Shown: positions 1-64,000 of the stretch, in pieces | Layout of the letters: every line of letters begins with the position of its first letter | How positions within the stretch are numbered: position 1 is the first letter of the stretch | Position numbers and translations under genes: made by a program | Notes under the pieces: generated by a model | What the model saw: only the letters and a program-made list of their open reading frames with translations | The model's database searches: none | What the model was told of the DNA's origin: nothing | DNA from: Actinomycetota bacterium | Lineage (GTDB): Bacteria; Actinomycetota; Acidimicrobiia; Acidimicrobiales; Iamiaceae | Length of the DNA: 64,000 bases | Direction: 5' to 3' | NCBI GenBank assembly: GCA_019639075.1 | Contig: JAHBSO010000013.1 | Coordinates: forward strand, 1 to 64,000

Positions 1-75
1 TCGATCATGACCGCAGTCTGCCAACCGGGACCGGAGCGGTCCCAGGGCACCGGCCCGAGACGCTAGGAAGGGGCG

Positions 76-1872
76 GTGCCGAACCGGATCGAGGACTACG
101 CGCTGCTGTCGGACACCCAGTCCGCCGCGCTCGTCGGCCGGGACGGTTCGATCGACTGGCTGACCTTCCCGAGGTTCGATTCCGCGGCGTGCTTCGCCGC
201 ACTGCTGGGCGACGAGGAGCACGGCCACTGGCAGATCGCGCCCGCCGAGGAGGTCCTCGACGTCACCCGGCGCTACCGCCCCGGCAGCCTCGTGCTCGAG
301 ACGAGGTTCACCACGGCCGGCGGTGAGGTCGAGGTCATCGACTGCATGCCGATCCGCGCCGACGACCGGCTCGACGTCGTGCGCCTCGTGCGGGGCATCA
401 GCGGCCGCGTCCCCATGCGGATGCGGCTGTCGGTCCGCATGGACTACGGCTCGATCGTGCCGTGGATCCACCTGGTCGACGGCATGCTCCGCATGGTCGC
501 CGGCCCGGACTCGCTCACGTTCTCCGCGCCGTTCGACCTCACGAGCTCGGCCGACCTCACGACCGTCGAGTTCGCCGTCAACCGCGGCGACGAGCTCCCG
601 TTCGACCTGGCGTGGCGTCCTTCGCACCAGGACCCGCCCGCCCCGATCTCGGTCTCGACCGCGATCAGCAGCACCACGGCGTGGTGGCAGCGCTGGATGC
701 GCCAGGCCGCCGACTTCGGGACGTTGAACGAACCCATCCGCAGCTCCTTGACGGTGCTGAAGGGCCTCACCTACGGGCCGACCGGCGGCATCGTCGCCGC
801 GGCCACCACGTCGTTGCCGGAGTCCATCGGCGGGCAGCGCAACTGGGACTACCGGTACTGCTGGCTGCGCGACGCCACCTTCACCCTCATCTCGCTGATC
901 GACGCCGGGTTCACCAAGGAGGCGAACGCGTGGCGGGACTGGCTGATGCGCGCCGTCGCCGGCCGGCCCGAAGAGGTGCAGATCATGTACGGCCCGGCCG
1001 GTGAGCGGCGGTTGACCGAGCTCGAGCTGCCGTGGCTGCCGGGCTACGAGGGCTCGTCGCCGGTGCGGATCGGCAACGGTGCCCACGACCAGTTCCAGCT
1101 CGACGTGTTCGGCGAGGTCATGGACACGTTCCTCGCCGCCCAGCCGTTCCTCGCCGACGACCAGCCCGACGTGTGGCGCATGGGCCGGGCGCTCGTGGAG
1201 ATGGTCGGCCGCCGCTGGCACGAGCCCGACGACGGGATCTGGGAGGTCCGGGGCGGTCGACGGCACTTCACCCACTCGAAGGTGATGGCGTGGGTGGCGA
1301 TGGACCGGGCGATCCGCCTCGCCGACCTCGGCCGCGTCCCGCCCCACATGCTCGACCGCTGGCGGGCCACCAGGGAGGAGATCCGCCAGGAGATCCTCAC
1401 CAAGGGCGTCGACGAGAACGGGGTGTTCGTCCAGTCGTTCGGATCCGAGGCGCTCGACGCGAGCGTCCTCCTCGTGCCCCTCGTGGGCTTCCTGCCCGCG
1501 GACGACCCGCGGGTCGTCGCGACGGTCGCCGCGATCCAGGAACGGCTCACCGAGGACGGCTTCGTGTACCGATACGACTCGTCCATCACCGACGACGGCG
1601 TGGGCGGCCACGAGGGCACGTTCCTCATGTGCACCTTCTGGCTGGCCGACGTGTTGCTGCTCCAGGGACGGGTGAAGGAGGCGCGGGCGATCTTCGACCG
1701 CCTCGTGGGCCTGCGCAACGACGTCGGCCTCCTCGCCGAGATGTACGACCCGGTCGACAAGCGCATGCTCGGGAACTTCCCGCAGGCGTTCAGCCACACC
1801 GCCCTGGTGTCGACCGGCATCGCGCTCTCCCGCCAGCAGGACCCCGACGAGGAGATCTGGCACCGCGGCTGA
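76..1872 (+). CDS. Glycoside hydrolase family 15 protein (trehalase/glucoamylase-like)
   Basis: This 598-residue protein has no signal peptide and is probably cytoplasmic. GH15 enzymes hydrolyse terminal alpha-glucosidic bonds; bacterial members of this length are often trehalases or glucoamylase-like. The N-terminal beta-sandwich-like part covers about residues 1-215. The (alpha/alpha)6 barrel follows and carries the family motif QRNWDYRYCWLRDA near residue 254. Likely catalytic glutamates are E325 in GYEGSSP and E513 in GHEGTF. The GTG start at 76 has a purine-rich ribosome site (AGGAAGGGG, 65-73) just upstream. The gene converges on the VWA gene. The family call is firm; whether trehalose or another glucan is the substrate cannot be decided from sequence. 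Confidence 0.9.
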   Translation: MPNRIEDYALLSDTQSAALVGRDGSIDWLTFPRFDSAACFAALLGDEEHGHWQIAPAEEVLDVTRRYRPGSLVLETRFTTAGGEVEVIDCMPIRADDRLDVVRLVRGISGRVPMRMRLSVRMDYGSIVPWIHLVDGMLRMVAGPDSLTFSAPFDLTSSADLTTVEFAVNRGDELPFDLAWRPSHQDPPAPISVSTAISSTTAWWQRWMRQAADFGTLNEPIRSSLTVLKGLTYGPTGGIVAAATTSLPESIGGQRNWDYRYCWLRDATFTLISLIDAGFTKEANAWRDWLMRAVAGRPEEVQIMYGPAGERRLTELELPWLPGYEGSSPVRIGNGAHDQFQLDVFGEVMDTFLAAQPFLADDQPDVWRMGRALVEMVGRRWHEPDDGIWEVRGGRRHFTHSKVMAWVAMDRAIRLADLGRVPPHMLDRWRATREEIRQEILTKGVDENGVFVQSFGSEALDASVLLVPLVGFLPADDPRVVATVAAIQERLTEDGFVYRYDSSITDDGVGGHEGTFLMCTFWLADVLLLQGRVKEARAIFDRLVGLRNDVGLLAEMYDPVDKRMLGNFPQAFSHTALVSTGIALSRQQDPDEEIWHRG

Positions 1873-1888
1873 CCGGCGGCGGGGTCGG

Positions 1889-3394
1889 TCAGGTCAGCGT
1901 CTCGACGAACTTCTCGAGCTGGCGGAGGTTGCGGCACTCGTAGACGCCGTCGCAGTGGGCGCCGTAGTCACCGACGATCGAGTCGCCGGTGTCCCAGTAG
2001 GACTTCGGCTCGGGGTTGAGCCAGTAGACGTGGCGGGCCTTGTGCTGCATCTCCTTGATCACCCAGCTCTGCGACGCGTGGTAGTTGTTCCGGGCGTCGC
2101 CCAGGATGATCACGGTGGTCTTCGGACCGATCTCCTTGCCCCACTTGTTGTGGAACACCTCGAAGGCGTGGCCGTAGTCGGAGTGGCCGTCGACCCACAC
2201 GACGTCGGCCTCGGTGTTCACCCGGTGCACGGCCTCGGTGACGTCCTCGACGCCCTCGAAGTACGACGTCACCTCGTCGATCCCGTCGATGAACACGAAC
2301 GACCGGACCTTGGAGAACTGGCCGCTGATCGCGTAGACGAGCATCAGCGTGAACCGGGCGAACGCCGCCACCGAGCCGGAGATGTCGGCGATGACGAAGA
2401 TCTCGGGCTTGTGGGGCCGGGGGTGGCGGAACTTCGGTTCGGCCGGCACGCCGCCGTAGGACAGCGAGGCGCGGACGGTGCGTCGGAAGTCGAGCGGTCC
2501 ACGGCGGTTGTGGCGGCGCTTGCGGGCCAGGCGCACGGCGAGGCGGCGGGTGAGCGGGATCAGCGCCTTGCGCAGCCCGACCATCTCCTCCCGCGAGGCG
2601 TGCATGAAGTCGACGTCCTCGGGCAGCGGCTTGCGGAGCGTCTTCGCCATGGCCTCGACGCCCCGGTCGGCCACGAGGCGCCGTCGGATCTCGGCCTCGA
2701 TCTCCTGCTTGAGCTCGTTGATCCGGTGCTCGAGCTCGTCCTGCTCGAGGCGCTCCTCGAGCGGCGTCATCTCCTGGCCGTCGGCCGCGGCCTGCTCGCG
2801 CTGGGCCTGCATCATCCGCTCGAGCAGGTTGTCGAGGTCGAGGTTCCGCAGCGTGCGGTACAGGTAGTACGTGCCGCCGACGGGCCGGCCGGGCTCCATG
2901 CCGGCGAACCGCTTCACCGCCTGGCGGGCGATGGCCCGCATCAGCGACGAGTCGCCCTTCATCATCGCCTGGAACAGGAGCTGCTGGAGCTCTTCGGGGG
3001 TGAGCGCCTGCCCACCGCCCTGGCCGTCGCTGCCGCTGCCGCCCTCGCCGGGACCGTCGCGCTCGTCGTCGAGGAGGTCGTCCAGCTCGGACTCCAGGCC
3101 CTCCTCGTCCAAGCCGTACTTGGCGCCCCGCAGCGAGAAGTAGACCTCGAAGACGGTCTCGAACGAACGCCAGTGGGCGTTGTTCTTCACCAGGGTGGCG
3201 GCGAGCGCGTACTTGAACGCCTCGCGGTCCTCCAGCGGGATGTGGCGGATCGCCGCCATCGCGTCGAGGTTCTCGGTGAGGCTCACCGGGAGCCCGGCCT
3301 CGCGGAGCTCGGCGATGAACCCGTTGAGCAGGTCGAGCAGCGGTTCGCCCGCGATGGCGTCGCCGTCGGCGGCCGGCGTGGCGGTGTCGCTCAC
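1889..3394 (-). CDS. VWA domain protein, CoxE-like
   Basis: 501 residues, with no signal peptide. An acidic, glycine-rich linker lies at about 110-135. The C-terminal half is a von Willebrand A domain with a metal-ion site motif DISGS near residue 337. This is the CoxE/YehP-type partner that usually lies next to a MoxR AAA ATPase. Such pairs act as chaperone or metal-insertion machines on a client complex, but the client is not visible here. The gene starts 16 bp downstream of the MoxR gene, so the two are very likely co-transcribed. The lack of nearby carbon monoxide dehydrogenase genes argues against a CoxE role in the strict sense. Confidence 0.88.
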   Translation of the reverse strand: MSDTATPAADGDAIAGEPLLDLLNGFIAELREAGLPVSLTENLDAMAAIRHIPLEDREAFKYALAATLVKNNAHWRSFETVFEVYFSLRGAKYGLDEEGLESELDDLLDDERDGPGEGGSGSDGQGGGQALTPEELQQLLFQAMMKGDSSLMRAIARQAVKRFAGMEPGRPVGGTYYLYRTLRNLDLDNLLERMMQAQREQAAADGQEMTPLEERLEQDELEHRINELKQEIEAEIRRRLVADRGVEAMAKTLRKPLPEDVDFMHASREEMVGLRKALIPLTRRLAVRLARKRRHNRRGPLDFRRTVRASLSYGGVPAEPKFRHPRPHKPEIFVIADISGSVAAFARFTLMLVYAISGQFSKVRSFVFIDGIDEVTSYFEGVEDVTEAVHRVNTEADVVWVDGHSDYGHAFEVFHNKWGKEIGPKTTVIILGDARNNYHASQSWVIKEMQHKARHVYWLNPEPKSYWDTGDSIVGDYGAHCDGVYECRNLRQLEKFVETLT

Positions 3395-3410
3395 GGGTTC
3401 GGCGCCGCCG

Positions 3411-4313
3411 CTACTTCGGGCCGGGCGCGAACTGCTTCATGCCCTGCTTGTCGGCAGCGAACTCCCGCACCGCCTTGGCGATGTCGGACTGGTACTTGAG
3501 CAGGATGTTGGCGGTGCCCGACGCGGTCTCGGCGTCGACCTGCTCGATCCCGAGGAGCATGAGCGTGTTGGCCCAGTCGAGGGTCTCCGACACCGACGGC
3601 GACTTCTTCAGCTCCAGCTGGCGCAGCGACCGCACGATGCGGGCGACCTGGTCGGCCAGGTTCTCGGTGATGTCGGGGACCTTGGTGAGGACGATCTCCT
3701 TCTCGCGCTCCATGTCGGGGTAGTCGACGTGGAGGAAGAGGCAGCGCCGCTTCAGGGCCTCGGACAGCTCGCGGGTGTTGTTGGAGGTGAGGAAGACCAA
3801 CGGGATCTGCTTGGCCTGGACCGTGCCCAGCTCCGGGATCGACACCTGGTAGTCGGAGAGGATCTCGAGCAGGAGGGCCTCGGTCTCGACCTCGACGCGG
3901 TCGACCTCGTCGATGAGCAGGACGACCGGGTCCTCGGCCCGGATCGCCTCGAGCAGAGGGCGCTCGAGCAGGAAGTCGTCGGAGAACAGGTCGTCCTCGA
4001 CCTCGCTCCAGGAGTCGCCGTCACCGGTGGCCTGGATGCGCAGGAGCTGCTTCTTGTAGTTCCACTCGTAGAGCGCCTTGGCCTCGTCGAGGCCCTCGTA
4101 GCACTGGAGGCGGATGAGGCGGGCGCCGATCATCTCGGCGACGGACTTGGCCAGCTGGGTCTTGCCCGTGCCCGCCGGACCCTCGACGAGGATCGGCTTC
4201 TGGAGGCGATCGGCCAGGTAGACGATGCCGGCGATGCCCTCGTCGGCCAGGTAGTCGACCTTGCGCAGCCCTTCGCGGACGGCGGGGATGGACTCGAAGC
4301 GTGGTTCGGTCAT
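3411..4313 (-). CDS. MoxR family AAA+ ATPase
   Basis: A 300-residue AAA+ ATPase of the MoxR/CoxD type. Walker A is GPAGTGKTQ at residues 45-53, and Walker B is LLIDEVDR. The length is typical of the family. MoxR proteins remodel or load cofactors into protein complexes together with a VWA partner, which is encoded immediately downstream. The ATG at 4313 is preceded by a TAGCCT box 7 nt upstream, so the mRNA may be leaderless. The gene also lies only 34 bp downstream of the VanZ-RDD gene and could be read from the proA promoter too. Confidence 0.92.
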   Translation of the reverse strand: MTEPRFESIPAVREGLRKVDYLADEGIAGIVYLADRLQKPILVEGPAGTGKTQLAKSVAEMIGARLIRLQCYEGLDEAKALYEWNYKKQLLRIQATGDGDSWSEVEDDLFSDDFLLERPLLEAIRAEDPVVLLIDEVDRVEVETEALLLEILSDYQVSIPELGTVQAKQIPLVFLTSNNTRELSEALKRRCLFLHVDYPDMEREKEIVLTKVPDITENLADQVARIVRSLRQLELKKSPSVSETLDWANTLMLLGIEQVDAETASGTANILLKYQSDIAKAVREFAADKQGMKQFAPGPK

Positions 4314-4320
4314 GGGCCGC

Positions 4321-4326
4321 AGGCTA
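4321..4326 (-). promoter_or_regulatory. Predicted -10 box (TAGCCT) of moxR
   Basis: On the minus strand TAGCCT ends 7 nt before the moxR ATG. This places the transcription start at or next to the start codon, as in actinobacterial leaderless genes. No clear -35 is seen. Confidence 0.5.
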
Positions 4327-4347
4327 CCGCCGCGCTTGACCGCCCGG

Positions 4348-5472
4348 TCAATCGAATCGGTCGGGCTCGGGCGACCGGGAGTCGACCACGTCCGCGCCGG
4401 CGACGACGCCCGACAGGCCCCGGTGGCCCTCGGTGACCAGCGTGGCGACGACGCTCGCCACCACGATCGACCAGGCCCCGAGCGACGCGACCGTCCGCAG
4501 GCGATAGGGGCCGATCGCGCCGATCAGCGCGAGGGCCATGGCCATCCCGGGCGACACCGTGGCCCGGAGCAGCCGCCGGGCCAGCGTCGGGCGCACCCGC
4601 CACCGCGGCGTGAGCCAGACCAGCCGCTGGCCGATCGACGCGCCCTCGCCCACCAGGGCCGGGAGGTACACGAGCAGGGCCAGCGGCACGCTGTAGGCGA
4701 GGATGGCCTCGGCGGTCATCGGCGTGACCGGGGGCGCGTGGCCCGTGGCCAGCACGAGGATGCGCACCGCCATCGCCGTGGCCAGGCCGCCGACGGCGAC
4801 GATGACGGCGTCGAGCACCATGCCCATCCACCGGCGGAACACGGTGACCGGGCGGGGGTGGAGCCGGGCCTGCTCCAAACGGTTCGACTGCGGCATCCAG
4901 AACAGCACCAGCCAGGCGATGCAGGCCCCGACGAACGCGCCGAGCGTGTTCGTCATCACGTCGTCGACCGATGCCATCCGGTACGCGCACGGCCACAGCC
5001 CCCAGTTGCCGGTGCCCTGCGTCAGCTCGACGAGCACCGACACCCCGAAGCCGATGCCCGTGGCGACCAGGATCCCCCACCCGAAGTACCGGCGACACCA
5101 GATCCCCAGCGGCACGAACAGCACGACGTTGAAGGCGATCTGGAGCGTGGACCGGTTCAGCAGCGTGGCCCGGAGGCCGAGGCCCGCGGTGGCGTCGGCG
5201 GCGGCGACGAACGTGCTGAACGGCCGGAGCTGCCACGGCTGACCGCCCCCGTGGGCGACGCACCAGGCCTCGGACCGTCCCGGCGCCGGGAGCAGGGTGT
5301 ACGCGGCCAGCGCGACCACGTAGATGCTCAGCCCCAGGGCCCCGACGAGTCGCCGACCGTCGAGCCGTCCGTACCGCCGGTACTGCAGGACGAGGAGCGG
5401 GAGCAGCGACGCGACGAACAGCGCGACGCCCCAGATGATCCCGACGTACGCCGGCCACTCCCAGGGATCCAC
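4348..5472 (-). CDS. VanZ-RDD fusion membrane protein
   Basis: A 374-residue polytopic membrane protein built from two known membrane domains. Residues from about 5 to 195 look like a VanZ domain, with several hydrophobic helices and the typical VELTQ segment followed by SVDDVMTNTLGA. Residues from about 215 to 350 look like an RDD domain (RRWMGMVLDAVIV, then SIGQRLVWL). VanZ proteins are linked to glycopeptide or lysozyme tolerance in some bacteria, while RDD domains are of unknown or transport-related role. The function here is therefore not assignable. The GTG at 5472 lies 12 bp downstream of proA, suggesting one transcript. Confidence 0.8.
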   Translation of the reverse strand: MDPWEWPAYVGIIWGVALFVASLLPLLVLQYRRYGRLDGRRLVGALGLSIYVVALAAYTLLPAPGRSEAWCVAHGGGQPWQLRPFSTFVAAADATAGLGLRATLLNRSTLQIAFNVVLFVPLGIWCRRYFGWGILVATGIGFGVSVLVELTQGTGNWGLWPCAYRMASVDDVMTNTLGAFVGACIAWLVLFWMPQSNRLEQARLHPRPVTVFRRWMGMVLDAVIVAVGGLATAMAVRILVLATGHAPPVTPMTAEAILAYSVPLALLVYLPALVGEGASIGQRLVWLTPRWRVRPTLARRLLRATVSPGMAMALALIGAIGPYRLRTVASLGAWSIVVASVVATLVTEGHRGLSGVVAGADVVDSRSPEPDRFD

Positions 5473-5484
5473 TCCGGCGGGCGG

Positions 5485-6732
5485 TCAGCCCCGGATCTGG
5501 CCGTCGCCGCGCACGACGTACTTCGCCGTGGTCAGCTCGCGCAGACCCATCGGCCCGCGGGCGTGCAGCTTCTGGGTGCTGATCCCGATCTCGGCACCGA
5601 AGCCGAACTCCTCGCCGTCGACGAACCGGGTCGACGCGTTGACGACCACCGCGGCGGCGTCGACCTCGCTGGTGAACCGGTCGGCGGCCGCGAGCGACGT
5701 GGTGACGATGGCCTCGCTGTGACCGGAGCCGTACCGACCGATGTGCTCGATGGCCTGGTCGATCGAGTCGACGACCCCGACCGCCAGCTTGAGGTCGAGG
5801 AACTCGTTCGCCCAGTCGTCCTCGGCCGCCTCGCCCGCGGCCGGGACGATCGTGCGGGTGGCGGCGTCGCCGACCAGCTCGACGCCGGCCAGCTCGTCGG
5901 CCATGCGGGGCAGGAAGGCGTCGGCGACGTCGCGGTGGACGAGGACCGTCTCCGCCGCGTTGCACACCGAGGGCCGCTGGGTCTTGGCGTTGCGCACGAT
6001 CCGGACGGCCATGTCCAGGTCGGCCGACGCGTCGACGTAGACGTGGCAGTTGCCGTCCCCGTCGATCACGTACGGCACCGTCGCGTTGTCGAGGATCGAC
6101 CGGATGAGCGACGCCCCGCCCCGGGGGATCAGGCAGTCGATGGCGTCGCGCTGCTGCATGAACGCGACCGCCGCCTCACGGGACGTGTCCTCGACCAGGA
6201 CCAGGGCGTCCTCGGGCAGCCCGACCTTGGCGTAGGCCTCGCGCAGGACCGACGCGATCTCGATGTTCGAGGTGATCGCGCCCGACGACCCCCGCAGGAA
6301 GGCGGCGTTGCCCGACTTCAGGCACAGGCCGGCGGCGTCGCTCGTGACGTTGGGGCGGTTCTCGTAGATGATCGCCACGACCCCGAGCGGCACCCGCACC
6401 CGGCTGATGCGCAGCCCGTTGGGGCGGGTCCAGCCGTCGAGCACCTCCCCGACCGGGTCCTGGAGCGCCGCCACCTGCCGGAGGCCGCCGGCCATCGCCT
6501 CGACCCGGCCGTCGTCGAGGCGGAGGCGGTCGACCACCGTGGCGGACACGCCACCGGCCTCGGCCCGGGCCACGTCCTCGGCGTTGGCGGCCAGCACCTC
6601 GTCGGTCCGGGCGACGAGCAGATCGGCCGCGGCGCGAAGGGCGTCGTCCTTCTGCGCGGTGGAGGCGGTGGCGAGGATCCGCGAGGCCGCCTTGGCGCGG
6701 CGCCCCTGGTCGGCGATGGCGTCGATGGTCAC
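5485..6732 (-). CDS. proA: Glutamate-5-semialdehyde dehydrogenase (gamma-glutamyl phosphate reductase)
   Basis: 415 residues, the normal ProA length. It reduces gamma-glutamyl phosphate to glutamate semialdehyde with NADPH in the cytoplasm, the second step of proline synthesis after ProB (present at 15.7-16.8 kb). The catalytic cysteine is in QRPSVCNAAET, and the cofactor-binding PLGVVAIIYENRPNVT segment is clear. I place the start at GTG 6732 rather than further upstream because homology begins there (MTIDAIADQGRRAK) and TAGCCT lies 8 nt before it. Upstream in-frame sequence overlaps the divergent acetyltransferase gene and does not look coding. proA is separated from proB by about 9 kb of other genes. 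Confidence 0.97.
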   Translation of the reverse strand: MTIDAIADQGRRAKAASRILATASTAQKDDALRAAADLLVARTDEVLAANAEDVARAEAGGVSATVVDRLRLDDGRVEAMAGGLRQVAALQDPVGEVLDGWTRPNGLRISRVRVPLGVVAIIYENRPNVTSDAAGLCLKSGNAAFLRGSSGAITSNIEIASVLREAYAKVGLPEDALVLVEDTSREAAVAFMQQRDAIDCLIPRGGASLIRSILDNATVPYVIDGDGNCHVYVDASADLDMAVRIVRNAKTQRPSVCNAAETVLVHRDVADAFLPRMADELAGVELVGDAATRTIVPAAGEAAEDDWANEFLDLKLAVGVVDSIDQAIEHIGRYGSGHSEAIVTTSLAAADRFTSEVDAAAVVVNASTRFVDGEEFGFGAEIGISTQKLHARGPMGLRELTTAKYVVRGDGQIRG

Positions 6733-6740
6733 GGCCGACC

Positions 6741-6746
6741 AGGCTA
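6741..6746 (-). promoter_or_regulatory. Predicted -10 box (TAGCCT) of proA
   Basis: TAGCCT on the minus strand lies 8 nt before the proA GTG. It forms a divergent pair with the acetyltransferase box at 6774-6779 inside a 54-bp intergenic space. Confidence 0.5.
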
Positions 6747-6773
6747 ACTGCCCCTCCCCCCTCGCTTCCCCCG

Positions 6774-6779
6774 TAGGGT
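6774..6779 (+). promoter_or_regulatory. Predicted -10 box (TAGGGT) of the GNAT gene
   Basis: TAGGGT ends 7 nt before the GTG start at 6787, the spacing expected for a leaderless transcript. The preceding 25 nt are a C-rich tract with no obvious -35. Confidence 0.5.
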
Positions 6780-6786
6780 TGCCGCC

Positions 6787-7398
6787 GTGCCCGCACCGCC
6801 CAAGGTCCGTCCCGCGACCCGTGACGACCTGCCCGAGATCGGGAAGGCGCTGGCCGGCGCGTTCGCCGACGACCCGGTCTGGCGGTGGATGGCCCCGGAC
6901 TCGCGCCGCTGGCTCGACCTCGCGGCCCGGTGGTTCGCCGCCGAGGTGGGCCATCAGCTCGACGGCCACGGCCTCGTGTGGGTCGACGAGGACGTGATGG
7001 GAGTGGCCGTGTGGGTCGAACCGGACCGCTGGCGGTCGACCGCGGGCGAGACGCTGCGGATGGCCGTGCCGTCGATGCGCTTCCTGCGCAGCGGCCTGCT
7101 CCGCGGCCTGCGCGTCGTGTCGGCGCTGGAGAAGGCCCATCCGCACGAGGAGCACTGGTACCTGTCGCTGCTCGGCACCCACCCGGCGGCCCAGGGCCGC
7201 GGGGTGGGCAGCGCACTCCTCGCGCCGCTGCTCGAACGAGCCGACGCCGAAGGGATGCCCGCGTACCTGGAGTCGTCGAAGAAGGCCAACCTCGCCTTCT
7301 ACGGACGACACGGCTTCGTCACCAGCGGCGACCCGATCCGGCCCGGCGACGGCCCCCCGCTCTTCCCCATGTGGCGAGCGCCGAGGACCCCGGGGTGA
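6787..7398 (+). CDS. GNAT family N-acetyltransferase
   Basis: A 203-residue protein with the GNAT fold. The acetyl-CoA binding motif A is visible as LLGTHPAAQGRGVGSALL (about residues 127-144), followed by the motif B region with AYLESSKKANLAFYGRHGF. It transfers an acetyl group from acetyl-CoA to an unknown amine. The GTG start follows a TAGGGT box by 7 nt. The stop overlaps the start of the downstream AAA ATPase gene (GTGA at 7395-7398), so the two are translationally coupled. The substrate is not predictable. Confidence 0.88.
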   Translation: MPAPPKVRPATRDDLPEIGKALAGAFADDPVWRWMAPDSRRWLDLAARWFAAEVGHQLDGHGLVWVDEDVMGVAVWVEPDRWRSTAGETLRMAVPSMRFLRSGLLRGLRVVSALEKAHPHEEHWYLSLLGTHPAAQGRGVGSALLAPLLERADAEGMPAYLESSKKANLAFYGRHGFVTSGDPIRPGDGPPLFPMWRAPRTPG

Positions 7399-8921
7399 TC
7401 CCGCCGAAGCAGGTCAAGCAGGCGGCCGACGCGTTCGTCGACGACGTGGGCGGTGCGCTGCGCGCCGTCGTCGACCGCCTGCCGAACGTCAGCGACAAGG
7501 GGGTCGACCACGACGCGGCGAGCGACGCGTTCGACCTCACCACCGCGTTGATCGACGTCGACAAGAGCCACACCGACGACGAGCTCTGGGGCCTGATCTT
7601 CGCGTTCGGCCGGTGGATGCCCGACCAGCTCATGCGGGCTCTGCCCGACGACCTGCGCCGCAGCGGGTTGCTGGTGGACCGGGCGGGCTGGCTCGACCAA
7701 CCGTCGCCCCTGTTCGAGATCCTGGTCGGCGCCGACCGGCGTTTCGGCACGGCCCACAGCCGGACCTACTACGACCGGGCGCTGCACCTCGCGTTCACCG
7801 TGGCCGCGCTCGAGGCCGCGCCGTCGCGGGCCGAGCTGGCGGCGATCGACCAGCTCCGGTCGAAGCTGCTCGCCGCCATGGACGGCCTCCCGGCCTCACC
7901 CCTCGCCAACGTCGGGGGCGCGTCCGGTGCGGCCGCCCCGACCGCGAAGGGGACGGGGACGCAAGGCCCCGCCGGCTCGGCCGGGAAGGAGCCCGGCGCC
8001 GACGCCGCTGCCGCCGACGTCGACGAGCTCCCGCCTCCACGGCCGATCGAGGAGGTCCTCGCCGAGCTCGACGAGCTGGTCGGCCTCGACAGCGTGAAGA
8101 CCGAGGTCCGCCTCGTCACCAACCTGCTGCGGGTCCAGCAGCTCCGCGCCGAGCGCGGCCTGCCCACGTCGCCCCAGAGCCGCCACCTGGTCTTCACCGG
8201 CAACCCCGGCACCGGCAAGACGACCGTGGCCCGCATGTTGGCCGAGATCTACCGGTCGCTCGGGGTGGTGGAGCGCGGTCAGCTCGTCGAGACGGACCGT
8301 TCCGGCCTGGTATCGGGCTACGTGGGCCAGACCGCGATCAAGGTCATGGAGGTCGCCGAGCGGGCGATCGGCGGCGTGCTGCTCATCGACGAGGCGTACG
8401 CCCTCGCGCGGGGCGGCGAGAACGACTTCGGCCGCGAGGCCATCGACACGCTGGTGAAGGTCATCGAGGACCGCCGCGACGAGCTGGTGGTGATCGCGGC
8501 GGGCTACCCGGCCGAGATGGCGGACTTCATCGGCGCGAACCCCGGTCTCGCGTCACGGTTCCCGAAGACGATCTTCTTCCCCGACTACACCGACGACGAG
8601 CTGTGGGCGATCTTCGCCTCGATCGGCGAGAAGGCCGGGTACCACCCCGACGGGTCCGCCGAGGAGAAGGTCCGGGCCTGGTTCGGTTCGGTCCCCCGGG
8701 ACAAGGGCTTCGGCAACGGTCGCCTGGCCCGGAACCTCTTCGAGGACGCCGTGGCCCGCCAGGCCGGCCGAGTGGTGGCGCTCGAAGAACCGACCGACGA
8801 GGACCTCACCACGCTGACCGCCGCCGACATCGCCGAGCCGGGCGAAGGCCCGCGCCACGGCAACGCCGACGCGGGTGACCGCGGGAGCGCCGACGGCGGG
8901 AGCGTCGAGGACGCCCCGTGA
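7395..8921 (+). CDS. CbxX/CfqX-type AAA+ ATPase
   Basis: 508 residues from the GTG that overlaps the preceding stop. The N-terminal 200 residues form a helical domain (DAASDAFDLTTALIDVDKSH) that I do not recognise, followed by a low-complexity linker. The AAA+ domain has Walker A GNPGTGKTT near residue 270, Walker B VLLIDEAYAL, and the linked arginine finger region. This domain is of the CbxX/CfqX class, which includes RuBisCO activases and the EccA ATPases of type VII secretion. No other type VII genes are here, so I infer a generic remodelling ATPase acting on the downstream envelope proteins. Confidence 0.88.
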   Translation: MIPPKQVKQAADAFVDDVGGALRAVVDRLPNVSDKGVDHDAASDAFDLTTALIDVDKSHTDDELWGLIFAFGRWMPDQLMRALPDDLRRSGLLVDRAGWLDQPSPLFEILVGADRRFGTAHSRTYYDRALHLAFTVAALEAAPSRAELAAIDQLRSKLLAAMDGLPASPLANVGGASGAAAPTAKGTGTQGPAGSAGKEPGADAAAADVDELPPPRPIEEVLAELDELVGLDSVKTEVRLVTNLLRVQQLRAERGLPTSPQSRHLVFTGNPGTGKTTVARMLAEIYRSLGVVERGQLVETDRSGLVSGYVGQTAIKVMEVAERAIGGVLLIDEAYALARGGENDFGREAIDTLVKVIEDRRDELVVIAAGYPAEMADFIGANPGLASRFPKTIFFPDYTDDELWAIFASIGEKAGYHPDGSAEEKVRAWFGSVPRDKGFGNGRLARNLFEDAVARQAGRVVALEEPTDEDLTTLTAADIAEPGEGPRHGNADAGDRGSADGGSVEDAP

Positions 8922-9820
8922 AGCGGGTCCTCGCGATCGCCGGCGCCGCCGCGCTGGTCGCCGTGGCCCTGGTCGTGCGGGGCGTGCTGGCCGGCGACGA
9001 CGACGGATCGAGCGGCGCCGGCGGCGCCCGGCCCGTGGTCGCCTGCAGCCCCGGCCTCGAACCGATCTGCGACGCGCTGGCCGACGCAGGGTTCGTCGAC
9101 CCCGGGACCGAGTCCTTCGACCTGGGATCGACGGCGTCCACCACCGGATTCGTGGACGACCGCCGCGTCGACGCGTGGATCACCTGGGACCCCGCCGGCC
9201 CGATGGCCAACTTCGACGTCGCCTCCGGCGAGCCCGTCTGGGCCGGGGCCGAGGCCGTCGGCTCCTCACCGGTCGCCCTGGCGGCGAAGCAGCCCCTCGA
9301 CGGTGAGGGCTGCGCCGCCCCCATGTCGTGGACGTGCGTGGTCAGCAGCGTCGAGGGCGGTGCGTCGGTTGCCGTCGGCCGCATCGGCACGATCGACGGG
9401 GTGGTGCGCCTCGCGCCGATCGCGGTCTCGACCCTCTCGGACGACGAGACCGTCCAGGACCTCGACGTGTCCCTCGTGCGGTCGGTCGCCGAGAGCAGCA
9501 CCCAGGCCCCGGACGACTTCGCCGCCGAGCTCCGGACCTTCGAGGTCAGGGCCGGCGCGTACGACGTCATCGTCGGACCGGCGTCCGGGTTGGACGGAGT
9601 CGTCGGCGCGACCCTCACCACACCGACCGGCGACTTCGCGATGACGCTCGTGGTCACACCGCGGGTCGGTGCGTCGACCAGATGGATCGCCGACGCGTTC
9701 GACGCCGAGGCCGTGCAGGAGGCCGTTCGTGCCGCGGGCGTGGAGCCCGGAACGGGCACACTGGCCGACGAGCAACGTGCCGGTGAGCTGTACGCCCTCC
9801 GACAGGAGATCACCCGATGA
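8918..9820 (+). CDS. Membrane-anchored extracytoplasmic protein, binding-protein-like
   Basis: A 300-residue protein with an N-terminal hydrophobic helix (about residues 4-25) followed by DDDGSS and a soluble domain. The domain has the general look of a periplasmic-binding fold (VVACSPGLEPICDALADAGF near the N-terminus, WITWDPAGP, VVTPRVGAS), but I cannot assign it to a family with certainty. It overlaps both neighbours by 4 bp: the AAA ATPase gene upstream and the SBP-VWA gene downstream. This tight coupling suggests the three products work together at the membrane. Function unknown. Confidence 0.75.
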   Translation: MKRVLAIAGAAALVAVALVVRGVLAGDDDGSSGAGGARPVVACSPGLEPICDALADAGFVDPGTESFDLGSTASTTGFVDDRRVDAWITWDPAGPMANFDVASGEPVWAGAEAVGSSPVALAAKQPLDGEGCAAPMSWTCVVSSVEGGASVAVGRIGTIDGVVRLAPIAVSTLSDDETVQDLDVSLVRSVAESSTQAPDDFAAELRTFEVRAGAYDVIVGPASGLDGVVGATLTTPTGDFAMTLVVTPRVGASTRWIADAFDAEAVQEAVRAAGVEPGTGTLADEQRAGELYALRQEITR

Positions 9821-11649
9821 GGATCACCAGGACCATCCGCGCCGTCGCCCTCGGGACGGCGCTGGCGATCGTCGCCGCCGCCTGCGGCGGGGGCGGAGGC
9901 GGAGGGGGCGGCGACGAGGACGGGCTGGGCGACCCGGGCGACTGCACGGTCGTCGACGTCGCCGTCTCGTCGGAGAAGATCGACCTGATGCGGGCGCTGG
10001 CGAAGGAGTTCAACGCCTCCGACGCGTCCGACCTCGACGACGGCTGCGCGTTCGTCCGCCCGTACCCGAAGTCGTCGGGCGGCGCCGCCGAGCTCCTGGC
10101 GAACGGGTGGACCGGCGACAGCGACCCGGCCCCGGTGATCTGGTCGCCGGCCGCGTCCAGCTGGGGCGCGATCCTGAACCAGCGGTTGAGCGAGGCCGGC
10201 GAGGCGGCCATGACCGGCGACGCCGTCTCCTTCATGCTCACCCCGCTCGTCATCGCCATGCCGAAGCCCATGGCCCAGGCGCTCGGCTGGCCCGACACGC
10301 CGATCGGATGGCGCGACATCGCCGAACTGGCCACCTCACCGGACGGGTGGGCGTCGAAGGGCCATCCGGAGTGGGGCAGCTTCAAGCTCGGCAAGACCAA
10401 CCCGAACTTCTCCACCAGCGGCCTCTCGGCCCTCATCGGTCAGACCTACGCGGCCGCCGGCAAGACCCGCGACCTCTCCACCGAGGACCTGAAGAGAGCG
10501 GAGGTCACCGACTTCTCGCAGGACGTCGAATCGGCCGTCGTCCACTACGGCGACATCACCATGACGTTCCTCAACAACTGGTTCCGCACCGACCGGGGCG
10601 GCACGTCGCTCAACTACGCGTCCGCGGTGGCCGTCGAGGAGAAGTCGGTCATCGACTACAACCAGGGCAACCCCGACGGCGTGCTCGAGCCCGGCGAGCA
10701 GGTGCGCAAGCCGAAGGTGCCGCTCGTGGCCATCTACCCCGAGGAGGGCACCCTCTACAGCGACAACCCGCTGTACGTGCTGAAGGCCGACTGGGTCGAC
10801 GCCACCGAACGGGCCGGGGCCGAGGCGTTCGTGGAGTTCGTCCAGCTCGCCGCCAACCAGGAGAAGGTGTTGGAGTACGGCTTCCGGCCCGGCAACCCCG
10901 ATGTGGCCCTCTCGAGCCCGATCAGCGAGGCCAACGGCGTCGACCCGGACCAGCCGTCGAAGCTGCTCCAGGTGCCGCAGCCCGCGGTCATGGTCGCCCT
11001 GCTCGACCGGTGGAAGGAGCAGCGCAAGGAGGCCCGGGTGATGCTCGTGCTCGACGTGTCGGGTTCGATGCAGGATCCGACCGACCCCGCCGATCCGTCG
11101 GGGCCGTCGAAGCTGGAGCTGGCGCAGAAGGCGGCCATCGAGTCGCTCGGCGAGTTCAAGTCCACCGACGACGTGGGGCTGCGGGTCTTCTCCACGAACC
11201 TCGGCCCGCAGTCCGACCAGGACTACCTCGACGTCCTCCCGATCCAGCCCATGGCGGACAACCGCGAGGCGCTCAAGAACCGCATCCGCGACCTCGTGCC
11301 CAGGAACGGCACGCCCCTCTACACCGTCACCTCGGAGGCCTACGACGCGATGCTCGCGTCGTACGACCCGACCCGCATCAACGCGATCGTCCTGCTCACG
11401 GACGGCACCAACGACGACGGAGACGACAGCGACGACAGCGACCAGCTCCAGGCCCTGCTCACGAAGCTGAAGGCCAACAACAACGGGGAGAACGACAAGC
11501 CGGTCCGCGTGTTCGCGATCGGCTACGGCACCGAGGCCAACCGCGACGTCCTGGAGCAGATCACCGACGCGTCCAACGCCGCCTACTACAGCGCCAGCGA
11601 CCCGGAGACGATCACCAAGGTGTTCACCGCGGTGATCTCGAACTTCTGA
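9817..11649 (+). CDS. Lipoprotein with solute-binding and C-terminal VWA domains
   Basis: 610 residues. The N-terminus is a lipoprotein signal with the acylated cysteine at about residue 23 in IVAAACGGGG. Residues of about 40-385 resemble an extracellular solute-binding domain (ILNQRLSEAGEAAM, FLNNWFRTDRGGT, VYPEEGT-like segment). Residues of about 405-610 form a VWA domain with the MIDAS motif DVSGSMQD near residue 413 and LLTDGTNDDG. A binding protein fused to VWA, made next to a CbxX ATPase, suggests metal-dependent ligand capture on the outer face of the membrane. The ligand is unknown. Confidence 0.85.
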   Translation: MRITRTIRAVALGTALAIVAAACGGGGGGGGGDEDGLGDPGDCTVVDVAVSSEKIDLMRALAKEFNASDASDLDDGCAFVRPYPKSSGGAAELLANGWTGDSDPAPVIWSPAASSWGAILNQRLSEAGEAAMTGDAVSFMLTPLVIAMPKPMAQALGWPDTPIGWRDIAELATSPDGWASKGHPEWGSFKLGKTNPNFSTSGLSALIGQTYAAAGKTRDLSTEDLKRAEVTDFSQDVESAVVHYGDITMTFLNNWFRTDRGGTSLNYASAVAVEEKSVIDYNQGNPDGVLEPGEQVRKPKVPLVAIYPEEGTLYSDNPLYVLKADWVDATERAGAEAFVEFVQLAANQEKVLEYGFRPGNPDVALSSPISEANGVDPDQPSKLLQVPQPAVMVALLDRWKEQRKEARVMLVLDVSGSMQDPTDPADPSGPSKLELAQKAAIESLGEFKSTDDVGLRVFSTNLGPQSDQDYLDVLPIQPMADNREALKNRIRDLVPRNGTPLYTVTSEAYDAMLASYDPTRINAIVLLTDGTNDDGDDSDDSDQLQALLTKLKANNNGENDKPVRVFAIGYGTEANRDVLEQITDASNAAYYSASDPETITKVFTAVISNF

Positions 11650-11663
11650 CGTGGTCCGCTGAG

Positions 11664-12434
11664 ATGGCGCCGACGAGCTTCCGGGACCGGTTCTTCACCC
11701 GCCCCGTGTCGCACGCCCTCACCTCGCCGAGCGGCATCCTCGCTGCCGGTGCGGGCGCAGCGATCGGCATCGTCGCCACCGCGCCGTTCAGCATCCCCGT
11801 CGCCGTGGTCGGCGGGGTGGCCGGTTCGGCGATCGGCCTCGGCGGTCGCCTGCTCGCGGCGATGCCGCCGAAGGGCGACACCGTGCGCATCGACCCGTTC
11901 GCGGTCGAGGAGCCGTGGCGCCACTCGGTGATCGACGCCCTCCAGGCCAAGGTCCGCTTCGAGCAGGCGACGAGGACCTTCGCGGCCGGCCCGCTGCGCG
12001 ACGCCGTCGAGCGGGTCGGCGGCCAGGTCGGCGAGGCCGTCGACCAGTGCTGGGAGGTGGCCCAGCAGGGCGACCTGGTGGCCAGGGCCAGGGCCAACAT
12101 CGACGACCGGGCCACCACCCGCGAGCTGGAGCGTCTGCGGTCGTCGATCGGTGACGGCACCCCGAACGACACCCAGGCCCGCACCCTCGACGCCCTGCGC
12201 AGCCAGGCCGAGAGCGCCGAGCGCCTCGACCGCCTCATGGCGGAGACGACCGACCGCCTCGACCTCCTCAACGCCCGCCTCGACCAGAGCGTCACCCAGG
12301 CGATCGAGCTCTCCGTGTCGAACCGGGCCGGCGACGCCGACGCCATCGGCGCCGACGTCGGGCGCATCGTCGACGAGCTCGAGGCGCTAAGGCTGGCGAT
12401 GGCCGACGTCCAGGGCGGGGGTTCCCCGACGTGA
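11664..12434 (+). CDS. Membrane protein with C-terminal coiled coil, unknown function
   Basis: 256 residues. Residues of about 24-65 are a glycine/alanine-rich double hydrophobic hairpin (GILAAGAGAAIGIVATAPFS, then PVAVVGGVAGSAIGLGG). The rest is charged, heptad-like helix rich in Ala, Arg, Asp and Leu, with LDRLMAETTDRLDLLNARLD. I do not recognise a family. The ATG at 11664 lies 14 bp after the SBP-VWA gene, and the stop overlaps the flippase start (GTGA at 12431-12434), so it belongs to this operon. Confidence 0.75.
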   Translation: MAPTSFRDRFFTRPVSHALTSPSGILAAGAGAAIGIVATAPFSIPVAVVGGVAGSAIGLGGRLLAAMPPKGDTVRIDPFAVEEPWRHSVIDALQAKVRFEQATRTFAAGPLRDAVERVGGQVGEAVDQCWEVAQQGDLVARARANIDDRATTRELERLRSSIGDGTPNDTQARTLDALRSQAESAERLDRLMAETTDRLDLLNARLDQSVTQAIELSVSNRAGDADAIGADVGRIVDELEALRLAMADVQGGGSPT

Positions 12435-14440
12435 GCGACCGGCCTCCCCCCGACCACGAGGTGCTGCGACCCCGGACGGTCGAGCCGGGTCGACAGGCCG
12501 ACGCCACGCCGCTCCGCCCGCGCACGGTCGCCGCGATGGGCCGACCCCAGCCCGTGCCCGCCCCGGACGGCACCCCGCCGACGAGGACGCCGGCCGAACC
12601 GGCACCGGTCGCCGACGCCCACCAGGTCGAGCACCTGCTGTTCGACGATGCCCCCCGGGTGACCCTCGACGCCGACACGACCACGATGGTCGCCGCCGCC
12701 CACGACGCCCGCGTGGCGAGCGAGGACGCGGCCCGGGGCGAGGGGGCCCGAGACCTGCAGCTCCTCGACACCGACCAGGTGTTCATCCTCGCCGACGCCC
12801 CCGAGCCCGCCCAGGAGGAGTCGACCCGGGGCCCGGACCCCTCCGACGAGCTCATCACCCCCCGCGGGATGCTCCGCAACAACCTGTTCGTCGCCAGCGG
12901 CACCGCGGTGTCCCGGCTCACCGGCCTCGCCCGCTCGGTGCTCGTCATCACGCTGCTGATCGAGGGCCTGCCGGACGCCTACCTCAACGCGAACAACACG
13001 CCGAACATGATCTACGAGCTGATCCTCGGCGGGATCCTCACGGCGACGCTCGTCCCCCTCTTCACCGACGACCTCGAGAAGGGTGGCCGCGACGGAGCCA
13101 CCTCGGCGATCATCTCGACCGCCGTCGTCGCGCTCGTCGCCGTCACGGCCATCGCGTTCGTCGCCGCGCCGCTCATCATCCTCCTGCTGAGCACCGGATC
13201 GGCCGACACCGACCGGGCCGACTACCTCTTCGTCGGCGTCCGGCTCGCCCTGCTGTTCGCGCCCCAGGTGTTCTTCTACGGCCTCATGGCCGTCTGGTCG
13301 GCGGCCCTCAACGCCCGCCACCGGTTCCTCGCCGCCGCGTGGGCACCGGTGCTCAACAACCTGGTGGCGATCGCCACGTTGGTGGTCGTCTGGCAGTACG
13401 TCGGCCACTACCCCACCCTCCACGAGGCGGTGGTCGACCAGAACATCATCCTGCTCCTCGGCATCGGGACCACCACCGGCATCGTGGTGATGGCGCTCGC
13501 GCTCTACCCGTCGATCCGCCGGGCCGGGGTCACCTTCGGCCTGCGACCCCAGTTCCGGCACCCGGCCGTGCAGCGGGCGATCCGGCTCTCGGGGTGGACC
13601 TTCGGCTACGTCATCGCGAACCTCGTCGCCGCCAACGTCATCCAGATCCTGGCCAAGCCGGGCAGCAACGACCCGTCGATCTACACGACCGCCTACCAGT
13701 TCTTCCAGCTCCCGCACGGCCTGCTCGCCGTGTCGATCATGGTCACCTTCGAACCGCTCCTCGGCCGGGCCGACGCCCGCGGCGACCGAACCGCGTTCAA
13801 CCGCCACCTGCTGCTCGGGTACCGCCTGATCGGGCTCATGATCATCCCGGCGGCGATCGGCTACCTCGCGCTTCCCCTCGGGCTGGAGAGCCGGACCTTC
13901 GTCGCCACCGGCAGCGTGTCGACCGCCTTCGCCGTGGCGTCGGTCGTGGCCGGCTTCGCGCTCGGCCTGCCCGGCTTCTCGTCGTACCTGTACACGCTCC
14001 GGGCCTTCTACGCGATGAAGAACACGAAGATCCCCTTCGCGATCAACTGCTTCGAGAACCTGGTCAACATCGCGACCGCGATCGTCTTCGTCCGGCTCTG
14101 GGGCGTCGTCGGGCTCGCCATCTCGTTCGCGGTCGCCTACACGGTCGCCTCGTTCGTGGCCCAGGCCGTCCTGCACCGCCACAGCCCCGGCTTCGACTGG
14201 AAGGGCCTCGCGAACACCTGGTTGCGCCTCATCGCCGCCGCCGCGCTCATGGGCACGATCGTCTACCTGCTGGTCCGGGCCATGGCCCCGTCGTCGCCGG
14301 CGATGGTCGTCCCGACGGTGCTGGCCGGCGTCGTCGTCGGCGCCGTCGTCTACTTCACCTCCATCATCGCCCTCCGCGTGCAGGGCATCGACGAGCTCTT
14401 CACCCGCCTGCCGGGCCTCCGCCGGTTCTCCCGGACCTGA
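12431..14440 (+). CDS. murJ: MurJ/MviN-like lipid flippase
   Basis: 669 residues. An extra, proline- and aspartate-rich cytoplasmic region covers about residues 1-145. The MviN fold follows with about 14 membrane helices and the family hallmarks NNLFVASGTAVSRLTGLAR and NTPNMIYELILGGILTATLV. MurJ moves lipid II across the membrane for peptidoglycan synthesis. Actinobacteria often carry several MviN paralogues, so this one may serve another lipid-linked substrate. The GTG start overlaps the upstream gene. The location, far from mviN-trxB loci usual in actinobacteria, favours a paralogue. The family is firm but the symbol less so. Confidence 0.85.
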   Translation: MSDRPPPDHEVLRPRTVEPGRQADATPLRPRTVAAMGRPQPVPAPDGTPPTRTPAEPAPVADAHQVEHLLFDDAPRVTLDADTTTMVAAAHDARVASEDAARGEGARDLQLLDTDQVFILADAPEPAQEESTRGPDPSDELITPRGMLRNNLFVASGTAVSRLTGLARSVLVITLLIEGLPDAYLNANNTPNMIYELILGGILTATLVPLFTDDLEKGGRDGATSAIISTAVVALVAVTAIAFVAAPLIILLLSTGSADTDRADYLFVGVRLALLFAPQVFFYGLMAVWSAALNARHRFLAAAWAPVLNNLVAIATLVVVWQYVGHYPTLHEAVVDQNIILLLGIGTTTGIVVMALALYPSIRRAGVTFGLRPQFRHPAVQRAIRLSGWTFGYVIANLVAANVIQILAKPGSNDPSIYTTAYQFFQLPHGLLAVSIMVTFEPLLGRADARGDRTAFNRHLLLGYRLIGLMIIPAAIGYLALPLGLESRTFVATGSVSTAFAVASVVAGFALGLPGFSSYLYTLRAFYAMKNTKIPFAINCFENLVNIATAIVFVRLWGVVGLAISFAVAYTVASFVAQAVLHRHSPGFDWKGLANTWLRLIAAAALMGTIVYLLVRAMAPSSPAMVVPTVLAGVVVGAVVYFTSIIALRVQGIDELFTRLPGLRRFSRT

Positions 14441-14472
14441 ACGGGGGCGGCGGCGACGGGGGCTGGTTGCCG

Positions 14473-14478
14473 TAGGCT
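14473..14478 (+). promoter_or_regulatory. Predicted -10 box (TAGGCT) of the PspA-like gene
   Basis: TAGGCT lies 6 nt before the ATG at 14485, consistent with leaderless transcription. This gives the PspA-like gene its own promoter within the 44-bp gap after the flippase gene. Confidence 0.5.
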
Positions 14479-14484
14479 GCGCCC

Positions 14485-15300
14485 ATGATCAAGTTCTTCC
14501 GACGACTGTGGAACTACATCACCGCTGGCGCGAACTCGAAGTTCGAGGAGAAGGCGGATCCGAAGATCCAGCTCGAACAGGCCATCACCGAGGCCCAGGA
14601 CCAGCACCGCAGGCTCAAGGAGCACGCGGCCAACGTGATCGCCCAGCAGAAGCAGACCGAGCTCCAGCTCAACCGGGCCATGGAGCACCTCGAGAAGCTC
14701 AACGCCAACGCCCGTCAGGCCGTGAAGATGGCCGACGCCGCGGCCAAGAGCGGCGACAACGCCAAGGCCGAGGAGTACACGAAGGCCGCCGAGACCATCG
14801 CCACCCAGCTCATCGCGACCGAGTCGCAGGTCGAGGAGCTGAAGACGATGCACTACAGCGCCACCCAGGCCGCCGACCAGGCCAAGGCCGCCGTCGCCCA
14901 GAACGGTCAGCTCCTCCAGAAGAAGCTCAGCGAGCGCAACCAGCTCCTCGGCCGCCTCGAGCAGGCCAAGATGCAGGAGCAGATGAACAAGGCGATGGAG
15001 TCGCTGTCGGAGACCGTCGGCCAGGAGGTCCCGACGTTCAACGAGGTCCGCGACAAGATCGAGACCCGCTACGCCCGGGCCAAGGGCATGGGCGAGCTGG
15101 CCGACACCTCCGTCGAGAGCCGCATGGTCGAGATCGAGGAGGCCGCGGCCAACCTGGAGGCCCAGGACCGCCTGTCCGCGATCCGGGCCCAGCTCGGCAT
15201 CGAGGACGCCACCGCCCCGGCCGAGCCCGCCGCCGAGCCCGCGGTCGCCACCGAACCGGCCACCGAACCGCCCCAGCAACAGCCCTCCCCCGGCACCTGA
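14485..15300 (+). CDS. pspA: PspA/IM30 family protein
   Basis: 271 residues, almost entirely long coiled coil. The amphipathic N-terminus (MIKFFRRLWNYITAGANSKF) followed by DPKIQLEQAITEAQDQHR is characteristic of PspA/Vipp1 proteins, ESCRT-III relatives that bind stressed membranes. The C-terminal 40 residues are a low-complexity Pro/Ala/Glu tail beyond the usual fold. A likely own promoter and the neighbouring membrane genes fit an envelope-stress role. The stop is followed by repeat DNA rather than by another gene. Confidence 0.9.
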   Translation: MIKFFRRLWNYITAGANSKFEEKADPKIQLEQAITEAQDQHRRLKEHAANVIAQQKQTELQLNRAMEHLEKLNANARQAVKMADAAAKSGDNAKAEEYTKAAETIATQLIATESQVEELKTMHYSATQAADQAKAAVAQNGQLLQKKLSERNQLLGRLEQAKMQEQMNKAMESLSETVGQEVPTFNEVRDKIETRYARAKGMGELADTSVESRMVEIEEAAANLEAQDRLSAIRAQLGIEDATAPAEPAAEPAVATEPATEPPQQQPSPGT

Positions 15301-15325
15301 GGCGTCGGCCGCTCCGCAGCCATCC

Positions 15326-15396
15326 AACCCCACTTCGCCGTTCTGGCGTAGGTCGTGGTGGGTCGGCCACCACGACCTACGCCAGAACGTGGGGTT
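15326..15396. repeat. Long palindromic element, family 1 copy 1
   Basis: A perfect 22-bp inverted repeat (15340-15361 against 15367-15388) with the 5-nt loop GTCGG. It sits inside an outer 8-bp stem AACCCCAC/GTGGGGTT (15326-15333 and 15389-15396) with a 6-nt bulge on one side. A related copy lies at 62475-62523. It follows the pspA stop and could end transcription from either strand, but it has no T-run. Confidence 0.8.
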
Positions 15397-15494
15397 GAGG
15401 GCCGCTCGACCGGCGAGGTCTCGCAGCGCTCGCCGTTCTCTGCATTTCGACTGCACTCGCCCAGGGGCTCGCTCCGCTCAATGAACAGCGTGTC

Positions 15495-15622
15495 CGCTCC
15501 TCGAGCGAGCGCAGCGAGACCTCTTTCGCTCCTCGAGCGAGCGCAGCGAGACCACTTTCGCTCCTCGAGCGAGCGCAGCGAGACCACTTTCGCTCCTTGA
15601 GCGAGCGCAGCGAGTCGAAAGG
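15495..15622. repeat. 32-bp direct-repeat array, four units
   Basis: Four abutting 32-bp units start at 15495, 15527, 15559 and 15591. Each begins CGCTCCTCGAGCGAGCGCAG. The last unit changes to CTTGAGCG...GTCGAAAGG. The gap between pspA and proB (15301-15654) holds only this array, degenerate relatives at about 15440-15490 and 15623-15654, and the palindrome. I see no gene in it. The same array type is at 42168-42327. Confidence 0.85.
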
Positions 15623-15654
15623 CGGAGAAACGACGAGCGCAGCGAGGCCTCGCG

Positions 15655-16755
15655 CTACGGGACGACGACGAGGTCGTCCCGGTGGACGACCACCGAGGAC
15701 ACGCCCTCGGGGAGGTCGGCGCTCTGCCGGCCGGCCGCAGCGGTCAGGTCGTTCGACCCGGCCCGGACGATCCCCTTCGCGAACGTGGCCCCGTCGAGGC
15801 CGGCGATCTCCACCGCGTCCTGGGCCGTGAAGCGACCCTCGACCGAGCGGACCCCGGCGGCCAGGAGCGACACGCCCCGGTCGAGCAGCGCCCGACGGGC
15901 GCCGTCGTCGACCACGATCCGCCCCGACGCCTTCACCGCGAACGCGATCCACAGCTTCCGGGCCGGCATCCGGGTCGAGCGGGGCTGCACGACGGTGCCG
16001 ACCCCGGGCGCACCGTCCAGCGCGTCGACGAGGACGCGGTCGCGACCCGCCGAGGCGATCACCGCCTTCACCCCGGCCCACGAGGCGATCTTCGCCGCCT
16101 GCACCTTGGATGCCATCCCGCCGCTGCCCCGCACGGTGCCGGTCCCCCCGGCCAGCGCCTCGAGCTCCGCGTCGAACTCGACGACCTCCTCGATCAGCGA
16201 CGCCGAGGTGTCGAGTCGGGGGTCGGCGGTGAGCAGACCGGCCGCGTCGGTGAGGAGCACGAGCAGGTCGGCGCGGAGCAGGTGGGCGACGAGCGCGCTC
16301 AGGCGGTCGTTGTCGCCGAAGCGGATCTCGTCGTCGGCGATGGCGTCGTTCTCGTTCACCACGGGAACGACGCCGAGGTCGAGCAGGCGCAGCAGGGTGC
16401 CCCGTGCGTGCAGGTACTGCTGGCGGATGCCGAAGTCGAGCGGCGCGAGGAGGAGCTGGCCCGAGACCAGGCCGAGGCCGGCGAACGCATCGTCGTAGAC
16501 CCGCATCAGCCGGCTCTGACCGATGGCCGACGCGGCCTGGAGCGTGACGGCGTCGGTCGGTCGCTGGGCGCCCCCGAGGCCGACGGCCGGGAGCCCGGCG
16601 GCGATCGCGCCCGAGGTCACGGCGACGACGCGGTGGCCGGCAGAGCGGACCGCGGCGATCTCGGCGCAGAACTTCGACACCGCGGCGACGTCGACGTCAC
16701 CGTGGTCGTCGGTGATCGACGACGTGCCGATCTTGGCCACCACCAGCTTGCTCAC
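15655..16755 (-). CDS. proB: Glutamate 5-kinase
   Basis: 366 residues, the normal length. It phosphorylates glutamate to gamma-glutamyl phosphate in the first step of proline synthesis, feeding ProA (5.5-6.7 kb). The amino-acid-kinase domain starts at VSKLVVAKIGTSSITDD and includes VVPVVNENDAI and FGDNDRLSALVA. A C-terminal PUA domain spans about residues 275-365. I chose GTG 16755 because kinase homology begins there. Upstream in-frame sequence is made of the hairpin repeats at 16811-16959 and gives a repetitive peptide with no homology. Confidence 0.96.
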   Translation of the reverse strand: MSKLVVAKIGTSSITDDHGDVDVAAVSKFCAEIAAVRSAGHRVVAVTSGAIAAGLPAVGLGGAQRPTDAVTLQAASAIGQSRLMRVYDDAFAGLGLVSGQLLLAPLDFGIRQQYLHARGTLLRLLDLGVVPVVNENDAIADDEIRFGDNDRLSALVAHLLRADLLVLLTDAAGLLTADPRLDTSASLIEEVVEFDAELEALAGGTGTVRGSGGMASKVQAAKIASWAGVKAVIASAGRDRVLVDALDGAPGVGTVVQPRSTRMPARKLWIAFAVKASGRIVVDDGARRALLDRGVSLLAAGVRSVEGRFTAQDAVEIAGLDGATFAKGIVRAGSNDLTAAAGRQSADLPEGVSSVVVHRDDLVVVP

Positions 16756-16810
16756 CCGCCAAATCTGCCCGCTCGACCCCCCGCCCGTCGAACCGTCACG
16801 GCCGGGGGAT

Positions 16811-16959
16811 GCACGGTTGGGGTCGGATCCCGACCGTGCGCCGCGGTGCGCGTCCGGTTCATCGATGCATGCACGGTCGGGATCCGACCCCAACCGTGCG
16901 CCGCGGTGCGCGTCCGGTTCGTCGATGGATGCACACTTGGGATCCGACCCCAAGTGTGC
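16811..16959. repeat. Three tandem 60-bp units, each with a fixed-loop hairpin
   Basis: Three hairpins recur at exactly 60-bp spacing: 16811-16839, 16871-16899 and 16931-16959. Each has two 11-nt arms around the 7-nt loop ATCCGAC or its complement GTCGGAT. Arms differ between copies but keep pairing (GCACGGTCGGG in one, GCACACTTGGG/CCCAAGTGTGC in another). The DNA between hairpins is also conserved (CCGCGGTGCGCGTCCGGTTC). The array fills the gap between obg and proB. Two more hairpins of the family are at 55240-55328. Confidence 0.85.
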
Positions 16960-16969
16960 GGTCACGACC

Positions 16970-18217
16970 TCAGTCGGGGAGGTACTCGAAGGTGAAGCCG
17001 CCGATGTGGACGGGGTCGCCCTCGGTGGCTCCGGCCCGGGCCAGCGCCTTGTCGACGCCGAGGCTGCGCAGGCGTTGCTGGGCGTAGGCCAGCGCCTGGA
17101 GGTCGGTGAGGTCCGACAGGGCCACCGCCCGCTCGACGGCCCGGCCGCTGACCACGAACGCGCCCGAATCGAGGCGCTCGACCACGATGCCCTCGGGTCG
17201 CGGCCGGTGGACCACGAACGGCTCGGGTTCGGGTTCGGCCGTCCGGGCCGCCCGCACCAGGTCGGCGAGCTGGCCGACGAGCGACGGCAGCCCCTCGCCG
17301 GTGACCGCGGAGAAGGTGGGGCCGTCCCAGTCGGCCAGGCGGTCGGGATCGGCGATGTCGGCCCGGCTGCCGACCACGAGGGTCGGCCGGTCGAGCAGGT
17401 CGGGCTGGTACGCGCCGAGCTCGTGGCGCAGGATCACCTCCTGCTCGGCGGGGCTCTGCTCGGCGGTGGGGGCCAGATCGACGAGGATGGCGAGCGCCCG
17501 GGCCCGCTCGACGTGGCGGAGGAACTGGTGGCCCAGGCCCCGTCCGTCGCTCGCCCCCTCGATCAGCCCGGGGACGTCGGCCACCACGAACTCGTCGCCG
17601 TCGTCCATGCGGACCACGCCGAGGTTCGGTTCGAGGGTCGTGAACGGGTAGTCGGCGATCTTCGGCTTGGCCGCGCTGATGCGAGAGATGAGGGTGCTCT
17701 TGCCGACGTTGGGGAGCCCGACCAACGCAACGTCGGCCAGGAGCCGCAGCTCGAGGTCGAGCCACCGCTGCTCGCCGACCTCGCCCTGCTCGGCGAACGA
17801 CGGCGCCCGCCGCTTGTTGGACAGGAACCGGGCGTTGCCACGGCCGCCCCGACCGCCGGCCGCGGCCAGCCAGCGGTCGCCGGCGTTGACCAGGTCGGCC
17901 AGCACCTCACCGGTGTCGTGGTCGTGCACGGTGGTGCCCTCGGGCACCGGGATGACCAGGTCGTCGCCGGCGTGGCCGTGACGCTTCTTGCCCTGCCCGT
18001 GGGTGCCGTTGCCGGCCTTGCGGTGCGGGTGGTCCCGGAAGGCCAACAGCGAGGCCACGTTGCGGTCGGCGACCAGCCAGATGTCGCCGCCCTTGCCCCC
18101 GTCACCGCCGTCGGGCCCGCCGAGGGGCACGTGGGCCTCCCGACGGGTGGCGACCGCGCCCGCGCCCCCGTCGCCGCCCTTGACGTTGAGCTGGGCTTCG
18201 TCGACGAAGGCGGACAT
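16970..18217 (-). CDS. obgE: GTPase Obg
   Basis: 415 residues. The glycine-rich Obg domain covers about 1-157, the G domain about 158-330, and a C-terminal OCT domain the rest. G1 is GLPNVGKST, the switch II region is DVPGLIEGASDGRGLGHQFL, and G5 is SAVTGEG. The G4 motif, normally NKxD, reads SRAD here (VVGSRADIAD). Obg is an essential ribosome-associated GTPase linked to 50S assembly. It normally sits directly after rpmA; here about 18 kb of other genes separate them. A TAGCGT box lies 8 nt before the ATG. Confidence 0.96.
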   Translation of the reverse strand: MSAFVDEAQLNVKGGDGGAGAVATRREAHVPLGGPDGGDGGKGGDIWLVADRNVASLLAFRDHPHRKAGNGTHGQGKKRHGHAGDDLVIPVPEGTTVHDHDTGEVLADLVNAGDRWLAAAGGRGGRGNARFLSNKRRAPSFAEQGEVGEQRWLDLELRLLADVALVGLPNVGKSTLISRISAAKPKIADYPFTTLEPNLGVVRMDDGDEFVVADVPGLIEGASDGRGLGHQFLRHVERARALAILVDLAPTAEQSPAEQEVILRHELGAYQPDLLDRPTLVVGSRADIADPDRLADWDGPTFSAVTGEGLPSLVGQLADLVRAARTAEPEPEPFVVHRPRPEGIVVERLDSGAFVVSGRAVERAVALSDLTDLQALAYAQQRLRSLGVDKALARAGATEGDPVHIGGFTFEYLPD

Positions 18218-18225
18218 GGCCGCCC

Positions 18226-18231
18226 ACGCTA
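18226..18231 (-). promoter_or_regulatory. Predicted -10 box (TAGCGT) of obg
   Basis: TAGCGT on the minus strand is 8 nt before the obg ATG, in the 33-bp gap after the TadG-like gene. It would allow obg to be expressed independently of the Tad genes. Confidence 0.5.
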
Positions 18232-18250
18232 CCGGTCACCCGGTGAGGGC

Positions 18251-20110
18251 CTACTCCTCGACCAGGTGGACCGGGTCACCGAGGATCCGGGCCGACCAGG
18301 TGGTGCGGTCGGTCACGGCGGTTCCGGAGTTGAAGTTGTAGTAGATCTTCCACCAGTTGTTGTCGCTCGGTGGCGCGTAGCCGGTGAGGTCCACCGTGAT
18401 CTCCAGCAACCGCGAGTTGAACACGCTGTTGATCACCGACACCGAGGTGACGTTGTTCGCTGACCCGGCACCGCTCGCCTTCCAGTCGAACGCGGTCGGC
18501 GCCCAGGTGCCGTCCGGGTCGGAGCCGGCGACCGGCTTGAGGATCTGGATGTAGTTGCCGCCCTCACCCGGGTCCCAGAGCTCGATCTTGAGCTTCTTGC
18601 CGGCGTGGGTGGCCGGGATCTCGGCCAGGAAGAACGAGGCCTGGGTCGTCGTCGCGGCGGCGCGCACCGAGATCGCGTCCTTGCCGTACACCCGGGGGCA
18701 CAGCCCGTCGCTCCGGCCGTCGCACAGCCCGGTGCCCGTCGCGTTGGCGTAGCGGGCCACGATGCCCCACTGGTTCGAGCCGTCGGCCCGGTTCCCGATC
18801 GCGCCGTTGTTGCGGAACCGCACGATGTAACGACCGTCGTACTGCGACCCCACCGGGATCGTGCACAGGTTCGTGTCGTAGGACGAGCTGAACGCCGTGC
18901 CGACCTGCATCTTGTTCCAGCGCCGGGTCCCGAGGAAGTCGGTGCCGTCGAAGGGGTCGTCGTGGGCGAAGGTCCGTCGGCACACGAGCGGGTTGTCCGT
19001 GTCGTTGAGCGGCGTGTCGTCGGAGGCGAACACGCTCATGGTGTAGGTCTCCTCGTTCGAGTTCCGCTCGTCGTCGATGGCCACCTCCGAGCCGGTGTCC
19101 GGCACGCAGGTCTCGATCGGCGTGTAGCTGATGGGATCCTGGTAGCGGAGGCGGTCCCGCCGGTTGCTGAACGACTGCCCGGGATCGAGGGTCTGCGTCC
19201 CGCTCCAGTTCCCTCGGCGGTCCGAGGTCTGGTACTGCTTGGGCCCGTTGATCGTCAGGGTCGACGTCGAGCTCGTGGACGGGCCCGTCCAGACGGGGGG
19301 CGTCGGCCACACGTAGTTGTACCCGGTGATGGTGCACGTGGACGTACCGAGGTCGTAGGTGTAGGCGTCCTCGTTGTAGCGGCCGTCGTAGATCAGGAAC
19401 TCGATCGGGCTGGTCCGGCCGGCGGGTGCGTCGACGTAGAGCTCGTACCCGGTGGCCCGGTAGTCGGGGTCGGTCGGCGATGCCGAGCACTGCGTCGTGG
19501 AGATCGTGGTGCTGCCGGAGGGACCGTTGCCGAACGGGGTCTGGTGCCGGTCGCCGTTGGCCTTGCTGGTGCAGTACGGGTTGATCGACTGGTACAGGTA
19601 CTCCTTGTTGTACCCGGTGCCGTCGAGGGTGCCGAGGCCGAAGAAGTTGCGCGGGCTGCCGAGCGGGACCGGGGTGATGTACTCGGCGTAGGCGTTGCGC
19701 TTCATGTCGAGGTCGCCGCCGCCCAGGTTGCTGTAGAAGAAGCTGCCGACCCGGTTGTCGCGGATGCCCACCTTGAGGCGGTTGGCCACCGTCGGGCTCT
19801 TCGAGCAGGTCACGTCGATGTTCGGGTCGTTGACGTCGAACCCGTTCTTCCTGGCGGTCTCGACCGCGACCGAGCACGCGGTGGTCTCGTCGGGGAGCCA
19901 GACCACGCCGGCCAGGGCCGCGGCGTCGGACGCCTTCTGGATCTCCGCGGCGCGGTTGTACCAGCTGCCGACGTCGACGGAGAGGCCGACGAACAGCAGC
20001 AGGGGGATCAGCAGCATCGCGAACATCACGAGGACGTAGCCGCCCTGGCGGTCCTTCGCCCCCGTGTGGATGACGGCCCGCCTCGGCCGTTCGTGCGCCA
20101 ACCTCATCAC
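18251..20110 (-). CDS. TadG-like pilus/secreted protein (triad 2)
   Basis: 619 residues. After a short basic N-terminus there is one hydrophobic helix (GYVLVMFAMLLIPLLLFVGLS) and the TadG-type signature DVGSWYNRAAEIQKASDAAALAG. The large exported remainder is rich in Asp, Thr, Ser and Cys, with no family I recognise. TadG proteins are minor pilin-like components of Tad systems. The GTG at 20110 overlaps the upstream TadE stop by 4 bp; an ATG 3 nt later is the alternative. No Tad ATPase, platform or prepilin peptidase gene is in the window. Confidence 0.85.
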   Translation of the reverse strand: MMRLAHERPRRAVIHTGAKDRQGGYVLVMFAMLLIPLLLFVGLSVDVGSWYNRAAEIQKASDAAALAGVVWLPDETTACSVAVETARKNGFDVNDPNIDVTCSKSPTVANRLKVGIRDNRVGSFFYSNLGGGDLDMKRNAYAEYITPVPLGSPRNFFGLGTLDGTGYNKEYLYQSINPYCTSKANGDRHQTPFGNGPSGSTTISTTQCSASPTDPDYRATGYELYVDAPAGRTSPIEFLIYDGRYNEDAYTYDLGTSTCTITGYNYVWPTPPVWTGPSTSSTSTLTINGPKQYQTSDRRGNWSGTQTLDPGQSFSNRRDRLRYQDPISYTPIETCVPDTGSEVAIDDERNSNEETYTMSVFASDDTPLNDTDNPLVCRRTFAHDDPFDGTDFLGTRRWNKMQVGTAFSSSYDTNLCTIPVGSQYDGRYIVRFRNNGAIGNRADGSNQWGIVARYANATGTGLCDGRSDGLCPRVYGKDAISVRAAATTTQASFFLAEIPATHAGKKLKIELWDPGEGGNYIQILKPVAGSDPDGTWAPTAFDWKASGAGSANNVTSVSVINSVFNSRLLEITVDLTGYAPPSDNNWWKIYYNFNSGTAVTDRTTWSARILGDPVHLVEE

Positions 20111-20742
20111 TCCACCTCCGGTTCGAGCCGCATCACCGCGGTCCGTTCGATGGTCACGCCGTCACCGATGATCGGGAACAGGTAGTCGTGTCGGATCCGG
20201 ACCCACACGCCGAAGTACTCCGAGGTGGCCTGGGTGTTGTTCCGGGTCGTCGGGCACCAGTTCCGGTACGTCGCGACGTTCAGGCAGCCGTTGGTCTGCG
20301 TGGCGCTCGTCATCGCGAGGGACTCCCAGTTGGTGCGGAAGGCCGTCCCGGTGATGACCTGGCAGGCCGACGTCGCCGTGGTCTTGCACGCCGTGGGGAT
20401 CTCACCGTCGATGTTGTCGGTGCGGAAGATCACCACCCGTTCGACGCCGTCGACGAGGCCGCTCGCCGTGAGCGCCGACTTCATGCCCGACAACGCGTTG
20501 AAGTCCGTCGCCCGGTCCTTGCCCCCGTTGGACCCGATGCGGGCCGCGGTGCGCACGCCCTCGGTCGCCCCGATGCCGCTGCGCCAGGCCATGCCGTAGT
20601 CGAAGGTGCCGCCGACGAGCGTGAAGAGCAGGAGGGCGACGAACGCGAACTCGACGAGCCCCGCGCCGCGCTCGCGCAAGGTGCGACCCGTCGGGCGGGG
20701 TGCGGCGGTGGGCCGGCCGGCGAGGAGCGACACGGACCTCAT
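20107..20742 (-). CDS. TadE-like protein (triad 2)
   Basis: 211 residues. After a basic N-terminal region comes RGAGLVEFAFVALLLFTLVG, the TadE-type N-terminal helix with its conserved glutamate. The rest is an exported domain with paired cysteines (TACKTTATSACQ). The ATG at 20742 overlaps the upstream TadE stop (20739-20742), which fixes the start. It was probably made by duplication, because the next gene has the same layout, including a C-terminal region ending in IERTAVMRLEPE. Confidence 0.85.
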   Translation of the reverse strand: MRSVSLLAGRPTAAPRPTGRTLRERGAGLVEFAFVALLLFTLVGGTFDYGMAWRSGIGATEGVRTAARIGSNGGKDRATDFNALSGMKSALTASGLVDGVERVVIFRTDNIDGEIPTACKTTATSACQVITGTAFRTNWESLAMTSATQTNGCLNVATYRNWCPTTRNNTQATSEYFGVWVRIRHDYLFPIIGDGVTIERTAVMRLEPEVE

Positions 20743-21431
20743 GCCGAGTCGTCCCTGGGCTCGATCCGCACGACCGAGTGATCCTCGATCGTCTTCGCGT
20801 TGCCGAAGATCTTGGTGACCCACTTGTGCTCCACCCGCATCCACACCCCGACGTAGTCGGGCCCGGTGCCGGTCTGGGAGACCTTGCGGTCGTCGGGGCA
20901 CCAGTACCGGTCCGGCGAGTCGACGAGGCAGCCGAACACGATCTTCGAGGGATCCGGGGCCCGTCCCTCGGCGAGCGCGGCGGCCTCCTCCTTCACCTGG
21001 ACCTCGGCCTGTGTCATGTTCGCCGCGGTGTACACGTTGCACACGCCGGTGACCGGGGTGCCGGCCTTGCAGGTCGCCGAGGGGGCCTCACCGAACCCCG
21101 ACGGCTTGTAGATCACGATGCGCACGATGTCGTTGCGGGAGAGCGCGGTCGCTTCGCGGGACAGGTTCACGATCGTGTAGAGATCCGCCCGGTTCTCGTT
21201 GGCCACCGCGCTGGCCGCCCGGGCACCGGCCCGAACGCTGCTGGAGACGGCGAGGTCGTCCTTCATGTACAGCCCGCCCTCGAACACGGCGACGACGAGC
21301 GTGAAGAAGATGATGAAGACGAACGTGGCCTCCACGATCGCCACGCCCAGCTCACGGGTCCTCCCGGGGACACCGGCCACGTGCACCGACCGTCGGTGGT
21401 GGGAGAACGGGCGGTCCGCGCGTGAGGTCAC
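20739..21431 (-). CDS. TadE-like protein (triad 2)
   Basis: 230 residues. It has a basic N-terminus, then ELGVAIVEATFVFIIFFTLV with the conserved TadE glutamate, and an exported region. Its C-terminus (TIEDHSVVRIEPRDDSA) resembles that of the next TadE, so the two are paralogues. It is the first gene of the second triad; a putative terminator at 21504-21526 separates it from the first triad. Assembly into a pilus would need Tad machinery encoded elsewhere. Confidence 0.85.
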   Translation of the reverse strand: MTSRADRPFSHHRRSVHVAGVPGRTRELGVAIVEATFVFIIFFTLVVAVFEGGLYMKDDLAVSSSVRAGARAASAVANENRADLYTIVNLSREATALSRNDIVRIVIYKPSGFGEAPSATCKAGTPVTGVCNVYTAANMTQAEVQVKEEAAALAEGRAPDPSKIVFGCLVDSPDRYWCPDDRKVSQTGTGPDYVGVWMRVEHKWVTKIFGNAKTIEDHSVVRIEPRDDSA

Positions 21432-21503
21432 GGGGACCGTATCGGCAGGTCATGGAGCGTACCTGAGGCCCATGGCCGAAAAATGACGCGAACGGCCCAC
21501 CCT

Positions 21504-21526
21504 GGTCCGTGCGGGCCGCGCGGACC
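21504..21526 (-). terminator. Possible terminator hairpin after the first TadG gene
   Basis: GGTCCGTGCGG and CCGCGCGGACC are complementary with one T-G wobble, giving a strong hairpin 16 nt past the stop of the TadG-like gene. There is no T-run, so intrinsic termination is uncertain. Confidence 0.4.
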
Positions 21527-21541
21527 GGTGCTCGCCGTCGG

Positions 21542-22765
21542 CTACTCGACCATGCGGATCACCCGGAGGTCGTCGGGCCCGGACACGATCTCCTTGGTCG
21601 TCGTCCCGCCCGACAGGTAGTTGAGCTCCCGGACGTAGGTCGCCCCGTACTTGGGGTTGCCCTTCCCGTCCCCGGTCACGTGGAACACGGCGAAGGCCAC
21701 GATGTGGAGCCGCCGGGGATCGGCCCCCTGGTCGGCCACCGGCAGGATCAGGTCGCAGTCGAGGGAGCCGTTGGCGACGTCCTCGGGCGAGCAGGCGGTC
21801 GCCCCCAGCACCTGCTGCTGCACGTAGTCCACGAAGCTGTTGCCGGTGTGGGCGTCGACCCAGCCGCCGAGCTCGGTGAGGAAGCTGCCGTTCAGGCCCT
21901 TCCACGACGAGTCCGACAGCCCGCACGACGCGTTCTGCGACTTCTGGATGTCGTAGACGCGCTGCGGCGTGCTGCCGTCCCAGTACGCCGCCTTCACCGG
22001 ATCGATCGGCACGCTGCCGTCCGGCCGGTAGAGCAGTTCGGTGCGGTCGCCGTCCCCGTCGACGTCGTCCACGTCCTGCTGGAGGATGTCCATGATGTCG
22101 GTCTTCTGGGATCCCCTGGAGTTGGAGTAGCTGGGGTTCCCGCAGACGACGAAGGGCGAGCCCACGGCCTTGATCTTCTGGACCGTGGCGGTCGCCCGGC
22201 CGCTCGAGCGGATCTCGTCCCAGCCGGCGAGGCCGGCGAACGCCGAGGTGCGCACGTCCTCGGTGGTCACCCGGACGCCGGCGACCGTCGTGCGGAGGGT
22301 GGCGAGGGAGTGCACCGACGAGCACGACCCGATGTCCTGGAGCTCCCACCGACCGTCGTCCTCGGCCGGATCGACGTAGTTGCCGTAGCCGACGTAGGTG
22401 CAGGTCGCGCTCTCGGCGCCGTTCTTCTCCGCGACGTCCTGGACCTCCTCGGCGACGTCCTGGGTGCCGCCGTACCACATCTTCTGGTCGAGCGCCCTCG
22501 CGCCGGCCATCGCCGCGGCGTCGGCGGCGTTCTGGGCCCGTCGGCGCTGGGGGTAGGCCTGGCTTCCGTCGACGACGATCGCCGTCAGCAGGACGATCGC
22601 GACGATCGAGGCGGCCATCAGCACCACGACCACCCCCCGTTCGTCGCGCCGCGATCGGGTAACCACCCGGGCGGCGTGGTGGGCGAAGGTTCGCCGGGTC
22701 GAGCGAGCGCGCACGTCCCCTCCTCTCCGGGCGGGCGTCGCCACGCGAGCGTCTCGCCGGTTCAC
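21542..22765 (-). CDS. TadG-like protein (triad 1)
   Basis: 407 residues from GTG 22765. A basic N-terminus precedes the hydrophobic helix DERGVVVVLMAASIVAIVLL and the TadG-type segment RRRAQNAADAAAMAGARALD. The exported part contains a calcium-like acidic stretch (VDDVDGDGDRTE) and several cysteines. The start is chosen because this GTG overlaps the restored stop of the frameshifted TadE gene (GTGA, 22762-22765), the spacing seen at every other junction of this operon. A longer N-terminal extension in frame would overlap that gene and look random. Confidence 0.82.
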   Translation of the reverse strand: MNRRDARVATPARRGGDVRARSTRRTFAHHAARVVTRSRRDERGVVVVLMAASIVAIVLLTAIVVDGSQAYPQRRRAQNAADAAAMAGARALDQKMWYGGTQDVAEEVQDVAEKNGAESATCTYVGYGNYVDPAEDDGRWELQDIGSCSSVHSLATLRTTVAGVRVTTEDVRTSAFAGLAGWDEIRSSGRATATVQKIKAVGSPFVVCGNPSYSNSRGSQKTDIMDILQQDVDDVDGDGDRTELLYRPDGSVPIDPVKAAYWDGSTPQRVYDIQKSQNASCGLSDSSWKGLNGSFLTELGGWVDAHTGNSFVDYVQQQVLGATACSPEDVANGSLDCDLILPVADQGADPRRLHIVAFAVFHVTGDGKGNPKYGATYVRELNYLSGGTTTKEIVSGPDDLRVIRMVE

Positions 22766-23282
22766 GGCGACACCGGGGGCACGTAGCCGGTCGGCGTCTT
22801 CGGCTGTCGGACGATCGACATCGTCGCGGTGCCCTGGATGGAGCGGTCCGGGAGCGCGACGCCGATCGGTCCGATCGGACGCCATTGCCACCTGACCGTG
22901 ACCCGCACCTTGTCGTTGTCGAGGTCGAGGGCGGTGCTCTGGCAGTCCCCTCGTCGTGGGTGCCGTCCGCGGCGACGGGATCCCCGTCGGGGTCGATGCA
23001 GGTCAGCGTGATCGACGAGATCTCGCGATCGGGCATCCGACGCCGGACCGCAGCCTCGAGGTCGTCGGCCGAGAGGTTGGGCCGGACGATGGCGGCACGG
23101 GCTCCGTCGGCCGCCGCGGAGGTGGCCTGACTGGTCTCGAAGACCCCCAGGCCGATGTCGACGAACGACAGCAGCACCACGACGAAGATGCCGATGGCCA
23201 CGGCGCCCTCGACCACGGTCGCGCCGCGATCCGAACCGTGGGGCCGGGATCCGGCGACCCGGGAGTGGAAGCGCACCTTCAT
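22762..23282 (-). pseudogene. TadE-like gene broken by a single-base frameshift
   Basis: The first 85 or so codons encode a normal TadE start: RGATVVEGAVAIGIFVVVLL, then ARAAIVRPNLSADDLEAAV and LTCIDPDGDPVAADGTHDEG. The frame then fails. Adding one base to the 4-C run at 22947-22950 (plus strand) restores CQSTALDLDNDKVRVTVRWQ and on to TPTGYVPPVSP with a stop at 22762. That stop forms the expected GTGA overlap with the next gene. The restored product would be 173 residues. Either the gene is inactive in this strain or the run was misread in sequencing. Confidence 0.85.
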
Positions 23283-23914
23283 CCCTGCACTACCACCTCG
23301 TAGCGGGCGGTCATGTGCTTGGGGTCACCGAGGAGCATCCCGCCGGCGGGCGTCGACATGTCGATCGAGGCGGTGACGATCACCACCACCTCGTCGCCCG
23401 GATGGAGGTCGTAGGTGGTGGCCACGTCGTCGACGCACCCGGTGATGGGTGTTCCGTCCGACGTCTCCACCGACACGGAGAAGTCCTGCTCGGACCCGAG
23501 GCCGGGGTCGTGGCGACGCACGGCGTCCTCGATGCCGGCCGCCCCGTGGCACCCCGGGTCGACCCAACCCGGCGTCGTCTGGGCGACGGCGCCACCGGCG
23601 CGGGCGGCGTTGGTCAGTCTGTTCTGCACCTGTCCGGTGCGTCCGACGTCGATCGCCGTGAAGATGATGACGGCGATCGGGAGGATCACGAGGGCGAGCT
23701 CGACCAGTGCCGCTCCGTCCTCGGCGCCCCGCCCGCGGGAGGCGCCCCGGCGCCGTCGCAGTCGCCGGTTGCGCCGCCGGACCCGGTGGCGCCGGGTGCC
23801 GACGGCACCGACGACGCCTCGCGGCGGCTCGGTACCTCGTCGTTCCGTACATCTCGCATCGACGCCACCGGGAGAAACCTGAGCGAACGCCGAGCGATTC
23901 CTCCGAGGAATCAC
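23279..23914 (-). CDS. TadE-like protein (triad 1)
   Basis: 211 residues if the GTG at 23914 is used. A long arginine-rich N-terminus (about 65 residues) precedes AALVELALVILPIAVIIFTA, the TadE helix with the conserved glutamate. The exported part has SVETSDGTPITGCVDD. The start is uncertain: no in-frame ATG or GTG lies between 23914 and the helix. It is the first gene of the operon and overlaps the frameshifted TadE by 4 bp. A palindrome (23896-23912) lies just inside the start. Confidence 0.78.
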   Translation of the reverse strand: MIPRRNRSAFAQVSPGGVDARCTERRGTEPPRGVVGAVGTRRHRVRRRNRRLRRRRGASRGRGAEDGAALVELALVILPIAVIIFTAIDVGRTGQVQNRLTNAARAGGAVAQTTPGWVDPGCHGAAGIEDAVRRHDPGLGSEQDFSVSVETSDGTPITGCVDDVATTYDLHPGDEVVVIVTASIDMSTPAGGMLLGDPKHMTARYEVVVQG

Positions 23915-23957
23915 CCGATCGAGGGAGGATGTCGTCGGAACTGTCAGGGGGACCGCG

Positions 23958-23963
23958 TACCGT
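23958..23963 (+). promoter_or_regulatory. Predicted -10 box (TACCGT) of the dGTPase-like gene
   Basis: TACCGT lies 7 nt before the ATG at 23971, in the 56-bp divergent gap with the TadE operon. The spacing fits a leaderless transcript. Confidence 0.5.
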
Positions 23964-23970
23964 TGTCCCG

Positions 23971-25038
23971 ATGGACCTGCCCGCGCCGCCCCCGGACGTC
24001 ACCGTCGCCCACGGCCCCGTACCGGTGGGCATCGGGGCCATGCCCGAGCGCGGGGAGCGCGAGGCGGCCGAGGACCGCGCGCTCGCTCCCCACGCCACCC
24101 GCTCCGAGGGTGCGGGCGACCGCGAGGTGCCCGAGGAGCCCGACCGGTTCCGCACCTGCTTCGAGCGCGACCTGGACCGCATCCACCACGCCAAGGCGTT
24201 CCGTCGTCTGGCCGGCAAGTGCCAGGTCTTCGTCGCACCGGACGACGACCACCTCCGCACCCGCCTCACCCACGCCATCGAGGTGTGCCAGGTGGCGGTG
24301 TCGATCGCCCGCCCCGTCGGGCTCAACGTGGCCCTCACCGCGGCCGCCGCCACGGGTCACGACTGCGGGCACGGTCCGGCCGGCCATGCGTCGGAGGGGG
24401 CGCTGTCGCCGTTCCTCGACGGCGGCTACCACCACGCGGTCTACGGGGCCGATGTGGTGCTGCAACCGCTGAACCTGTGCGTCGAGACCCTGGACGCGAT
24501 CCGGAACCACTCGTGGAACCGGCCTGCGCCCGCCACACCGGAGGGCGAGGTGGTGGCCTGGGCCGACCGGATCGCCTACGTGTGCCACGACTTCGAGGAC
24601 GCGGTCGACGCCGGGATCGTGCGCGAGGACGAGCTCCCGGCCGAGGTCGGCGAGGTCGTCGGTCGGGACCGCCGCACCCAGCTCCACGGCTTCATCACCG
24701 CCATGGTCGACACCATCGCCACCACCGGCGTCGTCGGCCTGCGCCGTCCCGAGGCCGACGCCCTGGCCGCGTTCCGGTCGTTCAACTACGAGCGCATCTA
24801 CCTGCGGCCCGAGGCCGTCGAGCAGGCCGACCGGGCCGCCCGCCTCATCCACGACCTGGCCGACTTCTACGTCCACGCGCCCTCGCGGATGCCCAACGGC
24901 GGCGCGCTCACCCCCGGCTCCCCCGCGGCCACGTCCGCCGCCGTGCGCTACGTGTCGGGCATGACCGATCGCTTCGCCAACCAGGCCGCGCGCGACCTGC
25001 TCGGCTGGGACGAGCGAGCCCTTCCGCGCGGCGCCTGA
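23971..25038 (+). CDS. HD-domain dNTP triphosphohydrolase (dGTPase-like)
   Basis: 355 residues. The HD metal site is visible as RTRLTHAIEV, then GHDCGHGPAGHASE, with a later Asp in WADRIAYVCHDFED. Canonical dGTPases read GHDLGHPPFGHAGE, so this one is divergent. The fold hydrolyses dNTPs to the nucleoside and triphosphate, helping control dNTP pools in the cytoplasm. The first 50 residues are a variable, acidic extension. In many actinobacteria such a gene is near dnaG; that gene is not seen here. The enzyme class is likely, the exact substrate unknown. Confidence 0.87.
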   Translation: MDLPAPPPDVTVAHGPVPVGIGAMPERGEREAAEDRALAPHATRSEGAGDREVPEEPDRFRTCFERDLDRIHHAKAFRRLAGKCQVFVAPDDDHLRTRLTHAIEVCQVAVSIARPVGLNVALTAAAATGHDCGHGPAGHASEGALSPFLDGGYHHAVYGADVVLQPLNLCVETLDAIRNHSWNRPAPATPEGEVVAWADRIAYVCHDFEDAVDAGIVREDELPAEVGEVVGRDRRTQLHGFITAMVDTIATTGVVGLRRPEADALAAFRSFNYERIYLRPEAVEQADRAARLIHDLADFYVHAPSRMPNGGALTPGSPAATSAAVRYVSGMTDRFANQAARDLLGWDERALPRGA

Positions 25039-25043
25039 CCCTT

Positions 25044-25058
25044 CCGGGCACGACCCGG
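25044..25058. terminator. Short GC hairpin between convergent genes
   Basis: CCGGG-CACGA-CCCGG sits in the 28-bp gap between the convergent dGTPase-like and polyprenyl synthetase genes. It could end transcription from both sides; there is no T-run. Confidence 0.4.
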
Positions 25059-25066
25059 GCGGGCCG

Positions 25067-26140
25067 TCAGCGCTCGCGGTGGGCGATCAGGTGGGCCGCG
25101 CCGCTCAACACGTCGCGGATGTCCTGGGTGATCGGGGCCTGCTCGGCCGCGGCGACCGCCTCGGCCAGCAGCGTGTCGATCAGCTCCTCGACCGAGGCCC
25201 GGGCCCCCGAGCGCTCCAGGATCTCCTGGGCCCGCTCGACGTCGCCGTCCTCCATCGCCTGCGACCCCAGCCGCAGGAGCAGTGCGCGGTCCTCGTCGGT
25301 CCCGCGATCGAGGCCGATCTCGAGGAGGCGGGTGACCTTGCCCTGGGCCAGGTCGTCACCCACGGGCTTGCCGGTCTTCACCGGGTCGCCGTAGGCGCCG
25401 AGGAGGTCGTCGCGGAGCTGGAAGGCGTGGCCGAGCGGCCGGCCGTAGGCCCGGACGTGCGGGGCCATCTCCTCGCTGCGGCCCGCGAGCGCGGCACCGA
25501 GCAGCAGCGGTCCCTCGACGGTGTAGCCGGCGGTCTTCAGCTCGGTGATCTGGTCGGCCACCTCCGCGCCCAACTTCGGCCCCCGGGCCGACGCCTCGAT
25601 GTCGAGGTACTGCCCGACCATCAGCTCGGCGCACATCTCGTAGAAGAGCGCGGCCGCGGACCGGTCCACCCGGTTCATCAGCAGCGCGGCGTGCGCGAAG
25701 GCGAGGTCGCCCATGAGGATGGCGATGCTCTCGCCGTGGTGCGGGGCCTCGCCGCGCTGGCCCAGCCGCCGGTGGCGATCGGCGTAGGTGACGTGGATGG
25801 TCTCGACCCCCCGCCGGGCCACCGCGCCGTCCATCACGTCGTCGTGGATGAGCGCGAACGTGTGCAGCAGCTCGACGGCGACCGCGGCGTCGAGCACCGC
25901 GGGGTCCGACGGATCGCCGCCACAGCCCTCGTGGGCCCAGGACACGAAGGCGGGCCGGAGCCGCTTGCCGCTGGTGAGCGCCATGGCCCGGTACGAGGCC
26001 AGGACCTCCTTGACGTCCTCGTTGTCGCCCTGCAGCCACGGCCCCATCTGGGTGTCGATGATCAGCTCGATGTGGGTCCGGACCCGCTGGTCGATGGCGC
26101 CGAGGTCGGCCACCACCCGTTCGATCGCCGCGTCGTTCAC
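25067..26140 (-). CDS. Polyprenyl diphosphate synthase
   Basis: 357 residues, a typical trans-prenyltransferase. The first aspartate-rich motif is HDDVMD at residues 99-104, with LTSGKRLRPA upstream. The second is LRDDLLGAYGD near the C-terminus. It condenses isopentenyl diphosphate onto allylic primers; chain length cannot be read reliably, though a GGPP or longer product is plausible. GTG 26140 overlaps the stop of the GT-Idi gene (GTGA), so the isomerase and this synthase are made together. That coupling suggests this operon supplies isoprenoid carriers or side chains to the glycan locus. Confidence 0.93.
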   Translation of the reverse strand: MNDAAIERVVADLGAIDQRVRTHIELIIDTQMGPWLQGDNEDVKEVLASYRAMALTSGKRLRPAFVSWAHEGCGGDPSDPAVLDAAVAVELLHTFALIHDDVMDGAVARRGVETIHVTYADRHRRLGQRGEAPHHGESIAILMGDLAFAHAALLMNRVDRSAAALFYEMCAELMVGQYLDIEASARGPKLGAEVADQITELKTAGYTVEGPLLLGAALAGRSEEMAPHVRAYGRPLGHAFQLRDDLLGAYGDPVKTGKPVGDDLAQGKVTRLLEIGLDRGTDEDRALLLRLGSQAMEDGDVERAQEILERSGARASVEELIDTLLAEAVAAAEQAPITQDIRDVLSGAAHLIAHRER

Positions 26141-28044
26141 GACGAACCGGCGTGGTCGGCGAGATCGAGATCGCCGTCGATCTCGGCATCCGGCTCCGGC
26201 TCCGGCTCGGCGATCGCCGCGTCCGGTGACACCTCGACGTTGGCCTGCGGGAACGGCAGGAACGGGGCGGCGACCTCGAGGGCCTCCGCCAGCCATGGCG
26301 TGAAGGTGTCGGGGTGCTCGGCCATCTCGGTCCGGAGGTCGTCCACCGAGATCCAACGGGTCTCGGACACCTCGGCCGGATCGGGGTCGACCGGACCGTC
26401 GCTCCGTCCGACGAGCACGTGGTCGAGCTCGCGCTCGACCAACCCCGAGGACGGGTCGGTCGCGGTGTAGGTGAAGGTCCCGACGTCGACCAGGTCGCAG
26501 GTGAACCCGAGCTCCTCGTCCAACCGTCGGGCCCCGGCGGCGACGACCCCCTCCCCCGGTTCGGGATGGGTGCAGCAGGTGTTCGACCAGCGCTCGGCGA
26601 AGTGGTACTTCGTCGACGCCCGACGCTGGAGCAGTAGGCGACCGTCCCGGTCGACCACGAACGTCGACAGCGCCCGGTGCAGGCGCCCCGGGGCCTTGTG
26701 GGCGTCGATCTTGGCCAGCGTGCCGATCTGGTGGTCGGTCGAATCCACGAGGACGACCGTCGGCTCGGTGGGCCGGCGGGGGCTGTGCACCCGGAAGACC
26801 TCGTGGAGGCCGCGGAGGTCCTCGTACCAGGCCTCGGCGCCGCCCTCGATGTCGTGGCGGGCCAGCACGTGCTCGCGGGCCCGGCCGGCCAACGAGGCCC
26901 GCCGGGCCGGATCCCGGGCGAGCTCGGCCATGGCGTCGCCGAGGGCGTCGGTGTCGAGGTAGTCGACGACCTCCACGATCGGTTCACCCTCGCCGGGAGC
27001 GGTCGCCAGCTCGACGACCCCGCCGTTGTCGAACGACACCACCGGCACGCCGAGGAGCGACGCCTCGAGCATCACCAGCGGGAACGGGTCCTCGCGCGAC
27101 GCGAGGCAGAAGATGTCGAACGCCCCGAACACCTGGGCGACCGAGTCGTAGGAGCCGACCAGGCGGAACCGGTCGCCCAGCCCGAGCGCCTCGGCGTCCT
27201 CGACGAGCGGCGGGAAGTCGCCGTGCGGGTCGGGGCCACCGGCCCACAGGAAGTAGAGGTCGAGGTCCGGGTTGGTCTCGACGGCGTGGCGGGCCGCGGC
27301 GAGGAAGAGGTCGGGACCCTTGCGCCACTGGATGGTGCCGCTACTGCCGATGACGATCGCCTCGGGCGGGATGCCGAGCCGCTCGCGCAGGGCCAGCCCG
27401 GCCACCGGGTCGGGCTCGACGCCCTCGATGAAGCCGTAGTGCCGCCGGATCACCGCCGGATCGACCTCGAACCCGCCGACGATGGTCCCCGACACGACGT
27501 CGGCGCAGGTGAAGAACCAGTCGGTCTCCCGCAGGAGGATCTTGCGGTCGTGCGGGTCGACGAACCGGCTGAACGAGGTCTCGGTCTCGTGGAGCCAGGT
27601 GACGACGTAGGGCGGGACGTGCTCGAGGTAGCGGAACACCGCCGCGCTGGCCGCGCAGTTGAGGATGATCGCCCGGTAGTCCTTGCTAACGCTCTCCGCC
27701 TGCTTCATGAGGCGGCGGTGGCGGAGGCGGTCGGCCGTGCGGTACCCGCCGAGCGTCTCGATCATGCCCTCGACCGAGGTCTCGGACCGGGGCTCGAAGT
27801 GGTTGATGACGTGGGTGGGCGCCAGCTCGGCGAACGCCGGGACGAGCGAGCCGTCCTCCAGGCACAGCACCTCGAAGTTGAGCGACGTGTTGGCCCGGAT
27901 CCACCGCAGCAGGTGCAGGAGCACGAGCGGCGCGCCGGTGCGACCCGCCGAATGGCTGACGATCAGGACCGGATCGGTGGCCCACCAGGAAGGACGCGCC
28001 GGCCGTTCGCGCCGCAGCGCGGACCAGGCCTCGGTCCCGGTCAC
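26137..28044 (-). CDS. Fusion of GT4 glycosyltransferase and type 1 isopentenyl-diphosphate isomerase
   Basis: 635 residues in one frame. Residues of about 20-420 are a GT-B glycosyltransferase of family 4 (SHSAGRTGAPLVLLHLLRWI, GSSGTIQWRKGPDLFLAA, SREDPFPLVMLEAS). Residues of about 428-600 are a Nudix-fold Idi-1 domain: GTLAKIDAHK, LHRALSTFVVDRDGRLLLQR, the catalytic cysteine in NTCCTHPEPGE, and the metal and base residues in ERELDHVLVG. The tail is acidic EPEPEPD. Idi interconverts IPP and DMAPP, the substrates of the polyprenyl synthase encoded next. GTG 28044 overlaps the upstream stop. I found no stop or frame change between the two domains. Confidence 0.9.
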   Translation of the reverse strand: MTGTEAWSALRRERPARPSWWATDPVLIVSHSAGRTGAPLVLLHLLRWIRANTSLNFEVLCLEDGSLVPAFAELAPTHVINHFEPRSETSVEGMIETLGGYRTADRLRHRRLMKQAESVSKDYRAIILNCAASAAVFRYLEHVPPYVVTWLHETETSFSRFVDPHDRKILLRETDWFFTCADVVSGTIVGGFEVDPAVIRRHYGFIEGVEPDPVAGLALRERLGIPPEAIVIGSSGTIQWRKGPDLFLAAARHAVETNPDLDLYFLWAGGPDPHGDFPPLVEDAEALGLGDRFRLVGSYDSVAQVFGAFDIFCLASREDPFPLVMLEASLLGVPVVSFDNGGVVELATAPGEGEPIVEVVDYLDTDALGDAMAELARDPARRASLAGRAREHVLARHDIEGGAEAWYEDLRGLHEVFRVHSPRRPTEPTVVLVDSTDHQIGTLAKIDAHKAPGRLHRALSTFVVDRDGRLLLQRRASTKYHFAERWSNTCCTHPEPGEGVVAAGARRLDEELGFTCDLVDVGTFTYTATDPSSGLVERELDHVLVGRSDGPVDPDPAEVSETRWISVDDLRTEMAEHPDTFTPWLAEALEVAAPFLPFPQANVEVSPDAAIAEPEPEPDAEIDGDLDLADHAGSS

Positions 28045-29273
28045 GACTCGTCCAGGTCGGGACGCCGCTCGAAGGCCTTCGGCAGATCCGGGGCGACCTC
28101 CCGCAGCGTCTCCAGCAACCTCGGGCCGCAGACGTCGGTGACGTATTCGGTGAGGACGAGGTCGCGGGCCCGTTCGCCGAGCGCCTTGCGGGCGACCGGG
28201 TCGTCGGCCAGCTCGATCAGCGCGTCGACCATGGCGGCCACGTCGAGGTACGGGACGATGGTCGCCGCGGGGCCGTCGGAGCCCTGGGAGGCGAACTCCA
28301 CCACGCCGCCGTTGGCGAACGACACCACCGGGGTGCCCACGCTCGACGCCTCCAGCATCACCAGCGGGAACGGGTCCTCGCGGGAGGTGAGCGCGAACAC
28401 GTCGAGCAACGAGTACACCGACGTCGGGTCGTCGACCTCGCCGAGCAGGTGGAACCGACCGCCGAGCCCGGCCGCGTTGATGTCGTGCAGCATCTTGAAG
28501 CCGGGCGACTCGTCGATCGGGCCGCCCATCCAGACGAAATGCGGGTCGAGGTCGGGACGCCGGTTCACCAGCGTGCGAGCCATGCGGATGAACAGCTCCG
28601 GGCCCTTGCGCCACTCGGGCCGGCCGCTGCCGCCGATGATCATCGAGCTCTCGGGGATGCCGAGCATGCGACGGCGGTGGCGCGTACCCATGGACGCTTC
28701 ACGGGGCCGGTCGACGAAGCCGGGCTGCTCGCTGACGCGGTCGGGGTGGATGCCCTTGCGTTCGACCAGCATCTCGGTGACCAGGTCACCGCAGGTGAGG
28801 AAGTGGTCGACCCGGGGTGACAGCAGCTTCCACGCCGCGGCGCCGAGCGTGCGGTCGAAGCTGTCGTCGAGCTCGTGGACGTAGAGCACGACCTTCGCCG
28901 TGCTGGTCTCGGGCAGGAACCGGAGCACGGGAAGGGCGCCGAGCGAGTTCAACAGGATCAGTGACGAATCCCGCTTCGACCACATGACCGGGGCCTGGCG
29001 GGCGAACGCCATCGCGTTGGCGGCCCGACCGAACTTCAGGTTCGTGAGGCCCCGCTGCATCATCCAGAGCTTGCTGTCGCCCCGCCCGAGCACCTTGCTG
29101 CCGAAGCGACCGAACTCCCACTCGAGCGCACCGCCGTGCAGCAGCAGCACGTCGGGTTCGATGGGCGAGTTCTCCGCCAACCAGTCGAGGAAGCGCAGCA
29201 GCAGGATGGGCGCGCCGCTCCGGTTCCCCGTGTGGGAGACCGCCACGAAGCCTGCGTGATCGTCGGCCATCAC
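28041..29273 (-). CDS. Family 4 glycosyltransferase
   Basis: 410 residues with a GT-B fold. The N-terminal domain starts with FVAVSHTGNRSGAPILLLRF. The C-terminal nucleotide-sugar domain has GGSGRPEWRKGPELFIRM and the E-x7-E region SREDPFPLVMLEASSVGTP. It resembles the GT half of the downstream fusion and the upstream GT, so the three arose by duplication. The GTG at 29273 overlaps the preceding stop; an ATG at 29270 is equally possible. The donor and acceptor sugars are unknown. Confidence 0.9.
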   Translation of the reverse strand: MMADDHAGFVAVSHTGNRSGAPILLLRFLDWLAENSPIEPDVLLLHGGALEWEFGRFGSKVLGRGDSKLWMMQRGLTNLKFGRAANAMAFARQAPVMWSKRDSSLILLNSLGALPVLRFLPETSTAKVVLYVHELDDSFDRTLGAAAWKLLSPRVDHFLTCGDLVTEMLVERKGIHPDRVSEQPGFVDRPREASMGTRHRRRMLGIPESSMIIGGSGRPEWRKGPELFIRMARTLVNRRPDLDPHFVWMGGPIDESPGFKMLHDINAAGLGGRFHLLGEVDDPTSVYSLLDVFALTSREDPFPLVMLEASSVGTPVVSFANGGVVEFASQGSDGPAATIVPYLDVAAMVDALIELADDPVARKALGERARDLVLTEYVTDVCGPRLLETLREVAPDLPKAFERRPDLDES

Positions 29274-30625
29274 CGAACCGTACCGAGTAGCGCGGTGGGT
29301 GTGGGACCGGTCACGCCCGACGCACCGACCCGGTCCGCCCCCACCAGGGCGCCACCGCCCGCCCGATCCTCCGATCCGGGTCGCCCTCCCCGCTCGATCC
29401 GGCCCACCAGATCGGCGTAGAGCGCGCTCGCCCCCACCGGGATCGTGTGCTCGGTGCGGACCCGGTGCCGGCCCCGGGCCGCGAGCGCGAGGCGCTGCTC
29501 CTCGTCGCCCAACAGCTCGGCCACCGCCTCGCCCATGGCGTCGGCATCGAGGTAGGGGACGATGACCGCTCGCCGGAGGTCCGGATCGGACGAGCCGGCG
29601 AACTCGACCACGCCGCCGTTGGGGAAGGCCACGATCGGCACACCGATGCCGGCCGACTCCAGCATCACGAGCGGGTAGGGGTCCTCCCGCGAAGTGAGGC
29701 AGAACACGTCGAGCTGCGAGAAAAGGTCCATCGGGTCGACGACCTCGCCCACGAAGTGCACGCGATCGGTGAGGCCCAGCTTGGCCAGGTCCTGCTCGAT
29801 CGGCAGCGGCTCGTCACCCGGCCCGCCGATCCACACGAAGTGCACGTCCTCCGGCGCCTCCCGGCACGCCGCCGCCGCCACCTGCACGAACAGGTCGGGC
29901 GCCTTGCGCCAGTTCATGACCCCGGATCCGCCCACGAGGCGGGCCCGGGCCGGGATGCCCAGCTCGGCCCGCAGGTTCGCGGCGCGCTCGACGTCGACCT
30001 CCGGGACGTCGACGAACTCGTAGTGGGTGCTCACCCGGTCGGCGGGGATCCCGTAGTTGTCGGTGAGGTTCCGCCCGACCGCATCCGCACAGGCCACGAA
30101 CCAGTCGGTGGCCGCCAGCATCGTCGAGCGGTCCGGCTCCGGGAACCAGTAGGCGAACGCCGAGTCGAGCTCGTGGATGTGGCTGACCACCACCGGCGGG
30201 ACCTTCGGGAGCGCTTGGAGCGCGAAGGCGCTGGTGGCGCTGTTGAGGTAGAGGGCGTCGAAGTCGCCCAGGTGCGACAGGCTCCGCCGGGCCCGCACGA
30301 CCTTCAGCTTCTGGCCCAGGCCGGGGAAGCCGGCCTTGCCCAGGCCGCCCTCGAAGTAGGCGAACGGCCCCTGGCCGAGCGCCTCGACCTGGTGGGTCGG
30401 CGCCAGGGCCCGGAACTCCTCGACCATCGGCCCGCCCGAGAGCAGGAGGATCTCGAAGTCCATCTCGGTGTTGGCCCGGATCCACCGGAGGAGGTGCAGC
30501 AGCACCATGGGCGCCCCGGTGCGGGATGCCTCGTGCGACACGAAGAGCACGCGCGGCAGCTCGGCTCCTGTGCGCAGCTCGCTCTCGACGTCAAGCCTGA
30601 CGGCATCCACGTGTCTTGCTCCCAT
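29270..30625 (-). CDS. Family 4 glycosyltransferase
   Basis: 451 residues from ATG 30625. A GTG at 30610 has a better-spaced GGGAG ribosome site and may be the real start. The GT-B fold shows VLFVSHEASRTGAPMVLLHL at the N-terminus and GGSGVMNWRKAPDLFVQV plus SREDPYPLVMLESAGIGVP in the C-terminal domain. It is first in a four-gene operon (GT, GT, GT-Idi, polyprenyl synthase) that is divergent from the Wzm/Wzt exporter, which implies action on an exported glycan. Confidence 0.9.
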   Translation of the reverse strand: MGARHVDAVRLDVESELRTGAELPRVLFVSHEASRTGAPMVLLHLLRWIRANTEMDFEILLLSGGPMVEEFRALAPTHQVEALGQGPFAYFEGGLGKAGFPGLGQKLKVVRARRSLSHLGDFDALYLNSATSAFALQALPKVPPVVVSHIHELDSAFAYWFPEPDRSTMLAATDWFVACADAVGRNLTDNYGIPADRVSTHYEFVDVPEVDVERAANLRAELGIPARARLVGGSGVMNWRKAPDLFVQVAAAACREAPEDVHFVWIGGPGDEPLPIEQDLAKLGLTDRVHFVGEVVDPMDLFSQLDVFCLTSREDPYPLVMLESAGIGVPIVAFPNGGVVEFAGSSDPDLRRAVIVPYLDADAMGEAVAELLGDEEQRLALAARGRHRVRTEHTIPVGASALYADLVGRIERGGRPGSEDRAGGGALVGADRVGASGVTGPTPTALLGTVR

Positions 30626-30668
30626 CCCCCCGGATGTCCGCCGAGCGATGTCCGTCGGCAGCGGGCGT

Positions 30669-30716
30669 AATGTACCGCAGGTCGCGGCCGGATGGCAGCA
30701 CGGACTCCGCTAGGTT
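30669..30716. promoter_or_regulatory. Divergent promoter region of the glycan locus
   Basis: The 165-bp gap between the glycosyltransferase operon (minus) and the exporter (plus) has a minus-strand TACATT (30674-30669) and a plus-strand TAGGTT (30711-30716). Both resemble actinobacterial -10 boxes. I see no strong -35 hexamers. The plus-strand box would give a leader of about 50-70 nt. Confidence 0.4.
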
Positions 30717-30770
30717 CTCGCCGGCCGCCGGGCAACCGCTCGACGTCCGGGGTTGGGAGGATTCGACACG

Positions 30771-30791
30771 ATGACCGAGGCGCGACGCTGA
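30771..30791 (+). CDS. Six-codon leader ORF coupled to the exporter gene
   Basis: ATG at 30771 follows GGGAGG at 30755-30760 and encodes MTEARR. Its TGA overlaps the permease ATG as TGATG (30789-30793). The permease start itself has only a weak ribosome site. Translation of the leader may therefore feed ribosomes to the permease. Only proximity and spacing support it; no homology is possible at this size. Confidence 0.35.
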   Translation: MTEARR

Positions 30792-31705
30792 TGTCGATCG
30801 ACGGCGACCCGTTGGCACCGGCGCGCGACGCCGCGACGGCGGACCTCGAGCTCGGCGAGGCCCCGGCGGTCAGCCATCGCGCGTCGGACCACAAGTGGGT
30901 GAACCGCTCGCCCGCGGGCGTGCAGATGCCCATGTCGACCCGCCTCCGGACCGGCATGCCGCTGCTCTGGATGTACGCGGTGCGCCAGGTCAACCTCCGC
31001 TACCGCCAGAGCGCCCTCGGCCTGGCCTGGACCGTCGTGCAGCCGGTGGCCATCCTCGCCATCTACGGCTTCATCTTCGTGAAGATCCTCGACGTCGAGA
31101 CGCTGGACCAGCCGTACCTGCTCGTCGCGTGGTCGGGCCTCACGGTGTGGATGTACGTGCAGGCCAGCATCCAGGCCGGGGCGGTGTCGCTGCTCAACGA
31201 CGCCTACATGATCAGCCGGGTCTGGTTCCCCCGGGAGGTCGTGCCGTTGGCGCCGGTCGTGGGCGGCTTCATCGACCTGGGCGTGTGCGCGGCGATCCTC
31301 GTCCCGGTGGCGATCCTCCACGACGGACGGCTCACGCCGGCCCTCCTCGCGATCCCGTTCCTGCTCGTGATCCTGGTCGTGTGGGTGTCGGCGATCTCGG
31401 TCCTGACGTCGACCATCACCGTGTTCTTCCGGGACATGGCCACGATCGTGGCCCTCGTCATCCGGCTGCTGTTCATCGGCACCCCGGTGATGTACCCGGC
31501 GGGCGTCGTCCCTCCCGAGTACGGATGGGTCACGGCCAGCAACCCGTTCGCGGTCATCGTCGACAACCTGCGCGCCATCATCATCGGCGGCGTCTGGCCG
31601 AACTGGGACCTGCTCAGCCTCCACCTCGCGATCGGCACCGCCCTCCTCGTGCTCGGCATGTGGTACTTGCGCCGGATCGAGCTGCGCATGGTGGACATCA
31701 TCTGA
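30791..31705 (+). CDS. ABC-2 type glycan exporter permease (Wzm-like)
   Basis: 304 residues. The N-terminal cytoplasmic segment of about 50 residues leads into MYAVRQVNLRYRQSALGLAWTVVQP, the signature of polysaccharide ABC-2 permeases, then about six membrane helices. With the ATPase encoded next it would form a Wzm/Wzt exporter for a lipid-linked glycan. The ATG is fixed by homology and by its overlap with the short leader ORF. Its stop overlaps the ATPase ATG (TGATG at 31703-31707). Confidence 0.92.
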   Translation: MSIDGDPLAPARDAATADLELGEAPAVSHRASDHKWVNRSPAGVQMPMSTRLRTGMPLLWMYAVRQVNLRYRQSALGLAWTVVQPVAILAIYGFIFVKILDVETLDQPYLLVAWSGLTVWMYVQASIQAGAVSLLNDAYMISRVWFPREVVPLAPVVGGFIDLGVCAAILVPVAILHDGRLTPALLAIPFLLVILVVWVSAISVLTSTITVFFRDMATIVALVIRLLFIGTPVMYPAGVVPPEYGWVTASNPFAVIVDNLRAIIIGGVWPNWDLLSLHLAIGTALLVLGMWYLRRIELRMVDII

Positions 31706-32904
31706 TGGGCGACGACGTGATCCGCTTCGAGGACGTCGTGAAGCAGTACAAGCGCGGCGTCGAACGATCGAACCTCCGCGCCGCGAACCCGTGGGCCGAC
31801 CCGACGCCGTTCGACCCCGAGAACACCGTCACCGCCCTCGACCACGTCGATCTCTCGATCGCCGAGGGCGAGTCGATCGGGATCATCGGCGACAACGGCA
31901 CCGGGAAGTCCACGCTCCTCAAGCTGATCGCCGGGGTCCTCGCCCCCACCTCCGGCGTCGTGAAGACCCGCGGCAAGATCGCGTCGATCATCGAGCTCGG
32001 CGTCGGGTTCCACGACGACCTGACCGGTCTGGAGAACATCGAGTTCACCGGTGCGCTCCTCGGCATGTCGCCGAGCGAGATGCGCCGCCGGACCGACGCG
32101 ATCATCGAGTTCTCCGGGATCAGCAACGCGATCAACACGCCGGTGAAGCGCTACTCGTCCGGCATGCTCGCCCGCCTCGGCTTCGCCGTCGCCACCCACG
32201 TCGACGCCGACATCATCCTGGTCGACGAGGTCCTCGCCGTCGGCGACATCGACTTCCAACGCCTGAGCCTCGAACGACTCGAGACGCTGATCGACGAGGG
32301 CGTCACGACCGTGCTCGTCTCGCACAACCTCGCCGCCGTGCGCCACCTGTGCCACCGGGTCACCCGGCTCGACAAGGGCAAGCTGGTGGCCGACGGCGGC
32401 GGCGCCGAGGTCATCCGCGAGTACGGCGGACGCATGGTCCTGTCGCTCGCCGGCCTCGGCAAGTCCCCGATCAAGCTCCTGTCCCTGCGGGTCACCCCGA
32501 CCGAGGTCGGTCCGCTGGAGCCCTTCAGCATCGAGGCCGAGATCGAGGTCGAGCGGCCGATGCCCCGCGGCCAGCTCCGGATGGTGCTGCGGCCGACCGC
32601 CGAGATGGTCGCGATGGTCACCCAGCAGGCGACGAGCGACGACATGGAGCTGGCCCAGCTGGTCGAGGTGCCGGTGCCGACGATGATGCTGACCGAGGTC
32701 GGCACCTGGCGGATCACCGGCCACGTCGACCGGTTCCCGCTCTTCGCCGGCGAGTACCTGCTCACCCTGGAGCTGACCGAGGAGCGCCACGACGAGATCC
32801 TCGACATCGCGACCGCCGTGATCACCGTGCCCGGGGCCACGCTCGACAACGAGCCCGTCGAACTGCCCATCACCTGGGGGGTCGATCCGTTCGAGGCGCC
32901 GTGA
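31705..32904 (+). CDS. Glycan exporter ATP-binding protein with C-terminal binding domain (Wzt-like)
   Basis: 399 residues. The ABC domain covers about 1-250 with Walker A GDNGTGKST, signature YSSGMLARL and Walker B ILVDEVLAVGD. The next 150 residues form a beta-rich Wzt C-terminal domain (FSIEAEIEVERPMPRGQLRM). In O-antigen exporters that extra domain recognises the finished chain end, which points to a specific terminal sugar or modification. The two methyltransferase genes nearby could supply such a cap, which is an inference. The gene overlaps both neighbours by a few bases. Confidence 0.93.
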   Translation: MGDDVIRFEDVVKQYKRGVERSNLRAANPWADPTPFDPENTVTALDHVDLSIAEGESIGIIGDNGTGKSTLLKLIAGVLAPTSGVVKTRGKIASIIELGVGFHDDLTGLENIEFTGALLGMSPSEMRRRTDAIIEFSGISNAINTPVKRYSSGMLARLGFAVATHVDADIILVDEVLAVGDIDFQRLSLERLETLIDEGVTTVLVSHNLAAVRHLCHRVTRLDKGKLVADGGGAEVIREYGGRMVLSLAGLGKSPIKLLSLRVTPTEVGPLEPFSIEAEIEVERPMPRGQLRMVLRPTAEMVAMVTQQATSDDMELAQLVEVPVPTMMLTEVGTWRITGHVDRFPLFAGEYLLTLELTEERHDEILDIATAVITVPGATLDNEPVELPITWGVDPFEAP

Positions 32905-34370
32905 CCACGCCGGCCGGGACGGCGGTGTCGATCACCCGGGCCGAGAAGTGGTGGGCCTCGAAGATCTCGCCGCTCCTCGCTGCGGCCTATCTGTCGCTGC
33001 TGATCGCACCCCGTACCGCCGAGGCCGCGATCGGGCGCCTCGTGCTCCTCGTGCTTTCGGCCTGCTTCCTCGCCACGGCCGCGTACGTCGTCAACGACTG
33101 GTACGACCGCGAGTCCGACCGGGCCCTCGGCAAGGAGTCGACCACCGCGCGCCTCGGTGGGCCGGTGGTGTTCGCGCTGCTGGTGGGCCTCTGGGCGGCC
33201 GGCATCGTGCCCTGGTTCTTCGCCGGCCTGCCCGGCCCGGCCTGGGGTGCGCTCGCCGCGATCACGCTGATGCCGCTCGTGTACTCGGCACCGCCGATCC
33301 GCTGGAAGGAGCGGGGCGCCCTCGGTCTGGTCGCCGACGCCACGCTGGCCCACCTCGCACCCACCGTGTTCGCGCTCGCCTGCTTCGGGGCGCTCGACGG
33401 CGCCGACGCCGGTCCGGCCGGGCTCGTGGCCTCGGCCGGCGCCGTCGTCTGGTCGTTGACCGCAGGTTTGCGGATGATCATCGGCCACGAGCTCGTCGAT
33501 GCGGACAACGACCGGGCATCCGGCCTCACCACCTGGGTGATCGACGTCGGCGAGCCCCGTGCCACCGCCGTCGCCCGGGCGATCGTCGTGGTGGAGGTGG
33601 GCGCGCTCGCCGCCGTCGCCGGTTCGCTCTGGTGGCTGTCACGGGCCGCGTTCATCGCCGTGGTGGTGGTCGTGGTCGCCCTGGCCATCGCCCGGATCAC
33701 GAAGGCGTGGACCCAGCCGCTCACCGCCGCCCCCGGCGGCGACGACGGCCGGGCGATGCTCTTCCCCTTCTACCGCTTCTGGCCGCCGATCCTGCTGCTG
33801 GTCGGCCTCGTCGCCGATGACCCGGCGTACGCGCTGATCGCCCTGGTGCACCTCGGCCTGTTCTGGACGGTGACGATCGAGGAGGTCGTCGGCCTCGCCG
33901 GCTTCGCCCGCGAGCACCTCGTCACCGGGCTCGGCCGATGGCTCCGCTTCCAGCTCTGGCCGTGGATCACCGAGACGGTCCCGAACTGGATGCGCAACCG
34001 GGTGTGGGCCGGGATCACCACCGACATCCCCAACTGGTTCCGTCACCGCTTCTGGCCGTGGCTCACCGAGGGCATTCCGAAGTGGTTCCGCTACCGGTTC
34101 GTGCCGTTCTTCACCGGGACGATCCCGAACTGGTTCCGCTATCGGCTGAAGCCCTGGTTCACCGGCACGGCGCCCAACTGGTTCCGCTACCGCCTCCCCG
34201 AGGCGATGCGATCGCTACGGCGCCGGATCGGTGGGTTCGTCCAGCGGGCCCGCCGGTCGCTCGCGCGGCGGGTGCGCGGGGGATCCACGCCGCCCGCGGC
34301 GACGTCGGGCACCGGTAACGTGCCGCCGACGAAGGACCCAGAAGGAGGGACCGCCCGTGGAGACCGATGA
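32901..34370 (+). CDS. UbiA family prenyltransferase with C-terminal tandem repeats
   Basis: 489 residues. The UbiA core (about residues 10-340) has the two aspartate-rich motifs NDWYDRESDRALGKE and DADNDRASG, and PLVYSAPPIRWKERG between them. UbiA enzymes join prenyl diphosphates to aromatic or sugar-phosphate acceptors inside the membrane. After the core come five 16-residue repeats (354-433) and a basic tail. Position next to a polyprenyl synthase and a glycan exporter suggests a prenyl carrier or lipid-linked sugar product, as for the decaprenyl-phosphoribose synthase of mycobacteria, but the substrate is unproven. GTG 32901 overlaps the Wzt stop. Confidence 0.88.
   Translation: MTTPAGTAVSITRAEKWWASKISPLLAAAYLSLLIAPRTAEAAIGRLVLLVLSACFLATAAYVVNDWYDRESDRALGKESTTARLGGPVVFALLVGLWAAGIVPWFFAGLPGPAWGALAAITLMPLVYSAPPIRWKERGALGLVADATLAHLAPTVFALACFGALDGADAGPAGLVASAGAVVWSLTAGLRMIIGHELVDADNDRASGLTTWVIDVGEPRATAVARAIVVVEVGALAAVAGSLWWLSRAAFIAVVVVVVALAIARITKAWTQPLTAAPGGDDGRAMLFPFYRFWPPILLLVGLVADDPAYALIALVHLGLFWTVTIEEVVGLAGFAREHLVTGLGRWLRFQLWPWITETVPNWMRNRVWAGITTDIPNWFRHRFWPWLTEGIPKWFRYRFVPFFTGTIPNWFRYRLKPWFTGTAPNWFRYRLPEAMRSLRRRIGGFVQRARRSLARRVRGGSTPPAATSGTGNVPPTKDPEGGTARGDR
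33960..34199 (+). repeat. Five in-frame 48-bp repeats in the UbiA gene
   Basis: Five units of 48 bp encode residues 354-433 with the consensus PWxTxxIPNWFRYRxx. Examples are PWITETVPNWMRNRVW, PWLTEGIPKWFRYRFV and PWFTGTAPNWFRYRLP. Each unit is rich in Trp, Phe and Arg and would make a basic, membrane-surface helix or loop. The DNA units differ at many third positions, so this is not a recent expansion. Confidence 0.9.
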
Positions 34371-35331
34371 CGTCCAGGCGCTCTACGGGGGCGACTACGC
34401 CGCCGGCTACAACGACATCTGGCAGCACAGCGACACGTGGTCGGCCGAGGCCTCGTTCCACGTCGACAGCATCCGGGAGCTGCTCGGTCCGACCACGCGC
34501 TGGCTCGACGCCGGGTGCGGCACGGGGTGGAACCTCAGCCACTTCCAGGGGACCGCACGGGCGGGCCTCGACCTGTCGCCGGACATGCTCGCCCAGGCCG
34601 TCGCCGCCAACCCCGACGCGCTCGAGTTCCGCCAGGGCGACCTCCGCGACGACGTGCCCGAGTGGCACGACGCCTGGGACCTCGTGACCTGCACCGGCCA
34701 GCCGTACTCCTACGTCGACCGCCTCGACGACATCGCCACGATCTTCGACAACCTCGCCGGCTGGACCGGTCCCGACGGCACCTGCTTCGTGCCGATGGGC
34801 GACCTCACCGACGTCGCCGGCGTCCCCATGGACATCCGACGTCCCGAGGAGGAGTACCCGTACGACACGCCCATGGTGGATGCCGTGGTGTGGTCGCTCT
34901 GGGAGCACGACCGCTACCACCGCCAGATGATCTGGCCCTCGGTGAGCTGGTGCGTGAAGGCCTTCGCCCAGCACTTCGGCCGGATCGAGATCCACCGATG
35001 GCCGCACGTCCCGCCGTGGATCCCCGTCGCCCGGCGGATCCTGGTCGCGTCGGACAAGCGGGCCGAGGGCGACGACCGTCCCGTCGTCCTCATCGAGCAC
35101 CCGGTCCCGCCGGTCCCCGCCGAGCTGGCCGAGCGCTTCGGCATCGGCGTCCCGGCCGACGCACCCGCCGCCGCCCCCGATCCCGAACCGGAACCCGAAC
35201 CCGAACCGGAGCCGGCACGAGGGCCCGGGCCGGCGTCGGAGCCGGTGGGTGGGGCCGAGCCGGCGGACGCAGCGGACGATTCGAAGTGGCGGTCGATGCG
35301 CCGCCGCGCGTCGAAGCGGATCCGGGGCTGA
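34357..35331 (+). CDS. SAM-dependent class I methyltransferase with acidic Pro-rich tail
   Basis: 324 residues. The SAM-binding motif I is [11 protein letters not shown] near residue 50, followed by AGLDLSPDMLAQA. The fold ends near residue 245. Beyond it lies a disordered tail with repeated EP dipeptides and a final basic stretch (RRRASKRIRG). GTG 34357 has a strong ribosome site (GAAGGAGGGA, 34341-34350) inside the end of the UbiA gene. A paralogue is encoded convergently at 35366-36502. Likely substrates are the glycan or its lipid; this is inferred from location. Confidence 0.88.
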   Translation: METDDVQALYGGDYAAGYNDIWQHSDTWSAEASFHVDSIRELLGPTTRWLDAGCGTGWNLSHFQGTARAGLDLSPDMLAQAVAANPDALEFRQGDLRDDVPEWHDAWDLVTCTGQPYSYVDRLDDIATIFDNLAGWTGPDGTCFVPMGDLTDVAGVPMDIRRPEEEYPYDTPMVDAVVWSLWEHDRYHRQMIWPSVSWCVKAFAQHFGRIEIHRWPHVPPWIPVARRILVASDKRAEGDDRPVVLIEHPVPPVPAELAERFGIGVPADAPAAAPDPEPEPEPEPEPARGPGPASEPVGGAEPADAADDSKWRSMRRRASKRIRG

Positions 35332-35356
35332 CCCACCCGCCGGCGGCGCCGGTGGG
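35332..35356. terminator. GC-rich hairpin between the two methyltransferase genes
   Basis: CCCACC at 35332-35337 pairs with GGTGGG at 35351-35356 around a GC-rich inner segment. It starts right after the stop of the plus-strand gene and sits 10 nt from the end of the minus-strand gene, so it may terminate both. Confidence 0.5.
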
Positions 35357-35365
35357 ATCGGAGGA

Positions 35366-36502
35366 TCAGTCGGGGTCGATGACGTTGGCGATCTTCCCGC
35401 GGAGACGTCCCTTGCGGGGCTTGGCCGCGGCCTCGGCCTCCCCCTCGGCCTCCGGCGGGAACAGCCGCTGCGCGAGCGCGTCGAGGTCCTCGCGGATCCC
35501 GCCCACCTGGTCGTGGATCACGCCCACGACGTCGTAGTACTCGCCCTGGTCGTTCGAGCGCACGACGTGCTCGGCCACCGACTCGACCTTGCCCTGCACC
35601 GCCTCGAGGCGGTTGCGGGCGTCGGTCAACTCGGCCTTGACCCCGTTGAGGTCGGCCTCCAACGCATCGATCCGCTGCTCCCACGAGGCCACCAGCTCGG
35701 CCTCGCGGTTCGCACGGGCCTCCTCGGCCAGGTCCTCGGGGTGGCGCGGCGCCTCGTGCCAGACGACCTCGGCCGTGCCCTCCTCGCCCTCGGCCCGGCG
35801 GCCGGTGGCGAGGATGGCCTTCCGGGAGATGCCCCCCGGGAAGAACGGCGGGTAGCGCAGCACCTCGACCTTCTCGAAGTACGGCTCGAGCAACCGGACG
35901 AGGTGGCCGGCGTGCGGCGCGACGAGGTGGCGGTGGAACTTCCCGGTGCCGTCCTCGGCCCAGTTCCAGGTGACGCCGGTGAGGGCGATCGTCCCGCCCC
36001 ACACGTCGGGATCCTCCTCGTACGCGATGTCGACGTAGCGGAGGTCCTCCAGGTCCGACATCGGGACGAAGAGCGTGCCGCCCGGCGCGACCCAACCGGC
36101 GAAGTTCGTGAACACGACGTCGATCTCGGGCATCGACTCCACGTACTGGTACGCCGACCACATGCACGACACGACGTCCCAGGCCCCGTGCCACTCCTCG
36201 ACGTCGACGCGGAAGTCGCCCTGGCGGAGGTACCGGGCGGTCGGGTTGGCCTTCGTGGCCTGCTCGAGCATCGCCGGCGACAGGTCCATGCCGGCCCGGT
36301 CGACGTCGGGGAACAGGCTCAGCACGTGGCCGGTGCCGCAGCCGGCGTCGAGCCACGACACGCCCGGCTCCTCCACGAACCGACGGAGCACGCCGACCTC
36401 GAAGTCGAGACCCGCCTTCGGCCAGGCGTCCAGCAGGAAGCGGGCGTCGTACGCCTCGGCGTAGGACTCGTCGTACAGCTCCCAAACGTCGTCGCGTTCC
36501 AC
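35366..36502 (-). CDS. SAM-dependent class I methyltransferase with C-terminal coiled coil
   Basis: 378 residues. Motif I is [20 protein letters not shown], followed by [18 protein letters not shown]. The catalytic domain ends near residue 255. A charged coiled coil ([20 protein letters not shown]) and a basic end follow. It is about as similar to the neighbouring methyltransferase as paralogues would be (same ELYxxxYAxxYD start and LDAGCGTG context). The GTG at 36502 has GGGGGA 5 nt upstream. The coiled coil, absent in the neighbour, may mediate oligomerisation or partner binding. Confidence 0.88.
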
Positions 36503-36607
36503 ACGTCCCCCTGCATCGGTCGGGGCCCGGTCGGCCCGCGGGTGGTGCGCCGTCCAGCGCCGGGCGCATGGTAGCGGTCGCGCACGAACGCCCGATCGGC
36601 GGACGCG

Positions 36608-36638
36608 GACGAGGCCCCGGCTCGGCCGGGGCCTCGTC
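36608..36638 (-). terminator. Terminator hairpin after rpmA
   Basis: A perfect 13-bp stem (36608-36620 with 36626-36638) and a CTCGG loop lie about 40 nt past the rpmA stop. It is the strongest intrinsic-terminator-like stem in the window, though there is no clear T-run. The rest of 36503-36675 shows no gene. Confidence 0.72.
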
Positions 36639-36675
36639 GAAGAGGACTGGATCGGGCGGCGCGACCGCCCGGAGG

Positions 36676-36933
36676 TCAGTCGGCGACGGGCAGGACGTCG
36701 ACCAGCTTTCGGCCGCCCCGGCGGGCGAACTTCACCCGACCGTCGGCGGTGGCGAACAACGTGTCGTCGCCGCCCTTGCCGACGTTCTCGCCCGGGTGGA
36801 ACCGGGTGCCGCGCTGGCGGACCAGGATCGAGCCGGCCGACACGAGGGTGCCGTCGTAGGTCTTCACGCCGAGGCGCTGTGCGTTGGAGTCGCGGCCGTT
36901 CCGGGTGGAACCGCCGCCCTTGGTCTTCGACAT
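36676..36933 (-). CDS. rpmA: 50S ribosomal protein L27
   Basis: 85 residues, the usual size. [20 protein letters not shown] at the start and [20 protein letters not shown] are diagnostic. L27 contacts the peptidyl-transferase centre of the 50S subunit. The gene is 5 bp downstream of rplU, and the ATG at 36933 is fixed by homology. A strong hairpin follows the stop. Confidence 0.98.
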
Positions 36934-36938
36934 TTGGC

Positions 36939-37247
36939 TCAGCCCTTCTTGATGCCGGTGATCTCGATGGTGGCGTAGTGCTGGCGGTGGCCCCACCGCC
37001 GGCGGTTGTTGCTCTTGTTCTTGTAGGTGAACCCGGTGATCTTCGGGCCCTTGGCCGCACCGATCACCTTGGCGCTCACCGAGGCGCCGGCGAGGGCGTC
37101 GGGGCTCGACACCACCGTGTCGCCGTCGACCAGGAGCACGGGCGTGAGCGACACGTCGCCCTCCTCGACACCGAGCTTCTCGACCTCGAGCTGCTGGCCC
37201 TCGGTGACCCGGTACTGCTTCCCGCCGGTCTTGATGACTGCGTACAT
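36939..37247 (-). CDS. rplU: 50S ribosomal protein L21
   Basis: 102 residues, full length. [18 protein letters not shown] and [20 protein letters not shown] are characteristic. L21 binds 23S rRNA in the 50S subunit. The ATG at 37247 follows a 91-bp gap after rng that holds a likely promoter (37296-37325), giving a leader of about 40 nt. Confidence 0.98.
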
Positions 37248-37295
37248 CGTTCTGCCTTCGCGCGTTCGTGTGGGGGCCCCTCGGGCCGACGGACC

Positions 37296-37325
37296 ATGGT
37301 AGGGGCCGGTCCGGCGACGGACCAA
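37296..37325 (-). promoter_or_regulatory. Predicted promoter of rplU-rpmA
   Basis: On the minus strand TTGGTC (37325-37320) and TACCAT (37301-37296) are 18 nt apart. This is a reasonable sigma-A-type promoter. A small hairpin GGTCCG-GCGA-CGGACC (37308-37323) overlaps the spacer and could also be a weak rng terminator. Confidence 0.5.
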
Positions 37326-37338
37326 CCCAGGGCCTGGG

Positions 37339-39360
37339 TCAGCGGCCGATCAGCGACTCGTCGAACACCATGCCGCGGCCCTCGCACGCCGGGCAGGTGC
37401 TCGACAGCGACTCGAGGAGACCCTCGCCGATGCGCTTGCGGGTCATCTCGACCAGGCCCAGCTCGGAGATGTCGAACACCTGCGTGCGGGTCTTGTCACG
37501 GGCCAGGGCCCGGCGGAACGTGGCGATGACCTCGTCGCGGTTGGCCTTGATCTCCATGTCGATGAAGTCGATGACGATGATCCCGCCGATGTCGCGGAGC
37601 CGCAGCTGGCGGGCCACCTCCTCGGCCGCCTCGAGGTTGTTCCGGTACACGGTCTCCTCGAGGTTCGACGTGCCGACGTTCTTGCCGGTGTTCACGTCGA
37701 TGACGGTGAGGGCCTCGGTGCGCTCGATGATGAGCGAGCCGCCCGACGGCAACCAGACCTTGCGGTCGAGCGCCTTGTGGAGCTGCTCGTGCACGTGGTG
37801 GGTCTCGAACACGCCCAGGCCGCCGTGCTCGGCCGGGTCGTAGAGCTCGACCCGCTCGACCAGGGCCGGCGAGATGCTGCGGACGTAGTCGCGCACCTGC
37901 TCGTAGACGCCGGCGTCGTCGATGACCACCTGGCGGTAGTCCTGGTTGAACTCCTCGCGGATCACCCGGATCGACAGGTCGGGGTCGCGGTAGAGGAGCG
38001 CCGGCGCCTGGGACTTCGCGGCCAGCGCCTCGATCTGGCTCCACTGCTCGGCCAGGCGGCCGACGTCGGCCTGCAGCTCCTCGGCGGAGATGCCCTCGGC
38101 CGCGGTGCGCACGATCAGGCCATGGCCCTTCGGCTTCACCTTGTCGAGGACGCCGCGCAGCCGCTTGCGCTCCTGGTCGGGCAGGCGCTTGGAGATGCCG
38201 TAGGTGGTGCTGTTGGGCACGAGCACGACGAACCGCCCGGGCAGGGAGATCTCCTGGGTGAGCCGGGCGCCCTTGGCCCCGATCGGGTTCTTGGTGACCT
38301 GGCAGAGGATCGTCTGGCGGGGTTTGAGGATCTGCTCGATGCGCAGGTCCTTCGACTTCTGGTCGACGTCGTCGGGGTCGATCCGGGTGTCGCCCCGGTA
38401 GAGCACGGCGTTCTTCGGGGTGCCGATGTCGACGAAGGCGGCCTCCATGCCCGGCAGCACGTTCTGGACCTTGCCCAGATAGATGTTGCCGTGGATCTGG
38501 CTGACCTCGTCGGCGGGGCGGGAGACGTAGTGCTCGATGAGCGAGCGGCCCTCGAGCACCGAGATCTGGGTGGCGGTGGGTTCGACGTGGACCGCCATCA
38601 GGTAGCGGCCGACCGGACGGCCCTTGCGCTCCCGGCCGCGGCGCTTCTCCAACGTCTCCTCGTCGAGATCGACCGGTGCACCGGTGGTGATGGCGGTGAC
38701 GGGTTCGGCCTTCGCCCCACCGCCCCGGCCCGAGCGCTGCCGGTTGCCGGACTTCCCGGAACCCGTGCCACCGCCCTGGCCCTGCTGGCCACCCTGGGCC
38801 TGCTGGCCGCCCTGGCCCTGCTGCTGGCCGCCGCCCTGGCCGCCACCACCGCCGCGGCCGCGGCCGCCACGGCGGCGGCGCCGCTTGGCCGACGACGAGC
38901 CGCCACCGGCCCCGGTCGGTTCAGCGGCGCCCGCCTCGGCGGGAGCGGCGGGCGCCGGTCGCGAGTCGCCGATCTGGGGCTTGCGGCCTGCGTCGGTCGC
39001 CGCAGGATCCGCGCCGCCGGGCGCGCCCGGGGGGCGCACTGCGGGGCCGCGCTCGGGTCGAGGTGCGTCGTCCGAGGAGGTCGCACCCTCGTCGGACGTG
39101 GCGTCGGTGCCCTCCCCCGCCGGCTTCGGTCGGTTGCGGTTCCGTCCGCCGCGCGAGCCGCGGCGGCGGCGCTTCGCCGCGGCGGTCCCACCGCCATCGC
39201 CGCTGCCACCGGAGCCGCCGGCGGGGCTGTCGCTGGTCGTGTCGTTCGGGCCCGACCTCGGTTCGTCGGGCGTCTCGGGCCGAGGGGTGGCCTGGTCAGG
39301 CCGTTCGGTCGGTCGGTCGGAGGTCGGTTCGGGCCGTTCGCCGGTGTGGGCGTCGGTCAT
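37339..39360 (-). CDS. rng: Ribonuclease E/G family endoribonuclease
   Basis: 673 residues. The first 230 or so are a low-complexity Pro/Arg/Gly/Gln region, as in other actinobacterial RNase E/G. The catalytic core has an S1 domain (SQIHGNIYLGKVQNVLPGME), the metal-binding aspartates in LTVIDVNTGKNVG and IVIDFIDMEI, and the zinc-link CPACEGRG near the C-terminus. It processes rRNA and degrades mRNA. It sits just upstream of rplU-rpmA in the order common to many bacteria. The symbol could equally be rne. Confidence 0.96.
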   Translation of the reverse strand: MTDAHTGERPEPTSDRPTERPDQATPRPETPDEPRSGPNDTTSDSPAGGSGGSGDGGGTAAAKRRRRGSRGGRNRNRPKPAGEGTDATSDEGATSSDDAPRPERGPAVRPPGAPGGADPAATDAGRKPQIGDSRPAPAAPAEAGAAEPTGAGGGSSSAKRRRRRGGRGRGGGGGQGGGQQQGQGGQQAQGGQQGQGGGTGSGKSGNRQRSGRGGGAKAEPVTAITTGAPVDLDEETLEKRRGRERKGRPVGRYLMAVHVEPTATQISVLEGRSLIEHYVSRPADEVSQIHGNIYLGKVQNVLPGMEAAFVDIGTPKNAVLYRGDTRIDPDDVDQKSKDLRIEQILKPRQTILCQVTKNPIGAKGARLTQEISLPGRFVVLVPNSTTYGISKRLPDQERKRLRGVLDKVKPKGHGLIVRTAAEGISAEELQADVGRLAEQWSQIEALAAKSQAPALLYRDPDLSIRVIREEFNQDYRQVVIDDAGVYEQVRDYVRSISPALVERVELYDPAEHGGLGVFETHHVHEQLHKALDRKVWLPSGGSLIIERTEALTVIDVNTGKNVGTSNLEETVYRNNLEAAEEVARQLRLRDIGGIIVIDFIDMEIKANRDEVIATFRRALARDKTRTQVFDISELGLVEMTRKRIGEGLLESLSSTCPACEGRGMVFDESLIGR

Positions 39361-39375
39361 GGGTGTGGTCCCTTC

Positions 39376-40107
39376 TCATGACGCACGCTTCGTCGCGTGC
39401 GGCGCCGACGTCGCGCCGGAGGACCCCGCGAGGGGTTCGATCCGGGCGCCGTCGAGCAGCGTCCATTGGGTGAGGCGGCGCACCCGGCCTTCGGTCCCAC
39501 CCACGTCGAGCAGCGCGATCAGCTCGCTGATGCGCAGCCCGCGGGGTTGGGTGGCCAGGTGGGCCTCGATCTCGGTGCCGTGCTCGGTCGGTCCGACCAC
39601 GGCGAGGTGCAGCAGGTACGGGCGGACGTCGTCGGTGACGTCCTTGCCCTTGCGCTGGCGGGTGACGGTCAGTTCGTCGGCGGCCAGCAGCCGATCGATC
39701 GCCGGGCCCACCTGCTCGGGCGCGACGTCGCGGATCTCGACGGTCCAGTCGCACGACACGACCGCCTGTTGGAGAGAGGTGGTCGGGCCGTGCAGCTCGA
39801 CCACGTCGGTGACGTCGATCCCGGCCGGCAGCATCGCGGAGAGGCGCCCCGGCAGCGCGACGAGGTCGGCCGCGGTCGGGACCCGGGGGTCGTCGGGGTC
39901 GAGGTCGACGTCGAGGTACTCGGCCAGCGACTCGTGGCCGGTCGACAGCGCGAGGCCGAAGTGGACCTTCGGTCGGGGCGAGAACCCCTGCGAGTAGGCC
40001 ACCGGGAGGCCCGCCCGGCGGATGACCCGCTCCCAGATGCGGGCCAGGTCGCGGTGGCTGGTCCAGCGGATCTTGCCGGTCTTGGTGAAGCGGATGCGGA
40101 GGTTCAC
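39376..40107 (-). CDS. TIGR03936-type radical-SAM-associated protein (DUF2344)
   Basis: 243 residues. RIRFTKTGKIRWTSHRDLAR and PVAYSQGFSPRPKVHFG are the family hallmarks. This protein always accompanies the large radical-SAM protein encoded immediately upstream; in some bacteria the two are fused. Its function is unknown, but the link with rng, rplU and rpmA suggests a role in rRNA, tRNA or ribosome modification. GTG 40107 overlaps the upstream stop (GTGA). It ends 15 bp before rng. Confidence 0.93.
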   Translation of the reverse strand: MNLRIRFTKTGKIRWTSHRDLARIWERVIRRAGLPVAYSQGFSPRPKVHFGLALSTGHESLAEYLDVDLDPDDPRVPTAADLVALPGRLSAMLPAGIDVTDVVELHGPTTSLQQAVVSCDWTVEIRDVAPEQVGPAIDRLLAADELTVTRQRKGKDVTDDVRPYLLHLAVVGPTEHGTEIEAHLATQPRGLRISELIALLDVGGTEGRVRRLTQWTLLDGARIEPLAGSSGATSAPHATKRAS

Positions 40108-42068
40108 GCCGTCCCCGCTCCCACCGGGTCGCGCCGGTTCGTGGGCAGCAGGGTGACGGGCACCTCGCCGCCGTGGGTGCGGTCCTGGCCGGTGCCCTGG
40201 GACCCGCCCGCGGGCGGCACGGCCGAGGCCACGACGTGCTCGATCCCGTAGCCCGTGCACGCCCCGCAGTCGTAGCAGGGGGTCCAGCGGCAGTCCTCGA
40301 GGCCGACCTCGTCGAGGGCGTCGCGCCAGTCCTGCCAGAGGAAGTCCTTGTGGAGCCCGGCCGAGAGGTGGTCCCACGGGAGCACCTCGCCCTCGGTGCG
40401 GTGGCGGTAGACGAGGTCCTCCTCCCGGAGGCCGGCCCGCTCGATGGCGGCCGTCCAGCGGTCGAGGTCGAAGTGCTCGCTCCACTCCTGGAACGTGCCG
40501 CCGTTGCGCCACACGTCCTCGATCACCGCGCCGAGGCGACGGTCGCCCCGACCGAGGATGCCCTCGGCCACCGAGGCCTTCGGGTCGTGCCACTTGAGCT
40601 TGATGCCGCGGTCGCGCCGGAGCTCGTCGCGCAGGAGGAAGATCTTGCGCTGGAGCTCCTCGCGGGTGTTCTGCCCGAACCACTGGAACGGGGTGAACGG
40701 CTTGGGCACGAACCCGCCGAGCGACACCGTGACCGACGGGTTCCGGTGGAACTCCTTGCCGATCTCGATGCAGTTCCGGGCCAGGGTGGCGATGCCCAGC
40801 GTGTCCTCGTCGGTCTCGGTGGGCAGGCCGGTGAGGAAGTACAGCTTCATCCGCCGCCAGCCCTGCGAGTAGGCCGAGCGGACCGCCGCGTAGAGGTCCT
40901 CCTCGCGGATGAGCTTGTTGATGACCTGGCGCATCCGCCACGACCCGGCCTCGGGGGCGAACGTGAGGCCGGTGCGGCGCGCCTTCTGGATCTCGCCGGC
41001 GATGCCGACGGTGAACGCGTCGACCCGGAGCGACGGGAGCGAGACCGAGATCTGACCACCGCAGTCGGGGTCGTTCACCGTGTCGCGCACGACCTCCTCG
41101 ATGCCGGAGAAGTCGGCGGTCGACAGCGACGTGAGCGCGACCTCGTCGTAGCCGGTGCGCTTGAGCCCCTCGGCGACCATGGTGCGCACCTGCTCGGCCG
41201 GGCGCTCCCGCACCGGGCGGGTGATCATGCCGGCCTGGCAGAACCGGCAGCCGCGGGTGCAGCCCCGGAACACCTCGACGTTGAGCCGGTCGTGCACGAC
41301 CTCGGTGAGCGGCACCAGCTGCTGCTTCGGGTAGGGCCACTCCCCCAGGTCGGCGACGGTGAGCTTCTCCACCCGGTCCGGCGCCGCCGGGTCGTTGGGC
41401 GTCGTCTCCAGCAGCATGCCGTCGTCGCCGTAGACGGCGTCGTAGAGGGCCGGGACGTAGACCCCGTCGATCCCGGCCAGCGCCCGGTGGATGCTGATCC
41501 GGTCCGGCTTGCCGTCGGCCTTCCACGCCGCCACGACCTCGGTGATCCGCCCGACGACCTCCTCGCCGTCGCCCAGGACGACGAAGTCGAGGAAGTCGGC
41601 GATCGGCTCGGGGTTGTAGGTGCAGTGACCGCCGGCCCCGATGAGCAGGTCGTCGGCGGCGCGGTCGGCGCTGCGCACCGGACAGCCGGCGAGGTCGACC
41701 ATGTTGAGCAGGTTGGTGAAGGTCAGCTCGGCCGAGAGGTTGAACGCCAGGACGTCGAAGTCGGCCGCGGCCCGGTGGCTGTCGACCGAGAAGAGCGGCA
41801 CCTCCGCGGCCCGCATCTCGGCCTCGAGGTCGATCCACGGCGCGTAGGTGCGCTCGGCGACCCCGTCGGCGCGCTCGTTGATGATCTCGTAGAGGATCTG
41901 GAGACCCTGGTTCGGCAGCCCGATCTCGTAGGTGTCGGGGTAGGCCAGCAGCCAAGCCGCTGCCTCCGGGGTGTGCTCGGGGGTCTGGGACCCGTCCTCG
42001 CAGCCGATGTAGCGGGCCGGCTTCTGGACCTTGCCGAGCAGTGGCTCCAGCTGGTTCCAGACAGTCAT
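40104..42068 (-). CDS. TIGR03960-type B12-binding/radical-SAM protein
   Basis: 654 residues. The N-terminal region (to about residue 245) is a cobalamin-binding-like domain with YPDTYEIGLPNQGLQILYEI. The radical-SAM core follows with the [4Fe-4S] motif CTRGCRFCQAG near residue 270. The C-terminus carries an extra CYDCGACTGYG motif that could bind another cluster. The reaction is unknown; it is a conserved partner of the DUF2344 protein. ATG 42068 begins MTVWNQLEPLLGKVQKPARY, typical for the family. Upstream is only repeat DNA. Confidence 0.94.
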   Translation of the reverse strand: MTVWNQLEPLLGKVQKPARYIGCEDGSQTPEHTPEAAAWLLAYPDTYEIGLPNQGLQILYEIINERADGVAERTYAPWIDLEAEMRAAEVPLFSVDSHRAAADFDVLAFNLSAELTFTNLLNMVDLAGCPVRSADRAADDLLIGAGGHCTYNPEPIADFLDFVVLGDGEEVVGRITEVVAAWKADGKPDRISIHRALAGIDGVYVPALYDAVYGDDGMLLETTPNDPAAPDRVEKLTVADLGEWPYPKQQLVPLTEVVHDRLNVEVFRGCTRGCRFCQAGMITRPVRERPAEQVRTMVAEGLKRTGYDEVALTSLSTADFSGIEEVVRDTVNDPDCGGQISVSLPSLRVDAFTVGIAGEIQKARRTGLTFAPEAGSWRMRQVINKLIREEDLYAAVRSAYSQGWRRMKLYFLTGLPTETDEDTLGIATLARNCIEIGKEFHRNPSVTVSLGGFVPKPFTPFQWFGQNTREELQRKIFLLRDELRRDRGIKLKWHDPKASVAEGILGRGDRRLGAVIEDVWRNGGTFQEWSEHFDLDRWTAAIERAGLREEDLVYRHRTEGEVLPWDHLSAGLHKDFLWQDWRDALDEVGLEDCRWTPCYDCGACTGYGIEHVVASAVPPAGGSQGTGQDRTHGGEVPVTLLPTNRRDPVGAGTA

Positions 42069-42118
42069 GACGCGGGGGATTCTACCGATCGACCCCTCCA
42101 ACCCCGTGATCGGCGGGT

Positions 42119-42445
42119 TTCGACTCCGCTCCGCAAGCTCCGCTCCGCTCAACCAACACCCGCGTCGTTCCTCGAGCGAGCGAAGCGAGACCCCTCCTGT
42201 TCCTCGAGCGAGCGAAGCGAGTCCCTTCCCGTTCCTCGAGCGAGCGAAGCGAGACCCCTCCTGTTCCTCGAGCGAGCGAAGCGAGTCTCTTCCTGTTCCT
42301 TGAGCGAGCGAAGCGAGTCGAAAGGCCAGCAAGACGCCGAGCGCAGCGAGTCGATCAGCAGCGGGCTTCGACTGCGCTCGCTGGCGCTCGCTCCGCTCAA
42401 CCAACACCCACGTCGTTCCTTGAGCGAGCGGAGCGAGTCGAAAAG
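42119..42445. repeat. 32-bp direct-repeat array, five units, with flanking degenerate copies
   Basis: Five 32-bp units start at 42168, 42200, 42232, 42264 and 42296. Each reads TTCCTCGAGCGAGCGAAGCG and on; the last changes to CCTTGAGCG...GTCGAAAGG. The flanks 42119-42167 and 42361-42445 repeat CGCTCCGCTCAACCAACACC and a single terminal unit. The whole gap 42069-42470 is this repeat material; I see no gene. The array matches the one at 15495-15622. Confidence 0.85.
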
Positions 42446-42470
42446 GCGGCCGGGTCCGGGCGGGCGGCCC

Positions 42471-42674
42471 TTAGCGGGGCAGGCGTCGGTACTCCTCGAC
42501 CGGGAGACCGCCGACCCCCCAGTCCGGGAGCTCGACCTCGTCGATGACGACGAAGGTGGTCGCGGGCTCCTTGTCGAGGACGTCGACCAGGAGCTGCGTG
42601 ACGCCGGCGATGATCCGGCGCTTCTGGTCGGGCGTGGTGCCCTCTCGGGTGATGCGGACGTTGACGTAGGGCAT
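42471..42674 (-). CDS. 4-oxalocrotonate tautomerase-family protein
   Basis: 67 residues. MPYVNVRITREGTTPDQKRR has the catalytic proline directly after Met, which becomes the N-terminus after processing. The small size is normal for this hexameric fold. It probably tautomerises a keto-enol intermediate of aromatic compounds. It is the last gene of a three-gene operon with an NTF2-like protein and a WrbA-like flavodoxin. Confidence 0.88.
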   Translation of the reverse strand: MPYVNVRITREGTTPDQKRRIIAGVTQLLVDVLDKEPATTFVVIDEVELPDWGVGGLPVEEYRRLPR

Positions 42675-42675
42675 G

Positions 42676-43068
42676 TCAGGACTCCGGTTCGTCGAGGTCG
42701 TAGTGGAACACCTTGCTGATGATCTGCCACCGGCCGTCGGTGCGGACCAGGGTCAGGACGTCGGTGAAGGACCGGGGGGCGATCCGGCACTCGACGCGGG
42801 CCACCGCGGTGGTCGGTCCGGCGAGCTCGATCGACACGATCCGGTCCCGCCGCTCGGCGCCCGCGTCGGCCGGTGCCGGTCGTGCGTCGACCACGGGGAA
42901 GTACTCCTCCATCGACCACACGATCATCGGCTCCGCGGTCGCCGTGACGTAGCGGGCGGCGGGGTGGAACACCTGCCGCAGCAGCGTCGTGTCGCTCCGG
43001 TAGAGGCCGTCGAAGTAGGTGGCGAGGACGTCGCTGATGGCCGAGATCGGCTCGGCGGTGCCGGTCAC
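42676..43068 (-). CDS. NTF2-like (SnoaL-type) protein
   Basis: 130 residues with the cone-shaped NTF2 fold: YFDGLYRSDTTLLRQVFHPA at the start and TLVRTDGRWQIISKVFHYD at the end. Members act as isomerases, cyclases or binding proteins. GTG 43068 overlaps the WrbA-like stop (43065-43068), and the stop is 1 nt before the tautomerase gene. The function is probably a small-molecule step shared with those neighbours. Confidence 0.85.
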   Translation of the reverse strand: MTGTAEPISAISDVLATYFDGLYRSDTTLLRQVFHPAARYVTATAEPMIVWSMEEYFPVVDARPAPADAGAERRDRIVSIELAGPTTAVARVECRIAPRSFTDVLTLVRTDGRWQIISKVFHYDLDEPES

Positions 43069-43685
43069 GGGACCAGCTCGATGCGGTGGGCCTCCCGCCA
43101 CCGCGCCGCGGCGGTGGCGACCCGGGTGCCGAGGTGCTCGGCGGTGCGCTGGTCGGTGGCGGGCGGGGCGAACTCGGGTGGTGCATCGGCGTTCGACTGC
43201 GCCATCGCGCCGACGAAGCCGGCCAACCGGTTGAGGTCCTCGACCGAACCGTCGGCGGTGATGTTGCCGGGGAGCAGGCCGAGGCCGACCCACACCATGC
43301 CGTGCTGCATCGCGAACAGCGACAGGGCCTGCAGCGTGGCCAGCTTGTCGCCGTTGACGCCCGCCGAGTTCGTGAAGCCGGCGGCCAGCTTGTCCTTCCA
43401 GCGCTGCTCCTGCCAGCGGGGCGAGGTCGCGTCGAGGAAGGCCTTGAACTGCGCCGACGGCCCGGCCATGTAGGTGGGCGTGCCGAAGACGATCGCGTCG
43501 GCGGCATCGAGGTCGTCCCAGTGCGCGTCGACGTCCTCGACCGCCACGAGGGTCGCGGTGGTGCCGTCGACACCGGCCGCGCCGCGCCGCACGGCCTCGG
43601 CCTGGACCTTCGTGTGGCCGTAGCCGCTGTGGAAGATGACGACGACCGAGGTCGGGACCTCGGTCGGGGGTTCGGAGTTGGTCAT
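43065..43685 (-). CDS. WrbA-type NAD(P)H:quinone oxidoreductase / flavodoxin-fold protein
   Basis: 206 residues. The FMN phosphate loop is HSGYGHTKVQAEAVRRGA, and GTPTYMAGPSAQFKAFLDAT is the WrbA-type second motif. These enzymes reduce quinones by two electrons, limiting redox stress. It is the first gene of the operon and is divergent from a LysR-type regulator gene. A good promoter with a 6-nt gap between the -10 box and the ATG precedes it. Confidence 0.92.
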   Translation of the reverse strand: MTNSEPPTEVPTSVVVIFHSGYGHTKVQAEAVRRGAAGVDGTTATLVAVEDVDAHWDDLDAADAIVFGTPTYMAGPSAQFKAFLDATSPRWQEQRWKDKLAAGFTNSAGVNGDKLATLQALSLFAMQHGMVWVGLGLLPGNITADGSVEDLNRLAGFVGAMAQSNADAPPEFAPPATDQRTAEHLGTRVATAAARWREAHRIELVP

Positions 43686-43691
43686 GGCGTC

Positions 43692-43720
43692 AACGTACGG
43701 ACGACGCTGCTATCGGACAA
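43692..43720 (-). promoter_or_regulatory. Predicted promoter of the WrbA operon
   Basis: On the minus strand TTGTCC (43720-43715) and TACGTT (43697-43692) are 17 nt apart, and the box lies 6 nt before the ATG. It is the best -35/-10 pair with leaderless spacing in the window. Confidence 0.6.
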
Positions 43721-43743
43721 CGACGCAAGTTCGATCCATTCCA

Positions 43744-43749
43744 TAGGCT
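43744..43749 (+). promoter_or_regulatory. Predicted -10 box (TAGGCT) of the lysR-type gene
   Basis: TAGGCT lies 8 nt before the ATG at 43758. The box and the start lie between imperfect ATCCAT/ATGGAT arms (43734-43739 and 43757-43762). A LysR operator could lie in this 72-bp gap, but no clear T-N11-A site is seen. Confidence 0.4.
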
Positions 43750-43757
43750 GTCGCTAT

Positions 43758-44672
43758 ATGGATATCGACAACCGGACGCTCGAGCTGCTCGAGGCCATCG
43801 CCGCCGAGGGAACCCTGACCGCGGCATCGCGCACGCTGCACCTCAGCCAGCCGTCGCTCAGCCAGCGCCTCATCGGCCTCGAACGCCAGCTCGGGGTCCA
43901 GCTGTTCGAGCGGGCCGGACGCCGGCTCGAGCCCACCCGCGCCGGGCGGCGCATGATCCACGCCACCCACGCCGTGCTCGCCGAGCTGCGGGCCACCCAG
44001 CGCGACCTCGACGACATCCGCGACGGCCGCGCCGGGGTCGTGCGGTTCGCGTCGCAGTGCAGCACGAACTACCAGTGGCTCCCGCCGGTCATCCACGCGT
44101 TCTCAGGGGCATGGCCCGAGGTCGAGCTGCGGATCCAGCCGGTCGCCGACGACGACGTCGTCGGTGCGGTGGTGGACGACCGGCTCGACGTCGCTCTGGC
44201 GAGCAAGTCCGATCGACGGCTCGAAGGCCTCGCGCACCGCCCGCTGTTCGAGGACGAGCTCGTGGCGGTCGTCGCCGCGGATCACGAATGGGCCGGGCGC
44301 GATCACCTCGACGCCCGCGACTTCGCCGGCGTGAACCTGATCGTGTTCGACGCCTACGACCCGACCCGCACGCCCCACCTGCCGCTCCCGATCCCGGAGG
44401 GCGCCGAGCCCGCACGCATCACCGCCACGCCGTCGGTGTCGGAGCTGGTGGTCGAGCTCGTCGTCGCGCAGCACGGTGTCGGCATCCTGCCGAGCTGGGT
44501 CGCAGCGCCCTACGTCGCCGCGGGACGCGTGGCGACGTTGCGCCTGTCCGAGCGGGGCGAACCCAGGGAGTGGTACGCGGCATGGCGCAGGAACGCGCCG
44601 GCGCACGTGGAGGCGTTCGTCGATGGCCTCGCCGCCCACTTCGCTGCTCGGCCGACGCTCCCTGTTCCTTGA
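43758..44672 (+). CDS. LysR-type transcriptional regulator
   Basis: 304 residues. The winged helix-turn-helix covers about 1-60 (AIAEEGTLTAASRTLHLSQP then SLSQRLIGLERQLGVQLFER). A substrate-binding effector domain spans about 88-300. The gene is divergent from the WrbA/NTF2/tautomerase operon, the classic layout for a regulator of the adjacent operon. Its stop codon lies inside a dispersed repeat (CCTTGAGCGAG), so the repeat may have set the C-terminus. Confidence 0.93.
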   Translation: MDIDNRTLELLEAIAAEGTLTAASRTLHLSQPSLSQRLIGLERQLGVQLFERAGRRLEPTRAGRRMIHATHAVLAELRATQRDLDDIRDGRAGVVRFASQCSTNYQWLPPVIHAFSGAWPEVELRIQPVADDDVVGAVVDDRLDVALASKSDRRLEGLAHRPLFEDELVAVVAADHEWAGRDHLDARDFAGVNLIVFDAYDPTRTPHLPLPIPEGAEPARITATPSVSELVVELVVAQHGVGILPSWVAAPYVAAGRVATLRLSERGEPREWYAAWRRNAPAHVEAFVDGLAAHFAARPTLPVP

Positions 44673-44725
44673 GCGAGCGGAGCGAGTCGAAAGGCGGAAG
44701 GACGCCGAGCGCAGCGAGTCGAACG
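44663..44725. repeat. Single SERSESK-type repeat copy
   Basis: CTTGAGCGAGCGGAGCGAGTCGAAAGG plus a shorter GAGCGCAGCGAGTCGAAC half-copy fill the gap between the convergent lysR-type and rodA genes. It matches the terminal unit of the 32-bp arrays at 15.5 and 42.2 kb. Confidence 0.7.
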
Positions 44726-45967
44726 TCAGGAGAAGCGGCGCATGTGGACGCTCTGGACCAGGCCGAGCGCCATCATCGTCGTGATCAACGCGGACCCGCC
44801 GTAGGACACGAGCGGCAGGGGGATGCCGGTGATCGGCATGATCCCCATGGTCATGCCCACGTTCTCGAAGATCTGCACCACCAGCATGACCATGACGCCG
44901 GTGCACAGGAGCATCCCGAAGTCGTCGCCGGCGAGCTGCGCGGTCCGCCAGACGCGCCACACGATCACCCCCAGCGCCCCCAGCAGCGCCCCCGCACCCA
45001 GCAGGCCGAACTGCTCGCCCACCGCCGTGAAGATGAAGTCGGTCGACTGCTCGGGCACGTAGCCGTTGCGGGTCTGGGGCCCTTGGAACAGTCCCTTGCC
45101 GGTGAGGCCGCCGGAGCCGATCGCCTTCTTCGACTCCTCGAGGTTGTACTTGACCTTCGCCTCGTCCTCGGTGCGGGCGACCTGGTCCTGGCGGGCGTAG
45201 GACGTGAGCCGGTCGACCTGGTACTGCTTCAGCAGGCCCGACGCGATCACCAGGACGGTGGCCAGCACCGCCGCGATGGCGATCACCCCGAGGACCCGGG
45301 GCCGGACGCCGGCCACGAGCAGCAGCGCGAACGACACGCCGACCGACACGAGGGTCGTGCCGAGGTCGGGCTGCAGCATCACCAGACCCATCGGGAGCGC
45401 GCACAGCCCGAGCAGCATCAGGACCCGGCCCGTGTCGAGGTCGCCACGGAACTGCGACGCGAGCCCGGCGAAGCCGATGATCAGCCCGAGCTTGGCCAGC
45501 TCCGACGGTTGGAGCTGGAAGAACGAGCCGATCTGGATCCAGCCCTGGGTGCCCTTGGTGCTCGACCCGACGCCGGGCAGGAGGACGACCACCAGCAGGG
45601 CGATGCACGCGCCGTAGACGAACGGCCAGTAGTCCCGAAGCTTGCGGTAGTCGAACAGCGCGAGCGCCCCCATGAGCACGGTGCCGATCACGACGAACAC
45701 CAGGACCCGCACACCGGTGCCGATCCGGTACGGCGGGGTCGGCCCCCGGGTGGCGCTGTAGACCATGAGCGCGCCGAACAGGGCGACGAGGACCGTGGTC
45801 ACCGCGAGCACGAGGTCGACGTGGCGGAACGGCGACGCCGGGTTGCGCCGGAAGTTGGTCATCGGGCGGCGAACCGTGTGCAGCCCGGCGCCGGAGCGCA
45901 CCCGTCGTGAGGATCCGTCGCCGGGCGCTGGCCGAGGGCGCTTGGACGGCTGGTACGTGGAGGCCAT
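44726..45967 (-). CDS. rodA: SEDS peptidoglycan glycosyltransferase RodA
   Basis: 413 residues, about 10 membrane helices. The SEDS hallmark motifs are present (SELAKLGLIIGFAG, LQPDLGTTLVSVG, FIFTAVGEQFGLLGAGALL, YGGSALITTMMALGLVQSV). With PBP2 it polymerises side-wall peptidoglycan, giving rod shape. Its ATG overlaps the mrdA stop as TGATG (45965-45969). An internal polar loop of about residues 205-260 (RQDQVARTEDEAKVKYNLEE) is larger than usual for this class. It ends the mre-type operon. Confidence 0.95.
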   Translation of the reverse strand: MASTYQPSKRPRPAPGDGSSRRVRSGAGLHTVRRPMTNFRRNPASPFRHVDLVLAVTTVLVALFGALMVYSATRGPTPPYRIGTGVRVLVFVVIGTVLMGALALFDYRKLRDYWPFVYGACIALLVVVLLPGVGSSTKGTQGWIQIGSFFQLQPSELAKLGLIIGFAGLASQFRGDLDTGRVLMLLGLCALPMGLVMLQPDLGTTLVSVGVSFALLLVAGVRPRVLGVIAIAAVLATVLVIASGLLKQYQVDRLTSYARQDQVARTEDEAKVKYNLEESKKAIGSGGLTGKGLFQGPQTRNGYVPEQSTDFIFTAVGEQFGLLGAGALLGALGVIVWRVWRTAQLAGDDFGMLLCTGVMVMLVVQIFENVGMTMGIMPITGIPLPLVSYGGSALITTMMALGLVQSVHMRRFS

Positions 45968-48030
45968 CAGTCGGTGCTGCTCGTCTGGATGCCGGACGCG
46001 CGTTCGGCCGCCGCCTCGGCGTCGATCAGGCCGCCCTCGGGGACCTGGAACGACTCGATCGACCCGTCGGCGATCGGCTCGAGGATCATGTAGGTCGCCG
46101 GCGCCGCAGCCTCCGAGCCGTAGCCACCGCCCTGGATCATCACCGACACCACGTACTGGTTGTCGGGGTTCGGGCCGTAGGCGACGAAGAGCGAGTTGTC
46201 GGCGCGCTGCGCCGCCTCGTCACCGACCTCCGCCGTGCCCGTCTTTCCCGAGAGCGGGAACGTCGAGAGCGGGAAGGTCTGGAACACGCTGTAGGCCGTG
46301 CCCGGGGGATCGGGCGAGTTGACGACCCCGTGGAAGCCGTCGAGGAACGCCTGCTTCGCGGTGCCGAAGTCGACCCGGCGGAGCTCGTCGGCGACGTAGG
46401 CCTTGTGGATGTCGTCGGGCTGGTTCGCCGCGGTGACCACCTTGAGGACCGACGGCTCGTACTGGATGCTCTCGGGGTTCGCGAGCGCGGCATACGCGTT
46501 GGCCGACTGGAGCGGCGTGACGCCGACCGACCCCTGTCCGATCGCGAGGTCGGCACTGTTGCCGCCCCGCCAGAGCTGGGCGTCGCGGTACTGCTCGGGA
46601 TCGTTGTTGTAGTTGGCCGGATCCCGCTCCCAGAGCGTGTCGGCGATCTCCTTGTTGGACTCGGGCGTCGGGATCAGGCCCGGCGACTCGGCGGTGAGGT
46701 CGATGCCCGTGCGCGAGCCGTAGCCGAGCTCCTCGATCTTCTGCTGCAGGGCGTCATCGCCCCACCCGCGCTCCTCCCGCCACGCCCACGAGTAGTCGCC
46801 GATCCGGTACGAGTAGACGTCGCTCGACACGGTCAGCGCCAGGGACAGGTTGACCGAACCGTGCGGCGTGTCGCCGGAGTTCCGTTTCAGGCAACCCGAC
46901 CCGTTCCCTTTGCAGAGCCGCCAGAACCCCGGGTCGTCGATGTACTGGTCCGGCGTGATGATCCCGAGCTTGTAGCCGGCGTAGCTCGACGCCAACTTGA
47001 ACGTCGACGCCGCCGGGTAGGCCTCCTGGATGTTGCGGTTCGACATGATCTTCTCGGGCGCCGCGGTGAGCCGGTCGTACTCGTCCTGGCTGATCCCACC
47101 GACCAGCGTCGACGGGTCGTAGGTGGGGTACGACGCCATGGCGACGACCTGGCCGTTGCGGGGGTCGAGCACCGTCGCCGCGCCGTAGGGCGTCGGACTG
47201 CCCGACTTGAGGATCTGCGCCTGGAGCGCCTCCTCGGTCTTGTACTGGATGCGGGCGTCGATCGACAGGTAGACGTCGTCGCCCGGCTCGGGCTCGACGC
47301 GCTGGTCGACCAGCTCCCGCACGATCCGCCCCGTCCGGCTGATCTCGTAGACCCGCTTGCCCGGCTTGCCCCGCAGGTACTGCTCGTAGGTCCGCTCGAC
47401 CCCGGACTTGCCGATCTCGTCGGACTTCTCGTAGGGCTTGCCGGGGATCGAGACCTTGCGCTCGTCCCACTCGTCCTCGGTGATGGCGCCGACGTAGCCG
47501 AGGACGTGGGCGGCCAGGGAGCCATAGGGATAGCTGCGCACGGTCTGGCGCTCGACCACCAGCGACGGGTAGCGGTCGGCCTGTTCGCGGAGGTAGATCT
47601 CCTCGTCCACCGAGATGTCCTCGACGAGCGGCACCGGCCGGAACTGGCTGAACCGCTGGTCGTTCATCCGCTTCTCGATGAAGTCGACCGTGATGGCCTC
47701 GACCGGCTCGCGCTGACGACTGAGGGCGGCGGCGATCGCGTCGAGCTCCTCGGCCTGCTCGTCGTCGGACCGGTCCCGGAACGCCTGCACGTCGATGGCG
47801 GCGACGATCGACTCCCGGTTCTCCACCAGCGCGACCGAGTTCCGGTCGAGGATGCGACCCCGGGGCGCCGGGATGACGACGACCCGCGTGCTGTTCTCGT
47901 TCACCTGCTGGTCGAGCGCCTCGGCCTCGACGACCTGCAGGAACCAGAGTCGGGCGAAGAGCGCGCCGAACAACGAGAGCGCGCACACGGCGAGGATGCC
48001 GAGGCGGTGGCGGGGGGAATCGGCGGTCAT
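45967..48030 (-). CDS. mrdA: Penicillin-binding protein 2 (peptidoglycan DD-transpeptidase)
   Basis: 687 residues. One N-terminal helix (ILAVCALSLFGALFARLWFL) is followed by the dimerisation domain (RGRILDRNSVALVENRES). The transpeptidase domain has the SxxK motif ASTFK, SSDVYSYR as the second motif, and KTGTAE. This is the PBP partner of RodA for side-wall cross-linking. The ATG 48030 overlaps the mreD stop (48027-48030), so mreD, mrdA and rodA are coupled. Confidence 0.95.
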   Translation of the reverse strand: MTADSPRHRLGILAVCALSLFGALFARLWFLQVVEAEALDQQVNENSTRVVVIPAPRGRILDRNSVALVENRESIVAAIDVQAFRDRSDDEQAEELDAIAAALSRQREPVEAITVDFIEKRMNDQRFSQFRPVPLVEDISVDEEIYLREQADRYPSLVVERQTVRSYPYGSLAAHVLGYVGAITEDEWDERKVSIPGKPYEKSDEIGKSGVERTYEQYLRGKPGKRVYEISRTGRIVRELVDQRVEPEPGDDVYLSIDARIQYKTEEALQAQILKSGSPTPYGAATVLDPRNGQVVAMASYPTYDPSTLVGGISQDEYDRLTAAPEKIMSNRNIQEAYPAASTFKLASSYAGYKLGIITPDQYIDDPGFWRLCKGNGSGCLKRNSGDTPHGSVNLSLALTVSSDVYSYRIGDYSWAWREERGWGDDALQQKIEELGYGSRTGIDLTAESPGLIPTPESNKEIADTLWERDPANYNNDPEQYRDAQLWRGGNSADLAIGQGSVGVTPLQSANAYAALANPESIQYEPSVLKVVTAANQPDDIHKAYVADELRRVDFGTAKQAFLDGFHGVVNSPDPPGTAYSVFQTFPLSTFPLSGKTGTAEVGDEAAQRADNSLFVAYGPNPDNQYVVSVMIQGGGYGSEAAAPATYMILEPIADGSIESFQVPEGGLIDAEAAAERASGIQTSSTD

Positions 48031-48536
48031 GACGCGAAGATCGAGCGGCGGCGGGGGCGGTCATCGGCGCGCGCCCACCCGACCAGTCTGGTCGCGAACG
48101 GGGCGAGCAACAGGTTCGCCACGCTCACCACGGCCACGATCGTGAGGATCGGCGTGCCCTGGAGCGAGTCCTGGCCGAGCACCTCACCGATGAGGCCCTG
48201 GGCGAACACCGCGGCCGCCGACGCGGCCGCGAGCACGAGCGCGGCGAGCCACCAGGCCGACCGGACGACCCCGGCGGTCCACGTGCCGACCGCGTAGCCC
48301 ACGACGGTGTAGGTGAAGGCCGTGAACCCGAACGGGGTCGACAGGAACACGTCGAGCGCCAGCCCGGCCGAGAACCCGACGATCGCCCCGTCGTCGGGCC
48401 CGAACACGAAGGCGGACGCGAGCACGACCAGGAGGACGAGGTCCGGCCGAGCGCCCGAGATCGAGAACTGCGACATCAACGACACCTGCAGCAGCACGGC
48501 CCCGGCGATGATCCCGGCGGTGCGCAGCGGGTTCAC
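48027..48536 (-). CDS. mreD: Rod-shape determining protein MreD
   Basis: 169 residues with about five hydrophobic helices, including VLLQVSLMSQFSISGARPDL and GFSAGLALDVFLSTPFG, both typical of MreD. It is an integral part of the elongasome with MreC and RodA/PBP2. GTG 48536 overlaps the mreC stop (48533-48536). A longer open frame upstream overlaps mreC and is not coding. Confidence 0.9.
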   Translation of the reverse strand: MNPLRTAGIIAGAVLLQVSLMSQFSISGARPDLVLLVVLASAFVFGPDDGAIVGFSAGLALDVFLSTPFGFTAFTYTVVGYAVGTWTAGVVRSAWWLAALVLAAASAAAVFAQGLIGEVLGQDSLQGTPILTIVAVVSVANLLLAPFATRLVGWARADDRPRRRSIFAS

Positions 48537-49408
48537 CGTGGCGCGTCCTTGATCACGACCTTGACGTAGACCCCGGCGAGGTCGGCCATGGGCTCCACCT
48601 CGACGACCTGGCTCAGGCCGTTGGTCGACGTGCGCACGGCCGACACCTTCCCGATGTTGAGGTTCTTCGGGAACTGCGACTCGTCCATCCGGCTCGTCGT
48701 CACCCAGTCGCCGACCTCCACCTCGGTGTCGGCCGGCACGCCCTCGACGAGCAACGACCGGCCCGGACCACGACCGACCAGGACCGCCTGGTCCCCACCG
48801 ACGAGCACACCGACCTGGAACGACGACGACGTGAGCAGGGTGACCGTCGACCGGTCGCGCTGGACGAGCGTCACCCGGCCGAGCAGCCCGCCGCCGGGAC
48901 CCTCGGTCAGACCGGTGACCACCGCCATGCCGCGCTCCACCCCGTCGGCGCTGCCGAGGTCGATCTGGATCGTCGGGTCGAAGTTCGAGATCGGCCCGGA
49001 CACGACCTCGCCGTTGATCGTCCGGACGCCCTCGACCTCGATGCCGAGCGCGGCGCGCAGCTCCTCGTTCTCGGCCTCGAGCCGGGCCACGTCGGCGGAG
49101 TCGCTCTGCGCCTCGTCGAGCTCGGCCCGCAGCCGGTCGTTGTCGGACTTGACGTCGTCGTAGCCCCACGCGCCCTTCCAGGCGTCGCCGATCGGGCCGA
49201 AGACCGCGTCGCCGACCGCCCGCACCGGGCTGAACACCGTGCCGAGCGCGTTGCGCACCGGCTTCAGCGGCCGGGTGGCCGGGAGATCCACCGCGAGGAG
49301 CGTGACCGCGGTCAGCAGCAGGAGGCCGAGGGTGTAGCGCGAACGGGGCTGGCGCGACCGCGTGCCACGCGAGCGCGGCGACCGGGAGGAGAAGCGACGC
49401 AGGGCCAC
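48533..49408 (-). CDS. mreC: Rod-shape determining protein MreC
   Basis: 291 residues. A short basic N-terminus precedes a single helix (YTLGLLLLTAVTLLAVDLPA), then a coiled coil around 80-115 (DRLRAELDEAQSDSADVARL) and the beta-barrel extracytoplasmic domain (VVSGPISNFDPTIQIDLGSA). MreC scaffolds the elongasome outside the membrane and activates PBP2. It follows mreB by 16 bp. Confidence 0.95.
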   Translation of the reverse strand: MALRRFSSRSPRSRGTRSRQPRSRYTLGLLLLTAVTLLAVDLPATRPLKPVRNALGTVFSPVRAVGDAVFGPIGDAWKGAWGYDDVKSDNDRLRAELDEAQSDSADVARLEAENEELRAALGIEVEGVRTINGEVVSGPISNFDPTIQIDLGSADGVERGMAVVTGLTEGPGGGLLGRVTLVQRDRSTVTLLTSSSFQVGVLVGGDQAVLVGRGPGRSLLVEGVPADTEVEVGDWVTTSRMDESQFPKNLNIGKVSAVRTSTNGLSQVVEVEPMADLAGVYVKVVIKDAPR

Positions 49409-49424
49409 GATCCGGTGGCGGCGG

Positions 49425-50468
<1,044 letters not shown>

Positions 50469-50567
50469 GGGGGGCTCGCTCGCTGGGGGCCGGACGACAC
50501 GGTCGCGCCGAGCGTACGGGAGGCCTCCGGACCCGACAAGGCGCCCACGACCCGGCTCGACGGCGCC

Positions 50568-50597
50568 ATGCTACTCCTTGTCACCAAATTGCAACAA
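50568..50597 (-). promoter_or_regulatory. Predicted promoter of the mre operon
   Basis: On the minus strand TTGTTG (50597-50592) and TAGCAT (50573-50568) are 18 nt apart in an AT-rich patch that stands out in this GC-rich DNA. The implied leader is about 95 nt. TTGCAA at 50594-50589 is a second, closer -35 candidate. Confidence 0.45.
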
Positions 50598-50609
50598 TCG
50601 CCTAGCAGG

Positions 50610-50630
50610 TCCACCTCCACGAGAGGTGGA
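50610..50630 (-). terminator. Hairpin after ndk
   Basis: TCCACCTC-CACGA-GAGGTGGA is an 8-bp perfect stem 28 nt past the ndk stop. It separates ndk from the mre promoter region. There is no T-run directly after it. Confidence 0.55.
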
Positions 50631-50657
50631 TGCTCACCCTGAAGTGGCGATCGAGCG

Positions 50658-51074
50658 TCAGGCGTGGGCGGGGAACCAGAGCGCGATCTCGCGCTCCGCG
50701 GACTCCGGACCGTCGGAGCCGTGCACCAGGTTCTCGTTGGTGGTGGTGGCGAAGTCGCCCCGGATCGAGCCCGGCTGCGCGTCGGTCACCTGGGTCTTGC
50801 CGATGAGGATGCGGCCGAGCTCCCAGGTGTTGTCGGCCGGGCCCTCGACGATCATGGCGAACACCGGGGACCGCTGGAGGAACGCCACCAGCTCACCGAA
50901 GAACGGCTTGTCGGCGTGCTCGGCGTAGTGGGCCTCGGCCAGCTCTCGGTCGACCGAGCGCAGCTCGGCGGCGGCCAGCGTGAGGCCCTTGCGCTCGATG
51001 CGGGACACGATCTCGCCGACCAACCCGCGCTCCACGGCGTCGGGCTTACACATGATGAAGGTCCGGTTCGTCAT
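50658..51074 (-). CDS. ndk: Nucleoside diphosphate kinase
   Basis: 138 residues, normal length. [20 protein letters not shown] and the active-site histidine in [13 protein letters not shown] are diagnostic. The enzyme transfers the gamma-phosphate of ATP through phospho-His to other NDPs. A TAGCGT box lies 9 nt before the ATG. In this block ndk precedes mreB, as in several actinobacteria. Confidence 0.98.
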
Positions 51075-51083
51075 AGGGCGCCG

Positions 51084-51089
51084 ACGCTA
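51084..51089 (-). promoter_or_regulatory. Predicted -10 box (TAGCGT) of ndk
   Basis: TAGCGT on the minus strand lies 9 nt before the ndk ATG, in the 25-bp gap after the LLM oxidoreductase gene. Confidence 0.4.
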
Positions 51090-51099
51090 CCGCCCACCG

Positions 51100-52047
51100 T
51101 CAGGAGCCTGCGAGCCGGGCGACGACGGGGGCGAACGCGTCGGCGAAGTGCCAGGGGACCACGACGTTCGAGATGCCCCACCGGGCCCGGCGGGCCTCCA
51201 GCAGGTCGCAGATCTCCTCGACCGAACCCAGCAGGAGGTGGACCGATCGCAACGCCTCGTCCGGCGTCAGCCCGAAGTTCGGCGCCACCTCCTCCGCGGC
51301 GTCACGCGGCCGGTCGGTGATCCGCACCGGCATGGCGACGACGCTCAACTCGACCTCGTCGAACCGGTCCCCCGCACCCGATCGGACCCACTCGACCTGC
51401 TGCGTCGTGTTGTCCTCCACCGACATCCCTGCCTCGTACTCGCCGAAGGCGCGGGCGGCGAGCCCCGGCGAGATCGACACGATGTCGGCCGCGGCGCCGG
51501 CGAAGGTCAGGATCCGTTCCTTCGCGCCGCCGATGATCAAGGGCGGGTGCGGCCGCTGCACCGGCAACGGCGATGCCGCACCCGTCCGCACCGTGTAGTG
51601 CGCGCCGACGTGATCGACGTCGTCACCGGCGAACAGCGCCTTCATGATCGTCACCGCCTCGATCAGCTTCGTCACCCGCGTGCCCTTGGGCGTGTCGATC
51701 CCGGCGGCAGCGAAGTCCTCCGGGACCCAACCGGCGCCCATCCCCCACTCGAACCGTCCGCCCGAGACGAGGTCGAGCGTGGCCACCTCCTTCGCCGTCA
51801 CCACCGGGTGCCGGAACTCGTTGCAGAGGACCTGCGTGCCGACGCGCAGGGTCGACGTGGCGAGCGCAGCGGCGGTCAGCGCGGTGAACGGGGCGAACTG
51901 CGGGTTGAGGTGGTCGGGCACGAGGAGCGTCGCGTAACCGAGGTCCTCCGCCTTCCTCGCCATCGCCGACCAATCCGCGGCGTCGGCCGCGCCGTGCGGG
52001 TTCACCCCGAACCGGAAGCGTCGGGCGTTGTCAGGTTTCCACTGCAC
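51100..52047 (-). CDS. LLM-class (F420-dependent type) oxidoreductase
   Basis: 315 residues from GTG 52047. RFRFGVNPHGAADAADWSAM opens the bacterial-luciferase-like TIM barrel; WGMGAGWVPEDFAAAGI and LIIGGAKERILTFAGAAADI are family motifs. Most actinobacterial members use coenzyme F420; the substrate is unknown. In-frame ATGs at 52116 and 52200 would add 23 or 51 residues, but those codons are entirely repeat DNA (MVDRNGPSTSFAALT appears twice). GTG 52047 lies exactly where repeat coding ends and homology starts, so I prefer it. Confidence 0.88.
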   Translation of the reverse strand: MQWKPDNARRFRFGVNPHGAADAADWSAMARKAEDLGYATLLVPDHLNPQFAPFTALTAAALATSTLRVGTQVLCNEFRHPVVTAKEVATLDLVSGGRFEWGMGAGWVPEDFAAAGIDTPKGTRVTKLIEAVTIMKALFAGDDVDHVGAHYTVRTGAASPLPVQRPHPPLIIGGAKERILTFAGAAADIVSISPGLAARAFGEYEAGMSVEDNTTQQVEWVRSGAGDRFDEVELSVVAMPVRITDRPRDAAEEVAPNFGLTPDEALRSVHLLLGSVEEICDLLEARRARWGISNVVVPWHFADAFAPVVARLAGS

Positions 52048-52200
52048 TCCGCTGCGCGGTTCCTGAGCGAGAGTGAGCGCAGCGAACGAAGTCGAAGGGC
52101 CGTTCCGGTCAACCATCAGAGGAGATGGCACTCCGCTGCGCGGTTCCTGAGCGGGAGTGAGCGCAGCGAACGAAGTCGAAGGGCCGTTCCGGTCAACCAT
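52045..52200. repeat. 84-bp tandem repeat at the 3' end of map
   Basis: Two 72-bp copies (52045-52116 and 52129-52200) separated by 12 bp are identical except for one base. Each contains GAGCGCAGCGAACGAAGTCG and ends GGTCAACCAT. The second copy overlaps the last codons and stop of map. Read on the minus strand, each copy starts with ATGGTTGACCGG, giving the next gene two spare start codons. Confidence 0.85.
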
Positions 52201-53200
52201 GGGCGAGCGGGTCGGTGGGTTGGCCGCCGTCGCCGGACCACAGGCCGTCGGAGCGCAGCGTGAGGATCTCGACGCCGTCGTCGGTGACGAGCAACGTGTG
52301 CTCGAACTGGGCGGTGCGCTTCCCGTCGACGGTGACGGCCGTCCAGTCGTCGTCCCACATGCGGGCCCGCCAGTCGCCGACGGTGATCATCGGTTCGATC
52401 GTGAACACCATGCCGGGTTCGAGGCGGCGGGTGGCCTTGGGTTCGTAGTAGTGCGGGATGGCGAGCGCGGTGTGGAACGTCTCGCCGATGCCGTGGCCGA
52501 CGAACTGCTGGACGACGCCGAACCCGTTCGCCTCGGCGTGGCTCTCGATCACCCGACCCAGCTCGCTGATCGGCTGGCCGGGCCGGACCTGGTCGATGGC
52601 CATCGACAGGCACTCCCGCGTGACCCGCACGAGGCGCTGGGACTCGGGATCCACGGTGCCGACGAGGAAGGTGGCGTTGGTGTCGCCGTTGACGCCCTCG
52701 CGGAAGACCGTGACGTCGAGGTTCACGATGTCGCCGTCGCGCAGGGCCCGGGAGTCCGGGATGCCGTGGCACACGACCTCGTTCACCGACGTGCACAGCG
52801 ACTTCTTGTAGCCGTTGTAGTTGAGCGGGCTCGGGTAGGCACCGGCCTCGACCGAGAGGCGGTGGCACAGCTCGTCGAGCTCGTCGGTGGTCACCCCGGG
52901 CGCCACGGCCGCACCGACCGCGGCGAGCACGTCGCCGGCCAGACGGCCGGTGCGACGCATGCGATCGATCACGTCGGCCGACTTCACGTCGGGTTCGTTG
53001 CGGTCGCTCCCCCCGCCCGACTCGGCCCACGGCGGACGCTCGATCGACGCCGGCACCTCACGCCGGGGCGAGAGGTCGCCGGCCACGACCCGGTCGGTGG
53101 TCGACCGGTGGCAGCGCTTGAACTTCTGGCCGCTCCCGCAGAAGCACGGGTCGTTGGGCCGGATCTTCGACAGCGGCGTGTAGATGTCGGTCGCGGTCAT
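52193..53200 (-). CDS. map: Type I methionine aminopeptidase with N-terminal SEC-C motif
   Basis: 335 residues. Residues of about 18-31 hold a SEC-C zinc motif (DPCFCGSGQKFKRCH). The peptidase has the five metal ligands in NLDVTVF, DTNATF, GHGIGETFH, FTIEPMI and FEHTLL. It removes N-terminal Met from new proteins; the zinc motif may dock it on ribosomes, as proposed for mycobacterial MapB. The ATG at 53200 overlaps the folC stop. Its own stop lies at the edge of the 84-bp repeat, which may have replaced the native end. Confidence 0.95.
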   Translation of the reverse strand: MTATDIYTPLSKIRPNDPCFCGSGQKFKRCHRSTTDRVVAGDLSPRREVPASIERPPWAESGGGSDRNEPDVKSADVIDRMRRTGRLAGDVLAAVGAAVAPGVTTDELDELCHRLSVEAGAYPSPLNYNGYKKSLCTSVNEVVCHGIPDSRALRDGDIVNLDVTVFREGVNGDTNATFLVGTVDPESQRLVRVTRECLSMAIDQVRPGQPISELGRVIESHAEANGFGVVQQFVGHGIGETFHTALAIPHYYEPKATRRLEPGMVFTIEPMITVGDWRARMWDDDWTAVTVDGKRTAQFEHTLLVTDDGVEILTLRSDGLWSGDGGQPTDPLAHG

Positions 53201-54495
53201 GCGTCCACCTCTCGGGCCAGGGCCGCCCGGGCCGGACCGACCACGTACAGGGAGCCGGTGACGAGGATCAGGTCGTCGGGGCTGGCCAGCGCCCGCGCCC
53301 GTTCCACGGCGTCGACGACCGACGGCACCGACTCGGCGACGATGCCGAGCGACGTGGCCACCGCCGCCACCTCCGGCGCGGGGATCGCCCGGGGCGAGTC
53401 GGGGGTGCAGGCCACGAGGAACCCGGCCTCCTCGGCTCCGATCGCCGTGAGCATCTCGGCAACGTCGCGGCCACCGAGCATGCCCACCACGACGATGATC
53501 GTGCCGCCCAGCGTGAACTCCTCACGGAGGGTCTCCCGGCAGGCCCGGGCCCCGTCGACGTTGTGCGCGGCGTCGAGCACGACGGTCGGCTCGCGGCCGA
53601 CGATCTCGAAACGGCCCGGCGAGGTGACCGATGCGAAGCCCTCCCGCACGACCTCGTCGTCGAGCCGGCGGGCGAAGAACGCTTCGACCGCCGCGAGCGC
53701 GACGGCCGCGTTGTCGGCCTGGTGGGCGCCGTGGAGCGGGAGGTACACGTCCTCCACGACACCCGAGGGGGTCCGCAGGTCGACCATGCGTCCGCCGAGG
53801 GCGAGCATGGCCTGGTCGCAGTCGAAGTCGACGCCGCGCCACCAGGTCTCGGCGGCCGGCGCGGCCTCCAGGATGGGTCGCAACTCGGGATCGGTCTCGC
53901 CGCACACGAACGTGGACCCCGGCTTCACGATGCCGACCTTCTCCTCCGCGATGGCCTGCCGCCAGGCACCCACCCCGTCGGTGTGGTCGCGCCCGACGTT
54001 GGTGAGCACGGCGACGGCCGCGTCGACGACGTTGGTCGCGTCGTAGCGACCGAGCATGCCGACCTCGACGACGGCGACGTCGATCGCCACGTCGGCGAAC
54101 CACGTGAACGCCGCGGCGGTGAGGATCTCGAAGTAGCTGGGTACGACGCCGGCGAGCTCCTCGACCGCCGCGACCGAGCCGATCGCCCGGCCGAGGTCGT
54201 CGTCGCCGATCGGCTCGCCGTTCCACGTGATCCGCTCGTTGACCCGCTCGAGGTGCGGGCTCGTGTACGTGCCGACCGACAGCCCCGCCGCCTGCAGCAA
54301 CGACGTGACCATGCGCGCCACCGAGCCCTTGCCGTTGGTGCCGGTGATGTGGATCACCGGGTACGCGGCCTGGGGGTCGCCCAGGGCGTCGACCAGATCT
54401 CGCATGCGATCCAGCGACAGGCCCTCGGCCCGCCCCGCGGTGGCTTCGAGGTTGGTGTGCTGGTCGAGGTAGCGGAGCGCAGCGGTCAGGTTCAC
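53197..54495 (-). CDS. folC: Folylpolyglutamate synthase / dihydrofolate synthase
   Basis: 432 residues. The P-loop is HITGTNGKGSVARM, followed by SPHLERVNERITWNGEPIG, and the C-terminal domain has VVLDAAHNVDGARA. It adds glutamate to folate. GTG 54495 is used because LNLTAALRYLDQH is the usual start. The stop overlaps the map ATG. In this neighbourhood valS and clpX usually flank folC; valS is not present here. Confidence 0.95.
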   Translation of the reverse strand: MNLTAALRYLDQHTNLEATAGRAEGLSLDRMRDLVDALGDPQAAYPVIHITGTNGKGSVARMVTSLLQAAGLSVGTYTSPHLERVNERITWNGEPIGDDDLGRAIGSVAAVEELAGVVPSYFEILTAAAFTWFADVAIDVAVVEVGMLGRYDATNVVDAAVAVLTNVGRDHTDGVGAWRQAIAEEKVGIVKPGSTFVCGETDPELRPILEAAPAAETWWRGVDFDCDQAMLALGGRMVDLRTPSGVVEDVYLPLHGAHQADNAAVALAAVEAFFARRLDDEVVREGFASVTSPGRFEIVGREPTVVLDAAHNVDGARACRETLREEFTLGGTIIVVVGMLGGRDVAEMLTAIGAEEAGFLVACTPDSPRAIPAPEVAAVATSLGIVAESVPSVVDAVERARALASPDDLILVTGSLYVVGPARAALAREVDA

Positions 54496-54497
54496 GA

Positions 54498-55109
54498 TCA
54501 GGCCCGGGCCGCCGCCAGGCGCTCGCGAGCCCCGTCGGCGACCGTGGTCGCCAGCTCCCGCCCGTCGTCGACGGCCGACTCGAGCGCGGGACGGGCCGCC
54601 TCCACCGCGTCGCTGACCGCCGACCGCCCCGACTCGACGGCGTCGTCGAGCACCGGCCGACCGGCCTCCACGGCGTCGAGCAGTGCGGTCCCGGCGCGGT
54701 CCACCGCACGCTCGGCCGCGGCCACCACGACGGGCACGACGGTGGTGGCCACCGCGGTCCCGGCCTCGTGGAGCTGCTCGGACACGACGTCGCGCGCCCG
54801 CTCCAGCTTCGGCTTGGCCTTGCGGGCGGCCCGACGACCGGCATCGACCCCTTCGTGCGCGAATTGACGCGCCCGGTCGGTCGTGGTGGCCTCGGCGGCG
54901 GCCTTCGCGGCGGCGCGGGCCGCGCACGCGTGGCGCACCCAGCCGACCGCGATGCCGCCACCGGCGCCGACGGCCGCGCCCTTGAGCACGATCACGGGCG
55001 TGGGATCACCGGCTGCTGCTTCGTCCGGGCTCCGACGGCTCGCCCGCACGCCGGCGATGCTCCCGCCGATCGCGGCACCGATCAGCCCACTCTTCACGAA
55101 CCACTTCAT
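54498..55109 (-). CDS. Alanine-rich membrane-anchored helical protein, unknown
   Basis: 203 residues. The N-terminus holds one or two glycine/alanine-rich hydrophobic stretches (VKSGLIGAAIGGSIAGV and KGAAVGAGGGIAVGWV). The rest is a long Ala-, Arg-, Asp- and Glu-rich helix with repeated DAVExGRxxxDDAVxxGR-like turns. It looks like an apolipoprotein/phasin-type amphipathic helix, but no family is certain. It ends 2 bp before folC, and repeat DNA separates it from clpX. Confidence 0.7.
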   Translation of the reverse strand: MKWFVKSGLIGAAIGGSIAGVRASRRSPDEAAAGDPTPVIVLKGAAVGAGGGIAVGWVRHACAARAAAKAAAEATTTDRARQFAHEGVDAGRRAARKAKPKLERARDVVSEQLHEAGTAVATTVVPVVVAAAERAVDRAGTALLDAVEAGRPVLDDAVESGRSAVSDAVEAARPALESAVDDGRELATTVADGARERLAAARA

Positions 55110-55161
55110 CGATCCGGACCTCCGACGTCGAACACGCGACCACCGTACCCATCGGGGCGAG

Positions 55162-55240
55162 GTTTCGACTCCGCTGCGCTCCGCTCAACCAACAAGGGGA
55201 ACCGCTGCGCTCCGCTCAACCAACAAGGGGGAACCGCTGC
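55162..55240. repeat. Two-and-a-bit direct repeats before clpX 3' end
   Basis: CCGCTGCGCTCCGCTCAACC is repeated at 55171 and 55202, with a shortened third copy at 55234. The sequence resembles the flanks of the 42-kb array. It joins the hairpin pair that follows. Confidence 0.75.
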
Positions 55241-55328
55241 ACGGTCGGGGTCGGATCCCGACCGTGACACGCGAGGAGTGCGATCACCCGGCGAACTCGA
55301 TCACGGTCGGGATCCGACCCCGACCGTG
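55240..55328. repeat. Two inverted fixed-loop hairpins
   Basis: Hairpins at 55240-55266 and 55302-55328 have arms CACGGTCGGG/CCCGACCGTG around loops GTCGGAT and ATCCGAC. The two copies are in opposite orientation. They share loops and arm pattern with the three hairpins at 16811-16959. The nearer copy begins 5 nt past the clpX stop and may serve as its terminator. Confidence 0.82.
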
Positions 55329-55332
55329 CAGA

Positions 55333-56607
<1,275 letters not shown>

Positions 56608-56635
56608 GGTTGAACGTCCCCTTGCGTCGTTGCGG

Positions 56636-57274
56636 TCAGGCGGCCGTGATCGGGCCGGTCTTGTCGGCGAGCTCCCTGGCGGAGATCACCTCGTCGATGA
56701 TGCCGTACTCGAGCGCCTCGGTAGCGGACAGGACGAAGTCCCGGTCCGTGTCCTGCGCGATCTTCTCCTTCGACTGCCCGGTGTGCCGGGCCAGGATGTC
56801 CTCCAGGAGGTCGCGCATGCGCAGGATCTCCTTGGCCTGGATCTCGATGTCGGTCGCCTGGCCGCCACCCGATGCGTACGGCTGGTGCAGCAGCACCCGG
56901 GCGTGCGGGAGGGCGAGGCGCTTGCCCTTCGTGCCGGCGGCCAGCAGGACGGCGGCGGCCGATGCGGCCTGGCCGAAGCAGATCGTGGTGATCTCGGCCT
57001 TCACGTACTGCATGGTGTCGTAGATCGCGAACAGCGCCGTGATGTCCCCGCCGGGGCTGTTGATGTAGATGTTGATGTCCTTGTCGGGGTTCTCCGACTC
57101 GAGGTGCAGCAACTGGGCGCACACCAGGTTGGCGATCGTGTCGTCGATCGGGGTGCCCAGGAAGATGATGTGCTCCTTGAGCAGCCGCGAGTAGAGGTCG
57201 AAGGACCGCTCCCCCCGGTTGGTCTGCTCGATGACCATCGGGACCATGTAGTTCTGGGCTGGCGGGATGGTCAC
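56636..57274 (-). CDS. clpP: ATP-dependent Clp protease proteolytic subunit
   Basis: 212 residues. Catalytic Ser is in [20 protein letters not shown], and His is in [11 protein letters not shown]. ClpP forms the protease barrel used by ClpX. Only one clpP is here, although actinobacteria commonly have two, often adjacent. GTG 57274 overlaps the tig stop (57271-57274), a tight coupling of tig and clpP. Confidence 0.97.
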
Positions 57275-58644
57275 TCGTCGTCCTCCGTGACGTCGTCGTC
57301 GGCGTCGTCGTCAGCGTTCTCGGCGGCCGGGGGTTCCACCTCGAGGGCGGCCCGGTCGATGGTCTTCCCCTCCTCATCGACCAGTTCGACGTGGTCGATG
57401 AGCCATTCGAGGGCCTTGCGCTTGCTGAGATCCGAGCGTACCGCCGGCACCTGTCCGTTGCGTTCGAGTTGCTTGCGCACCTTGGCGGGCGTCTGGCCGA
57501 CGCGCTCGGCGACCGCCTCGAACTCGGCCGCGAGCTCGTCGTCGTCCACCTCGATCTCCTCGGCGAGCACCACGGCTCGCAGTGCGAGGTCGACGAGCAC
57601 GCCCTGAGCTGCGGTTTCGCGGAGACCGGAGATGAACGCCTCCTGGTCCTGACCGGTGCTGGCGAGGTACTGCTCGAGGCCGACGCCCTGGGCCTGGAGC
57701 CGCATGGCGAGGTCCTCGATGCGCTGCCCGACCTCCTGGTTCACGAGGGCCTCGGGCGCCTCGATCTCGACGAGCTCGGCCAGCGCCTCGGCCGTCTTCT
57801 GCTGGATCGCCATCTGGGCCTGGACCTTCTTGACCATGCCCATGCGGGTGGCGAGGTCCTCGCGCAGCTCGGCGATCGTCTCGAACTCCGATGCCTCGCC
57901 GGCGAACTCGTCGTCGGCGTCCGGCAGCACCTTCTCCTTGACGGCCTTCACGGTGACGGTGAAGTCGACCGGGTCCTCGTCGGGGTCGGGGTGATCGGCG
58001 GTGAAGGTGAGCGTGTCGTCCACCTTGGCGGCCGCCAGCTGCTCGTCGAGCTCGGGAACGATCGTGCCGCTGCCGATCTCGTACAGGTAGTCCTCGGCCA
58101 CGAGGCCGTCGATCTCCTCGCCGTCACGGGCGCCGGCGATGTCGATCGTGACGCTGTCGCCGGTCTGGGCCGGACGGTCGACGTCCTCGAGCGTCCCGAA
58201 GGACTCGCGCAGCCGGTCGATCCGCTCGTCGACCTCCTCGTCGCCGACGTCGGGCGAGTCGATGGTGACCCGCAGCGAGTCGTACCCGCCGACGGTGACC
58301 ACCGGGCGGACCTCGACGACCGCGTCGAAGGCGACGTCGCCCTCCTCGCGCCCCTCGGTGATGTCGATCTCCGGCGACGCGATCACGTCGACCTCGTGCT
58401 CGACGATCGCGTCGGCGTAGTACTGCGGGATGGCGTGCTCGAGCGCCTCGCCCCGAGCCGCCTCCGTGCCGATGCGGGCCTCCAGCAGCTGGCGGGGCGC
58501 CTTGCCGGGCCGGAAGCCGGGGATGCGCACCTCCCGGGCGATGCGCTTGAACGCCGCATCGATCTGCTGCTCGAACTCTTCGCTGTCGATCGTGATCGAC
58601 AGCTTCACCTTGTTGCCCTCTTGGGGCTCGACCGTTGCCTTCAT
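57271..58644 (-). CDS. tig: Trigger factor
   Basis: 457 residues. The ribosome-binding domain starts [20 protein letters not shown] and contains the G-F-R-x-G-K signature ([13 protein letters not shown]). The FKBP-like PPIase domain is near 155-240. The C-terminal substrate domain is followed by an acidic tail ([16 protein letters not shown]). It is the first ribosome-associated chaperone for new proteins. The ATG is fixed by homology. A TAAGCT box lies 10 nt upstream. Confidence 0.96.
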
Positions 58645-58654
58645 GAGGCGGCCG

Positions 58655-58660
58655 AGCTTA
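58655..58660 (-). promoter_or_regulatory. Predicted -10 box (TAAGCT) of tig
   Basis: TAAGCT on the minus strand lies 10 nt before the tig ATG, in the 87-bp divergent gap with the MauE-like gene. Confidence 0.4.
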
Positions 58661-58718
58661 CCGGGCACCCCTGACGATCCCCGCACCGAGCGAGGGCGGA
58701 GCGGGCGGGCCGAGCCGC

Positions 58719-58724
58719 TACGGT
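58719..58724 (+). promoter_or_regulatory. Predicted -10 box (TACGGT) of the MauE-like operon
   Basis: TACGGT lies 7 nt before the ATG at 58732, the leaderless spacing seen at several other genes in the window. Confidence 0.5.
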
Positions 58725-58731
58725 CGGACCA

Positions 58732-59331
58732 ATGTCCCCCACCGCAGGCATCGTGCTCGCCGGCGCGCTCCTGCTCCTCGTCGCAGGCATGGCGAAGGTG
58801 GCGAGGCCGGCCGCGACGCAGGTGGCGCTGCGCACCGCCGGTCTCCCGTCGAGCCGCCCGATCGTCCGGCTCCTCGGCACGGCCGAGGTGGTCACCGCGG
58901 CCGTCACGTTCGTGGTGGCCGGCACGCTCGGCACCGCGCTCGTCGCCCTCTTCTACGTCGGGTTCGCGTCGTTCAGCGCGCTGCTCCTGCGCCGCAGCCG
59001 CGGGCGGGCGTCGTGCGGCTGCTTCGGCGGCGACGACGCTCCCGTGACCAAGGTCCACGTCTGGCTCAACCTCGCCATCGCCGCCGCGGCGCTGATCGCC
59101 CTCGCCGACCCACCCCCGTCGATCGGCGAGGCCCTGCGGGAGACCCCGGCCGCCGGCCTCCCGTTCGTCGCGCTCGTGCTGGTGCTGGCCTGGCTGCTCC
59201 TCGTGGCCTTCACCGTGCTGCCCGCGACGCAGGCCGCCGCACGCCCGGCACCGGCCGGCACCGACGCCGCCGGCGGCGCGACCGGCGGGCAGGGGCTCGC
59301 CATCACCCCGAAGCCGGGAGCGTCGGCGTGA
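58732..59331 (+). CDS. MauE-like membrane protein (disulfide-pathway type)
   Basis: 199 residues with about four membrane helices. The vicinal pair C95-x-C97 lies in SCGCFGG after the third helix, a common feature of MauE/DoxX-type membrane oxidoreductases. In methylamine dehydrogenase (MADH) clusters MauE and MauD are needed to form the many disulfides of the light chain. Here the gene is followed by a thioredoxin-like protein and a cysteine-rich Tat substrate, which argues for the same role. Its stop overlaps the next gene by 4 bp. Confidence 0.8.
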   Translation: MSPTAGIVLAGALLLLVAGMAKVARPAATQVALRTAGLPSSRPIVRLLGTAEVVTAAVTFVVAGTLGTALVALFYVGFASFSALLLRRSRGRASCGCFGGDDAPVTKVHVWLNLAIAAAALIALADPPPSIGEALRETPAAGLPFVALVLVLAWLLLVAFTVLPATQAAARPAPAGTDAAGGATGGQGLAITPKPGASA

Positions 59332-60170
59332 CCGCGCTGGTGGTCGCCCTCACCGCGGTGGTCGCCGTGCTCGGTCTGCTCGTCGTCGGCCTGCTGCGCA
59401 GCCACGCCGAGATCCTCAAGCGCCTCCACGACCTCGGTGCGGGCATCGATGCCGACGGCACCCCGTCGACGCCGCCCGCCCAGGCCGCGACACCGGCCGA
59501 CGGTCCCCGTCCGGGCCGCGACTTCCAGGTCATGCCGCAGGTCCCGTCGCCGCCGGAGCGCGAAGGGTTCGGTGGCGCGGCCGACCTCGCCGGGGTGGGA
59601 CCGGGGACGGGCGAGACGGTCACCCTGCGGGTCACCGGCGTCGAGCACGACACGATCGTCGCCTTCCTCTCCTCGGGCTGCGTCACCTGCCAGCGGTTCT
59701 GGGACGCCTTCCGCAAGCCCCGCAAGCTCGGCCTCCCCGGCGGGACTCGCCTCGTGGTCGTCACCAAGGGACCCGAGGGCGAGAGCGAGTCCGCCGTCGC
59801 CTCGGTCGCGCCGCCGGGGATCACCACGATCATGTCGTCGCAGGCGTTCCTCGACTACGACGTCCCCGGCTCCCCCTACTTCGTCCAGGTGCACGGCCCG
59901 AGCGGTCGGGTGCGCGGCGAGGGCACCGGTCCGGACTGGGACCAGGTCCGCTCCCTCCTGTCGCAGGCCGGCGACGACGCCGAGCTCGCCGGGCGCCTCG
60001 CCGGGTCCAACGTGCCGAAGCCCGACGCCGACGCCGAGCGCGAGGCCCGGATCGACCGGGAGCTGTTCGAGGCCGGCGTCGCGCCCGGCGACCCCAGCCT
60101 CTACTCGGCGGACGACGCGGCCTCCGGCGCCGACGCCGACGACCGCCCCGAGCGAACGAACCCCCGGTGA
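59328..60170 (+). CDS. Membrane-anchored thioredoxin-like protein (MauD-like)
   Basis: 280 residues from GTG 59328. A signal anchor spans about residues 1-22. After a Pro-rich linker the thioredoxin fold contains the active site C118-V-T-C121 (FLSSGCVTCQRFW) and a cis-Pro loop (VPGSPYFVQVH). The C-terminal 50 residues are acidic and may be disordered. It would exchange disulfides outside the membrane, with the MauE-like protein as electron partner, on the cysteine-rich protein encoded two genes later. Confidence 0.83.
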   Translation: MTALVVALTAVVAVLGLLVVGLLRSHAEILKRLHDLGAGIDADGTPSTPPAQAATPADGPRPGRDFQVMPQVPSPPEREGFGGAADLAGVGPGTGETVTLRVTGVEHDTIVAFLSSGCVTCQRFWDAFRKPRKLGLPGGTRLVVVTKGPEGESESAVASVAPPGITTIMSSQAFLDYDVPGSPYFVQVHGPSGRVRGEGTGPDWDQVRSLLSQAGDDAELAGRLAGSNVPKPDADAEREARIDRELFEAGVAPGDPSLYSADDAASGADADDRPERTNPR

Positions 60171-60231
60171 GACGGGTCGTTCGGGCCGACGCTCCCTCCG
60201 ATCCTCCCCGTTCCGCGATGATGGACGTGCC

Positions 60232-60783
60232 ATGAAGCTCGAATCACACGGCATCCAGACCAACCTCCCCCCCGGTTGGGAAGGCCGGATCACCGTCCGG
60301 CGCAAGCCCGAGGCGGTACCCGGCGACGACGGCGGGGCGGCTCCGTCCGCGAGGGTCTTCTCCCCCGAGCACCACGTGTCGGCCGGTGGCGTCACCGCGA
60401 TCGGCGACGCAACCGAGCAGATCCTCCCGGTCGTGCACCTCGGCAACTTCCCGCTCCCGGGCGACCGGGGCGACTTCGGGTCGGGGGCGGTCGACGTCAT
60501 GACCGACCTCGACGTGCTGCTCGTGCTCGCCGAGTACGGCCCGGAGTGCGCCGGGACGGCGCTGTTCAGCCACCAGGGCATCCCGACCCGGCTCACGCCG
60601 AACATGTTCTCGGCGTCCGCGCTGCAGCGGACGCTGCCCGGTCAGGCCGGGTGCCAGGTCTGGTTCACCGCCGAGGACCGCGCGTTCTGCCTCTACGCCG
60701 TGCTCGGCCGCCAGTCCAACGCCCGCCGCGTCCTCCCCGCCGCCGTCGAGACCCTCGCCGACACCAGGATCCAGCCCCGATGA
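60232..60783 (+). CDS. Conserved-looking protein of unknown function in the MauE/MauD-like cluster
   Basis: 183 residues, no signal peptide or membrane helix. The fold looks mixed (LPVVHLGNFPLPGDRGDFGS, TDLDVLLVLAEYGPECAGTA, GCQVWFTAEDRAFCLYAVLG), with only three cysteines. I do not recognise the family. The 61-bp gap before it and the 4-bp overlap with the LGFP gene (ATGA at 60780-60783) place it in the operon. It may act as a cytosolic partner, for example a Tat chaperone for the next product, which is inference. Confidence 0.75.
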   Translation: MKLESHGIQTNLPPGWEGRITVRRKPEAVPGDDGGAAPSARVFSPEHHVSAGGVTAIGDATEQILPVVHLGNFPLPGDRGDFGSGAVDVMTDLDVLLVLAEYGPECAGTALFSHQGIPTRLTPNMFSASALQRTLPGQAGCQVWFTAEDRAFCLYAVLGRQSNARRVLPAAVETLADTRIQPR

Positions 60784-62441
60784 CCCTCGCGCTCCGCCCC
60801 CGCCGCACGACCGCCACCGACGGAGCATCCGACCTCTCCCCCGTCGGCGTGCACCGCGACCCGACCAACCACGACCCCATCGCCGCGGGTGGCTTCGCCC
60901 AGCGCCTCGTGCACCGGATCTCGGCCGCCCTCAACCGCAGCACCCCGAACCGGCGCTCGTTCCTCACCCGCACCGCGGTCGTCGGCTCGGCGCTCGCCGT
61001 CGGTCCGCTCGACTTCATCCTCAAGCCGGGCACCGCATACGGCTACCTGTGCGGCACCTGCAGCGACGGCTGGACCGCCTTCTGCTGCACGATCAACAGC
61101 GGCCGCAACTCGTGCCCGGCCGGCAGCTTCGTCGCCGGGTGGTGGAAGGCCGACAACGCCGCCTACTGCTGCGGCTCGGCCCGCTACATCATCGACTGCA
61201 ACGCCACCTGCCCCACGCAGTGCTCGTGTCGGTGCGCCGGCGATTCCTGCGACGGCCGCCGCACCTGCTGCAACCAGTTCCGCTACGGCCAGTGCCACAC
61301 CGAGATCGCCTGCTACGGCCCGGTGGTCTGCCGGGTCGCCACCTGCGTCGTCCCCTGGCAGTACGACCCCACCTGCACCACCACCAGCCGCACCGACAAC
61401 CGCACGGTCGACCACGGCGCCCCCTGTCTCGGCCAGGACTGCGACACGCCGATCCAACGCAAGTACCTGTCCCTCGGCGGGCCGAGCAGCTACCTCGGCA
61501 GCCAGACCTCCGCCGAACGGGCCGTGCGAGGCAGCCGGCCGGGGCGCGTGGCCCGCTACGAGCGCGGGTCGATCTACTGGAGCTCGGCCACCGGAGCCCA
61601 CCCGCTGTGGGGGCGGCTGCTCACCAAGTTCGACGCCGCGGGCGGCATCGGCGGCACCCTCGGCTACCCGAAGACCGACATCCTGACCACGCCCGACGAG
61701 CGGGCGAAGTACACGATCTTCCAGTACGGCCGGGTGTACTCGATGCAGGAGGAGGCCACGGCGTACCTCCTCACCAACGCGTTCGCCTCGAAGCACCAGC
61801 AGGCCGGCGGCGTGCGGGGCGCGATGGGCTATCCGATCTCCGACGCCCGGCCGATCAACACCGCGCGGGGTGGGACCGTGCAGACCTTCGAGCGGGGCCG
61901 GATCTACCAGGTCGGCTCGTCGATCCGTCAGACCCACGGATCGCTCTACGACTGCCACCAGGCCAACGGTGGCGTCGGTGGCGTGTTCGGCTACCCGTCC
62001 AGCGACGTCAAGAGCTCCTACGCCGGCGGTCGGGTGCAGTACTTCGAGCGGGGCATCATCTGGTCGTTCCCGCCCGAGGACATCCCCGGGCAGGGCCTGC
62101 ACGGTGTCACGCTCTTCCGGTTCGTCTACAACGGCGGCGTCGACCCCCGCCCCGGCTACTACGGCCTCGGCTACCCCACGCAGGGCACGACCCCGGTGGG
62201 CGACGGCCGCGGCACCTACGCCGTCTTCCAGCGAGGACACATCTACGGCACCGACGCCCTCGGTGCGTTCCAGGTTCATGGCGGCGTGCTCGACCTCTAC
62301 CTGAGCCTCGGTGGCCCGACCGGCGACCTCGGTTACCCGACGAGCGAGCTCGACCCGCCGTCGGCGAGCGGGATCCGCAGCCAGCAGTTCGAGCACGGCC
62401 GCATCGACCGCCTGGCCGACGGCACCATCGTCCGCGCCTGA
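60780..62441 (+). CDS. Tat-exported protein: MADH light-chain-like 22-Cys domain plus LGFP repeats
   Basis: 553 residues. A Tat signal with the twin arginines at 58-59 (NRRSFLTRTAVVGSALAVGP) precedes a 22-cysteine domain at about 89-222. Its start, CGTCSDGWTAFCCTINSGRN, and NSCPAGSFVAGWWKADN resemble the methylamine dehydrogenase (MADH) light chain, including its CPPGT-type turn. About six LGFP-type repeats follow (about 228-553), for example GGIGGTLGYPKTD...IFQYGRVY and GGVRGAMGYPISD...TFERGRIY. LGFP repeats bind cell-wall polysaccharide. The product should be folded and oxidised with help from the two upstream oxidoreductase-like proteins, then tethered to the wall. Function unknown. Confidence 0.88.
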   Translation: MTLALRPRRTTATDGASDLSPVGVHRDPTNHDPIAAGGFAQRLVHRISAALNRSTPNRRSFLTRTAVVGSALAVGPLDFILKPGTAYGYLCGTCSDGWTAFCCTINSGRNSCPAGSFVAGWWKADNAAYCCGSARYIIDCNATCPTQCSCRCAGDSCDGRRTCCNQFRYGQCHTEIACYGPVVCRVATCVVPWQYDPTCTTTSRTDNRTVDHGAPCLGQDCDTPIQRKYLSLGGPSSYLGSQTSAERAVRGSRPGRVARYERGSIYWSSATGAHPLWGRLLTKFDAAGGIGGTLGYPKTDILTTPDERAKYTIFQYGRVYSMQEEATAYLLTNAFASKHQQAGGVRGAMGYPISDARPINTARGGTVQTFERGRIYQVGSSIRQTHGSLYDCHQANGGVGGVFGYPSSDVKSSYAGGRVQYFERGIIWSFPPEDIPGQGLHGVTLFRFVYNGGVDPRPGYYGLGYPTQGTTPVGDGRGTYAVFQRGHIYGTDALGAFQVHGGVLDLYLSLGGPTGDLGYPTSELDPPSASGIRSQQFEHGRIDRLADGTIVRA

Positions 62442-62474
62442 CCTCGCACCCCGGCGCGCCTGACCTCGCACCCC

Positions 62475-62523
62475 GTTCTGGCGTAGGTGATGGTGGGTGG
62501 ACCGCCACCCGCTACGCCAGAAC
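62475..62523. repeat. Long palindromic element, family 1 copy 2
   Basis: GTTCTGGCGTAG (62475-62486) pairs with CTACGCCAGAAC (62512-62523). Inside is a second stem GGGTGG/CCACCC. The outer arm matches the palindrome at 15340-15388. It lies between the LGFP gene and the tRNA gene and could act as a terminator for the LGFP operon. Confidence 0.75.
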
Positions 62524-62580
62524 CGAGAGCGGGTTCCCGGTGGCCTGGCATCGGCGCCGCCCGGTACCGTGGCGCCGCCC

Positions 62581-62655
62581 GCGGGTGTAGCTCAATGGCT
62601 AGAGCTTCAGCCTTCCAAGCTGAAGATGCGGGTTCGATTCCCGTCACCCGCTCCA
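62581..62655 (+). tRNA. tRNA-Gly(TCC)
   Basis: The acceptor stem GCGGGTG/CACCCGC pairs fully, the anticodon stem TCAGC/GCTGA closes loop CTTCCAA with anticodon TCC, and the T-arm GCGGG/CCCGT has loop TTCGATT. The 3' CCA (62653-62655) is encoded, with discriminator T as usual for tRNA-Gly. Length is 75 nt including CCA. Confidence 0.97.
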
Positions 62656-62675
62656 ACGAACCGCCGACCCGTGCG

Positions 62676-63290
62676 TCACGTCCGGCCGTGACCGTACCGG
62701 CCCCACCGGCGATCGACCGACGTGGTCAACCCCGCTCCGGCGGCGAGGCCGACTGTGCCGAGCACCGTCGCCATCGGCCCGGTCCACCAGCCCGGGTCCT
62801 GGAGGACCTCGGGCGGTCCTCCGAAGACGGAGGCGACGAGCAGCGACGCGGGGGCGAGCCAGGTGACCGCGTGGATGCGGGTCGTGGCGGCCACACAGCC
62901 GACCGCCGCCCACGCCAGGGCCCACGTGGCCGCGAGCTGCGCCACCGTGCCGACGGGTGCGGCGAGCGCCAACCACGCCGGCAGGGCCACGACGACCACC
63001 AGCAACAGCGCGGCCGTCGGCCATGCAGCGCGGGCCGCGGTGCGTTCCCGCCAATCGGCGAAGGGGTCGAACACCGCGCCGACCGTCGGTGCGTACATCG
63101 CCGCAGCGGCCGGCCAGAACGCGATCGGCCCGAGGCCCGGTAGATCGTCGAGCGCCCTGGCCACGGTTCCCGAGACCGAGGCCAGCAGCGCGCCGTTCGC
63201 GAGGACGACGAGCCAGATCCGGTGCCGTCGCAGCACCAGCGTCGGAAGCACGGGATCGGTCAGGACGGCGGAAGCATCGAGGTGTCGCAC
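62676..63290 (-). CDS. Membrane protein, unknown function
   Basis: 204 residues with about five hydrophobic helices (for example WLVVLANGALLASVSGTVAR and AALLLVVVVALPAWLALAAP). No known family is recognised. The GTG at 63290 overlaps the upstream gene by 31 bp; a start inside that region is possible. Together with the next gene it looks like a two-gene unit that ends near the tRNA gene. Confidence 0.6.
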   Translation of the reverse strand: MRHLDASAVLTDPVLPTLVLRRHRIWLVVLANGALLASVSGTVARALDDLPGLGPIAFWPAAAAMYAPTVGAVFDPFADWRERTAARAAWPTAALLLVVVVALPAWLALAAPVGTVAQLAATWALAWAAVGCVAATTRIHAVTWLAPASLLVASVFGGPPEVLQDPGWWTGPMATVLGTVGLAAGAGLTTSVDRRWGRYGHGRT

Positions 63291-64000
63291 GCCGTCAGCA
63301 CCTCGATGGCTTCGCCGAGCCGAGCCAGGTCGGGGGCACCACTCTCGAACTCGCGACCGATCGAGAAGAACGCGTCACGGGCGGTCCCGTCCGCCCACAG
63401 GTCACACGTCGCCGGGATGAGCGCGTTGGCCACCGCGACCGAACCCCGTTGGACGGACCCGTCGAGCATCTCGCCGTCGACGAAACCGGCGCCCGACTCG
63501 AACACGTCGGAACCCAGCTGCGTGAACACGAGCGGCTCGGCATGGCCCGTCGCTCGAACCCAACCGACCGCCGGCGCGATCGACGCTTCGACGTCGTCGC
63601 GGAACTGCTCGTAGCCGGGACCGAGGCAGATCGTCGCCCCCGAAGCCCCCGCCGGCTCGCACACGACGCCGACCGGGCTCGACTCGAGCTTGTCGTCGAT
63701 TCCGACCTGCACCACGACCATCGTCACCGCGACCCCGACGCCGGCGCACACGACCGGGAGGGCCCGGTGCCGCGGCTTCCCCAGCGCCGCGACACCGATC
63801 ATGGCCACGGCGGACCAGAACAGGATCTGCGTGATGGTCACGCCGGGTCGGACCTGGAGTCCGATCAGCGAACCCGTCGCCTGCCCCACGTCGGTCAGGT
63901 AGCCGGGCATGCCGTAGGCCACCACCCCGAAGCAGAACAGCCCGAGGCCGAGCAACGGAGCGGCCAGACCGGAGCCCGTGGCCAACCCGACGGCCGCGCC
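63260..64000 (-). CDS. Membrane-anchored protein with exported domain, 5' end beyond the window
   Basis: At least 241 residues, and the frame stays open to position 64000, so the start lies outside. Three or so N-terminal hydrophobic helices (LLGLGLFCFGVVAYGMPGYL, ILFWSAVAMIGVAALG, PVVCAGVGVAVTMVVVQVGI) precede an exported domain with four cysteines (VVCEPAGASGATICLGPG and ATCDLWADGT ... LTACDTS). I do not recognise the family. It overlaps the downstream membrane-protein gene by 31 bp. Confidence 0.65.
   Translation of the reverse strand, partial: GAAVGLATGSGLAAPLLGLGLFCFGVVAYGMPGYLTDVGQATGSLIGLQVRPGVTITQILFWSAVAMIGVAALGKPRHRALPVVCAGVGVAVTMVVVQVGIDDKLESSPVGVVCEPAGASGATICLGPGYEQFRDDVEASIAPAVGWVRATGHAEPLVFTQLGSDVFESGAGFVDGEMLDGSVQRGSVAVANALIPATCDLWADGTARDAFFSIGREFESGAPDLARLGEAIEVLTACDTSMLPPS

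Follow-up and report, generated by a model that had tools for sequence, protein, structure and literature searches.

A mau-derived module predicted to support oxidative folding of a cysteine-rich, wall-anchored protein in Actinomycetota

Judged from sequence, four adjacent genes in the window (the whole 64,000-nucleotide stretch of Iamiaceae DNA analyzed here) are best read as four parts of a module that derives from mau and serves the oxidative folding of a protein anchored to the wall. Together with MauF, which is encoded by a fifth gene in relatives, their products probably constitute a five-part extracytoplasmic thiol-disulfide module made up of MauF, a MauE homologue, a MauD-like protein, a PsbP/Mog1-like helper and a client. 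Many actinobacteria use such a gene set, related to the disulfide helpers of methylamine dehydrogenase, apparently to fold an exported wall protein packed with cysteines. All four genes were verified on the plus strand at 58732-62441 (Table 1) and form one conserved module. The initial annotation had described them as coupled; there are 4-base overlaps between genes 1 and 2 and between genes 3 and 4, and the MauD-like gene starts with GTG. Elsewhere in the window, an RF01852 match at 62581-62651 proved to be an ordinary tRNA-Gly, not a tRNA-Sec.

Table 1. Features of the module locus in the window
Feature	Position	Strand	Basis
MauE homologue, integral membrane, 199 aa	58732..59331	+	Pfam PF07291, invariant C95-x-C97
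MauD-like thioredoxin-fold protein, N-terminal membrane anchor, 280 aa	59328..60170	+	Family profile, C118-V-T-C121
183-aa protein, PsbP/Mog1-like fold predicted	60232..60783	+	AlphaFold model, co-occurrence
Tat-exported client, 553 aa: 22-Cys head domain, then six LGFP repeats	60780..62441	+	
Tat signal region, RRSFL..., residues 58-87 of client	60951..61040	+	TIGR01409, invariant RR
22-Cys head domain, client residues 88-225	61041..61454	+	Family alignment A1
Wall-anchor region of six LGFP repeats	61455..62438	+	PF08310

The earlier designations of the first two gene products, as a MauE-like membrane protein and an anchored thioredoxin-like protein, both held. The gene 1 product matches the Pfam MauE family with 60.9 bits (cut-off 27), and its only two cysteines, C95 and C97, are invariant along with K22 and E52 across 27 sequences that include Paracoccus MauE, with which the CGCF motif is shared. 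The MauE homology of gene 1 can be regarded as solid. The gene 2 product likewise contains only the two cysteines of its C118-V-T-C121 motif, both of which are invariant in 31 sequences. No direct Pfam or NCBIfam match was obtained for it, and the NCBIfam MauD model itself misses this protein; comparison of its family profile with P. denitrificans MauD by hhalign gave 96.8% probability (E 2e-10), which makes for a good case that it is a MauD homologue.

As anticipated, the gene 4 product carries a Tat signal, with NCBIfam TIGR01409 scoring above cut-off and an RR pair at residues 58-59 that is invariant in the 53 sequences of alignment A1. The protein had been described as having 22 cysteines, a count that stands for the head (residues 91-221) but not for the whole chain, which has 23 owing to C392 in the LGFP part. 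The head also contains CC and CxC motifs and the invariant motifs GWW, RY..DC and FRYG.C. Across 90 homologues, the variable head cysteines are gained and lost in pairs, which supports the presence of disulfides in the head even though paired loss partly reflects shared ancestry of the homologues. Covariation pairs C63-C176, C108-C123, C54-C112, C91-C181 and C104-C138 (A1 numbering; adding 40 gives the number in the window protein). A UGA codon within the head protein was suggested at some genome matches, and none was located inside the head domain by HMM. The LGFP part, for which about six repeats had been proposed, comprises six stretches (PF08310, 149.4 bits) and is matched by the PS1 LGFP structures 6swz and 6sx4 (phmmer E 1.6e-25). 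Across homologues, LGFP, CWB2, SLH and other anchors swap behind one constant head type. This exchange, absent from the initial annotation, reveals that surface proteins in which an unchanging head is tied to the wall by interchangeable anchors form a widespread class.

The 183-residue gene 3 product is a strict companion of the head protein, being encoded in all 44 genomes with the head, while 18 genomes without the head yielded one marginal match (E 7e-4). Its AlphaFold model (pLDDT 89.4) is predicted to adopt a PsbP/Mog1-like fold, a feature not previously noted, with VIA Z scores of 6.7 for Tsi3, 6.0 for LpqN and 5.3 for PsbP; the best Foldseek E value was only 0.02.

With respect to co-occurrence, a test set beforehand, all four families were found together, and in the same orientation, at every relative locus whose flanks were long enough to judge, which is more than chance would give; the module extends over several classes of Actinomycetota in differing gene orders. 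MauF is present in 43 of the 44 genomes with the head and absent from 17 of the 18 without it. The exception, G014, has MauE, MauD-like and UGA-containing MauF genes flanking another Cys-rich protein with Tat export. The genome to which the window belongs, 79% complete, yielded no MauF, so that the fifth part for this organism rests on four genomes of the same genus, all of which carry an unlinked MauF with Cys. The neighbours of these unlinked copies, read in two genomes, offered no shared lead.

The MauF component and its predicted selenocysteine in relatives are further features that had not been remarked upon. The fifth gene matches P. denitrificans MauF with 80 bits and contains an invariant WSP[C/U]GxS motif, the codon for whose conserved Cys is UGA in most relatives. 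Each such gene has one UGA, always at this Cys (about 50 loci), and UAA or UAG never occurs there. The coding sequence upstream of the UGA is conserved and aligns with Cys homologues. A tRNA-Sec was found in 30/30 genomes with UGA-MauF as opposed to 1/12 with Cys-MauF, an association that partly reflects shared ancestry, and SelB scored above cut-off in 25/30 as opposed to 0/12. Downstream of the UGA lies a SECIS-like hairpin, and the seventh codon after it is the Ser codon AGC in 39/39 cases, whereas at other positions of these genes AGC accounts for 22% of the Ser codons. A second hairpin agrees with the bSECIS model in the literature, its GGUC or GGG loop lying 29-33 nt from the UGA. The UGA could instead be a true stop followed by a Met start, or encode another residue, and the public annotation of Thermomicrobium roseum does begin the CDS downstream, at 9756, with the UGA at 9744-9746; the conserved upstream coding, exclusive use of UGA, SECIS-like codon constraint and association with tRNA-Sec and SelB make this reading very improbable. 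MauF of most relatives, as distinct from the window's organism, is therefore highly likely to be a selenoprotein, and a new bacterial selenoprotein family in Actinomycetota is predicted. The 119 families of a 2026 selenoprotein inventory do not include MauF (PMC13188914). We found no publication joining MauF with selenoprotein and selenocysteine, and papers naming MauF were nearly all unrelated.

Turning to the head, its proposed likeness to the methylamine dehydrogenase (MADH) light chain found weak support. The AF2 model (pLDDT 70.7) gives low VIA Z scores (2.3-2.7), and MADH/AADH light chains account for 10 of the 11 matches listed; the Tat-type signal, dense cysteines and a CPPG...W...DC pattern are also shared. 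Conversely, PF02975 matched neither the client nor its 53 homologues and exceeded cut-off in 0/396 genomes of the phylum, Foldseek returned no match for the model, and searches of Pfam, NCBIfam and PDB sequences, the last also by profile, produced no MADH match. A profile match of the head to MauA (95%) was rejected as standalone evidence, as removal of the Tat segment left scores of 19-21 against a shuffled-decoy maximum of 18-20. Kinship with the light chain is thus plausible but weakly supported. One could propose that the head is a true light-chain homologue acting as a surface redox enzyme with a modified-tryptophan cofactor, given that all 90 heads keep the Trp and Asp aligned to W57 and D76, and equally invariant are the charged and aromatic residues R95, Y96, R128, Y129 and R145. 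The same alignment, itself weak, places mostly A, S, P or R at the position of the second TTQ tryptophan, W108, and the head has 22 cysteines rather than 12. The absence of a heavy chain, already claimed for this locus, extends to PF06433 in 0/23 genomes (the positive-control plasmid scores 702 bits), and neither amicyanin nor MauG was read at the locus. With no heavy chain and just one of the two Trp residues of TTQ, the head is not a TTQ amine dehydrogenase, and we consider the cofactor proposal improbable. Equally slim is the chance of a bolder combination, in which MauF would represent a new membrane selenoprotein family driving extracellular disulfide chemistry and the client a surface redox enzyme whose W57-equivalent Trp is modified without MauG or heavy chain.

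The many head cysteines, with their CC and CxC motifs, could also suit a metal store or sensor whose thiols are kept reduced for loading by the redox genes, and a CcdA-like use of MauF would indeed send electrons outwards. This seems doubtful in view of the pairwise gain and loss of variable cysteines, the extracytoplasmic location, the ties of mau relatives to disulfides and the lack of any metal-binding family match in Pfam or NCBIfam. Somewhat less remote, though still unlikely, is that the MauE/MauD-like pair handles disulfides in general and just happens to adjoin the client, without dedication to it: G014 has a similar set with another client, but the four genes stay together across several classes and gene orders.

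Taken together, the Mau-type system, the Cys-rich wall client and the paired cysteines favor the earlier proposal of a repurposed MauE/MauD system that folds a wall protein, while its light-chain component is weak. In the favored oxidative-folding model, the PsbP/Mog1-like protein, which lacks an evident signal peptide, would most likely escort the client in the cytosol. The client would be exported by Tat. The anchored CxxC thioredoxin would then exchange disulfides with the head, where about 11 would form, while MauE, through its CxC, and MauF would pass electrons through the membrane so as to hold the thioredoxin in the right state. The redox residue of MauF would be its one conserved Cys, or Sec, close to the first membrane helix, marked as such by the replacement of Cys with Sec. 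The C-terminal anchor would keep the head on the wall. We infer which way electrons flow, how specific the set is for this client and each of the biochemical steps; at the sequence level, a module for oxidation looks the same as one for isomerization or reduction.

In terms of known systems, CcdA has an SPC-type redox residue near its first membrane helix, as does MauF. Relative to the CcdA/DsbD family, MauF conserves a single Cys/Sec and matches no Pfam or NCBIfam model. The rhodanese/DsbD-like selenoprotein TsoB also places Sec in a membrane thiol carrier (PMC13188914). Candidate RiPP clusters found in Streptomyces by decRiPPter resemble the module in having mauE/mauD homologues but no other mau genes, and in their adjoining Cys-rich products. 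Those products, however, are predicted to be short precursors, not wall proteins exported by Tat, and MauF is not mentioned in the available text of that report (PMC7794033). The T. roseum plasmid locus TRD_RS14725 to TRD_RS11410 shares MauE, a thioredoxin-like protein, UGA-MauF (WSPUGYS) and Cys-rich MauA-like proteins; its MauE, unlike that of the module, carries a propeller-like fusion, and its MauA-like protein, unlike the head, passes PF02975 (36 bits), keeps both Trp residues and has no wall anchor. The P. denitrificans mau cluster (mauF-B-E-D-A-C-J-G) has in common MauE, MauD-like and, in relatives, MauF proteins adjoining a Cys-rich protein with an RR signal, whereas the module has an extra PsbP/Mog1-like gene, a wall-anchored client and, in most relatives, UGA within MauF. 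For P. denitrificans, PMC7794033 treats a role of MauE in disulfide formation as speculative and calls the part played by MauD unclear. The retention of MauF, MauE and MauD-like proteins together without an amine dehydrogenase separates their job from TTQ formation, which bears on this open point in methylamine biochemistry; that job is most likely the handling of disulfides in a Tat-exported, Cys-rich protein.

All four open frames of the module were found where the initial annotation had placed them. At two of their junctions there is a four-base overlap between stop and start, as operon genes often show. By reading, clpX, clpP and tig lie upstream on the opposite strand, and a tRNA-Gly gene lies downstream. 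This tRNA-Gly (TCC; 62581-62655, just 3′ of the module) also gave a spurious tRNA-Sec match of 50 bits, above the Rfam cut-off. The 22 cysteines attributed to the gene 4 protein do fall within residues 91-221 (hereafter the head), although the total for the protein is 23.

Genes of the module in the window
Feature	Position	Strand	Description
MauE-like, gene 1	58732-59331	+	Open frame; passes Pfam MauE
Thioredoxin-like, gene 2	59328-60170	+	Open frame, GTG start
183-aa protein, gene 3	60232-60783	+	Open frame
Tat-Cys-LGFP protein, gene 4	60780-62441	+	Open frame; Tat signal, six LGFP stretches (Pfam)

Taken as they stand, with kinship not corrected for, our genome and locus counts show a widespread set. 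Within the same order, residues 1-224 of the gene 4 protein had matches in 79 of 298 genomes; scanning genomes yielded 33 head loci, from MAGs whose labels include Acidimicrobiia/Acidimicrobiales, Frankiales and Solirubrobacterales, and the head profile was positive in 31 of 396 genomes across the phylum. When profiles of all four genes were run over every locus, the four occurred together on one strand wherever the flank was long enough, in varying orders (E-T-U-head, T-U-E-head, E-head-T-U and others; E, MauE-like; T, thioredoxin-like; U, 183-aa). The 183-aa protein was present in 44/44 head-bearing genomes, with one marginal match (E 7e-4) among 18 head-less genomes.

The four-gene set initially proposed was real but incomplete, as a fifth component, MauF, had been overlooked. 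At thirty-odd loci an extra gene lies mostly between the thioredoxin and 183-aa genes; its profile matches Paracoccus denitrificans MauF at 80 bits, and no Pfam or NCBIfam model matches it. The motif W-S-P-[Cys]-G-x-S is invariant in the alignment (STWSPCGYS in Paracoccus). MauF occurs in 43 of 44 head-bearing genomes, the sole exception being the window's own (79% complete), where it was not found; in seven same-family relatives, four of the same genus, it is Cys-coded and unlinked to the module. At locus L063 (1976-3130) the MauF frame seems partly duplicated, possibly an assembly fault. Profile comparison relates the thioredoxin-like family to P. denitrificans MauD (96.8%, E 2e-10), although the window protein itself matches no Pfam or NCBIfam model.

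With respect to the client, variable cysteines are gained and lost pairwise among 90 heads: 63-176 (phi 1.0), 108-123 (0.87), 54-112 (0.86), 91-181 (0.78) and 104-138 (0.68), in alignment numbering (+40 for the protein). As judged from sequence, this is the behavior predicted for disulfides, not that predicted for metal clusters. Heads of one type carry exchangeable C-terminal parts (LGFP, CWB2, SLH, FG-GAP-like, RCC1-like, unassigned repeats), and some have none; fusions to surface modules other than LGFP were seen at L043-L045, L049, L107, L117, L120 and L124. In genome G014 (L142, 6228-9273), MauE, MauD-like and UGA-MauF genes flank a different Tat-exported protein, whose Cys-rich head looks unrelated and whose C-terminal repeats are CWB2-like by eye and have no Pfam match. 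A second Cys-rich client for such a redox set speaks more for the handling of disulfides than for the building of a cofactor.

The likeness of the head to the methylamine dehydrogenase (MADH) light chain, also claimed initially, is plausible but has weak support. In a VIA second look at the head model, 10 of the 11 chains listed were MADH or AADH light chains, with Z only 2.3-2.7. Against this, light-chain family searches, phylum genomes included, gave no family match above cut-off, Foldseek with the AF2 model (pLDDT 70.7) found none, and the profile comparison with MauA, at 95% when the signal region was included, dropped to a score of 19-21 once that region was removed, a little over the maxima (18.3 and 19.7) reached by 120 decoys. 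Since MauF, MauE and MauD adjoin, we nonetheless consider common descent likely, if well short of certain. If the alignment is valid, all heads keep W57 and D76 but W108 has been lost, so that TTQ could not form in the head. The MADH light chain contains six disulfides (PMC7876137). The heavy chain, correctly reported as lacking, was absent from 23 genomes by a search whose positive control worked. On the Thermomicrobium roseum plasmid NC_011961.1 (L065), two MauA-like proteins (1717-2169 and about 6885-7320; one unannotated) retain two Trp potentially able to form TTQ; their genes adjoin one for a MauE that is joined to a propeller-like part, PF06433 found no heavy chain on the plasmid, and the set is possibly a divergent MADH-like enzyme.

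The 183-aa protein, confidently modeled (pLDDT 89), looks like a PsbP/Mog1-like sandwich from its structural matches (Tsi3, Z 6.7; LpqN, 6.0; PsbP, 5.3); by reading it has no signal peptide, and it may escort the client in the cytosol as a chaperone. MauE and MauF would shuttle electrons between membrane and thioredoxin, which would form or correct client disulfides, the net flow being oxidising or isomerising. What the sequences show directly is homology, co-occurrence, paired cysteines, wall anchors and, as a prediction in relatives, selenocysteine. For P. denitrificans, PMC7794033 likewise calls the disulfide role speculation.

Four of the five module parts are seen in the window organism, and the selenocysteine evidence comes from its relatives. 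At about 50 loci, MauF has UGA in place of the Cys codon; this is the gene's only in-frame stop, never another stop codon, and conserved sequence precedes it. T. roseum, from another phylum, shares it (WSPUGYS; L065, 9744-9746); the annotated CDS there (TRD_RS11410, 9756-10349) begins just past the UGA, and the first membrane helix is thus missing from the public annotation. Among 42 genomes with a readable site (30 UGA, 12 Cys), strong tRNA-Sec (56-80 bits) was found in 30/30 UGA-MauF versus 1/12 Cys-MauF genomes (Fisher p 3e-9, kinship not corrected for), and SelB above cut-off in 25/30 versus 0/12. Genome G287, with tRNA-Sec, SelB near cut-off and two Cys-coded MauF copies, is perhaps a lineage caught after Sec-to-Cys replacement. 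Past the UGA, codon 7 is Ser AGC and codon 10 Pro CCG in 39/39 genes (versus 22% of Ser codons elsewhere in the same genes, and 54%, respectively). An intact 6-bp hairpin is present in 31/39 UGA-MauF versus 0/8 Cys-MauF genes, a contrast limited to eight Cys genes. A review of 119 selenoprotein families does not list MauF (PMC13188914). Compared with the bacterial SECIS model published there, the first hairpin places its loop slightly too close to the UGA (14 nt), whereas a second predicted hairpin 3′ of the UGA (loop GGUC or GGG, 29-33 nt away) fits.
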